Assembly (NCBI GenBank): GCA_039707465.1
Contig: CM077643.1
Location: forward strand, 201,091,605-201,155,604
DNA from: Rhabdophis nuchalis
Lineage: Eukaryota > Chordata > Lepidosauria > Squamata > Natricidae
Reading direction: 5' to 3'
Length of the DNA stretch: 64,000 nt
The position numbers and the translations under genes are program-made. Shown here in pieces: positions 1-64,000 of the stretch. The notes below the pieces were generated by a model. It made no database searches, was not told where the DNA came from, and worked only from the letters and a program-made list of their open reading frames with translations. Within the stretch, counting starts at the first letter, position 1. Every line of letters begins with the position of its first letter.

Positions 1-355
1 GCTGGAGTCATTTTACCTTTTGTGCAAGTGTTGCCTGTAAAACACAAAAGTGTAGTAAATAATTGATTCCTGTTGCCTTTTAAGTGATACAATAGTTTGT
101 GTGTAAGTCTAGTAACTATAGGTTCAAAGAGTGTTGCTTTTGCAACACTAGGGCTTAGGGGCTATATCAGAAACCTTTGCATTGTGCTTGTGATATTTAT
201 AAGTGTTTCAGTTTTAAGATGATTTTAAAAATATCAATTCAGAAAATATTCTTGCATTGTTGAATAAGGCAGAGAGAATATATTTCTCAGCAAGTTTACC
301 AAATGTTGTTTCCAGCAATACCACTAAACATTTGCATTTATTTATTGGTTTTTAC
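1..355 (-). other. PGAP1 intron 22 (partial)
   Basis: AT-rich sequence after the exon 22 donor. No repeat, exon or RNA gene is recognised here. Confidence 0.85.
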
Positions 356-3300
356 CTTGTCAAAACTAAGTGCAATGAAGATAAAAGCCTTATAGACGAG
401 TCAAGAAGTATGCCACCCCAATAGGCTATGCCAGTCCCAAACATAAAGAGAATCAGGGATACAAAAGGAAACCACAAGTCCTGGTTGTTCACTGTGACAC
501 GATCCAGATCTGAATTTCTGAGTCCTTTAAACCAGTTAAGTCTAAAAAAAAAAAACAGCATGATAGTTATTTGGTTTGATTACCTGCATTTCCCAAACTA
601 GTAATTAATCTTAGCTGCAAAATTAATGTTATAAATAGTTACAAAAGTGGTAATGTTTGAGAAAAATTCTGTAACTATAAAATAAAAATATATTAAATAT
701 ATTAAAAAGAAACATACCCCAACAAGAACTTAATCATGTATGCTATGGGTTCTATTTTATAAGGCTTAGCTGCTTTAGTAAGTGTAGGAACAAAGTCTGA
801 ACACTGACCTGGAACAAAAGAAAAAATATCTGAAACCACATGTTCACAAATTAAATGATAAAGTTAATATTTATCTTTTTAGAGTACATTTGAAAATGTT
901 TAAAAATTATACTATCAAAATCAATTACTTCTCAGACTCTCTTTTTACTTGAGCACAAAAAGAAAAAAAATCACTGATATTTAAATATCTATATTTAAAT
1001 TAAAATAATGTTTAGTTCCATGCATACATTCCCATGTCCAGTTTACAAGTCTTATTAAAAAGCCCAGTATAATGCAATTATTTAGAAATATGCTTTTCAA
1101 AAGCTTTATTCCTTCAAATTATGATAATTCATTCAGTGACCATTTGAAATTACGGAGGCACTAAACAAATGTACTTTAGCACAGTCCCTGAAGTTATGAC
1201 TACATGATCAACCACTTTAACTCCTCTTACTTGCTTATCTCTTCCCCATTTCTGCCCTTTTGGCTCCCAGCACTTCTAGTCCCCTGCTTCCCTGTGCTCT
1301 TCCCACTCTAGGTGATCTAAAGGCAGTTGGGGGGGGGGCATTGCAGAAGAGGTAGTCCCTTACATTGGAAGAACTGAGGTTCGAGGCTGGGATGAATCTA
1401 GACAGGAATGGCTTGGATCAGGATGGGTCCTTGGCTGATGACTGGTGAGATTCAACAACAACAAAGGGAGACCGGGATTGCTGTCGCTAAGGGATGCAGT
1501 CAAGTGGAATTTACAACTGCATTGCTTAGTGACAGACATTCTGGTCCAAATTGTCATTGCAACTTGAGGGCTACCTGTGATCATTTTAAAATATGATCCT
1601 GTTGAAGTCAATGAGCTATGAAATATTCATAATTCACTAAATACTATTTTATAACATTTTATCTCTTTACATTCTAAAAGGGATTTGTTTCATTATAAAT
1701 AGTTTCAAACAAATGTCAGCCTTGTTTTAAAAGCAATGACACAGATCCTTGGGTTGCACCCGGAGGCTCCAGCTAGTACAGAATGCAGCCGCGCGGGGGA
1801 TCTTGGGAGTCTCTCGATACTCCCATATAACACCTCTCCTGCGCGAGCTGCACTGGCTGCCTGTGGCCTTCCGGGTGCGCTTCAAGATATTGATAACCAT
1901 ATTTAAAGCGCTCCATGGCACGGGACCTGGGTATTTGGGAGACCACCTCCTACCACACACCTCCCTCCTTCCTGTCCGCTCGCACAGGGAGTTTAGTTTA
2001 GTTTTAATTGATTTATATCCCGCCCTTCTCCAAAAGGACCCAGGAAGGGCCTCCTCAGGGTGCCGTCTGCTGGCCAATGCGGGCTGGCAACCCCCAGGGG
2101 ATGGGCCTTCTCTGTGGCAGGTCCGGCTCTCTGGAATGACCTACCTCCCAACATTCACACCATCACGGACCTGCGCCTCTTCCGCCGAGAGCTTAAAACT
2201 CATTTTTTCCATCTGGCTGGCCTGGCTTAGACTTTATTAACAAATTGTGGGGATTTTATTAAGGGTTTTTAGATGATTTTTAAGATGTTTTTAGCACGGA
2301 TTTAAATTTAATATATTTTTATAGTAGTTATATTGTATTTTGTATTGATTTGTATTGTTTTGAATCTTTGCCTGTGCGCCGTCCTGAGTCCCTTCGGGGA
2401 GATAGGACGGGATACAAATCCAATAAACATAAACATAAACAAACATAAAATGAAATGCAATGTGAACTAGTTTTTTAGCGATAAACAAACCTTGCTTAAA
2501 AATCTTTTCATGTAATGTTACCTGTTGACACTAGGGACCTTAACTGTCTTCTGTAGGCAAGAAGAATATTAGAAATAATGTACATAGGAAGAGTGCCACC
2601 ATGGAATCTTATCACCTACAAAACAAAGATGTTTTTTGGAAAACAAGAACATGGAAAATTCATTTTACCTTTCCCTTTATTCCTATACTAACTACCTCAG
2701 TCATTCTTACAATTTTGTACAGATATAATAAAGTGTCTTGCTTGAAATCACCCTGCATAGTCATGGAAAAAGCAAGACTTGCATAAAACATTTCCAATCC
2801 TAACTAATTCATTCTCAAAAATATATTAAGGGAAAAAGATTAGAAAGTGAATCTATTTTCTCATTGATTTGTAGGAAGATCATATGTTCCAATGTAAATA
2901 GTAAAGAATAGCAGGACAACATGAGTTGCAGAAAACCATATGTCAATGAGTTTTAGTAAGTGCTTTAAGCCCAAAAATGGCACAGTGAAATCCAATTGAG
3001 TCCAACCCTTTATTTGCTTACACCTAATAGACAGAATCTTGCTAAGCTAAAGCTATAACCCTCTAGCCTAGTGGTTCTCAACCTGTGGGTCAGGACCCCT
3101 TTGGGGGTCGAACAACCCTTTCACAGGGGTCACCTAAGACCATATTTTCAAAAAAAATACTGAAAACATAAAATAATTTTATGGTTGGGGGTCACCACAA
3201 CATGAGGAACTGTATTAAAGGGTCGCGGCATTAGGAAGGTTGAGACCCACTGCTCTAGCCTATTAGATATATACTGAGAGATTCTAGTTAAGGACTGCAG

Positions 3301-6300
3301 TTTCTTAATTTGAGCTTCTCTCTGGAATATACTGCCTCCTTCCTGAGAAAGCTCTGTGCTGCCAAGATTTGCTTCCACTGCTTCTTCAGGTGGATATTCC
3401 CTCATAATATGTATGAGATCAGATCAGCATAAATATTACTATCAAAGCATGGTTAGCAATTTACAAAAAAAATGGAAATGTTCAGATTACTTTGGGGCTT
3501 ATTAGAGCCATGTGCCCTGGTGAGTGATCAGAATCTAATCTTCATTTATTTTTTTAAAAAAGCATGGATTGTGATATGTGTACCTAAAGAATCTAGAATG
3601 TGACCACTTATGTAGAAAATGTTTAAATTAAGGCAATATGGATTTAAACAAAACTAATCTGGGAATTTTAATACACTAATAGACAATATCAGCTGCCATT
3701 TTGTTGCTTTCCCATCCCGCTCCAAAACAGCTAATTGGAGTTTTTTAATCTGTTTAGAATGTTATTACCTGGAATACTGTAGTGTTATCTACAAAACTGG
3801 TTTTAAATAATTTACAGTAAATTTCACTGTAGCAATGACAATACTAATTTACAAGCTTGCTGAAACTTTATGAAATGTGTGTGTTTTTCAATTTATACCT
3901 TTTACTTTAAAAAAGCAACATTGCTTTACTCAATGTCAAAATTTCTATTTCAGCAAATATGTTTGTGTGTGTCCGTATGTATGTATGTATGTATGTATGT
4001 ATGTATGTATGTATGTATGTATGTATGTATGTATTTCATTTCAATGTTTCCTGTAAACAAGTAGCAGATCTATAATTAAACTATAGGAACCATCTCATAT
4101 TATATTACATCTAATGACACTACACATGCTAGCTCAGAATTCAATCATACTCAATTTAGTGCAATTGTTCAATTATATACAGTAGTTGCATTAAACATAG
4201 TTCAAATATTTTTGAATATGCAAAAATTTGCTCCCATGAGAGAAGGTGCAGCAGATGTTTATATATCCAGTGGCAAAGGTAACTACTACACTTGCTCAGA
4301 AAAAAAATCACCATTTAAAATTATTTTCCTAGTGCACTTCCCTCCCATAGTATTTTTATAGCAATTACACAACTACTTTAAATTCTGCCTTAAAACAGGC
4401 AGGCACACATTATTTATTTTAAAAGAAAATGAGGATTCTATTAATTCATGATTGCTTATTTGTAATTTAGTGAGGCAGACCCATCCTGCTGATACATTTT
4501 GTTAGAAAAAGTTAGCTTGTGCATATTCAAAAGCAGCTGGGGGGCATCCGTTATTCATACTATTTCCTCAATCAGTTTATTATGACCCCAAGGCCATATA
4601 CAATAAGATATCTAATAGAAAACAATGTTAGGCTCTAAATAATTAAGAAGATATATACTCAAATAAAGTAGGATATAGGGAACAGCATAGTAGCATGAGA
4701 GTTAAGAGTTTCTATTGTGCTGCATGAACCTAACCAAAGGTGCCCAGGAGCACCCTTAAACATTCCAAAAGGACTGCTGAGGGCCATGCATGCAGCCTGG
4801 GTAAAATGAGGGCCTAATGAAATGTCAGAATTGTAATGAATAATAAATAGGAAGCTGGAGTGAACCCTTTTGGAATATTGGGGTGTGACATCTTACTTAA
4901 ATTTGTTTGGAGAACCATATCCTAAATTCATTTTTGAAGGTACTTTTAATATTATCAAAATCTATTGAGCACAAACCTTCCATAGAGAAGTTTAGTAAAT
5001 AAATTTTATTTATGGCCTTATAAAGCCATGATTACTTTTTAAGGCCACAATTAAGCTTTAAATAACACACACTGCTGTAACAGTAACTGATCAATTAAAA
5101 TATATCAAATTGAATTAAATTGCAAATCTTACTTCTCTTAATCTACTTAAACATAATTGTGTATAAGGTATTAAATAAAATCTTACCTGACCAAGGACCT
5201 GCAGAAAAGAGGTCTTGACAGTTACCTAGTTTAACACATACATGCATGAGTTATTATTTAAAAACAAATCTTTGAGATAAAAAATTTAAAACTTTTACTG
5301 GAAAGATAAATACAGTAAGTGCCCATAGTACCAAAATGCCTTCTAGTTTATTTAGATTGTGCATCCACCCCAGTCTCTCCTAGATGAAGACTCCTTGTCC
5401 ACACTGATCCATATTTTATACAATACAATACAATACAATACAATACAATACAATAGCAGAGTTGGAAGGGACCTTGTAGGTCTTCTAGTCCAACCCCCTG
5501 CGTGGGCAGGAACCCTATACCATTTCAGACAAATGGCTATCTAACATCTTTTTAAAGGCTTCCAGGGTTGGGGCATTCACAATTTCTGGAGGCAAGCTGT
5601 TCCAGAGGTTAATTGTTCTAACTGTCAGGAAATTTCTCCTTAGTTCCAAGTTGCTTCTCTCCTTGATCAGTTTCCACCCATTGCTTCTTGTCCTGCCCCC
5701 AGGTGCCTTGGAGAATAGTTTGGCTCCCTCTTCTTTGTGGCACCCTCTGAGATATCGGAACACTGCTATCATGTCTCCCCTGGTCCTTCTCTTCATCAAA
5801 CTAGACATACCCAGCTCCTGCAGCCGTTCTTCATATGTTTTAGTCTCCAGTTCCCTAATCATCTTGGTTGCTCTTCTCTGCACTCTTTCCAGAGTCTCCA
5901 TGTCTTTTCTACATCGTGGCGACCAAAACTGTATGCAGTATTCCAAGTGTGGCCTTACCAAGGCACTATACAGTGGCATTAACACTTCATGTGATCTAGA
6001 TTCTATCCCTCTGTTTATGCAGCCTAGAACTGTGTTGGCTTTTTTGGCAGCTGCTGCACACTGCTGGCTCATATTCAAATGGTTGTCTACTAGGATTCCT
6101 AGATCCCTCTCACAGTTGCTACTATTGAGCAAAGTACCACCTATACTGTACAACCACCTTGCTTATATTTTGTTTTTCTTGCCTATATGTAGGACCTTAC
6201 TTTTTTCACAATTGAATTTCATTTTATTGCATAGTGCCCAATGTTCAAGTTTGTCTAGATCCTTCTGTATCTTAAGCCTATCTTCTGGAGTGTTGGCTAT

Positions 6301-9300
6301 TCCTGCCAGCTTGGTGTCGTCTGCAAATTTGATGAGTTCCCCATTTATCCCCTCATTTTAAGTGATATAAGATTACTAAAATACTTTACAAAAATAAACA
6401 TTACTTCTGAAGGTTGCATTTCATAGCTTCTCCCTCCTATACAACTACTTTAAGCTTACAGTCTCTTGCCAAGTGCATATTGAAGTCCTTCTGTTAATAC
6501 TAATCAGATACTCTTTGGGTCTTTTTTTACCTTCCATGTCAGATCTTCCAAAGATCGAGTGTCTCCTGTCAAACATCTTCCAGAGAACTTGTTACCTCAT
6601 ATTAACACTGCTGCTTTCCACCGTTAGATTGAAACTATTTCACCCATTAGGTTGAAACTATCTCCCCCCCCCCAAAAAAAATCAACAGCATTAATGCTTT
6701 TCCTAGTCTAGAAGGTCAACTAGAACTAGAAGGTCATTATCCTGGTTTCATGGCTTCGTCAACTGTGCATTTTATCCAGTGATAGATGTACTTCATTCTT
6801 GCTACTTTTATCATTTCATCACACAGAGAGAAGTATAGATATCTTTTAAGAAATACAATATAAATAGTCGTCCTGTCACAAAGATACTGGGATCAGGATT
6901 GCCATCACTAAGCAAGGTGGTTGTAAAGTGATATGTCATGTAATTGTATTGCTTAGCAATGACAATCTCAGCAACCTAGTTGCTATCGTAACCCCAAGAC
7001 ATGCAGATTGTTAAAACAGTATCAGTACATAAAGACTTGGGGGACTTACCAGTGCAACTTGCAACCTTCCCTGCCAGCTTTCTCATTGGCTTTGCTTGGG
7101 AGAAGCATGCAGGGGAGGTCACAAACAGCAATTACATGACTACAGGATGTCAAAAGGGTTTGACTGAAGCAGAATTTCTGCAGTCCAGAATTTTGAGGAC
7201 CACTCATTCAACAAGCAACTTTGAATGGTTACTGAACCATCTACATTTAAAATGAGCCCGTAAGTCACAAATACATTAAAGATGAAAGCAAAGATCATTT
7301 AGCTTTAGTTTTTCAAAAGAGTTTCATTATTTTTGGATACAATCCATAAAGATACTTTGTGACTAAGGTGTTATACAAATTTATAAAATAAATAAACAAA
7401 TAAACAATATAGGCTACCTTATTCTGAAGAAAAACAAAAGGAATTGAATATTTTTATAGTTTTTACTTACTTCATATTGACAATCTGAAGATGAATACAT
7501 TTTCAACAAAGGAACTGTAGAGTCATTTTCAGGCTGTGCAATGTGCAATTTTGCAGAAATCTCAGTCAAAGAATCCCTAAAATGGTTAATTTAATAAATT
7601 ATTAATCTGCAAAGTAAGGCATCACATCTAAACAGAAATCAAACTTAAGATGGACATACGTGCTACAGTCACGAGGGAGCAACAACATGAAACATTAACA
7701 CTTAATTTTTAAAAAGCATACACTAAATATTTTTGTGCAATTCCATCTTTATTTATTATATCTTAATCAAATGTATACCCTACTGCAATCACAAAAAAAT
7801 CCTGGCAGTTCACAAAAAATAAGCAAAAATAATAGCAATAAAATTATGACAAAAACCTCTAGAATGGTCAAGTTTCATATTTTGATAAATGGCCCCTTTG
7901 TTTCATTCAACTGCAAAGAAACTTAAAAAGATGGTACAATCTAATTAAAAAGTCAAATGAACCCTGCTTAATGTTAGTCAGAAATAAAAATAATCAGACT
8001 AGGATTGAAAACAGCAAATGGATGATGGAAAGTATTTGGAAAAATAAGAGTTAAAGGAAATGATACAGCCTCTTCTCAGACTGCTGTCATTTTTGGAATT
8101 ATTCCGTAACATACAAATGAGAAGTATCATGGCCTCATAGTGAAATTTACCATGGTGTGTGTGCGTGTGTATCTGCATGTATACATTTGAATATTTTCAG
8201 AAGAATTCCCATGAAGAAAAAAATTGATGGGAAATATTCAACATCACATACACATACATGTATTTGTGCACCAATGTACACACATGCATACAAACATATT
8301 CAATAGGTTATAACTCTGAAATTCTGATAAAAACTGATAAAACAAGGACCTGCAGTGCCTTTGTTATTTTGTAATACATTTATAACTGCTTTAGATGGAA
8401 CAATAAAAGGTAATACAAACTAAACAAAATGAAAAAAGTGCAAGAAAACAAAAATAAATAAACCCTCCCTCCTAAGAAAGAAACTTCCCACATGCACCGT
8501 GACAAGTATAAACAATTTCATAATCTCTTCACCTTTCCTTGTTAACCTATTTGTTAACTAGGAAAAGGTGACAAATAGTTCTTCATCCCATAACCTAACT
8601 CTTAACACGCAGATCAAATAATTAATGTTTTCTCCAATTCAATTCGGCCATTAAGCTCAAGGTAAAGGTAAAGGTTCCCCTCGCACATATGTACTAGTCA
8701 TTACCGACTCTAGGGGGCAGTGCTCATCTCCGTTTCAAAGCCAAAGACCAGCACTGTCCGAAGACGTCTCCGTGGCCATGTGGCCATGTGGCCGGCATGA
8801 CTAAATGCACTAGGGATTTGAACCGCCGAACTGCCGATCTTTCTGATTGACAAGCTCAGCATCTTAGCCACTGAGTCATCACAACAAGCTCAAAGAGAAC
8901 TCTAAAACAAATAAATGACTTCCCTCAGAAAATCCAAAAAAGTAAAAAAAAAAAAAAGTTAGTAAATATCTATTTACTAAAGATATTTCTTTAGTAAATA
9001 TCTCTTCTACCTATCACTGAAATAGTTATCTAATATCAAAAGGGATATGTTTACGAGCAATATTTAATCTTTAAACAATAGCTAAAAAATTAGTTACATT
9101 TTACTTTCACTCTTAACAAAGGACTACATTTGAGACACAGTATAAAACATACAACATACATATGAACATATAAGAGCTGAAAGGGCTCATTGGTAGAAAA
9201 GTAATGGCCCATTCCCAATCAGAATGTTCCAGTTGCCAAAGTTAATATTTGAAGATTCTGAATGACATAGTACTTTTCTTACTAGAAGTCTGAAAAAATA

Positions 9301-12300
9301 AGTCTAAGATACAGAAAAGCCTTGATTTGCTCAATTACATGGCCATTTAATTGCCACCTAGGACATGTAGCAAATATCAGGATTTTCATATATTTTTTCA
9401 AAATGTATTACTAATTCTTTGTCCTTGCAATACAAGGCAAAGGCTCTTAAAGCATACTTTAATCCTGTTAAGGTCTCGGATAGGTAAAATACATCATCGG
9501 TACACAAAAGCTGTGGTAAGTCTATAAGCTACCTTTGGGGGGGGGGGAATTAGGACTGTTTTGATGGTAAACCAAATAAATTATTCAAATAGTACACAAA
9601 TGATTATTCAAGATTACAAGTGTGCTTTATGGCCCGTAAAGCATTTAGCCATCATAAAATATTGTGCCACCCCCTGGCAGTCATATAAATGCATTTCAGT
9701 TTGTTACAACCAGCTCACCTTTACAACTGGTTGCACTGTCACTTGGCTACAATTTACGATGTTTTTTGCCTGTTTCAGTGTTTTTTTCCTGTTTCCAGTT
9801 TGGCATTCTGAATGGGTCCCATTTATGACCATGATTAATAACCATGGATTTGTTTATTGATCATGGTGATTTTGCTTAACAAGCCCACAACACTTGTTAA
9901 GCAAACAATTGCTTAACTGGGTCTGGTCATCTATGTGCCTCAACTTATTACCATAATGACCAGAAATCCGATCCCAATTTCTGTCAGAAGCCAAGATTAC
10001 TTGTATACAATTTAAAAGATAATGGCACCAGTATGTAGCCCTGCCTGATTCCCTTTACTTACTTGTTTAGGCAAATGACTGTGTGCGTAAATTGGATTTT
10101 TTACTTACAATTTTCACAAAGCTTATCTATCAGAAGTAAAAGATATAAATTTTGTAAAATAGGCAGAAAATACTTTATAGCCTATTATATTTAAACAATG
10201 TAAATAAAGAATGAGAAATCCTTACTGTGACAAAGTTAAGAAATCTTCATGTGACCATGGTATATGAAGTTGATATACATTGGGTTTTCTTTCTTAAGGG
10301 ACAAATGAAAACACAGAATAAATTATTTTTAAGTACTTCAAGTTTAATGAATCATAAGGATAATTGGGTAATAGCCAATCAGTTCCTATCAAAAGAACAA
10401 TTTTGAACAGTAGCAATTTATTCTTAAAATCTCCTATTGGAGTTGCAGAAGTTTATGAACATTCTCAATCCCAAAAGTAGAGTATAGAGGTCCCATTACA
10501 GGTAATCCTTGTAATCCTAAAGTTACCATGGACCCCCCAAAAGTTTCTGACAATCGATCCCAAAATTACAGGCACTGCAGTAGCCTCATGGGTACTTTTA
10601 GCAAATATGACTACAGCAATGGTGTAGACCCCTTCCCCCGCCCCCCGACCCCCTATCTTTCCCCATCCCCTGCACTGGCTCACCACAAGCACTTACCTTT
10701 TAAAGAGTCCTGGAACTCTGGTACTTGGGTTGGGGAAGAAGAATAGACTGCTCCATTGCTGGATTGCATGATGTGATCTTGGAAGTGGTCACCATTTTCC
10801 AGCAATGCAGTGGCCTGTCCTCCCTCCCTAATCCTAGCTCCAGAGATTTTCAGAATGGGATGAGAAACATGGGATAAGGAGGAGGGTGTCAGGCTCAGTG
10901 AATTGAGAAGCAGATCCAAGGCATGCAGGGATCCTGAGGAGTGGGAAGTGGAGCACAGGATGCTTCAAGGGGTGAGGAAGGCCTTAGGAGGCCCTGGAAA
11001 GGGCATGCACTAGACCTCCCAGGGCCTCTGAGTCACTCCGTGCTTCACTTAAAACCTGCATTTTCATTTAATGACTGTATTGGGAAGAGCAGGGATGTAA
11101 ATGAGGTGGTCATATGGGCACTTAACAGTTGTCATAACTTTTGACTGTATTGGGCAATATATTGCTACATTTTAAGAATGAGAGTATGCATCATTTTTAT
11201 ATTAAAAAATATAAGCATTTCTTCCTTATCTATGAGTTGCCTGAACTCTGATATCAACTGTAGTAGTCTTGATGATAAGCCCTCTTCTAACATAGGTAGG
11301 CAAAAGAATTAAAACTTTCTCAGTGGTTGGCCCTCAACTTGTGGGATACTCTGCTTAACGACTAATTTATGGCTCCTAAGTACACACTTTCAGATTAAAT
11401 CCAAAATAGAACTAAGGAGAAATTTCCGCACAGTTACAACAATTAATCAGTGGAACAATTTGCCTTCAGAAGTTGTGGGTGCTCCAACACTGGAGGTTTT
11501 TAAGAACATACTGGACAACGATTTGTCTGAAATGTTACATGATTTCCTATTTGAGCAGGGGGTCGAATTAGAAGACCTCCAAGATCCCTTCCAACTTTAT
11601 TATTTTGTTATTCTATTACTGGTTTTAGTAATTTCTCACTTTGTTTTATTTTGATACGACTAGTTTGATTTAAAAAATGATAACAATGCAATAAAATGTG
11701 CAAGTAACAAAAAAGAAGCATTTTTCATATGAAATGATATTTAGGAAATAAATTTACCTTTGAGAATCTGGCATTTACTCTCTATAAAGATCGTAAAAGC
11801 CTGGTATATCTAAAGAAAGATAACATACTATATTAGTATTACTTCCCAAAACTAATCCATACTAGATTCTACTAAACAAATTATGTATACACTTCAAAAA
11901 TTAATACCTGACCAAAATGTTGGAGCTGAACAATGTGAATAAGGCCAGTTGAATTTAGTATGATTTTGCTTGAAGAAAATCCTGCAGAAATTATTGCTTT
12001 GTTAGTTAGAATTAACAAAGGATAAAAATTAAAATGAGTTTTAGAAGAAATATTGAAATTAGCTGTACAGAGACACACAAATTCCTTATTAATAAAACAT
12101 AAATAATAAGATGGAAAAAATTAACCATTTTATAAGCATGTTTTGTTAAAAGACAAGAACATAATCTTTTTTATATCTATCTAGAAATAAGCCTGAGTTT
12201 AGTGAGATCAATTTTCAGAGAGGTCTGTATAGGATTATAGATTTAAAATCACAAATGGAGGAGAAGAAGCAAAACTAATCCATATGTCAAATACAATTAA

Positions 12301-15300
12301 CCTACCAAAAGTAAAAAGGTGGGTTACAGGGAGTTGCACTGTTCTTGAAACTTCATTAAAGAACTCACAGTCCAAAGTAAACTGCAAAACAAACAAAATT
12401 ACTAATTGTCATATTAAAACTAATATGTGGATTTCTATCCATTCCAAATACAACATGTCATTTAGAACTTGTGAACGTTTAACCCAGATACTGAAGAAAA
12501 AAAACCCTGAAAGCTTGATCAATTATGTACCCACGTCAGAGGTTCACCCACATCAGGCAAACTGGTAGTAGCGATGGTGGGAGGCTCCATCCACCTGCCC
12601 GGACGCTTCTGTGCATGCACAGAAGTGTTGCACGCGCTCAAGCGTGCAAAGAGTGCATCTGAACCAGTATTTTAAAAAATGGCAAGCCACCATTGACCCA
12701 CATAGAAATCTTTCTTCAACCTTTAGATCTTCCAGTGGTGCACCCTTTACCATCGTAACCGAAACCAAGCGAAGGCTTCATCCATTATAAATATAAGATA
12801 TCAACTCTCTGCATTTATTTTAGCTATTGTCAAACAGAATAAGATTACTGCTGTGGCAATTTTAGATATTGTCAAACAGAATAAGATTATTGCTGTGGCA
12901 ATTTCACCATGATATAATATGTAAATCCATTTAGAATACTCACATTTCATTTCTGAAAATTCTGTTTGAAAAATATAATTTTACCTTAATATCATTAACT
13001 ACTGGAACATGAAGTACAATATGAGTCAAAGATGGATAATCTTGAAGTTTCAAAGTCACAATCTGAAAAACAATGCAAATAATAATAATACTTGAATATG
13101 TTTTTTAAAATTAAGGTTAAAGATTATCTAATATTTAATAGTGCAATTATAATAACATTAGAACAAAATATTATACTAAATTTGAGATGATACTTTTCAT
13201 AATAAGTCACAGACCTATGAATTCACATACCTAGTGAATTTGTTTTTGAGGTTCAGAATAAATACCTTGACTGTTGGTAGTAACTCAGCATTCCAAGACA
13301 AGTCAATTGCTTGCAGACTGTGAAATGTATATTAAAATGAAAATAGCGCTATTATACCAAATATTCATGAATATGTATTCAGAATGAAATGCATAATAAT
13401 CCATTTAAAACTAGTGCTTTTCTTCATTTGAGCAATCAATTTAGAAAATAAATTTAATTCCACTTTTATTAATACTCAATACAGCAGCTGACATAGTTAA
13501 AACAGTGTCCACAGGAAGCAGTTTCTCAGAAAGCATTTATTTTTCATTATTAAAAATAATGCTATTTTTAAAAGGGACAGGAGTATTTTGTGGTATTAAA
13601 TTATTGAGAGATAAAGACACAAGAGGTAGACTGCATTTCCTAATAAACAGCTTAGACTCAACTCTGATGTATAATGAAAAGGATTTAAACATATTGCAAA
13701 AAACACCATTGCAAATTTTTTGGGAGAAATAAACAGGATGAAGCTAGGAAAGAAAGAAACAAGGTATCATTACAGCAGATACATTTTGGAGATGACAGCA
13801 GATAAAGAGGTCTAGAAGTAATTAAAGTCAGTTAGTCTAACTAAGGACTGAGAGGGCTAGGACTAAATTTATAGAGTGAGTAGTTTTGAGAGCAGAGTAA
13901 GCTGAAAATGACCCACCAGATAAGGATCAGGGAGATCTTGGGAGGTAGATATTTGTGACAGTGGAGTGTGGACTGATCTGTTATGGAAAAAGAGCTGTAG
14001 AACAAAGGAGAAGGCTAGGAAGGTTTATGGAATACCATGTTTCTCTGAAAATAAGACCCAGCCTTATATTTTGGGAGGGCTCCAAAATAAGCATTAAGGT
14101 TTATTTTTGGGCATGATTTCAGGGTGATTAGCCCAGCTGAGTGCCCCCCCCCGCCACCACACACACAAAAGGTGGCGAGCATGCAGAGGCTGATATTGTC
14201 TGATAGCAGCTACAGCCCGCTGCCCCCTTGGCAGGCGCACTCTGGGGTTGCACAGCCTGCGCAGCCAAGGTGAGGGGGGAGGCATGCAATCCAGCCACAC
14301 CATAAATGGGGCGGGGAGGACATAACAAACAATGTCTTCCACTTGACCAACACCACAAGGACATAGACATTCTTCAATGGGGCACTTGCAAAATCTCCCT
14401 GGACTTCTACTAATTGAGCAATCATCTTTTCATCTCATCCCCAGATCTTAGCTCCATATAGCATCTGGGCTATCACCTTGCTCTGGAATATTTTAAATTC
14501 AGCTGCCCTACTTTAGACTATAAAAACTTCTGGGCAGTTGTTAAGATAGTAATTAAACATATTTTCAACATAAGGCACTTATGAAAAGTGATGCCTAAGT
14601 ATTTAAAAATGTAGCAATTCTCTATTTGTTGCCAATAATTGTCCAGCTGTGTTCAATATTTCCTCTGCTAGGCACTCCCTTGTTTTAATATAAGTTATCC
14701 TCAGTTTTTTCCTTTCACAACAGTGACCAATAACCGTCAAAGATCAATCCTGATATGGGAAATAAAAACCATGTGATCAACATACATTAACAAAGACTGT
14801 GGAGAAGAACAATCCATTTCACATATGCTATGGAACATACAATGTCTTTCAATATGTATGGAGAAAGACTTCATGCTGGCAAGAAAAAATGCTGTCGATG
14901 TGGCCCAATACTGGGCGAATGTCATTCAATTTTAGTTCTATTTAATTTAACATACTTTTTACATGTGTTAAACTTTTATGACCTATTTTACACCTATTTT
15001 ATTTGCGCAGTATTGAAGGTTATATATCTGGAATTTGAAGGGGCTTTTGACATGAATAAAAAAAAGAACAGTGAAATTTTCCGTCCATTAATCAAGGAGT
15101 AGAAAAATATTTGTGACTTAATGGCTGCTACAATATCTATATAAATAAAAATGTAACAAGAGTTTGTTCAAAACCGCTAATCTCCTAAAGTACTGCACCG
15201 ATCGCTTCCAAATTTTCACACAACGTTCCTTTCAAGTACGGCATCAATGATATATATATAGCTTGTGTAGATGTCACACCTGTGCCAGGTACATGCAACG

Positions 15301-18300
15301 GAAATGTAAAAAATTGTTTAAAAGGTAGGTAGATGGATACAGAGAGAGCAGTGGGCCACAGGTATTATGTCATCCTTTATGACATAAATACTCTGTCCAT
15401 AAGATTCAAGGAGAAATACAGTAGGTAGGTAGGTAGGTAGAAGGATAGAGAAGGAGAAGGAGAAATACCGTAGGTAGGTAGGTAGGTAGGTAGGTAGGTA
15501 GGTAGGTAGGCAGGTGGAGAAATACAGTAGGTAGGTAGGTTGGGGGTTATACGGTGGTTGTGTGTACATGTTTGTGTGTGCAGATGTAGATCTACACACA
15601 GATTGGTTGACCATTTAACCAGACTGGGCCACAGAAATGCCGGGAACTGCTAGTCATTAATATGAAGTAAGAAAGGAGCAAGTAAACAGCCTTGTTTTAA
15701 CTCCTCTTTCCAATAAAATAGGATCTGACAAAAGACCTTTGTAGGCCCATTCTTACTCTGGCTCTAATTGTTATTAGTTTGAGAAGGCATCTATCAATAT
15801 CTGCCCTTACTAGTTTATCGCATAGTCAAGATCTATCACCCGAATAAAAGGCAGAGTAAAACCTGAGGTTGTTTTGTGTATATTTCTTCCATATGGCCGG
15901 CCTGGCATAGCTGCTACAGCTATGCTATTTTTAGAGTTGGGTTTTAAATTAATATTGGTCTTTTAGCACGGGCTAAATTATTTAATTTTAGTTTTAACTT
16001 TTGTGGAATTTTGTATTGTTTGCATTTTTAGATTTTTAAATTCCTGTGCGCCGCCCTGAGTCCCATTTTGGGAGATAGGGCGGGATAGAAATCTAATAAA
16101 GTAAGTAAGTAAGTAAGTAAGTAGTAAGTAAGTAAGTAAGTAAGTAAATGTTAGTATATTTCTGAGTGAGAATCTTCAAAGTGGTGCAGTGATCTAATGT
16201 GCTATATCCTTTTTGAAAAATCTGCCTGTTCTGGATGGAAGAATTTTGTTTCCTCTTTCCAACCTTTTAACTTATTCAGAAGATATCTGACATAAAGTGT
16301 CTGCTGAGGCTGCCCTTCCACTTGTTCAAACGGATTAACTTCATCAATTAGATTCAGAATCTGAGTCCTGAGACTGGATCATGGCATAAACTTAGAAGAA
16401 ATATCTAACAGGCTAACTGGATGATGAGTAACAGGTTTTGACAATTTCCCTTTTTGAAGAATGGTTAGATTTCAATGAGACTGCACAACACATATCTTAT
16501 CTACTTCTGACAAAAGTCTAGTCATATACCTGTGAAGGTATCATATCTTCTCCAGGGGGGTTTCATTCAGTTAAATAAATACTTTAAAAAGGAAATTATT
16601 TTCATAATCTCATAAAAAATAAAATATGCTTACCACTTTGATGAAGTACTGTTTGCACAACCAAATATCCAGCTATTTGTATCCTTTTGTTTAAGAAGAG
16701 AAGAAAACAATAAAGAGAAAATGAAAAAATATGTAGATTCCTACTGTATTTTTTTTAACCTAATCTATCAATAATTTACTTTAAATTTTCCTAAAATATT
16801 TTTCAAAAGCAGCACTGGCTGCTAGCATTGGTGCAAACTGCTTTTGTAAATATACCAGTAGGTAGTCCTCAACTTATGATGACAATTGAGCCCAAAATCT
16901 CTGTTGCTAAATGAGACAGTTATTAAACAGGTTTTGCCTCATTTTATGACTTTTCTTGCCACACTTGCTAAGTGAATCACTGCAATTAGTAAGTTAGTGA
17001 CATAATTATTAAGTAACTCAGGCTTCTCCATTGATGTTACTTGTCACAAAAGGTGATCACATGACCCCAAGATACAGTAACCATCATAAACGAGACATTT
17101 GAAGTGTCTGAATGTTGATCACATGCCCATGGGGATGCTGCAATGATTGTGTGAAAAATGGTTAGCATAAATCACTTTTTTCAGTGTCATTGTAATGTCA
17201 CTACATGAATTGCTGTAAGTCAAGGCCTGTTGAAGTGTTGCTGGGATAATGATAGTTTTTTTTAAGAGAGAAAAGAACATAACAGTTGACGATTCTGTTG
17301 AAGTAGGCATTAAAAATATTTCCCAATACTTCCAAGTGTTACCAATACTTTGAAACAACATCCCAAAATTTAAAAAATATGATAGCATGGAAAGTTTGTG
17401 ATCTAGTTTCCCATTATGACATCATCCATCTTATGTAGACATTAAGAGAAGCTGTTGGCTTAAAATATTTAAATTTCTTAAAACAGATGCATTATAATAT
17501 AACAATGAAAATGAATCTTAGGAAGGAAATAATTTCTCACCAATATACTGTTTTGGCAGTAAATATGAGTGAATGATTTTCTTTGGCTTGAGAGGGAAAA
17601 ACTGAAATATTTTCCATCTGATTCCTGTTTAGAAAAAGAGAGAAATGTTTAGTTGAACATAATAAAACTATTACACTGATAAATTGTGCTATAAAATTTT
17701 AAATGATGGAATCAAACATTTACACACTGAAAGTATTCTATCATAGAGAACAATGAAAAATTGAAGGATGTTATTTGTTTTGTTTTCCATGCAAAAGCCA
17801 CAAATATAAATAAAGTGATAACTCATGGAAACAATGATTAAGCAAGCTGGCCTGCACAACCATGAAACTAAACTAAGGTTAAATTTGATATGGGTAGCAA
17901 TAGATTAGCTTCAACCTAGCCCACAAACAATGTAACAGTTGCACTTCTTTTGACAACTGGCTTGAGGCATCTTTTCCATCAATATGCACAGAGAACTTCA
18001 ATATTTGCTTGCAAAATTCAATAAAGCAAAAATATTTTTATTTGTAATCCGAAAGCTCAACAGGAGACCAACAACATCTGTAAGGCATATGCCTATTACA
18101 TGCTTTTACATTTTGAAACAAGCCTGAAAAAGACAGTTTAATATAAAAGAAATGTATAGAGGGACAATAATGTACTTTAACAACTCATGAATTCCATAGT
18201 AAAGAATTTAAATTCATCAGTAAACCTATCTACCAATACTATGATGATGTAACATAATTCTCCCTCATGCTTTCTCTGCTGTTTTTATTGTTTTTATTCA

Positions 18301-21300
18301 CTAATCCACTTGCCAAATCTCCATGGCTTGGAGTTTTTTAAAAACATCCAGGCAGATGTGAAATGAAAAATGAAATGAGTGATTTGTCATGAGTGGTTTG
18401 TTCTGTTTTTGACTTGTAAACTTTTCAAACCTACAAAGGTTTTCCACATCTCAACAGCTAGATTAGATATGGGGAAACCTTGGTTCAATAGTTACAATAC
18501 TATTTTCAATTCTAGATTTTCAGTCAGAGAAAAAGCTGTAAGTGGTAGAGCACATATTTTTCATAGGGAAGGTGCTAAATTCAAACACCTCTAGCACTAC
18601 TAGAGATGAAAAATAAATCTGCCTAAACTTAAAAAGGACTTCATAATTTTTTTAAAATCGCTTTTACATAACCTAATAAGTAATTTCTGTTTTAAATGAA
18701 AAATATTACTTACATTGTATCCTTTGTAGGACCATTTTGAAGCTTTTATATTAATCCAAATTGATGCTTCTGGAAAAAAAACCAAATACTTTTCTTCATA
18801 CTGAGTTACTTTTTTTCTGCTGTCCTGAGTACCACACCACAATAATTTTGTTGTATAATCTAAAATAGCGTGTCTCTTTTTGACAGAGAAAAACTAATAT
18901 TTTTGAAATGATAAAAACTAAATTCTTCTGATTTTAGTTCGGAGCAGACAAATTAGCATAAGTATCATTACCAAATATTCTTTTTCAAGCTTTTTATAAA
19001 TACAATACAATAATACAATAGAAGAGTTGGAAGGGACCTTGGAGGTCTTCTAGTCCAACCCCCTGCCTAGGCAGGAAGCCCTATACCATTTCAGACAAAT
19101 GGCTATCCAACATCTTCTTAAAGACTTCCAGTGTTGGGGCATTCACAACTTCTGGAGGCAAGCTGTTCCACTGGTTAATTGTTCTAACTGTCAGGAAATT
19201 TCTCCTCAGTTCTAAGCTGTTTCTCTCCTTGATTAGTTTCCACCCATTGCTTCTTGTCCTACCCTCAGGTGCTCTGGAGAATAGTCTGACTCCTTCTTCT
19301 TTGTGGCAACCCATGAGATATTGGAACACTGCTATCATGTCTCCCCTAGTCCTTCTTTTCATTAAACTAGACATACCAGTTCCTGCAACCGTTCTTCATA
19401 TGTTTACGTAAGGCGTTTACATCTTTATATTTAATAGTTTAGTTGGAATAGCAAACATTAAATCATGAAACCCTGGTGGTTGCAATGATGAAAACAACAT
19501 ATGAATCTACTTCAAAAGGGGTTTTTTTTGGGTCACACTATCATGCGGTCTGCTTAGAACAACATTATGAGAAAACATGGAGCAGCAATACTTACTTAAC
19601 CTACGCATTTGCCCAGGCCTAGACATCATATAGAAAAGGAATATGCATAGATAGAGAGAGATAAATGTTCCTAGCAAACACTCCAGCATTTACAGAAAGG
19701 AAACAAAAAGTTACCTTAAGATTAGTTCCCATTGCCTTTTTAAAAAAAGGTATATTCATACTGGAAAACTGCAGTTATAAACTTGAATGCCTGATCTTGA
19801 AATAAATTGCTTGGATTTTCCATAATAATATTCCCTGCCTTTGGGCTTTGAAATGCTACAATGTTAGGCCGGAATTGCACATGAGATCCTTAGCAAAAAA
19901 GAAGCAGCTATCTAACAAATTCAGAGCTGAGAAAAGATCTAATCTAGGCTCTTACCTGAATTTGAGGCATACCTGCCTCAATTCTTAACTGGGCATTTGG
20001 AGTTCCATTGGGTGCAGCTAAGATGGCTCACAGGAATTTGGTTTCTATGGTTTCTATCAAGTCTTTCTTTATGAGGATTCCTGTTTGTGCCTCATATAGA
20101 ATTTGTGCCAATGTTTTGACCTCAAAAAGTTTTAGGGCAGCGGGTACTAACTGGCCGCCGCCTGTGCAAAAGAAATGTTTAATTGCATTTGAGGACCTAA
20201 TGGCTACTTGAAAAATGTTATCCAGGTGTGCCTTCCACGTCCCTTGTGCATGGAAAACCACCCCAAGGTACCTAAATGTTCTAACCTGTTCCAGACTGTG
20301 TCCTTCTATTTTCCAGGGGTATTGGCTAGGTCTTTTAGCAAAAACTAGAATTTTTGATTTCTCAAAGTTCAGGGCCAGCTTGTTTTGCCTGCAATAGTTG
20401 AGTGTTGCCCTGATTGCTCTCTTCAGTCCTATGGGGGTTTGTGAGATAATAGCGGCATCATCAGCATATAAGAGAATTGGAACTTTGCGTTGTGCTAGGC
20501 TAGGAGGATGGAAATCAGGATTCTGTAGGAGATCAACCATAGGATTAATATAGAAGTTAAAGAGGGAGGGGGAACAGGATGGATTTTGAATAGAAGATTT
20601 TAAATCATTTGAATGGCTTAATGATTTGAGCTTTGCAGCAGGAAATGTTCCTATGCTACTTCCCAGAATTTAAGAGGGGAAAAAATGAATGAAATATATT
20701 GATTGAATTCCTTTGGATTTAATGTTACTCTTAATCATCAAAGGAAGTTAATACACACACACAGTAACACTGGACACACTAACCTGTTAACTCAGTAAGT
20801 GATTCAGGTCTTTCTTCAAAGAGTTTTCCTGGATACCTTAAAAAGTGGTGATTCAGGACCAGAATTTTTCTTTGGGGATTTTCTGTTATCTATCAATTAA
20901 CAAGCATGTAAATAAAAACTTTAACAAGCTTTTGAGGCCTAATGTGAGGCTAACCATTATTAATAATATCGGGAGATAATACTTCCCAGACACAAAATTA
21001 ACAACTTTTCAGCTTCAAGCAGAATCACATGGGTTTGGGCACATTTGCAAAAAGAAATCACAATTCCCCAGCCCCTTTCCTTTCTAAGCTAGACAGAGAA
21101 GAGTTAAAAAAAAACCAAATGTTTTGGATTACAGGTTGGAAACCAAAAGGATTAATTGTTTTCCCTTAGGCTTAGATTTAAACTGGAATCTGCAGGTCGC
21201 AGAATTTTCCAACAGAAAATTAACACAGAGGTAGTATTTTTCCAAGGCTGTTCTAATCTATAACCTGTGGCATCTGCCCAAAGCCTTATAGTGTCTTTCA

Positions 21301-23047
21301 TAATTTTTCCATGTGAATTTCCTTTTCAGTAAAAATCTGTGATTTGAATAACTTTTATTTCTATTTCCCCTACTGATAGGTATTTTGAATATAAAATGGA
21401 GGTTGGAAAAGGGATTTCTATGTTTTCTTTTTATAATGGTTAATTTTGTCTATATCTTGTTACATTGAAAAATATTTATGGCAAGGCTGGAGGCAAAGTT
21501 AGGTATGAAGTGAGCTTCTTAGAAAACACGCAAAGACCCTTACACTTTCATTTTATGAACTTGGCCCTGTTACTGCCATTTTATGAAATGGCAGTAACAG
21601 CCTGGTTAATGAAAAATGTATTTATAATTCTAATGAGATGTAGGTAATATTCCTAACACTGTTATCTTTCTTCACTTGCAGGAATGTAAAAAAAAAAATC
21701 AAACAATAAATGCTTTTTCCAGAACGCATGCACAGATCTTCAACGAATGCAAACCTGTTTAGTATTGTTGTCAATAAGGTCAAAAAATGCTCTGACAGTA
21801 GCCAAGTTCAATTCCTTACACCTAAAAAAAGAATATAAAGGGAAATATGCTTGTAAAAATCAAACAAATTAAAAGTCAAATAATAGCCAAATAAAAATAT
21901 TTGAACAGCAGTATGTATATCAGTCCTTGTACCAAAAAGCTTTTAACTACTCACCAAACAATGGAAAGATGATCTGTGGAAGCCCAAACTCGAGGAACTG
22001 CTGAACTCTGATTAAAAAAAGATTTGTATTATTCATTTTAAAACTGAACATCCACACATTTATTTATTTATTTATTAGAAGTTAATACCTTACTGAAAAA
22101 AATACGGCTGAAATCCTGCTTACATTGTTATGACTAAAATCCAAAAACCAAGCATGTCATATAGAACAGGGGTCCCCAACCCCCGGGCCGCAGACCGGTG
22201 CCGGTCCGTGGCTGGGTGGGAGCCGGGCCGCAGGGCTGGAGAGGAGGAGGAGGGGGCAGCCCCCTGAGCAGAGTGCGCGGGAGAACGCAGGCGCGGCTGT
22301 TCGCGCCGTTGGAGTGTGGCTCTTCCTCCTCCCTCGTCGATGGAGGGACTCCTGGACGCCGCCGGACCGCCCACCGATTCCCTCCCCTGCTGGCATGCCG
22401 GCCACTCGTTTTCTTCCAGGGGCTGCAGAGGCTCCGCAGGCGGGGGAGGGAACTGGCGGCCATAGGGAGGGTTGCTCCGACGGCGCACAGGAGTCCCTCC
22501 ATCGACGAGGGTGGAGGAAGAGCCCCCACCATCCTCCTGCGTTCTCCCGCATGCTCTGCCCAATGGGCTGCCCCCTCCTCCCTCCTCCTCCTCTCCAGCC
22601 CGGCTCCTACCCAGCCATGGAGCCTGAACGAGCGAACGAGCGACCAAGCGCGGCAGGCGGGCTGAGGAGGCTGGGGGGGGGGACGACGATGACGACGACA
22701 GACACACATAGAGAGACAGAGAGAGGGAGGGAGGGAGAGAAAGATAGACAGAGACACAGATTGAGTGAATGCAAGACAGACAGACACACGCACACACACA
22801 CAGAGTGACAGAGATGGGCGGATGAAGGAGAGAGACAGAGAGAAAGAAAGAGGAAGAAAGAAAAAGAAAGTGGGAGAGAGAGAAAGAGAGACAGAGAGAA
22901 AGAGACAGAAAGGAAAGAAAGAGACAGAAAGAAAGAGAAAGAAAGAAAGAGAAAGGGAAAGAGAGAGAAAGAAAGAAATAGCGAGAGAAAGAAAGAGAGA
23001 CAGAGACAAAGAAAGAGAAAGAAAGAGAGAGAGAAAGAAAGAAAAAG

Positions 23048-23114
<67 letters not shown>

Positions 23115-26100
23115 AGGAAAGAACTTATGACCACAGTTGAGGCCAAAAGTTTGGTTGCTAACCAAGATCATTGTTAAGTGAGTTTCACATTTTCCAAGTT
23201 GGCCACGCCCACCCAGTCACATGACTGCTGAGCTACTCAACCGGTCCGCAGAATTTTCTTTAAAATGAAACCGGTCCCTGGTGCAAAAAAGGTTGGGGAC
23301 CCCTGATATAGAACATGTGACTCTTTCCTCCCTCTTTGAACAGCAGACAATTCTGCCTTATTATACTTTTAAATGTCTGCTCATTTTGCCATTTGGATGC
23401 TGCTGTACTGTCGCTTGAGAAGCACCAGGAAAATATGGTCTTACACACTTTACATAAGAGTTCTCTGTTAATTCAAACTGTGCGGATTCATATTTCTTTA
23501 TTAATTCAATACATTTGTGAAACACCTCATTCACTGAAGCAATAAAGATTAAAAACTGAAGTACAATTATATAAAATGGATACAAACTAATTCTTAGCAT
23601 GAACCAACAGTTTAGTTACAGCTAATATGATTTAGACATCCTCTTTTAAACAGGTTCTTTGTTCAAGGGATTTGAAGTAAAATCCAGGCAAAAAAATAAG
23701 AACATTGTGGAGTTTTTGTTCTCTGACTTTGATTGTTCGCTTGCAAACATTTCATTACCCAACTAGATAATATAACCAGTGCCGGGGAAGATGCGTTTTA
23801 CTCCCTATTTATATATATAGTAGCTTCCCTTTACTAGTTGGGTAATGAAATGTCTGTAAGAAAACAAACAAGTTCAACCCTGAGCTACATATATTTTCTT
23901 CTATAGAGAAAATTCTAAATCAAATATAACGTGCTATTTCTTGAGGATGAAAGAATCTCCAAATAAATGTAGCAATGAATGCTATTGCTTCCACTCAAAT
24001 TGAGATCTCAATTTAGAATGTCACATTCAATTAGGATAGATGTTAGGGCAAAAAAGGACTAAACTATTCAGGAATGTTAACAGTAATATTTAATGGTCAT
24101 CAAAAGCCAAGGCTTAAAAGCAACAATTAAAGAATTTACCACAACAGATAAAGCACAATTTTGACTATTTGAACTGGGCAGAAAAGCCAATCCAGACCGA
24201 ACTTGATAATCTCGAAATCCTCCTGCTACAGAAAGGGTTGTTAGATTCCTTATTTCTTGAGCCTTCTGAATCCAGTTATGGTTTACAGTTGAGTAAAAAT
24301 CTATAAAAAGAATGTTCTTTTAAATATCATTTTAGCAGTTTTGTTTCCTGGGGTTCAGCAACTTCTTCAGTATAGATCATTTTGTAGCATATATCAGCAT
24401 ATTTTATAATTCCTCATTTTTCCACAATGCAATTTCAAACAACAAAAATCTAAGCCAACTTAGTTTTTTGTAGAATTAAGATAATTTAAATCTGTCACGT
24501 TAAAGCCTCTATTCTACATAAGGTATTCACAAATTGGTAAAAGATATTCTAAAGAGTTTTGCTTGCCATAAACATGTTATCTATGTAAGAAATATTTAAT
24601 GAAAACTCATATTGTTATGCATTAATTTCAATGATGTAATCATTTTAACAACAGTAATCTTATCCCAATGTGATATTTGACCATATCCATTCAAATTGCT
24701 TCTATATATTTAAACATATTTCAACATGTAAATCTATGTATGTTACAAAAACTGTACAAACCTTAAATCCTACTCATACATACAGTACATACACACATAG
24801 ACACACATGCATGCACATGCATACATATATTGCAATAATTTTGGTTACATGTTTTAATTGCTATTGTGTATATAGTGGGCAAGGAGTTATTTGAACATAT
24901 ACAAGGAGTTATTTGAACATATACAAAAAACATTTTGATATGGGAGATTGAAATGTGTTTCAGTTATTCCCCAATGCATCAAATTGGACCAGAGAAAAAT
25001 GTCTCCTATGTGAAGTATGCATGAACTTAAAAAAGATAGCCTGGGTAAGTCCTGGATGATGGTGCAATTGTAATATAATAGAAATGGAAAAAATGTAGCT
25101 TTATCTTAATGAATCTGACTTCCTGATTGAATTCTGCTAAAAAAATTATTAAAGTTTAAAGTAAAGCAATCCCCAATACATGAAATGCTGCTTAATTTGC
25201 CTTCACAGGGTGGCTACAAATCTATTGTTCGGGATAAGGAGACCTTAAAAGGCATACTCTTCTATGGGCCCAATTCTACTAAACATAGTATGGAAGATAT
25301 TCTACTGAAATGCCAGTGCTAAGCAAAGGCAAATACTTTAAATCAGCTGACTATTTTGAAGATTTTAGTCTGTTTCAAATTAACCTCAGACAAATTTTTT
25401 AGCAGGGGTTTTAAGGACAGGCTAATTATGTAATATATTTTAATATATTTTATGTTTTGTATTATTGATTTTTATCGCTGCCTGTACACCTGAGTCCCAA
25501 AAGGGAGAAGGGCGGTGTACAAATCTAATAAATACTAAATACTAAATAATCCTTGTTTTAATTTTTAAGAATCTTGGATATGGATATGTCATGATATCAT
25601 CCAATTGCCCACAAAAGTGAGTGATCTGAACATAATATCTGAAGAATTCTGGAGTATCTTGGATTTTTCAGAATCCAAAGTTAGTGATCCAATCCAAACA
25701 CTATGCAGAAATAAGAATATGATTGTTTTTAAGCCCCTATCTTGCTTATGTACAGGCACATAAGTGGCTGTCATTGATGCTGCCAGGACATATTTAAGTA
25801 CAATTATTTCCATCTTAAAATTTAAGTATAGGCAAACCATGATTAAACAAATACATATTGAGAGAAAATCGTGATTTCAATTTTTAAAACTGATTATCTT
25901 CCACATTATTCTAGCCTGCAACACATTTCTGGTGAAATTGCTAATAATAGTAGGTATAATAACAGAAGGTATAACAAGGATATTTCTAGAATTTCCAATA
26001 GTGTTTTTCATTAAATCAATGGGAATAAAGCTTATTCAGTTGCCCAAAAGTGGAAAAGCAAAAGCAAAATAGAGGAGGAAGGCAAAATAAAACCTGACCA

Positions 26101-29100
26101 ATCCAAAAATTCTTAGGGTTGAACTTACCAGCTAGATATTGATCTAAAGGCAACACAGGTGCAACATGAGGTGTCCCTTGAGTAATAAGAATATTCAGAA
26201 GTTCGGGTTTAAAATGTTTAAGAATCACTAGTGCTCTTGCAACAAGACCACCCATGGAATGACCTACTACTGCAACACTGCGGGGAGCAAATTCATGACC
26301 CTTCAAAAAATAAAGAAAAATAATCTCACATCATACACAAGGAAAACATATAAAAGCACAAATTATTTTCCATATAATAGTTAATATGTCAAATCTTTAA
26401 GGTAAACCAGACTAAGAAACAGACATTGTTGCCTAAAACTATCTTTATTAGAATATATATAATACACGGGTGTCAAACTCGCCGCATCACGTTGCCATCA
26501 TGTGACGTTTTACAATGTTTTTCCCATTCGCGGAGCTGGCGTGAGCATAGCCTGCACATGACGCATCTGGCCCATGGGCCACCAGTGTGATACCCCTGCT
26601 ATAATAACAGAATCTTGCAAATTTGAATCTGCTTCCCATGCTCCCTCTTTTATCTTCAGGTGAATTGGGGGAAGGACCTGTCTGAGGTGTCTTCTTAAAT
26701 CACTTTCTTTGTATGGGCTCAAGGCACATATATCTGATCACTGCATGGTAACATAAGAACAGCCTTGCTGGAACAGGCCACAGCCCATCCAGTCCAGCAT
26801 TCTGTCTCACACAGTGGCTCACCATTTGCTTCAGGGTATTCCCAAGCAGATGTCTTCACCTGCTTATGATTCCCTGCAAATGGCATTGAGCGAAATCCTG
26901 CCTATCTCTCCAACCCGGAGGGTGTCCTTAGGCATCCATAATGATAGCCATTGATACCCTTGTTCTCCATGAACTCGTCTAATCCTTTCTTAAAGGTGTC
27001 GAGGTGACAGCTGTCACCATTTCTTCTGGCAGGGAGTTCCATAGACCAGTGATCCTCTGGGTGAAAAAGTACTTCCTCTTATTTGTTTGAGGTCTAGCTT
27101 CCAAAAGTTTCCGGGAGTGCTCCCTAGTTCTAATGTTGTGCGATAGGGAAAACAGTTTTTCCTTTTCTACTTTGTCCACACCATGCATGATTTTAATGGA
27201 GATCTTCTCTCTGTTCATCGAGGCCATCTTCCATATTTTCTCCATCATGAGGATAAAGGCATAAAACAGTAAAAAGTTAATATACATTGTATTTATCTTC
27301 ATACCTTATATAATTTAAGAATTATTTTAATACACTCATGCACAAATCTTGTCTGCCTTTGTAGACTTCCACCATATAGTGCAACAAGTTCTTCATTGAA
27401 ATTCACACTGAAGACATCAAAATGATATTTGAAATCCATATCTTCTGCCTTTCTCAGTGCTATTGATCCAAGAGAACGTACTGAAAAAAGCATATATTAG
27501 AAGCAGAGATAATTAAAATCCTGGATTTGGATGGTGAAGTAGATCCCTAAAAGAGACAGGGAGGAGGCAGAAAACAAAACTATGAGGATTTATTTTTAAA
27601 ATCCTCATTCTAATTTTGTCCAACAGAGATATTTGTCTGCTCCAGTAGTCTCTTGATAGGGACTAGCAGCCCCTAACGAGCAAGCCTATGACTTTTGGGT
27701 CCTTCTGGATTGTGGTTCCATTTAAAACAGAAGGTGAAAACTGCAGCCAATGCTGGCTTCTCCCAGTTTTGGGTGGTGTTTTGTGCTCTATCTTGAAAAG
27801 GAGAACCTTACTATAATGACTCATCCCCTTGCTACCATCCATTTACCTTACTGCAAAACTTCTACATGGGAATCTTTTGAAGACTATTCAGATACTTCAG
27901 TTCATTCACAATGCAGCAGCCCATCTGCTAACCAGAATTTGCCAGAGGGAGCATGTTACACCAGTGCTATGGATGCTACACTAGTTACAGACAGATTTCT
28001 CAATGCCATTTACAGTGCTTCTGATAACTTATATAATATGAGTAAGTTCCAAATTATTTGCAAGAGTGCATTTTCTCAATGGAATTTGCTCAGCTAACTC
28101 AAGCTGTCCAGGAGAAACTACAAATGGATCTCTGCTTTCAGGATGTAGTAGTAGGGAGGCTTTTGGAATGGTTTTCAGTAAACTTCTCATCTGGCTACCA
28201 CCTGGAAATATTTCAAAAGTGATCTCTTTTGGTTGGCATTTGGTCCTTGATTCCATCTTGGTATGGTCATAGCCTGGCTTTGTTACTTCATTTTATTCTG
28301 CATTTTTTACTGTTTTAAGTATGGCATTTTAAAAATGTAATTAATAAATGTAACAAAATACTGTAAATACAAACCATTTATTATCCAGGTAAACACAGAT
28401 TCATGTAAAGATTATTATCCCCATGCTATTTCCTCTTTAGGTATTGTACAGAGATATTTCTATTCCTTCAGAGATACCTTACCTTGCTTAAAACTTCCAG
28501 CATTGCCAGGAAGAAAAAGGATAGGAATCCCTGTTAAGATTAGATTTCTGTTTTCTTCTGCAGAAATTCCTTCCCCGTAGAGATAGAGTTCATAGGCTGG
28601 GTAACGTCTGGATATTTTCTTAGGTAATTTTATTCTCTGAGACAAAACATGTATTTCAGCAGAAGAAAGGTAACATTTTGGTATTAATAGGAAGAATCTA
28701 AGCAATTGCAATGTAAATAAAATTTACACAATAAAATGTACTGTGCTACAGTATTAATATGAAGCAGAGATACTTTTAAAAAGCCTGAAACTATATGACA
28801 GATTTTGAATATATGTATTTCTATATGTAATTACATAATTGCAAATCTGAAACATTTGCATTCCTTCTGACAGTAACTTTGGAGAAGATCCTGAAATGGA
28901 GACCCAAAACTTATATTTGCTTACACAGGTAACCTTGCAACTATGTATGTAAACTTTATGGCACCAGCAGGAGAAAGTGCTACTTTCCACATCCAACAGA
29001 TTTAAAAACATAGTTCAGCCTTCTCCAAGCTAATATTTTTTCAGAATTCTCATTAGCTATAGACAGCATGTTGAACCGGAATGGGCCAAGTCATCACAGT

Positions 29101-32100
29101 CAATTCACTATGGCCAATTCACCGTGGTCAATTTGTCACAGCCAACTCATCATGGATCAACTCGCCATGAGACAATTCACCACAGGGCAATTTAACAATT
29201 CAATTTAATTATTTAAAATAAATAAAAAATATTTTTGTCATCTCTTTTTGCATCCTTTCTATAATGATTCTATTCCACCCTTTATTTGGTATTAGTGTAA
29301 CTCTTGTCCCACAGTGAGTTGTCACATGGCAAATTGGCTGTGGCGAGTTAGCTGTGGCAAGTTGACTGTGTGTTTAACTGGCCATGGCAAATTGTCATAG
29401 ACCTATGCTGAACAGCCAGAAATAATGGAATGTATAACACAAACCTTAGCAGTGAAAGCTGCCCTAATATTTAAACAGATCCAGAACTTGTGCGTACTAT
29501 TTTCTGTTGTTAGCAATCATGCGATTAAATGAAGCCTACTGGCAGATTATTATAGCAAAAGAAGAGTAAAGATACTCAACTTATGACCACAATTGAACAA
29601 AAAAATTGTTACTAAGCAATACAGTTGTTAAATTAGTTGAGCCTCATTTTATGACTTTTTTGCCAGCATTAAGTAAATCACTGCCATTGTTAATTGAATC
29701 ATGTGGTTGTTAAGTGAATCTGGACCTTGCCACTGACTTTACTTGTTGGAAGCCAGGTGGGAAATTTACAAATGGTGATTACATGAGTCTGGAACAGTGC
29801 AACTGTCATAAATACATGCCATTTGACAACTGGTTGAATTTTGATAATGTGACCATGGGGATCCTGCAGTGGTGGTGTGAAAAACGGTCATAAATCACTT
29901 TTTTCAATCCCATTGTAACTTTGGACAATCCCTGAATGAACAGTTGTAAGTCAAGGACTACTTGTATTTGCCCTGTCACTTCTCCTTAGATGAATAGCAA
30001 AAACTCTAGAAATGCCAAATCCTTCAAAGCTATCATACTCAGGAATCAAGGAATACTTGAATTGCTGGAATGCTCCTTATTGTAATAGGGTTGTGTAACA
30101 GAATCTGCTTGCGATAGCCGTTTTCCAGATGCATCTATAACTTATATAATTAAGACGAGTTACTCTAAATCCCATTTACATACCACCCCTTTCCTGGTGG
30201 TATGTAATCTTTTCTATAATGGTTCTGCTTCCTCTTTTGTTTCCCCAGAGTCTGTTAGACACTCTGTCACACTGGTTTAAAATTCTGCTATTAAAATAAT
30301 ACTATTCCAGTTAATTAGAGTTGTTTTGTGGGATTCTTATTTAGCTTTTATGTGCAAGCTATATAATATTTAATAACTCTATGTTGTTATGATTCTAATC
30401 TATTTTTAAAGTGCCTGTAGAAATACAGGGTATTTATTTATAAGGGGGAAATGTCTGGACAAAATTTAATTTCTAATGTTGGATTTTCCCCCTTACCAGA
30501 GGACGCCCTTTGTGGAGTACTGTGAAGCCTGCAAGAGCAACTTCTACCGGAGCCCTGATTTCGGTGACAATTAACTTAGTTAAAACTGTTTTCCCTGTGC
30601 CCCCAGAAGTGTAATTTCTAATGTTGGATTTTCCCCTTTACCAGAGGGAGCCCCTTTTTGGAGTACTATGTAGCCGTTACCACAGCAACTCCACTGCGCT
30701 GCCCAATAGAAACCATTTTAAGGCAGTATCATAGAAACCAATTTAAGTCACAACAGGTTGTATCTTAGCAGAACATACACACCAAGGGGTGTTAGGGGTG
30801 TCTTACCCCCACAGTATTTGTTCCCAGAGAGTAAGTCATCTGTGTACCAAGTTTGGTTGAAACTGCTTGAGACCTTCCAGAGTTATGCTGGAACACACAC
30901 ACACAGAGTACTTTTTTTAATGGCAAAAAGAAAAAAAGAAGAGGGTGACCAGCAAGAAAGTGGATGAACTCAGTTATAAAGTCAAAGGGTGTGTCGCTGT
31001 AAAACTTAAAGTACCAGGTTGAGAAAAGAAAATCTGTTATGTGGTTGCTAAGACAATATAGATGGCATATAATCATTAAATATTTTTTAAAATAAATTTA
31101 GTTTCTACATTTCTGAAAAGGAACAATAGCTGTTATGCTAACTCTTATTAATTTCTGGGATCCTCAAGTCACCATACTAAAACTCATCCCCCCATATATA
31201 GTAAAGGTACACACATATTTCTATACAATCATACAAATATCATACTCCTCTATGTCAAATGTGATTTTCAAGATATTCATGGGAAAAGAACAATCCTTTA
31301 TAAAAATTATTTCTTGTCAAACAACATTGAGCTAAAAAGACGATGGGACTGTAGTATGTTTTATTTATTTATTTATTTATTTTATTAAATTTATACCCCG
31401 CCCTTCTCCTAAAAAAGGACCCAGGGCGGCACACAGGCATCATTAAAAAACATACACAGTACAAAATCCAAAATTTTAAAAACTAATTAAATAATTCCCT
31501 GTGCTAAAATACTAACACTCTAAAATTTAAAATTATCCCTATAAAATCAGAAACGGGGTTATGCTAGGCCGGCTTGTTGGAATAAGTAAGTTTTAAGACG
31601 TTGGCGGAAGAGGCGGAGGTCCACGATGGTGCGTAGATCGGGGGGAAGGTCATTCCAGAGGGCAGGGTCATTCCAGAGGGAAGGCTCTTCCCCTGGGCAC
31701 CGCCAACCGGCATTGCCCAGCCGACGGTACCCTGAGAAGGCCCTCTCTGTGGGAGCGGATCGGTCGAAGGGATGTAGTATCCAATGTGGAATTTACTCTC
31801 TGGAGGTACACAATCTACCTATTCCATCTTGGCTATTAACTAGATTAGGCAGTTTTACCAAGTCTGAGCCTTAATTAATACAACTAGCTTCTTTTGTTTT
31901 ATCAATCCAACATAGAGTGAAGATGATCTATAAAAGGCTTTAATTTAATATTGCAATGCTTTTGTGTAATTAAATTTTGTAATGTTTTTCAATTTTATTT
32001 TAGTTTTAAGCATAGTTTGGTTAAAATCTTTACTGATTTTTCTTCATATTTCTTTAGATATTCCATCAATTTTCTGTAATTTTATGACTTGGTAATGATC

Positions 32101-34611
32101 ATAGTGCTGATCTAATTTCATCTTTTTATATTAGATGTTCTTGTTAAGTAACAGGACTTTTCTAAGCTATCTTGCTTATCTTCTCTACTACACCAAATTT
32201 AAGAATTCTCCTTCCATCTTTATTGGATTTCTTGGAATTAGTTATTAGCTATCCACTGATATTCTTTTCTACACCAGCATGAGGTTGGTATTTCCTGAGT
32301 TTGAAGATCTTTTAAAGTTTTTTCCCTGTATTCCCATGTGTATTTTCAATTTCAATATCTTCATATAATATTGTTTCTCTTGCTTCTAACAAACATATAG
32401 TTAAGAATTATTAATAATTCTTTGTTAAGTTTCTTCCTGAAACCCTGATTGCTTTTTGGCCATTTCCAACATTTATTTCATAATCCATTTACTTTCTTCT
32501 CTTTCTTAATCGTTGTCATCATCTTTTGACATTCGTCCTTAATTTATTTTATTTCATTCCATAATTCTTCTAGTTCCTCATTAATGAGGCTTAGGACTTC
32601 CAAATAATTCTTGATAGTCTCCTTCACAATGGCGGGCATATGCTTAAGATTATATACTAGAAACTGTCTGGTTTTCTTTTACAACTTTAACTTACCATAT
32701 TTTTCCCCAGTATAAGTTGCACTGGAGTATAAGACGCACCCAGATTTTGAAGAGGCTTTTTTTTAAAAAAAAGTAGGTAGGTAGATAGAGGGAGAGAGAG
32801 GGAGAGAGAAATAGAGAGAAATACAGTAGGTAGATAGGTAGGTAGGTAGAGAGTGTAGATAGGTAGGTAGGTAGAGGGATAGAGAGAGAGAAATATATGT
32901 AGAGAGAGTAGGTAGGTAGGTAGTTAGAGGGATAGAGTGAAAAATAGAGAGAGAGAAATACAGTAGATAGGTACAGTAGATAGAGAGAGAGAGAGTAGGT
33001 AGGTAGGTATATAGGTAGATAGAGGGGGGGATAGAGAGAAATACAGTAGGTAGATAGGGAGAGAGAGAGAGTAGGTAGGTAGGTAGATGTTTCCAGGTGT
33101 ATTTACCCATGTGCTGGAGAAGGAAATCGCTGACAACCTGTAGCACCTTAACACTGCCGGCACAGCACTTGATCAATGTAATTCTCATCAACCACTCTAA
33201 TTAAACAGCTTTCCGAAAGGAAAAAAAAGGTTTTGCACTCTGCAAATCTCCCCCAAACGGCCCGTTTTTCGCAAAAATGGGCCCATTTTTTTAAATAAAA
33301 GGCAGGAATAGCCTTGGGGGGGGGGGCTTGCAGAATGCTCTGGGGGGTGGGAGGGCCCAAAAATGGCCCATTCTTCACGAAAATGGGCCATTTTCTGTCA
33401 AAATAAATTGCATGCATAGCCTTATGGAGGCTTATAGAGTACTCCTGGGGGCTGGGGGGGGGGCAAAATTGAGCAAAATAAGCCTATGCACAGCCATTTT
33501 GGTGAAGGGGCGGGGCTTCAGGAGGCAAAAAAAATGCTGTATTCAGTGTATAAGACGCACCCAGATTTTCAGCCTCTTTTTAGAAGAAAAAAGGTGCCGT
33601 CTTATACTCTGAAAAATACGGTAACGTGTAACTTGCATCTTATCTATTGTACAGTCAACCCTAGTCACATGTTTGCTATTATAACTGAATAATTTTTTCT
33701 ACCAATCAGGAATGAGATCATAAGAATTGGCATAGAACCAATCTGAAACTACATACAAAAATAGCAAATAAAATGGTTTCCTTGCATTGAGATTCCATAT
33801 CTACCTACCCCCCGAACTTAGAACAACTTACAGACCTCCGCTCCTTCCGCCGAAAGCTAAAGACTTACCTCTTCCATCAGGCCGGCCTGGCCTAATTTTA
33901 TCCAACCTGACTGTAGGGTAATTTAAAATGTTAATTGGGATTTTAAAGGGATAGTTTTAAGGTTTTTAAGATTTTAAAATTTTGGCGCAGGATTAACTTA
34001 TTTAATTCGGTTTTAAACATTTGTATTGTCACGTTTATATGGTTTTTAAATTTCCTGTGCACCGCCCCGAGTCCCTTCGGGGAGAGGGGGAGGTTTATAA
34101 ATCAAATTAAATTAAAAATTAAATTAAAATATTATACAAAGTATATACAAAAAGAGTTCTGGCAGTTTTGTTAGCAATTTCCCTCAAATTTGCATTACTG
34201 CATAGTTCTCTTAACTCTTCATATTTAAATATCTTGTGCCTTTTACTTAATTTCACACAAAGTATTTTAAACAACAGAATAGTTTTTTTTAAGATGACAG
34301 AAATCAGATAAACAAATCATAAAGATAACCAATACTTGTCTTTCCTGTTGAATTTGCTGTAAAAGCCCTAGTAGTTATACTGACATTCCCACACCCACCA
34401 TACCTTAAACTAGCTATTTATTATACTTAACAAATTTAGCCCAAAGCAGCTTCCAACTACCAATTTAAGTCATGAGTACAACATCTGCAGAACTCTTCTC
34501 TAAAGTCTTTTAATAGTCTCCATTTCATTGTACTGTTAAAAAATATTATTTTAGGTAATAACACTGTAGATATACTGTGTTACCAGGAGGCTGTACTACA
34601 AAGTATATCAT

Positions 34612-34650
<39 letters not shown>

Positions 34651-37600
34651 TTTGCTAAATTTATTTGCCACTGATCTCACTGTGCAGCTGGCTTACAACA
34701 ATAAAAAGAAAGAAATGCAAAGAATGTAAACAGAAGTAACATCATAGAGCAATAAAATAAACAATGAAAAAGCCCATAACAAGAAATACAACTATATGAT
34801 TACCAAAAGCAGCATATATACCATATTTTTGGAGTATAAGACGCACCCAGGTTTTGAAGAGGCTTTTTTTTTAAAGTAGGTAGGTAGATAGAGGGATAGA
34901 GAGGGAGAGAAAGAGAGAGAAATACAATAGGTAAGTAGGTAGAGAGAGTAGTTTGGTAGGTAGGTAGATAAAGGGAGAAAGAAATACAGTAGGTAGGTAG
35001 GTAGGAGAGATAGAGTGTAGATAGGTAGGTAGGTAGGTAGAGGGATAGAGAGAGTAATAGAGAGAGAGAAATACAGTAGATAGGTAGGGGAAGAAAGAGA
35101 GTAGATAGGTATATGGGTAGATAGGGGGGAGGAGAGAAATACAGTAGATAGGTAGGGAGAGTGTGTAGATAGGTAGGTAGGTAGAGGGATAGAGAGAGGG
35201 GGTAGGGAGAGAGAGAGAGTAGGTAGGTAGGTAGGTAGATGTTTCCAGGTGTATTTACCCATGTGCTGGAGAAGGAAATCACTGTAGCACCTAAGGCTTT
35301 GTTTCTGCAGGCACAGCACTTGACCAACGTAATTCTCATCAACCACTCTAACTAAACAGCTTTCCAAAAGGAAAAAAACCAACCCTTTTTGCATTCTGCA
35401 AACCTTCCCAAATTTTTTCTTCAAATAAAAAGCATTAGTAGCCTTGGGGAGACTTGCAGAGTGCTACTGGGGGGATGGGGGCCCCAAAACGAGAAAGAAG
35501 CAGCCCGTTTTTCGCGAAAACAGGTCGTTTTATGATCAAAGAAATTGCATGCATAGCCTTATGGAGGTTTATAGAGTGCTGCTGGGGGCTGGGAGGGGGG
35601 GCAAAAGACCGCCGGTTCTAGGCTCATTTCTGCCCTTCCCAGCCTCCAGGAGCTCTCTGGAAGTCTCTATAAGGCTATGCACAGCCACTTTGGTGAAGGG
35701 GTGTGGTTTCCGGAGGCAAAACTGCTGTATTTGCACCCAGATTTTCAGCCTCTTTTTAGAGGAAAAAAGGTGTGTCTTACTCCGAAAAATATGGTGTATA
35801 TATATATATGAATATGGCAAGGGCCTAGAATAAACCTCACTGAAACTATTACTATCAACTACTTTAATAATGTAGTTCTGTTTCCTATATAAGTTTTATA
35901 TTTGAAAGTGTGCTCAATATTTACTTTATTAACCAAACTTTTGTTTGACAAATTGAATCAAACAAATTGAGTCCTGGTCAAAATTGTGGCATCAGTCCCA
36001 CGTATTACTCTGGAGATAACATATTTTAGAATGCTTTCTACAAAAAAATCATTAAAAAACCCCCAAAGTATAATTGTTTTATTACAGGAGTTCATGTGAA
36101 GCGTATATCTCAAGGTCCTTTTTCATTAGAGGCATCAGTAAGAAACAGCCTGTGAAACATCAAATACAAAGTAACCTGCACTTTAAAACTAAGTATCAAA
36201 GTTCTCAAGGCATCTCAGAAAGAACATGCTTTTAGAAAAGCAACATTGTGTATTCTGTAGTAGCTCAGCCACCACCAACTTGGGATCCAAAAAGCTTATA
36301 TACCACTTCTTCTCACATTAACCTGCCTATTTATTATGAACACTGGATAAGGGCCATCTCTGAGATCCTTTTGCCAGAAAAATTAATTATAAAATCAGGA
36401 TGCTGTCCAAGGCACATTTCTGGGAGTCAAATCTGTATTCTTCTGGGGAAAGTATTACAACATTAGGTGCGGCTCTGCGTTCTCAAATTAGGATTTATTA
36501 CATAGTTGTTTGCTTTAATATTTTACTCTATGTATTAATGTTCATCATACTTTCATTCCCTACATTAAAATCATTTTTTATAGATGAGAGATATTTTAAA
36601 CAAACAACTTGGGAAGAAAAAAACACCTCCAGCTTTTTGCTTGCTCAATATGCTATATAAGGAATATCACTACAAGGTAGACAAAAATAATTTTTGAATA
36701 ACACATATTGTAATTATAAAGGCAAATTAATTGCTTCACTTCCCATGCCTAAAACAACCACATGAAAAGAAAATGATGCCGAAGAAAAAGAGTTTCAGGA
36801 GCTTCTGCTTTTGATTTCCTATCATACCATCATACCAATTACCTGTGATACATGTCTACACTGGTTTTTGTCTGTAAATGGTGCATGGCATTATCCATAA
36901 TGATAAAACTGTTGACATTATAGCCATTTTTAAAAGGAAGATGGGAAAAGCTGACAGAAAGGAAAAGGTCCAGCACAAATCTTTTCAGAATAAAATTGAC
37001 CTATTCTGCTTTCGAAAAGACTGAATACTACTGCATTTTTAAAATCATAGTTATTATCAGAAAAAGATAGGAGAATGCTTTGAGAACTAGGAAGCCACAA
37101 GACAAAATACATTTAGTAAATATTCAAACTTACAATGGTGCCGGAAAAAGTGATTTATGACCATTTTTCATAGTTACAACCTTCACAGCATCCCCATAAT
37201 CATGTGATCAAAATTCAGATGGTTGGCAACTGGTTCAGATTTATGACAATTGCTGCGTTCCAAGATCAAGTGTCCACCTTTTGCAAACTTCTGACAAACC
37301 AAATCAATGGGAAAGCCAGATTCACTTACCAACTGAGTTACTAAGTTATCAATGGCAGTGATTAACTTAACAACTAAGAAAGGTTGTAAAATGGGGCAAA
37401 ATTCACTTAAATGTCTCACTGAATAACATAAATGTTGGGCTCAATTGTGGCTGTAAGTCAAGGACTATCTGTAGTACTCAATTCAAAGAAAAAGAAAAGT
37501 TGTATCAACATTCACAGAGAAAATACTTTGTGACTACTGCTATGAATCCAAGGAAATGTTACTGTTCAACACTCATGTTCTCTCACTATTAAGCAATTGC

Positions 37601-38667
37601 TTACCAGCAAACAAATCGGCAACTTTCTAGCAAGTCAACAAGGGTCAATGCAGCTTTGGCTTTTGGCTGATTGCATGGAAATAGAAACCTTGATTCCTGA
37701 GATCCAAATGTCAAGCCAACTTGAAAAGCATGTTCTCCAGAAAGGTGAGCTGGGCTGCTTTTTCATAGTTAGCAATTTACTGAAGCCTTTATTCCTCTAG
37801 GGCAGTGGGTCTCAGACTGGTCTCTTTTTATCCCAAAGGTGCTTTTTCAAGAGGCAACTGGACTTTTCCCACAAAGTCCAGATGCCTGTTGCAAAAGCAC
37901 TTTTGGGACAACCTTGACCCGGACGATTGAAAAAATCTCCACACATACCCTCCTTGCCTTAAAAAAAAAAAAGCGAGTGAGGACCCCAAAGAGTTTTGGT
38001 TTAAGTAATTATGTCTATTTACCCTATTAGGAATCAAAACGCATTTGAAAGTATTTATTCATTTTTCACTGCACGGACCCCCTGAAACCGTGTCAGGGAT
38101 CGCCAGGAGTCCCCACGACACCTTTGGAGAACCGCTGCTTTAAGGCACCTGATATAGGTGCGTCAACCCCGCGAGGCTCCCGCTGAACCAAAGGGGAGAC
38201 CACACACACACACACACCACAGACAGGCGCCTACGAAGATGAAAAGGGGCTGAAGAGGGACCGCTCCTAAGTGCGGATGAAGGGCACAAGGCTCTTCCTC
38301 CGAAGGAGCTGTTCCCGAGACCGGGGTGATGTTATGCCTACGGCTGCGGAGAGGAGCCTTCACGGGCTCACGTCTCGCCAGAGACCAAGTTGCTCAGGAA
38401 CTCCATTATTATAGAGAAAGCAGGTCTTTCTTTATAGGAAGGGGGGGGGGGGACGGAGCCAGCCTCTCAGGCAAAACGGGAACACTCCGTAGGATGCCGC
38501 CGCCTGTCCGCCCAGCCACTCACCAGGTACTCCGGGTAGTCGAACATGTAGGTCATGCTGCACCGGTTCTCCTCATACTGAAAGAAGACGTCCCGGGCCC
38601 CCAGCAGCACCAGAGCCGCCAAGACCCCGTGAAACAAAATTCCCGTCACTCTTCCCGCCGTCCACAT
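1..38667 (-). CDS. PGAP1: PGAP1, GPI inositol-deacylase (exons 1-22; 3' end beyond the left edge)
   Basis: PGAP1 is an ER membrane serine hydrolase that removes the acyl chain from the inositol of GPI anchors after attachment to protein, which allows ER exit. Coding exons: 38667-38524, 28636-28483, 27480-27305, 26300-26129, 24300-24140, 22007-21955, 21821-21755, 20889-20784, 18769-18714, 17624-17541, 16683-16634, 13317-13266, 13062-12985, 12381-12306, 11981-11908, 11809-11758, 10292-10226, 7576-7471, 5225-5187, 2615-2522, 808-718 and 541-356. All junctions are AG/GT and all phases agree, giving 2138 nt (712 codons plus 2 nt) with no stop. Seen: an N-terminal hydrophobic anchor, lipase motif GHSMGG with serine at residue 173 (the mammalian catalytic serine is 174, and this exon 1 is one residue shorter), and a membrane segment in exon 22. 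The mammalian protein is about 922 aa, so roughly 200 multi-spanning C-terminal residues are missing here only because the window ends. Confidence 0.97.
356..541 (-). CDS. PGAP1: PGAP1 exon 22 (codons 651-713), last exon in the window
   Basis: 186 nt. Acceptor follows a run of 12 T (TTTTAG|ACTTA); donor GACAAG|GTAAAA. Encodes a membrane segment ([20 protein letters not shown]), then [13 protein letters not shown]. Remaining C-terminal exons lie to the left of base 1. Confidence 0.95.
718..808 (-). CDS. PGAP1: PGAP1 exon 21 (codons 621-651)
   Basis: 91 nt. Acceptor GTTCCAG|GTCAG, donor TTGGG|GTATGT, ends in phase 2. Encodes [18 protein letters not shown], leading into the membrane domain. Confidence 0.93.
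809..2521 (-). other. PGAP1 intron 20
   Basis: Holds an L2 LINE 3' fragment (1745-2450) and, near 1435-1610, a diverged piece resembling the interspersed 'cttac/ttgagccc' element. The remainder looks unique and AT-rich. Confidence 0.8.
1745..2450 (+). mobile_element. L2 LINE 3' fragment
   Basis: The frame 1749-2240 matches the C-terminal end of L2 reverse transcriptase ([36 protein letters not shown]). It is followed by the L2 3' tail (GCCCTGAGTCCC-type motif, here CGTCCTGAGTCCC) and AATAAACATAAAC repeats. The ORF is interrupted by a short insert at 1992-2046. Confidence 0.85.
2522..2615 (-). CDS. PGAP1: PGAP1 exon 20 (codons 590-621)
   Basis: 94 nt. Acceptor TTTTGTAG|GTGAT, donor TCAACAG|GTAACA, ends in phase 1. 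Encodes [20 protein letters not shown], then [11 protein letters not shown]. This is the family's RFHGG.LP block before the membrane domain. Confidence 0.93.
3069..3252. mobile_element. Non-autonomous hAT element, SPIN-like
   Basis: 184 bp with inverted ends TAGTGGTTCTCAACC / GGTTGAGACCCACTG and a perfect 8-bp target duplication CTCTAGCC (3061-3068 and 3253-3260). The end region GGGTCAGGACCCCTTTGGGG and the inner TGGTTGGGGGTCACCACAAC fit my recollection of SPIN ('Space Invader') elements. hAT membership is certain from the ends; the SPIN name needs a library search. Confidence 0.85.
3977..4034. repeat. (GTAT)n microsatellite
   Basis: About 14 near-perfect GTAT units. No associated element seen. 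Confidence 0.95.
5187..5225 (-). CDS. PGAP1: PGAP1 exon 19 (codons 577-589), 39-bp exon
   Basis: Encodes [13 protein letters not shown]. Acceptor AAACTAG|GTAACT, donor GGTCAG|GTAAGA, phase 0 at both ends. A stronger-looking acceptor (CTTTTCTGCAG) sits inside the exon. Confidence 0.9.
5415..6361 (-). mobile_element. CR1 LINE 3' fragment (947 bp)
   Basis: The minus-strand frame 6153-5515 reads a CR1 reverse transcriptase C-terminus ([52 protein letters not shown]). The 3' end is a pentamer tail (TATTG units, 5419-5455), typical of squamate CR1. It is 5'-truncated, and the frame is open for 212 codons, so the copy is fairly young. Confidence 0.93.
6888..7256 (+). mobile_element. Diverged copy of the interspersed inverted-repeat element
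   Basis: Shares short blocks with the better copies at 16.9, 29.6, 37.3 and 43.5 kb: 'gttgtaaagtg', a central GGTCACA/ATGACT block, and a terminal GGTTACTGAACC. Boundaries are approximate. Confidence 0.45.
7471..7576 (-). CDS. PGAP1: PGAP1 exon 18 (codons 541-576)
   Basis: 106 nt. Acceptor ATTTTAG|GGAT, donor ATGAA|GTAAGT. Contains [11 protein letters not shown] and [11 protein letters not shown], close to mammalian PGAP1. Confidence 0.94.
7577..10225 (-). other. PGAP1 intron 17
   Basis: Contains a tRNA-derived SINE (8661-8885). At 9665-10005 there is 'gttacaacc' / 'gcttaac' sequence reminiscent of the interspersed inverted-repeat element, not resolved. The rest is AT-rich. Confidence 0.75.
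8661..8885 (-). mobile_element. tRNA-derived SINE
   Basis: Read on the minus strand it has a box A-like TGGCTAAGATGCTGAG and a box B GGTTCAAATCC, the internal polymerase III promoter of tRNA-derived SINEs. It ends in a CCTTTACCTTTACC tail. A direct repeat AAGCTCAA flanks it (8653-8660 and 8886-8893). The sequence fits a widespread squamate SINE. Confidence 0.85.
10226..10292 (-). CDS. PGAP1: PGAP1 exon 17 (codons 519-541)
   Basis: 67 nt. Acceptor CCCTTAAG|AAAG, donor GTCACA|GTAAGG, ends in phase 2. Contains [16 protein letters not shown], with the conserved IPWS.ED motif. Confidence 0.92.
10293..11757 (-). other. PGAP1 intron 16
   Basis: Contains a CR1 fragment in plus orientation (11403-11630) and GC-richer, repeat-like sequence at 10490-11150 that I cannot classify. 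Confidence 0.7.
11403..11630 (+). mobile_element. CR1 LINE 3' fragment
   Basis: Plus-strand translation includes [24 protein letters not shown] CR1 C-terminus with defects, then [18 protein letters not shown] and a TTATTCTATT-like tail. It is older than the 5.4-kb copy. Confidence 0.85.
11758..11809 (-). CDS. PGAP1: PGAP1 exon 16 (codons 502-519)
   Basis: 52 nt. Acceptor CTTTAG|ATATA, donor CTCAAAG|GTAAAT, ends in phase 1. Encodes [17 protein letters not shown]. The intron to exon 15 is only 98 bp. Confidence 0.92.
11908..11981 (-). CDS. PGAP1: PGAP1 exon 15 (codons 477-501)
   Basis: 74 nt. Acceptor TCTGCAG|GATT, donor GGTCAG|GTATTA. Encodes [20 protein letters not shown] and ends HFGQ. Confidence 0.93.
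11982..12305 (-). other. PGAP1 intron 14
   Basis: 324 bp of AT-rich sequence with no recognised element. Confidence 0.85.
12306..12381 (-). CDS. PGAP1: PGAP1 exon 14 (codons 452-477)
   Basis: 76 nt. Acceptor TTTGCAG|TTTAC, donor CTTTTG|GTAGGT, ends in phase 1. Encodes [20 protein letters not shown]. Confidence 0.93.
12537..12695 (-). mobile_element. Non-autonomous hAT element
   Basis: 159 bp with ends CAGAGGTTCACC / GCCACCATTG and a near-perfect 8-bp target duplication (ACCCACGT at 12529-12536, ACCCACAT at 12696-12703). It shares the core 'GGGAGGCTCC' and 'CGCATGCACAGAAG'-type blocks, in reverse, with the 54.8-kb copy. Confidence 0.8.
12817..12900. repeat. 42-bp tandem duplication
   Basis: Two units (12817-12858, 12859-12900) differing at two bases, in PGAP1 intron 13. 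Confidence 0.9.
12985..13062 (-). CDS. PGAP1: PGAP1 exon 13 (codons 426-451)
   Basis: 78 nt, phase 0 at both ends. Acceptor TTTCAG|ATTG, donor TTAAG|GTAAAA. Encodes [20 protein letters not shown]. Confidence 0.93.
13266..13317 (-). CDS. PGAP1: PGAP1 exon 12 (codons 408-425)
   Basis: 52 nt. Acceptor TTCACAG|TCTG, donor GTCAAG|GTATTT. Encodes [17 protein letters not shown]. Confidence 0.93.
14031..14300 (+). mobile_element. Degenerate MITE beginning 'accatgtttctctgaaaataag'-type end
   Basis: The start resembles an end sequence (CCATGTTTCTCTGAAAATAA) of a DNA element common in reptiles, followed by CTTATATTTTGG and a GC-rich body. The right end is unclear. Confidence 0.4.
14310..14560 (-). pseudogene. 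Degraded non-LTR reverse transcriptase fragment (same family as 20.0 kb)
   Basis: Minus-strand translation gives [20 protein letters not shown] then, after a stop, [12 protein letters not shown]. This parallels [18 protein letters not shown]...[10 protein letters not shown] in the 20-kb copy. It has in-frame stops. Sequence at 14560-15110 and 15655-16560 on the minus strand may be further remains of the same element. Confidence 0.6.
15136..15653 (+). mobile_element. Helitron-like element with internal GGTA minisatellite
   Basis: Starts TCTATATAAATAAAAATG and ends in CTAG, inserted between A (15135) and T (15654) with no target duplication: the Helitron pattern. The 3' end GGGCCACAGAAATGCCGGGA keeps a decayed hairpin; the second copy at 62.2 kb shows the intact one. 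The middle (15410-15540) is a GGTA-based array. No Rep/helicase is encoded, so it is non-autonomous. Confidence 0.8.
15881..16147 (+). mobile_element. L2 LINE 3' end
   Basis: Begins in the last codons of the ORF (TTCCATATGGCCGGCCTGG) and runs to the CGCCCTGAGTCCC tail motif, ending in (TAAG)n (about 16100-16147). Confidence 0.85.
16634..16683 (-). CDS. PGAP1: PGAP1 exon 11 (codons 392-408)
   Basis: 50 nt. Acceptor ACAAAAG|GATA, donor AAGTG|GTAAGC, ends in phase 2. Encodes [16 protein letters not shown]. The acceptor has a weak pyrimidine tract, but the frame and homology fix it. Confidence 0.92.
16684..17540 (-). other. PGAP1 intron 10
   Basis: About half is one copy of the interspersed inverted-repeat element (16856-17235). 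Confidence 0.8.
16856..17235 (+). mobile_element. Interspersed inverted-repeat MITE (GTAGTCCTC type)
   Basis: Ends GGTAGTCCTCAACTTATG and CTGTAAGTCAAGGCCTG are inverted relatives. The body has AATTGAGCCCAAAAT, TTAAGTAACTC and CACTTTTTTCAGTG blocks found again at 29.6, 37.3 and 43.5 kb. No coding capacity. The transposase superfamily is not determined. Confidence 0.75.
17541..17624 (-). CDS. PGAP1: PGAP1 exon 10 (codons 364-391)
   Basis: 84 nt, phase 0 at both ends. Acceptor AAACAG|GAAT, donor ATATTG|GTGAGA. Contains ESDGKYFSF and [11 protein letters not shown] from the luminal beta-rich region. Confidence 0.93.
17625..18713 (-). other. PGAP1 intron 9
   Basis: About 1.1 kb, AT-rich. I see no element, RNA gene or additional exon. 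Confidence 0.8.
18714..18769 (-). CDS. PGAP1: PGAP1 exon 9 (codons 345-363)
   Basis: 56 nt. Acceptor TTTCCAG|AAGC, donor TACAAT|GTAAGT. Encodes [19 protein letters not shown], aligning with the family's ...W.....SKW.Y..YN block. Confidence 0.93.
19004..19404 (-). mobile_element. CR1 LINE 3' fragment
   Basis: Minus-strand frame 19374-19081 encodes the CR1 C-terminus ([40 protein letters not shown]), then the TATTGTATT tail. About 400 bp, 5'-truncated. Confidence 0.92.
19985..20570 (-). mobile_element. Non-LTR reverse transcriptase fragment, not CR1 or L2 (possibly R4/Dong-like)
   Basis: Minus-strand frame 20540-20028 (170 aa) has the RT catalytic motif [14 protein letters not shown], then [17 protein letters not shown] and [14 protein letters not shown], the expected order of RT motifs C to E. 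It differs clearly from the CR1 and L2 copies in this window. The R4/Dong assignment is a guess from general resemblance. Confidence 0.75.
20784..20889 (-). CDS. PGAP1: PGAP1 exon 8 (codons 310-345)
   Basis: 106 nt. Acceptor TTGATAG|ATAAC, donor TTAACAG|GTTAGT, ends in phase 1. Encodes [15 protein letters not shown], matching the family's region of similar length. Confidence 0.93.
20890..21754 (-). other. PGAP1 intron 7
   Basis: No interspersed repeat recognised. A perfect 15-bp-stem hairpin lies at 21567-21600. Confidence 0.8.
21567..21600. repeat. Perfect 15-bp inverted repeat with 4-nt loop
   Basis: Arms CTGTTACTGCCATTT and AAATGGCAGTAACAG around TATG, in PGAP1 intron 7. Confidence 0.95.
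21755..21821 (-). CDS. PGAP1: PGAP1 exon 7 (codons 287-309)
   Basis: 67 nt. Acceptor TTTTAG|GTGTAA, donor AAACAG|GTTTGC, ends in phase 0. Encodes [20 protein letters not shown], which ends the hydrolase domain. Confidence 0.95.
21955..22007 (-). CDS. PGAP1: PGAP1 exon 6 (codons 270-287)
   Basis: 53 nt. Acceptor AATCAG|AGTTC, donor TGTTTG|GTGAGT, ends in phase 2. Encodes [17 protein letters not shown]. The conserved STDH motif could supply the catalytic histidine (inference). Confidence 0.95.
22167..23305. mobile_element. hAT element with GC-rich palindrome and GAAA array
   Basis: 1139 bp. Ends CAGGGGTCCCCAACC / GGTTGGGGACCCCTG are perfect inverted repeats. The 8-bp target duplication ATATAGAA (22159-22166, 23306-23313) is perfect. 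Inside lie an imperfect palindrome (about 22200-22625), a purine microsatellite (22690-23116), and a 'gaccacagttgagg' segment (23128-23215) resembling the interspersed MITE. No transposase. Confidence 0.93.
22690..23116. repeat. Purine-rich (GAAA)n/(GAGA)n microsatellite
   Basis: Impure GAGA/GACA units becoming pure GAAA near 23051-23112, inside the hAT element. Open frames over it in several phases are low-complexity artefacts. Confidence 0.95.
23747..23853. repeat. 20-bp perfect inverted repeat, 67-bp spacer
   Basis: Arms ACATTTCATTACCCAACTAG (23747-23766) and its exact complement (23834-23853). Possibly the ends of a small DNA element; no target duplication found. Confidence 0.85.
24140..24300 (-). 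CDS. PGAP1: PGAP1 exon 5 (codons 216-269)
   Basis: 161 nt. Acceptor TTATAG|ATTTT, donor GTTGTG|GTAAAT. Encodes [12 protein letters not shown] and [19 protein letters not shown]. Asp216 is split over the exon 4/5 junction. Confidence 0.96.
24881..24924. repeat. 22-bp perfect tandem duplication
   Basis: Two exact units of AAGGAGTTATTTGAACATAT plus AC, in PGAP1 intron 4. Confidence 0.95.
25385..25545 (+). mobile_element. L2 LINE 3' tail
   Basis: Ends with CTGTACACCTGAGTCCC, GGGCGGTGTACAAATC and TAATAAATACTAAAT, the L2 tail pattern. No ORF remains. Confidence 0.7.
26129..26300 (-). CDS. PGAP1: PGAP1 exon 4 with catalytic serine motif (codons 159-215)
   Basis: 172 nt. Acceptor TTGAAG|GGTCAT, donor GCTG|GTAAGT, ends in phase 1. 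Encodes [16 protein letters not shown]; serine 173 in GHSMGG is the nucleophile by homology. The next segment, [16 protein letters not shown], is also typical of the family. Confidence 0.97.
26465..26598. mobile_element. Short hAT element (CAGGGGTGTCAAACTC type)
   Basis: 134 bp with ends CACGGGTGTCAAACTC / GTGTGATACCCCTG. 8-bp target duplication with one mismatch (ATATAATA 26457-26464, CTATAATA 26599-26606). Same family as 50,262-50,393. Confidence 0.85.
26744..27240 (-). mobile_element. CR1-like LINE fragment (second lineage)
   Basis: Minus-strand frame includes [40 protein letters not shown], which aligns with the end of CR1-type reverse transcriptases but differs from the other CR1 copies here. 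The untranslated 3' part reaches 26744. Confidence 0.75.
27305..27480 (-). CDS. PGAP1: PGAP1 exon 3 (codons 100-158)
   Basis: 176 nt. Acceptor TTTCAG|TACG, donor ATAAG|GTATG. Encodes [19 protein letters not shown] and [19 protein letters not shown], which are strongly conserved family segments. Confidence 0.97.
27481..28482 (-). other. PGAP1 intron 2
   Basis: Contains an old, frame-broken L2 copy in plus orientation (27820-28360). Confidence 0.75.
27820..28360 (+). pseudogene. Old L2 LINE copy, frame-broken
   Basis: 'ttcagttcattcacaatgc' then 'ccagtgctatggatgctac' follows the L2 LQLIxNAAA...HVTPVL order with frameshifts and stops; the end reads TTTTACTGTTTTAAGTATGG and AATTAATAAATG. Confidence 0.6.
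28483..28636 (-). CDS. PGAP1: PGAP1 exon 2 (codons 49-99)
   Basis: 154 nt. Acceptor TCTCAG|AGAATA, donor CAAG|GTAAGG, ends in phase 1. Contains [14 protein letters not shown] and the start of the hydrolase fold, [18 protein letters not shown], where LPGNAG is the expected oxyanion-side loop. Confidence 0.96.
29074..29402. mobile_element. Foldback-like element with repeated subterminal motifs
   Basis: The left half repeats CAATTCACCATGG-like units, and the right half repeats the complement (GGCAAATTGGCTGTGGCGAG and variants) around an AT-rich centre with no coding sequence. Confidence 0.65.
29567..29965 (+). mobile_element. Interspersed inverted-repeat MITE
   Basis: Starts ACTCAACTTATGACCACAAT and ends GTTGTAAGTCAAGGACTAC, with the same internal blocks as the 16.9-kb copy. 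Confidence 0.8.
30468..30675. repeat. Direct repeat of about 62 bp, spaced about 144 bp
   Basis: Units at about 30468-30529 and 30613-30675 both read AATTTCTAATGTTGGATTTT then CCAGAGG...GGAGTACT. They may be parts of an unclassified interspersed repeat extending to about 30910. Confidence 0.75.
31359..31775 (-). mobile_element. L2 LINE 3' end
   Basis: Starts with a (TTTA)n tail (31359-31383), then TTTATACCCCGCCCTTCTCC and GGACCCAGGGCGGC, and reaches the last codons of the ORF (GGTCATTCCAGAGG). Confidence 0.85.
32695..33621. mobile_element. TA-flanked inverted-repeat element, copy A, with minisatellite
   Basis: Ends CCATATTTTTCC...GTATAAG / CTTATACTCTGAAAAATACGG are inverted; TA on both sides (32693-32694, 33622-33623) suggests a Tc1/mariner-type insertion. 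The left quarter has CACCCAGATTTTGAAGAGGC, mirrored by GCACCCAGATTTTCAGCCTC on the right. A GTAGGTAGATAGAGG-type array lies at about 32773-33088. Confidence 0.8.
33795..34140 (+). mobile_element. L2 LINE 3' end
   Basis: Begins near the ORF end (CTCCTTCCGCCGAAAGCTAA, CATCAGGCCGGCCTGGCC) and reaches CACCGCCCCGAGTCCCTTCG and an AAATTAAATTAAAA tail. Confidence 0.85.
34610..34652. repeat. (TTTA)n microsatellite
   Basis: About 10 units followed by TTTGCTAAATTTATTTGCCA; could be the tail of an old minus-strand LINE. Confidence 0.85.
34821..35794. mobile_element. TA-flanked inverted-repeat element, copy B, with minisatellite
   Basis: Same layout as copy A: CCATATTTTTGGAGTATAAG left end, CTTACTCCGAAAAATATGG right end, array at about 34876-35240, then GATGTTTCCAGGTGTATTTA. 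The TA on the right is mutated. Confidence 0.8.
37126..37475 (-). mobile_element. Interspersed inverted-repeat MITE
   Basis: Minus orientation: ends CTTACAATGGTGCCGGAAAA and GTAAGTCAAGGACTATCTG, with internal CATGTGATCAAAATTCAGA and GGGCTCAATTGTGG blocks. Confidence 0.8.
37803..38137. mobile_element. hAT element beside the PGAP1 promoter
   Basis: 335 bp with ends CAGTGGGTCTCAGACTGG / CTTTGGAGAACCGCTG and an imperfect 8-bp target duplication (CTCTAGGG 37795-37802, CTTTAAGG 38138-38145). It ends about 390 bp from exon 1's donor. Confidence 0.75.
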
Positions 38668-38960
38668 GTTTTCATCGGCGGCCGCCCGGCTCTTCTCGCC
38701 GCCAGGGCCGCCTCTACCCTCTCGCCGGCGGGCCACACCCGCCAGGAGGCGGGGAACCGCCCCGAGTGCCTCCCTCGCCGGGCGGGGCGAAGCCGTGGGA
38801 AAAGCTTCCGCCATGTTTGGAAGGTCGACAGAAACTGCCTCGGAATTCTCGGGCGGGGTTCAGGGAGCCTTTCCGTCTGCCATCTTGGGAAGGTCACTCG
38901 GATCGGGTGGGCGGGGCGAGTAGGCCGTTTAGACGGCCGGTTTATTTTAAACGCCTTTGG
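38160..38960 (-). promoter_or_regulatory. PGAP1: CpG-rich PGAP1 promoter region
   Basis: The only strongly GC- and CpG-rich non-transposon stretch in the window; it surrounds exon 1. GC boxes are at 38779-38789, 38851-38858 and 38905-38918. YY1-like elements (minus-strand AACATGGCGG and CAAGATGGC) are at 38808-38817 and 38879-38887. No TATA box is seen, as expected for a housekeeping promoter. The transcription start is inferred to lie near 38.8-38.9 kb and is not proven. Confidence 0.75.
38524..38667 (-). CDS. PGAP1: PGAP1 exon 1 (codons 1-48)
   Basis: The start at 38667 (MWTAGR) is chosen because it gives the family's short N-terminus: about 6 residues, one hydrophobic segment (residues 7-25), then [17 protein letters not shown]. 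The ATG has A at -3. The donor is CTG|GTGAGT and the exon ends in phase 0. The frame stays open upstream to another ATG at 38814 (see findings). Confidence 0.93.
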
Positions 38961-39008
38961 GACAACCGTGACCTGGATGGCTGAGAATGACTGAGAATCT
39001 CCATAGAC

Positions 39009-39120
39009 CCGTATTTCTCAACCTTTAAGATGAGTGGGCTTCAACTCCCAGAATGCTGGCTGGAGAATTCTGGGAGTTGAAGTCCACTCATCTTAAACTT
39101 GCCAAGGTTGAGAAACACTG
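39009..39120. mobile_element. Palindromic hAT MITE
   Basis: Ends TTTCTCAACCTTTAAGATGA / CAAGGTTGAGAAACACTG. The interior 39027-39097 is a near-perfect palindrome (CTTCAACTCCCAGAAT and its complement) with a GCTGGCTGGA loop. Confidence 0.85.
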
Positions 39121-39625
39121 CCGTAGACTTTCAGGGGGATTTCCCGGGGGTCGCTAACGGGGAATCGGAGGTTGGGGACCCCCAATAGCAGCTGCGGAGG
39201 CTTGCATCTAATACTAATTTAAGACCGAATCACAAATGAGCACGAACGTGAAAAACAGGAAGGAGGAAGAGTCCCTACTATCGTTGGGAAATTAAGCCAC
39301 ATCTTTTAAAAGACGACGTGAGCGGCTTGTTGGACGAAGCGTGTATTATTGGATCATAACATTTATTTAATAATAAAACAATTAACACACACGAAAAAAT
39401 GACTCTTGAACATCCCCCCTGAGCGAAGCTGTTTGCTTTGTGGCTGCTAGATCCGGATTGCAAAAAATTCGGACAACCTGCTGGAGTTATCAAACTTTCA
39501 ACTTCTTGCCGTCATCTCCTGGTCGTCTGAATTCAATCAAACCCGTTTTCCTCCTAATCTCTTACCGGCCAATCCTTCACCTGACTATATAAAGCCACAT
39601 GTTATGTAGAAACTAAATTTACAAT

Positions 39626-39938
39626 AATACAATAGCACAGTTGGAAGGGACCTTGGAGGTCATCTAGTCCAACTCCCTGCCTAGGCAGGAAACCCTATAC
39701 CGTTTCAGACAAATGGCTATCCAACATCTTCTTGAAGACTTGCAGTGTTGGGGCATTCACAACTTCTGGAGGCAATTTCTCTTCCACTGGTTAATTGTTC
39801 TAACTGTCAGGAAATTTCTCCTCAGTTCTAAGTTGCTTCTCTCCTTGATTAGTTTCCACCCATTGCTTCTTCTTCTGCCCTCAGGTGCTTTGGAGAATAG
39901 TTTGACTCCCTCTTCTTTGTGGCAACCCCTGAGATATT
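39626..39938 (-). mobile_element. CR1 LINE, 3' part (split by L2)
   Basis: CR1 3' tail (TATTGTATT, minus) and C-terminal codons. The sequence breaks at 'cctgagatatt' and resumes at 41103, so this and 41103-41712 are one insertion. Confidence 0.9.
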
Positions 39939-41102
39939 TATTTATTTATTTATTTTTCATATTTATAACCCGCTCCCATCTCACAACAAGGGACTCAGGG
40001 CGGCGAACATAGAATTAAATCAATAAGTACAAAATACAAATACATAGATATTAGATGCCTGTGTTGTAACCGTTTTTTAAACCCTCGTTTATAATTGGCG
40101 GTGCTGGGGTTACGCAAGGCCGGCTAGTTGAAAGAAGTGAGTGTTAAGACATTTGCGGAAGAGGCGGAGGTCAGGAATGGTGCGGATTTCAGGGGGCAGG
40201 TCGTTCCAAAGGGCCGGCCCTGCCACAGAGAAGGCCCTCCCCCTGGGCGCCGCCAGTCGACATTGCCCAACCGACGGCACCCTGAAGAGGCCCTCTCTGT
40301 GGGAGCGTGTCGGTCCCAGGGATGTATGGGGCAGGAGACGGTCTTGCAGATAGCTAGGTCCCGAGCCATGGAGTGTTTTGAAGATGGTCGTTAGGACCTT
40401 GAAGCGCACCCGAAAGACCACAGGAAGCCAGTGGAGCTCGCGTAGGACAGGTGTTATATGGGAGTGTTTAGGCCCTCCCGTAATTATCCGTGCGGCCGCG
40501 TTCTGGACTAACTGTAGTCTTCGGGTGCACTTCAAGGGAAGCCCCATGTAGAGAGCATTGCAATAGTCAAGTCGAGATGTGACGAGTGCTTGAGTGATTG
40601 TGCGTAAGGCTCCCCGATCCAGTAAGGGACGCAATTGGCGCATCAGGCGTACCTGATGGAATGCCCCCCTGGCCACGGCCGCCACCTGGTCTTCCATAGT
40701 CAGCCGGGAGTCCAGGAGGACACCTAGATTGCGTGCCTTCTCCACAGGGGCTGGTGTTTCGCCCCCAATGGCCAGAGTTGGAATAATCTGGCTGAAACGG
40801 GGTGCCGGAAGCCACAGCCACTCAGTCTTGGACGGGTTGAGCCTGAGTTTGTTACTACCCATCCAGATCCGTAGAGCCTCCAAGCACCGGGACATAACCT
40901 CGACGGCATCATTGGGGTGGTCCGGGGTGGATATGTACAGCTGGGTATCATCAGCGTACAGATGATATCCCACCCCGAAACCACGGATGATCTCACCCAG
41001 CGGCTTCATATATATGTTGAACAGCAGGGGCGAGAGGACCGACCCCTGAGGGACCCCACATAAGAGGGATCTAGAAGTCGACCTCTTCCCTCCCGTCAAC
41101 AC
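39939..41102 (-). mobile_element. L2 LINE 3' half nested in CR1, long open RT frame
   Basis: The minus-strand frame ending at 40110 encodes the C-terminal half of an L2 reverse transcriptase: GVPQGSVLSPLLFNIYM, YADDTQLYIS (catalytic), [42 protein letters not shown]. No stop for over 320 codons, so the copy is young, but 5'-truncated. The 3' UTR has the GGCGG...CGCCCTGAGTC motif and a TAAATAAATAAA tail. ATATT (39934-39938, 41103-41107) may be the target duplication. Confidence 0.93.
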
Positions 41103-41712
41103 ATATTGGAACACTGCTATCATGTCTCCCCTAATCCTTTTTTTTAATTAAACTAGACATACCCAGTTCCTGCAACCGTTCTTCATGTTTTAGTCTCCAG
41201 TCCCCTAATCATCTTTGTTGCTCTTCTCTGCACTCTTTCTAGAGTCTCCACATCTTTTCTACATCGTGGTGACCAAAACTGAATGCCGTATTCCAAGTGT
41301 GGCCTTACCAAGGCATTATAAAGTGGTATTAACACTTCACGGGATCTAGATTCTATCCCTCTTGTTTATGCAGCCTAGAACTCTTTTGGCTTTTTTGGCA
41401 GCTGCTGCACACTGCTGGCTCATATTTAAATGGTTGTCTACTAAGACTCCAAGATCCCTTTCACAGTTACTGCTATTGAGCAAGATACCACCTGTACTGT
41501 ACCTGTGCATTTCATTTTTGTTGCCTAAATGTACAACCTTACTCTTTTCGCCATTGAATTTCATCTTATTAGATAGTGCCCACTGTTCAACTTTGTCAAG
41601 ATCCTTCTGTATCTTAAGCCTATCTTCTGGAGTGTTGGCTATTCCTGCCAGCTTGGTGTCATCTGCAAATTTGATGAGTTCCCCATTTATTCCCTTGTCT
41701 AAATCATTGATG
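41103..41712 (-). mobile_element. CR1 LINE, 5' part (split by L2)
   Basis: Continues the CR1 copy at 39626-39938. Minus-strand translation near 41564-41346 reads [19 protein letters not shown], as in the 5.4-kb copy. It ends next to the L1 ORF1 element. Confidence 0.9.
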
Positions 41713-41729
41713 AAGATTTAGTGGAGTTT

Positions 41730-43187
41730 CTAGGTCTGGCTGAAACAATTTCTTTTACCACTCTCTCCTTCGGGCTTTGAGCTTGGGCGGTGGAAGATGG
41801 CTTCTCTTTGTCCCTGAATGACTATTTTACTTATGGAAAATTTCCAGCGTCTCTTTGTGATTTGGACTCCCTCTGGTTACTAAAGAAGAATTTTTTGGGG
41901 GATTTGTGATTTCTTTTCTGGAGTGCCTTCGTTATTATACTTATTGATTTGGAAAATTGTTTCTCTCTTGGTTCCTGAACTTTATAACACTGAACTGAAC
42001 TTTTGGCTCCTGACTTGCCTCAACAGCCCCACCCAAAAAACGCCATTTTAGTGGCACTGATTTTAACAGCTAATCATGGCACAAGAATCAGCACTGGCAA
42101 GCTTAGAACTAAGGATGGCCTCTCTTGAATCTGTTATACAAACCTTGGTACAAGAAATCAAGGCCCAGAGGGCAGAAAATATCAACTTTAAAAAGGAATT
42201 ATTGGACACACAGAAACAAGTGCTGGAGAACACACAGAAGAATGAAGAACTGGAAGGGGGGCTGGTGGGGGCTAAGGGAGAGATTAAAAATGTTACTAAT
42301 GAGGTTGTGGAAATAAATGGGCATGTGTCTAGGATTGATATGGAAAGGATGACATATTTTTTGAGATTTCAGAATGTTTCTGAGGAATCTGGTGAATGTC
42401 TCCCTGAACTCATGAGCACAATTATAGCAGACTATTTACATAAACCCAAGGATGAGATCAGGGGGGACATTTTCCTAGTCTACAGAATTAACTCTGCATA
42501 TGCCAGGATAAATGAAGTACCTAGAGAGATACATGTTAAATTTGTTAGAAGGTCAACCAGAGAGGAAATCCTGAAAGTGCAAAGGGGGGGTCCGTTAATT
42601 TACCAGCAAAAGGAGGTTGCCATCTTGAAGCAGATCCCAAGAAAGATTAGAGAAACGAGAAGGAAATTTTCCTTCTTGTCCAAAACATTGTTTGACCACG
42701 GGATCTGGTTCAAGTGGGTGACGCCCGAAGGGATGCTGGTGTTCTGGGAAGGAGGAAGAATGAGGATTAAAACAGTTGCGGAGGCGGAAGCCTTTCTTAA
42801 AAAACATTCCTCTGTCCTGGGGGAAGATCCAGGGGGGGCAGAGGGGGCCACGGCCCCGCCCGCTGGGGGCCTGGAAGGAGAGATAGAAGACACAATAGCC
42901 AAGAGACTTAGATCTAAAAAATAACTTTGCTTTGATTTTTTGAGTAATATAGTATAACATGTGTATCTGGATTTTTGCAAATGACTGACAGCATAGAACT
43001 GAGAACTTAGAAACATGTACTTGTTTTCACTTTGTAGTGTTATGAACAATGTTTTGTTAATGATCTATTTTGAAGTCCTAGAAGGGCCGACGACTTTGAC
43101 GTGAATGCTCTAAAAATTTCTTTGTATCCCTTACCCTACCCTATTGAAAAATTGTAAAACCAATAAAACTTTTTCAATATAAAAAAA
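41730..43187 (+). mobile_element. ORF1-only L1-type retroposon (HAL1-like)
   Basis: 1458 bp bounded by a 17-bp direct repeat AAGATTTAGTGGAGTTT (41713-41729, 43188-43204). Layout: 346-nt 5' UTR, one complete ORF1 (42076-42924), 263-nt 3' UTR with AATAAA (43162-43167) and a short A tail. No ORF2 (endonuclease/RT) is present. A YY1-like GAAGATGGC lies near 41795, as in L1 promoters. It resembles mammalian HAL1 ('half L1') in design. Either a distinct family, or a single L1 with an ORF2 deletion. Confidence 0.88.
42076..42924 (+). CDS. L1-type ORF1 protein, intact (282 aa)
   Basis: L1 ORF1 protein is a trimeric RNA-binding chaperone that coats L1 RNA. Seen here: residues about 5-95 form a leucine-rich coiled coil (LASLELRMASLESVIQTL start); about 97-190 an RRM-like domain (YFLRFQNVSEESGE, REIHVKFVRRSTREEIL); about 195-255 the C-terminal domain (IPRKIRETRRKFSFLSKTL, GIWFKWVTPEGMLVFWEGG); then a glycine/proline-rich tail ending KRLRSKK. 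This order matches L1 ORF1p, which is about 338 aa in human. The start ATGG has A at -3. No stop or frameshift is present. It is transposon-derived, not a host gene, unless expression shows otherwise. Confidence 0.9.
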   Translation: MAQESALASLELRMASLESVIQTLVQEIKAQRAENINFKKELLDTQKQVLENTQKNEELEGGLVGAKGEIKNVTNEVVEINGHVSRIDMERMTYFLRFQNVSEESGECLPELMSTIIADYLHKPKDEIRGDIFLVYRINSAYARINEVPREIHVKFVRRSTREEILKVQRGGPLIYQQKEVAILKQIPRKIRETRRKFSFLSKTLFDHGIWFKWVTPEGMLVFWEGGRMRIKTVAEAEAFLKKHSSVLGEDPGGAEGATAPPAGGLEGEIEDTIAKRLRSKK

Positions 43188-43390
43188 AAGATTTAGTGGA
43201 GTTTAACCCAAATTAACCCTGCTTGCAACTTGTTAACAGTAATATGAACAATGATTAATAGCAAAATCGAAGTTGAGGAAATAATAGGAAAAAAAGGACA
43301 CAGGCTCACTGAAGAGAGCTGAGTCACATCTGGAATAGATTAGTTGCTACATCATACTATGCTTGGCTAATAACCCTCAATTTACCACAA

Positions 43391-43755
43391 ATTGAGTAAT
43401 CCTCAATTTACAAATGAGCCCAAAATTTCCATTGCTGAGCAAAACAATTAAGTGAATTTTGCCCCATTTTATGATTTTTGCCACAGTTAAGTGAATCACT
43501 GCAGTTGTTAAGTTACTAACACAGTTGTTAAGTGAATCTAGCTTTCCTATTGAACTTGCTTCTATCTCAAAGTGATTATATGACCCCAGCACACTGCAAC
43601 TATTATAAATACATGACAGTTGCCAAGCTTTCTAATTTTGATCATGTGACCATGGAGATACTGCAACGGTGTAAGTGTGCAAAGTGGTCATGTCACTTTT
43701 TTCAGTGCTTTTGTAAGTTTGAATAGTCGCTAAGCAAATGGTTGTAAGTCATTTG
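43391..43755 (+). mobile_element. Interspersed inverted-repeat MITE
   Basis: Blocks ATGAGCCCAAAATTTCCATT, TTAAGTGAATCACTGCAGTT and GGTTGTAAGTCATTTGCAA match the other copies; the central ATGACCCC...GACCATGG region is shared too. Confidence 0.75.
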
Positions 43756-45109
43756 CAATGCATAATCAGATTTTATTTGTACCATAAGTATATCTATGCT
43801 CATAATATGCTTGATAATAATAATACCAATTAAAAATTACTCTAAATGCACTCAAAGTAAGAACTGTTTAAATTTCATTAGATTAAAATAAAATTATGTA
43901 TATGTTTCTACTTGAATTCTGATCCCTCTTTTTTTTTTTTCAAAAGATGGTTGAAGACATTCCACATTTTATCTTGAAACCTGTCAAACTTGAAATGCAA
44001 GTATCATGGTGCAAAAATCTCTGCCCATCCCTTAGTTATTATGAGGACTGCTTAATAAATAAAGGAAACACACATTCTCTGCTTGTGTTCTTTATTTATA
44101 CTGTGTACAAAACACCTCCTCTTACTGCAAGGGAAGGCGTCCTTTCTATTTGAAATATGTGAAAGTTCAGGAATCAGGGTGAGGCTGAAGATTTTGTAAT
44201 TGAGAAAATGTCATAGAGCTGTTGCATTTTTCCCACCAAAAGATCATTGTTATACTGAAGAGTCAGATATTCGTGATTTAGAAATAAATTGGTTCGGTCC
44301 CTGAATGAGCCAATCTCATGGCATTAAGCAAGGTTTGACTTTTTTCTCAAACCAGTATACAATCACTATGTGCTAAATTTGCATTGAATTATTTTGTTGT
44401 AAAAATCAAATACCCATGTTTCACATTTACAGGAACAAATGAAGAAATGAAGCAATTAGGATGATGAAAAATTAATCTTAAGCATTTAATGATACATAAA
44501 ATTCCAATCATGAAGCTTGGAGAACATAAATATAAAATAGTTTCTTACAAAAAGTAAGTTTCTGTACAATTGGCTTATGTACCAAACAATTTGGTAATGC
44601 AAAACCATCCAACATTTTGAGTTCTGGCAGCAGTCAGCTTGATGTCTTCTGGAAGCTTGCAAATAGTTTCCCTATTATTTACAGTATGTTTATCCCACCT
44701 CCAGTAAGCAAAGATGAGGCAAACTCAGTTAAAGTACTTTCTGACCAGGATGACAAGGGTTTCAATCAGACATTTTTTTAGTTATGGTCAAAGATGACCG
44801 TTAAAAATAGAAATCATATTTCAACAGATGATTTAAAAGAAGAAAAAAAACAATTGCAAAACAAAATAATAGAAGAAATTTTCCAGCAAATTATTCTTGT
44901 TTGGAAATGATAGCTGTAACTTTCTTTCTTACATATTGACAATCCAATAATCAATTGATTATGGGCCTTCAAGCAACTAAAAGATAGATTCACTATTCTT
45001 AATCTCTGACTTTTTCTGAATATAGCAATGAGTGATTTTAGACCTGTATAAAAGTGACTCAAAGTAGTATGTGGTCTACCCTTTTTATTTCCTGCAATTT
45101 ACATGGGCA

Positions 45110-45330
45110 TATTAGTTCTATTTTTGGAATATTGAAACATTTAGACTACTGCAACTTTGTCCACATTGGACTGCCTTTAAGGATCAGACTGAAGGCCCAG
45201 TTTGTGCAAAATGCAAGGACCTCAGTGCTCATGGGTGTTTAGGGGTACTTGTTACACCTTTCCTGAAGGCTTTGCACTGGTCTCTTATCCATTTGGGTTG
45301 TAATTTAAAGTAGTCTTAATTAATTTTTAA
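45110..45330 (+). pseudogene. Old L2 LINE fragment
   Basis: Translation includes HLDYCNFVHIGLPLRIRLKA, QFVQNARTSVLMG, a decayed version of the L2 RLDYCN...[10 protein letters not shown] region; frameshifts follow. Confidence 0.65.
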
Positions 45331-45514
45331 AAAAGTTTCAAATTTGAATGGTTGTATATCTCAATTTATTATCACAATGAGTTGCAACCACAATTTTGGG
45401 CACAATGACAGTTGTAAATTGGTGGGCGCATTGGCAGTAGAAGTGAGAAGACATTAGGAAAATGGGAAAGGTACATATAAAGTGGTGTTGCCTCAGTTCG
45501 ATAACACCTCCCAT

Positions 45515-45725
45515 CCAGTGTGGTAGCGTGGTTAAAGAGTTGGACCAGCAGTGAGAGTGGAGACCCAGATTCTATTCCACTCTCAGACCTAGAAGGTCAT
45601 TAGGTGACTTTAAGCCAGCCCAAATCCCAAGGTAATGGTTGTAGGGGAAAACAGAAAGCAGTCTACGTAAGTCACATTGAGTTCCAGTACAAGATGAGGG
45701 ATATAAATGAAACAGATAAACAGAC
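45515..45725 (+). mobile_element. tRNA-derived SINE (second family)
   Basis: Begins CCAGTGTGGTAGCGTGGTTA (box A-like), GTTGGACCAGCAGTGAGAGT, a decayed box B (CAGATTCTATTCC), and ends CATTGAGTTCC...GGGATATAAATGAAA, a tail shared by a common squamate SINE family. Confidence 0.7.
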
Positions 45726-46769
45726 AAACAGCTGGATGAATCCTTTGATTTTTGGAAACCATCTGGCAATGATTGAAGACATCCATTGTATGTAATGCTG
45801 TCTCACCATTAGGCCATCAGTTTTATAATGGAGGACCCTACAGACTTCTACAACGCTTTTATAATTGTCAGTTGTTAATCTTTTCACTTGGGACTTATTT
45901 CTGGATAACACTACAATACTCAACTCTGGTTTCTGTACAGTTTACTACCTTTGCACAGTTATTGGACATGGAAATAAGCAACGGGACACATCCATACAAA
46001 TGCCTTTCTCCAATCATCTTTGGTTTTTCTCTAAAAATCCTTTCTCCCTTCATGCCTGCTCCTTCAAGAATAAGGAACAGGGTTTTAGAACTTTTACTGT
46101 ACACTTCTAAGCAACTGAACTTAGTATGATAATTGATAGAAGTTTATAGAAAATGCTATTTTTTCAAGATCTCCAGAGTCATATTCATTAAACCTGTGCT
46201 ATAGAAGAACACATTTTTATTTTTCAGATGATTAATATCTGGATGAATAAATAAATTTTGGATGCCTTTTATTATTTTGCAAGGTTTTTCATGAGTGATT
46301 TTGGGTTATATCAGTCTCATTTATGCTATTCATAACAAGTGCATTATGTTTTTACAGTTTTAGATACATATTTTTATAATGTATTTTAAGCACTGTTCCG
46401 AAAGCTGTACTGACTAGTATTTTTCTGCAGTTATATATTTCTTATTGTTTACAGGCATTCAAAAACCTGTAAAATGTAAAAGTACTGATGAATGAATTTG
46501 GGGTTGCCATGGTATTTGTACCATTTATTTATAAAAAATATCCATCTGAATGCATTTTAATATTACTGTAATTTGCAGATAAAAGAGTCCATTAACCCTT
46601 AATAGAGCAATCAGTAGTTGAAAAGATGTTAAACTCAAGTACACCCAGCCTATTGTTCAAAGTAATATTTCATATTCATTTTTAAAAGTACATAATGTAA
46701 CACATTGGTTAATTCAAATTCAATATATTTTTAAATTTTAAAAAATTAGCAACAAACCATTCAACAATA

Positions 46770-49700
46770 TTTCATACTGTTTATTACAAATATTTCATAC
46801 AAAATGTAACACTGGCACCAGATTCATGACACCATGGTTTGTAAAGATATATTGCACATGCTAAAAGCATAAAATATACAGACAAAACTACAAAACATTA
46901 GATATTGGCTTTTTAAAATGTATGTCACTGCATTACAAACACAGATAGCTGCATTTAATACACACTCAAGATTGTCACCATTTTAAAACATCCTTCCCAA
47001 TAACACTGACTTAAGGTTTGCTTTGTGTAATAAGAAAATGTATAAATTCCTATACAAATTTAGCATATTAATTTTAGGTCAACACAAATGTTTTTTTAAA
47101 AAAGACAAAGCCGTAAAGCTTTGAAACGAAAACATATAGGTATTATATTGCTTCAGTATGACTCAAATGAAGGAAAGACATGTTCACAATAGTAGATATC
47201 CAGCATACACAAATATAAAAAGGCACTCTAAAAGTTTCTTACATTATGAAACTCAGGTGCATTATCAAGTTTCTAAACAGAGAAGACAAGAAATTGAATT
47301 TACTCAATTCATAGTTAAATACAAAGGTTTGCTATAATAGTACCAAAACACAACATGGTGCCCTTTTAGTAGTGATACAGATATCCCCTGAGCTAGTTTA
47401 TCTTAACACTTGAAACAATACAGATCAGCAAGGGGTAAGTGCCATGCATTGTAACCTGGCAGCTGAAGTTTCACATGAATGGAATACAATCTGCTAACAC
47501 AGAACCGTAACTATAGAGAGGTGCATGCGTTATTACTCACCTTCTAGATCATGCTTCTCAATCTTTATCAAATCAACACCACTGATGTCAGTAGAATAGA
47601 GTGCTTATCTTTTGACAAAAGCTAATCAAACAAATCAAAACAGGCCATAACTGACATTTATTACTATAGTTAAAATACAGTACCTTATCTGCTACTAAAC
47701 CGTATTGCCATCGCAAGAAAGCGATTAGAACAGAATCCATAGTCCAGTGACACTAACTGCAAATTTCCCATTTTAATTAAGATGGTTTTATTACTCTTTT
47801 ATATGAAAATAATACATATAAAAGAAATAGATAAGCATATATTTGGAAAAGATGGCCCTACAAATGAATATAGGTCTATCCAGAAACAAATTATTTTAAG
47901 TTCAAAAGATTGTATAGCCGGGGATTTTAGCCCTATTGTCTTTTCAAGGCAGTAGGCTGGGATTGTTGATAGGACAGAAACACATAATGTAGTCTAAACT
48001 CAGGAACTCAGAACTATACTCTTATTATATTTTTATATAGCTGTGCAGAGGATTTTAGCATAAAGTGTTGAAAAATGTATTTATAGAAGTCACTATCAAA
48101 TTATTTGGATGAGAAGATTATTGTACTGTGAATGACTCCAATGCTGTAGAAAATTTCTGTTTGCATGGTGAATTGTCCTTTGACCTCTGTTCCCCAAATT
48201 TACTTTCCCCCTACCCTCCTGATGTTTTGTGGAAGGTGCAGTGGTGTGTGTATGTGTGTGTGTATTTCATGGTGACTAGTTTGATATGATCAGCCAAGAA
48301 GAAGGAAGAAGAAAATTAGACTTTTTACTCAATTCTACATGGAAACATTGGTGTTTTGTTTCAAGTGATGTTTAATAATATTTAGTACTGTTCTAGAGAA
48401 CTCACTTCAGTTATAAAACATTACAGTACTAGGAAAGAAAACTTATATATTTGTAAGTATAGTTTGATTTCCCTGACTATTTGGTGATCCATTTTTTTTG
48501 GTCATTCTGTTTATTTCATTTCTTCCTTCATAGCTATACCATTATAACCAAATGCATTGCTCTTCTTTTTTGAAAAAAACACATAACCGCAAACTATTGT
48601 TAATACCGTAGATGATAAGTAGACTCCAGATGACTCACAACTATGAGGGCATCTCCATGCAACCACTGTTGCCATTCTATAAACTCAGAATTATTCTGCA
48701 TCAACCTGTTATAGTCCTGACTTCAACTGCTGAAAACTCCTCATGAGTTGATTAACTTTCATTCTAATGGACCAACAGGAAAGTACCAAAAATGACATTC
48801 AGGTTGCGCCCAATCCCCTCAATTTGCTTCCATACTTTCCTTTTCTAGAAAAGCAGAAAAAGAGAAAAAATGAGAGGCAGTGAAAACACGCGCAAGAATG
48901 TAAGGCCTTTATAGCTGGAGCTGCAAAGCCACATTTCTACAGCACTAAAGCTGGCAAAAGGACATAATATGATAGTGCTATGGAAGCTTAGGAGTTATGG
49001 AAAATTGTGAGCTGAGAGTTCCCACCAACAAGAAAACAGCCTGTCTCCAAGCTCTAATGTTAAAAGGGGGAAATTAGGGAATCCTCTGGGGTTACAGCTA
49101 AGCTCTGCTACCTAAGAAAAATCATAACGTGAAATTATAGAGTGTTACTCCAATGCAAGTGTGGCATGAAACCTCTCGGTTCTTCTACATCAGGATTTAT
49201 TAAAGTGAGGTCTTAGGACCCTTGGGGAGAGGGTTGTCCCCTCAAATCTATAAAATCAAAATTATTTGCCCACCTAGATTGAAAAACAATACAGTATTAA
49301 AATCCCATCAACAATCATGAGAAGCAAGAGTATCAATTTTAATTCTTAATATAGTAAAGATAGATAAATATAACCATTCAGCCAGAAGTTCTCCATGATT
49401 TTCAAAAGAGGGAAGAGATCCTGAGATAATTAAAAAAAACAAAACACTGTTCTATGCCAAAAGATTTTAACACAGAAAAATTACTCAACATTAGCCTTTT
49501 CCTCTTAAAGCACATTTAGAACATACAGTAATCTCTCACTTTCTGAAGTACTGTACAATTGGGCTACTATGCTCTATAAAGTATTCTAATTATTGGTTCA
49601 TTAATGAAGTTTGTGATTTGTGCAGCCCTGGGCGATATCCAAGTGAAATTTTTGCTGAACAGTCAAGAAAACAAAGTGACCTTTTTACATTTTCCTCATT

Positions 49701-52700
49701 TCTTTCATTTCCTTTTCTTTTTTCAAAAATCAACTACGGTGTAAAACTACTTTTTATAAATGATTAAGATCTTTCTGCACGGAAGCACCCATAAATTTAC
49801 TGCAAAACTTTAATTGTGGGTTTTAAGGAATATCCAGTAGTTCTCAGAATTTAACAGACACCTTAAAATCCACAAAAGGATTTAACATTTTCTGTATTTA
49901 ATAGGAATCAAGGCAATAACTAGTGAGAGCCTCTTACATTATAGTTCCTAGTCATGTACAAATATCATTTAAAAATACATATATGCTAATATTGCAATTT
50001 CAAAATGTGTGCATAAATATTGCCTTTTTCTTAAAAACTCATAATTACCATTTTGTATTTTAGAGGTCTGTAACAATTTATACACACTTGCGTTCTTAAG
50101 AAAAATAGTCTCTTTTTATTTTATCATTGCTATAGAATGCAAATTGTAGTATGAAAAACTTCTCTAAGACCTGGTTGAAAGTCTATGTCATGATGGAGAA
50201 TTTTGTTAATAATCATGTATCAAATTGAAAAACAATTGGAGAATATTTTATTACCCTAAATCATGTGTGTCAAACTTGTGGCATCACGTTGTTGTCACGT
50301 GATGTATCACAACTTCCCCCCTCTTTGCTAAAATGGGTGGGCATGGCCAGCACATGACACATCCGACCGCGTGCCGTGAGTTTGACACCCCTGCCCTAAA
50401 TTCAAATAGAGCTTGGGGTAGTAAATGTTCCTAGAATTGAAGTGCCTAACTTTGTGCTTATTTATATTGTGAGAGAAAATTTAATTTCTGATATGTTAAT
50501 CAGTAATTGGGACAAAAAAAAATCAGTCTTGTGTCAGAAAGATCAATTGATTTATGGGAATATATCTGATCCTAGTTTATCTTTTGGTGTTTTGCTGGGA
50601 ATTTTTTCTCTCAATACACTGGCTGGGGGTTAAAACAAAGAAGCAACTGAGAGTTTTAGTCAGTGTTAGTGGTACCTTTTCATATCAGGCATTTTTGTTT
50701 GCGAGTGTAACTACAAAATGGCTGAAAATTGAGGAACACTGTCACCTGTCTGAGAATAAAGAGTCTCCTACGAAGATTACATTTCAGATGTGTGCAAAGC
50801 ATTTTGAATTTGTAACACTTCTTCAAATACTGGTACAGTACAACACAGAACAGTTGCAGTGAAATCAGCACAATATTGTGCAGAAACAGTTGTTTCAAAT
50901 TGGAAATGTTTCGTGACTTCCATTACAATGCAAGATGTCTGGTTTCTATTTTTTGCAATGTATAGCCCAGAATGAAAATACATTTGACTTAGATGAAGGT
51001 GCAGCCTCAAAATGGAAGTTTTTCCGGCAAATCTTGTTTATAGAAGCAAAGCGAAACTTTGTATGTTTTACTGATCATCCAAGAATAAATTCACATATTC
51101 TATCTTTAACATACTTTGATATATAGCAATGAATGGTTATGTTAAATTATTTCAAATATCTGTGTAGAATAGATAACAAAGCAGCAGATAGTCTACTGCT
51201 TCTGTTTCAGTTTTTTTTAAAATGTATTTTGCTTCCATAGACAAGAAAGGACACATCCCTCTTGATTCCACAATTCTCCTTTAGAACATTGACAAATTTT
51301 CACCACCACCCTTTGAAAGACTAAATCACACATTTTTTTCCTCTTCTCTGCCAACAAATACTATGCAATGTACGCCTCCACTGCATTTGACAAAATTTGC
51401 ATGAAGCTATTCTCAGCTGACTGCATAAGAGCTGAAAATGATAACTGTGTGTGTTTGTTCCATCAAACCCAGCACACTAAATTTGCTTAAATTCATAGCT
51501 AATAACACATTATAGAATTAAGAAGGAGGACAAACCATGGTCAATTTTTCTGGGCACTTGTTTCATTTCAAATAAATATAAACACATTTAACATTACAGG
51601 TACGAACACTAGTCTGGAAAAATAAACTGTGATCAACACATCATCATCATTGGTTACAAATGTCAAAGTATCTACTAGAAATAACCCAAGACTCTTAATT
51701 ACAGAAAACACTATTTGTGCATTGGTGATTAGAAAAGTTACTTGATTTTCCCCCCTTGCATTATTAAAAAAATAATAAAGTCTTCTGAAGCCTTTTGGTC
51801 CTCATGGTATAGCTGGTTAGTTCTTTATATTTTAAGAGTCTCACTCTTCTTTCTGTACACCTTTCTCAGGCGAGGAAAAGGGTCCGTTTGACCTAGAAGC
51901 TTTGGCAGAAGGAGTAGATATTCATAATGCAAATGTTTAAAAAGTAAATTGATGCCAGCAGGACTGTTTAGTACAACCCAGTTCCCTTCTGTATGATTAC
52001 TTAACTTTTCCACTTTATGTTTTGGTTCTGTCTCCTGTTTGCATCTTAGCACAGCAATGATAAATATGAAGGACTGTAATCTATCTTGTTGCGTACTTTC
52101 CAAAAAAGTCAGACAATGTTTATGATAAAAATCACATTACACATAAAGATAACAAAAAGTCAATTCAAATGAGCAGGGTGAAACATTTAGGTGCATTAGG
52201 CATTATATTTAGATTTTTCCTAAAACAAATAATTGCTGGACAGCACAGGTAAGACAAGTTCCCAAGGATCCCTATTTGGAGAGTGCAAATAAACCATGCA
52301 TGCTTGTGCTGAATGGTAACAAAAATAAGGCAAATCTCATCTGCCTTTACAATAATCTCTTTGCTGCAGCTGCAGGTGGGCATGTTGTGATGAGGCAAAA
52401 CAAGATTTGATCCTAATGATTTTAAATTGCAAATGGAAGCAGCAAATACCTATTGTTTTTAAAACACCTATTGGGTATTACTGTGATGAATTTAGAAGTC
52501 TGAATTGCCACAGAAAATGGTGTTGGCAGTATTTGTTCAAACCCAAATCAAAATCTGTGGCTTTACCTTTGGTTTTTATAACAAAGATACCTAAAAATGA
52601 AGACTATATATCTATACAAGAGATACTAGAGATGGGAAGGTCTTCTGACAATCCAGAAGCACCCTACTTGAATAATGACTTTATATCAGCAGTTTAATAT

Positions 52701-53038
52701 AGCTAACATATTAATATAGACGTAACAGTTCCCTGTTTACTTGTGCTGTCAAAACAGAAAAAGGCAGCTTCTTTTTTTCTGCATATAATAGGAGGTAGAG
52801 ACTTCCAGAGGAGCCCTTAGAATTTATGGAAAGCACAGTAGTGCTGGAAGCAAAACATTAACTAGAGTGCATTTAAAAAAAAATCCTTAAATTTTCTAAA
52901 AGGCTCTATTTAATTGCAAATTTTAGTCTTTGCTGTTCTCATTCATAAATGAAGCTGAGGTGAAATTCAGGTGTTTCTAAATAAAATTTCAGATTAAATG
53001 CAAATGCAATCAAGAAAGGGGCACTGAATGTTAAAAAG
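46770..53038 (-). other. ANKRD44: Probable ANKRD44 3' UTR and downstream unique sequence
   Basis: About 6.3 kb after the stop with very few repeats, unlike all neighbouring sequence. This suggests constraint or transcribed UTR. Minus-strand AATAAA candidates lie near 50,247, 47,648 and 46,783; the last would give the longest UTR. Which is used cannot be told from sequence. One hAT element (50262-50393) interrupts it. No RNA gene is recognised. Confidence 0.4.
50262..50393. mobile_element. Short hAT element in the probable ANKRD44 3' UTR
   Basis: 132 bp with ends CATGTGTGTCAAACTTG / GAGTTTGACACCCCTG and a perfect 8-bp target duplication CCCTAAAT (50254-50261, 50394-50401). Same family as 26,465-26,598. 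Confidence 0.92.

Positions 53039-64000
<10,962 letters not shown>

What the first reader, a model, noticed from the sequence alone, without database searches (positions are those of the whole stretch)
41730..43187. Complete ORF1-only L1 retroposon (HAL1-like) in a reptile
A perfect 17-bp target duplication encloses one L1-type ORF1 (282 codons, no lesion), 5' and 3' UTRs, AATAAA and an A tail, with no ORF2. Mammalian HAL1 elements have this design; I do not know of a described squamate family. The open ORF1 and clean duplication point to recent mobilisation by another L1's machinery. A YY1-like site in the 5' UTR (about 41795) would fit an L1-type promoter.
Basis: partly seen in the sequence, partly recalled or inferred. 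Interest (0 to 1): 0.82.

Follow-up and report, generated by a model that had tools for sequence, protein, structure and literature searches.

The report
Reptile jumping gene lacking its motor
This is one shortened copy of a large, recently spreading family of reptile jumping genes that carry only the first of the two L1 genes and so must borrow the copying enzyme of other L1 elements, a life style that has been described for mammals.

Summary
In the window's own 1.92-Gb genome the exact 30-bp ORF1-stop/3'UTR junction occurs 2,445 times. All 39 other copies that I fetched run from ORF1 straight into the same 3' UTR, without ORF2. The full-length element is 1.92-1.97 kb; 33 of the 39 reach its sharp 5' end, while the window copy lacks the first 509 bp. 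ORF1, an L1 ORF1p of 282 codons, is intact in 33 of 40 copies, window included. Changes shared by two or more copies are 23 nonsynonymous: 27 synonymous, private ones 75: 35 (p = 0.009): ORF1 was selected while the family spread. A tails, target duplications (median 16 bp) and A-rich nick sites are of L1 type. L1s with open ORF2 frames share the genome; the two I read have ORF1s 33-34% identical to the element's and share neither UTR. Best reading: an independent, HAL1-like, non-autonomous L1 derivative of a squamate, driven in trans by L1 ORF2p.

The parts
41713..41729 (+). left target-site duplication AAGATTTAGTGGAGTTT; its last six bases (GAGTTT, 41724-41729) equal the family's own sequence at this point (5'-truncation microhomology)
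   Evidence: 17/17 identical to 43188-43204; one search shows ...CAGAGTTT before CTAGGTCTGG in seven other copies
41730..43187 (+). 5'-truncated copy of the ORF1-only retroposon family; the first 509 bp of the full-length (1.92-1.97 kb) element are missing
41730..42075 (+). 3' part of the 5' UTR (346 bp of about 855 bp)
   Evidence: in-frame stop TAA just before the ATG
41794..41801 (+). YY1-like AAGATGGC; at position 574 of the full-length copy L004, in 18 of 39 other copies; function doubtful
42076..42924 (+). ORF1, 282 codons, L1 ORF1p-like RNA-binding protein
   Evidence: profile match to human L1 ORF1p E 3e-10; intact in 33 of 40 copies
42079..42351 (+). coiled coil (residues 2-92), one long predicted helix
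   Evidence: AlphaFold model; aligned with the human ORF1p trimer from residue 48 on
42355..42633 (+). RRM (residues 94-186)
42472..42474 (+). codon 133, TTC (Phe) in place of Asp; private to this copy
   Evidence: 39 of 40 copies have Asp
42634..42828 (+). C-terminal domain (residues 187-251)
42925..43180 (+). 3' UTR following the ORF1 stop directly; no ORF2
   Evidence: junction 30-mer found 2,445 times
43162..43167 (+). polyadenylation signal AATAAA
43181..43187 (+). A tail (two more A are counted in the duplication)
43188..43204 (+). right target-site duplication

Best explanation
A high-copy, recently active, non-autonomous non-LTR retrotransposon family that encodes L1 ORF1p only. Shown: thousands of junction copies (whole copies read: 40) with one structure (5' UTR of about 855 bp, 282-codon ORF1, 3' UTR of about 255 bp, AATAAA, A tail), target duplications, A-rich nick sites, a signature of selection on ORF1 during spread, and L1s with long open ORF2 frames in the same genome. 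Inferred: RNA polymerase II starts at the GACTTCCGG 5' end; ORF1p trimers coat their own RNA in cis; ORF2p of a co-resident L1 is recruited through the poly(A) tail and makes the new copy by target-primed reverse transcription. The window copy is a 5'-truncated product of that process inserted beside a CR1 fragment, and is probably not itself a source.
For: Copy number: 2,445 exact junction matches, reversed-pattern control 0; 40 places (window included) at 95-100% over nearly the whole query, of 41 reported; 138 ORF1 places, the number that was scored, all 95-100% identical over at least 281 of 282 residues and 131 of 138 without an in-frame stop. Structure: 33 of 39 other copies full length, no ORF2 in 39 of 39. 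Insertion by L1 machinery: duplications of 8 bp or more in 35 of 39; nick-site table of 31 insertions, first base A in 27, base -2 T or A in all 31. ORF1 identity. Selection; region heterogeneity against P0001, 18/164 in the domains and 11/33 in the tail, p = 0.002, 1 of 400 neutral simulations as extreme. Helper: L1 endonuclease frames open for up to 1,301 codons; two L1s read with ORF1 + ORF2 of 392 + 1,250 and 358 + 1,297 codons.
Against: No L1 with a closely related ORF1 plus ORF2 was found, so the parent and the helper are not identified. The 39 copies are the best-scoring ones and lean towards young, intact copies. Amino-acid changes between the window ORF1 and P0001 or P0002 are not more conservative than neutral simulation (161 and 72 of 400 as high), and the coiled coil does not differ in rate from the RRM against P0002 (p = 0.13). 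Private changes too fall below the neutral ratio (0.70), so the private/shared contrast is not a clean neutral/selected one. Nothing here shows expression or movement. The 30-bp pattern reaches only 6 bp past the stop; the whole 3' UTR was read in the 39 fetched copies and the window only.
Confidence: 0.92

Rival explanations
1. One L1 copy that lost ORF2 by deletion, splicing or early polyadenylation.
For: Before the genome search answered, nothing in the window excluded it: no second copy in the window.
Against: 2,445 junction copies and 39 of 39 fetched relatives with the same structure; no ORF2 start after the stop.
Confidence: 0.01
2. The 1.96-kb copies are derivatives of an L1 with the same ORF1, UTRs and an ORF2 that still exists in this genome but was not scored.
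For: Mammalian HAL1s are L1 derivatives (PMC5753468, passages).
Against: None of the 138 ORF1 places has a listed endonuclease hit within 3 kb downstream on its strand (150 of 153 matches listed). Of 12 L1 loci held with flanks (L080-L091), 11 show an ORF1 at 34-47% identity over the aligned pieces and L087 none; L088 also holds a 90% piece, which is the end of a diverged copy of the element itself. The two whole L1s read show 33-34% and share no UTR.
Confidence: 0.12
3. Retrocopies of the mRNA of a domesticated ORF1 gene of the host (an L1TD1-like case), that is, a burst of processed pseudogenes.
For: mRNA-like anatomy: one ORF, UTRs, AATAAA, A tail.
Against: Several mosaic subfamilies with segment-wise divergence and one sharp 5' end carried in 33 of 39 copies point to several source elements with their own promoter, not one gene; shared changes show a signature of selection during spread. 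No search for a source gene was made.
Confidence: 0.04
4. ORF1 is a passenger: the element is moved like a SINE and its protein does nothing.
For: Movement by L1 ORF2p does not need ORF1 for every RNA (background knowledge, recalled). The conservative-exchange test was not different from neutral.
Against: Private changes 75 nonsynonymous: 35 synonymous plus 4 stops, shared changes 23: 27 and no stop; conserved domains against variable tail.
Confidence: 0.06

Closest known systems
HAL1 (half-L1) retrotransposons of mammals
   Same: L1-derived, encode ORF1p only, lack ORF2, likely served by L1 in trans (PMC5753468 and PMC4161310, passages)
   Different: Outside mammals; the ORF1 is far (33-34% identity) from the ORF1s of the two L1s read in its own genome. 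ORF1 is short before the RFQN motif: 96 residues here and in P0002, 76 in P0003 and 103 in P0025, against 144-182 in P0004, P0007, P0017 and P0021, though gene-model starts vary (107-118 in P0005, P0006 and P0010). No HAL1 sequence was held for comparison.
Squamate L1 (autonomous), for example L092 and L093 in this genome and the ORF1+endonuclease gene model P0034 of Pantherophis guttatus
   Same: Homologous ORF1; A tail in L092 and L093; same genome for these two
   Different: They have ORF2; different UTRs; ORF1 in another branch of the tree
SpIRE spliced L1 insertions of humans
   Same: L1 copies missing an internal piece after RNA processing
   Different: SpIREs lose parts of the 5' UTR/ORF1 (PMC5860796, abstract and passages); here ORF2 is absent from a whole family
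L1TD1
   Same: L1 ORF1-derived protein without ORF2
   Different: A host gene (PMC4161310, start of abstract in the listing and passages); here thousands of mobile copies

Membership tests
HAL1-type (ORF1-only L1 derivative) | encodes an L1 ORF1p | tested here: met
HAL1-type (ORF1-only L1 derivative) | no ORF2, as a property of the family and not of one copy | tested here: met
   39 of 39 other copies fetched; 2,445 junctions
HAL1-type (ORF1-only L1 derivative) | multi-copy with defined 5' and 3' ends | tested here: met
   33 of 39 start within 4 bp of one 5' end; 39 of 39 end at the same 3' end
HAL1-type (ORF1-only L1 derivative) | moved by L1 machinery (A tail, target duplication, L1-like nick) | tested here: met
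   the helper protein itself was not tested
HAL1-type (ORF1-only L1 derivative) | derived from an identifiable L1 | tested here: inconclusive
   ORF1 homologous, but no L1 with a near ORF1 or shared UTR among the 14 L1 loci held
HAL1 of mammals (as a clade) | sequence descent from mammalian HAL1 | not tested
   no HAL1 sequence held; named relatives found are snake proteins
L1 ORF1p | coiled coil, RRM and CTD in this order | tested here: met
autonomous L1 | ORF2 with endonuclease and reverse transcriptase | tested here: not met
domesticated ORF1 gene (L1TD1-like) | a host gene locus, not a mobile repeat | tested here: not met
   2,445 junction copies, target duplications

The most novel reading that the evidence does not exclude
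An old, self-standing ORF1-only lineage of squamates that has lived for a long time as a parasite of changing L1 helpers, keeping its own ORF1 under selection and renewing its UTRs by recombination, rather than a short-lived deletion offshoot of one L1. Its ORF1 sits in a branch with P0003 (Ahaetulla) and P0025, apart from the three ORF1s that I have seen joined to ORF2, and its subfamilies are mosaics. Whether P0003, P0025, P0001 and P0002 lack ORF2 too is not known.
Probability: 0.35. Interest if true: 0.78.

Novelty: new member of a known kind. Interest (0 to 1): 0.62.

Why it matters
Half-L1 elements are described for mammals in the passages I could see. A squamate family with 2,445 exact junction copies, mostly intact ORF1 among the best-scoring copies, and L1s with open ORF2 frames in the same genome would show that the life style arose outside mammals as well. 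It lets one ask directly why an element that steals ORF2p keeps its own ORF1p: the signature of selection on shared more than on private changes fits a protein that acts on its own RNA in cis. It also gives a natural pair (ORF1-only element, L1 helper) for trans-complementation tests.

Tried and rejected
Premature polyadenylation inside ORF2: rejected, no ORF2 start motif and only chance-level endonuclease similarity after the ORF1 stop. Empty-site proof inside the window: the left flank is a CR1 copy, 89% identical to 5752-6353, but the similarity stops at 41695, before the duplication, so no held sequence spans the insertion point. Collections of viral and prokaryote contigs: no relatives. 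Rfam, tRNA and bacterial promoter scans: nothing of use. Conservative-change test: not different from neutral. RhxxhE trimer motif (recalled) at residue 13: also in P0002, but found in 8.7% of shuffles and not in P0025, so not used. Single-sequence Pfam gave no L1 match; the profile was needed. Bao and Jurka 2010 and Boissinot and Sookdeo 2016 are not held; they were seen only as cited in other papers.

Absence from print: the ten answered searches, (open-licence PubMed Central; each lists only its best 10 to 20 rows, none), showed no squamate HAL1 or ORF1-only L1 family in the rows listed. Beyond listings I saw passages of PMC5753468, PMC4161310, PMC8535693, PMC6050309, PMC7140322 and PMC5860796; a term search inside PMC8303610 found nothing; one of PMC13295347 failed and was not repeated. 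Repbase and most subscription papers were not seen, so a prior description is possible.

Not finished: a count of ORF1 ends without regard to what follows, and a search of this genome with P0003; the server did not complete them.

Full report
What was checked. The window copy at 41730-43187 has a perfect 17-bp duplication (chance about 2e-10 at fixed points), one open 282-codon ORF, AATAAA and an A tail, and nothing like ORF2 after the stop. No second copy lies in the window.

The family. With the element as query, 41 places matched; 40 of them are near full length at 95-100%, the window included, and one is a 77% partial match. I fetched the 39 others with flanks (L002-L008 came). They show that the true element is longer: 33 of 39 start within 4 bp of one point about 509 bp upstream of the window copy's start, with lengths of 1,918-1,967 bp without the tail. 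The window copy is therefore 5'-truncated, and six bases at its 5' joint could come from either the target or the element. In 39 of 39 the ORF1 stop is followed by the same 3' UTR, 248-258 bp as aligned. The exact 30-bp junction of ORF1 end and 3' UTR occurs 1,201 + 1,244 = 2,445 times, with no match to the reversed pattern. A search with the ORF1 protein scored 138 places of 38,385 candidates; all are 95-100% identical over at least 281 of 282 residues, 131 of 138 without an in-frame stop. These are the best-scoring places, so the intact fraction of the whole family will be lower.

How it inserts. Exact duplications of 8 bp or more were found by script in 35 of 39 copies; L065 and L069 lie in TAA repeats and cannot be judged; L052, L060 and L067 gave none and L076 only 6 bp. 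By eye in the same output, L067 has a 13-bp repeat (CTTTGTAAAAACC) with a short filler, and L052 is preceded by the element's own 5' start in reverse, as in L1 5' inversions. For a nick-site table I took 30 copies with duplications of 9 bp or more (L059, L065, L069 and L074 dropped) plus the window: median 16 bp, first base A in 27 of 31, second A in 23, base -2 T in 17 and A in 14, base -1 T in 16 and C in 11. Together with the A tail this is the pattern of L1 endonuclease and target-primed reverse transcription (background knowledge).

Selection. In 40 copies, changes seen in one copy only are 75 nonsynonymous, 35 synonymous and 4 stops; changes seen in two or more are 23, 27 and 0. Corrected for sites (ratio 3.05) that is 0.70 against 0.28; Fisher p = 0.009. 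Private changes are mostly decay after insertion, shared ones were mostly passed on by source elements, so ORF1 was held by selection while the family spread; that private changes also lie under 1 means that the split is not clean. Against P0001, differences crowd in the tail (11 of 33 sites) rather than in the RRM and CTD (18 of 164), p = 0.002 and 1 of 400 neutral simulations. A test for conservative exchanges did not differ from neutral, and the coiled coil did not differ from the RRM against P0002 (p = 0.13). Seven of 40 copies have a broken ORF1: three with stops and four that share one extra G in a G run.

Age and subfamilies. Pairwise divergence has a median of 1.9% in the group of the window copy and 3.2% in the other, so the best copies are young; no calendar date is given, as the rate is not known here. 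Comparing 15 copies of the first group with 6 and 10 of two sublineages of the second (31 of 40 rows; the window, L052, L060, L065, L067, L069, L072, L074 and L078 left out), the groups differ by 6-7% in the first 100 alignment columns, 10-17% in columns 100-600, at most 4% in columns 600-1700 except 6% in one sublineage at 1400-1500, 7-8% in that sublineage at 1700-1900 (1-3% in the other), and 5-13% at the 3' end: a mosaic, as from recombination or template switching between source elements. In the full-length copy L004 the first 200 bp are 69% G+C with CpG observed/expected 0.85, and 28 of 33 full-length copies carry CTTCCGG at the start, which I read as an ETS-like promoter element (motif recalled, function not tested).

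The helper. A snake L1 endonuclease query gave 153 matches of 5,604 candidates, 150 listed, with open frames up to 1,301 codons. I read two whole L1s: L092 (ORF1 392, ORF2 1,250 codons) and L093 (358 and 1,297). Their ORF1s are 33-34% identical to the element's and share no UTR with it. Of the 12 further loci L080-L091, 11 show an ORF1 at 34-47% over the aligned pieces and L087 none; the only UTR match is a diverged copy of this same element beside an L1 in L088. None of the 138 ORF1 places has a listed endonuclease hit within 3 kb downstream on its strand; two have one within 8 kb on the other strand. The endonuclease list is incomplete, so an autonomous sibling is not excluded. In a quick tree, the family groups with P0003 and P0025 (SH-aLRT 100), apart from the three ORF1s seen with ORF2 (L092, L093, P0034) (an earlier bootstrap tree without the own-genome rows gave 97/99 for the same group). 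Whether P0003 and P0025 themselves are joined to ORF2 is not known.

Comparison with the known. HAL1 is a non-autonomous L1 derivative that encodes only ORF1p and arose several times in mammals (PMC5753468, passage), likely served by L1 (PMC4161310, passage); it was active in the rat (PMC8535693, passage). This family has the same design and works, as far as sequence can show, in the same way. It is not shown to descend from mammalian HAL1, and its named relatives are snake proteins. Literature searches (listed under Tried and rejected) showed no squamate HAL1 in the rows listed, but Repbase and many journals were out of reach.

Verdict. An ordinary-looking insertion that turns out to be one truncated copy of a large, young, ORF1-only L1-derived family: a new member of a known kind in a new host group, with an open and testable question about its age and helper.

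Noticed in passing
G000 contig C8 (58.5 Mb): C8 is about 3% of the assembly but holds 40 of 150 listed L1 endonuclease hits (4.6 expected by length) and 22 of 138 ORF1 hits (4.2 expected); it may be a sex chromosome or another non-recombining region.
   Followed up: partly
L002-L079, alignment columns 100-600 and 1900-2000: Subfamilies of the element are mosaics: 10-17% apart over columns 100-600, mostly 0-4% apart through ORF1, and 5-13% apart again at the 3' end.
   Followed up: partly
P0018 (Pantherophis guttatus) and P0022 (Naja naja): ADRM1 gene models of two snakes run into an L1 ORF1 after the same ADRM1 stretch; the two ORF1 halves differ clearly, so they look like separate L1s or gene-model artefacts at one place. 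P0020 (Protobothrops) shows the like in a USP14 model.
   Followed up: partly
window 41103-41695 and 5752-6353: Two CR1 copies (clade name recalled), 89% identical; the left duplication of the element begins 18 bp beyond the end of the first.
   Followed up: yes
window 32723-33200 and 34830-35343: A duplicated stretch with many exact 15-mers in register about 2.1 kb apart.
   Followed up: no
L065 and L069 (C1:6.52 Mb and C1:7.77 Mb): Two copies 0.05% apart, both in TAA repeats: probably one insertion and a later segmental duplication.
   Followed up: no
L031 and L079 (C2:225383491-225386180): A full-length copy lies next to an inverted, 77% identical, probably older copy of the family.
   Followed up: no
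L052: The copy is preceded by the element's own 5' start in reverse orientation, as in L1 5' inversions (by eye).
   Followed up: no
L088:1-363: A diverged copy of the element (about 80% in the 3' UTR) ends a few hundred bases before an L1 ORF1.
   Followed up: partly
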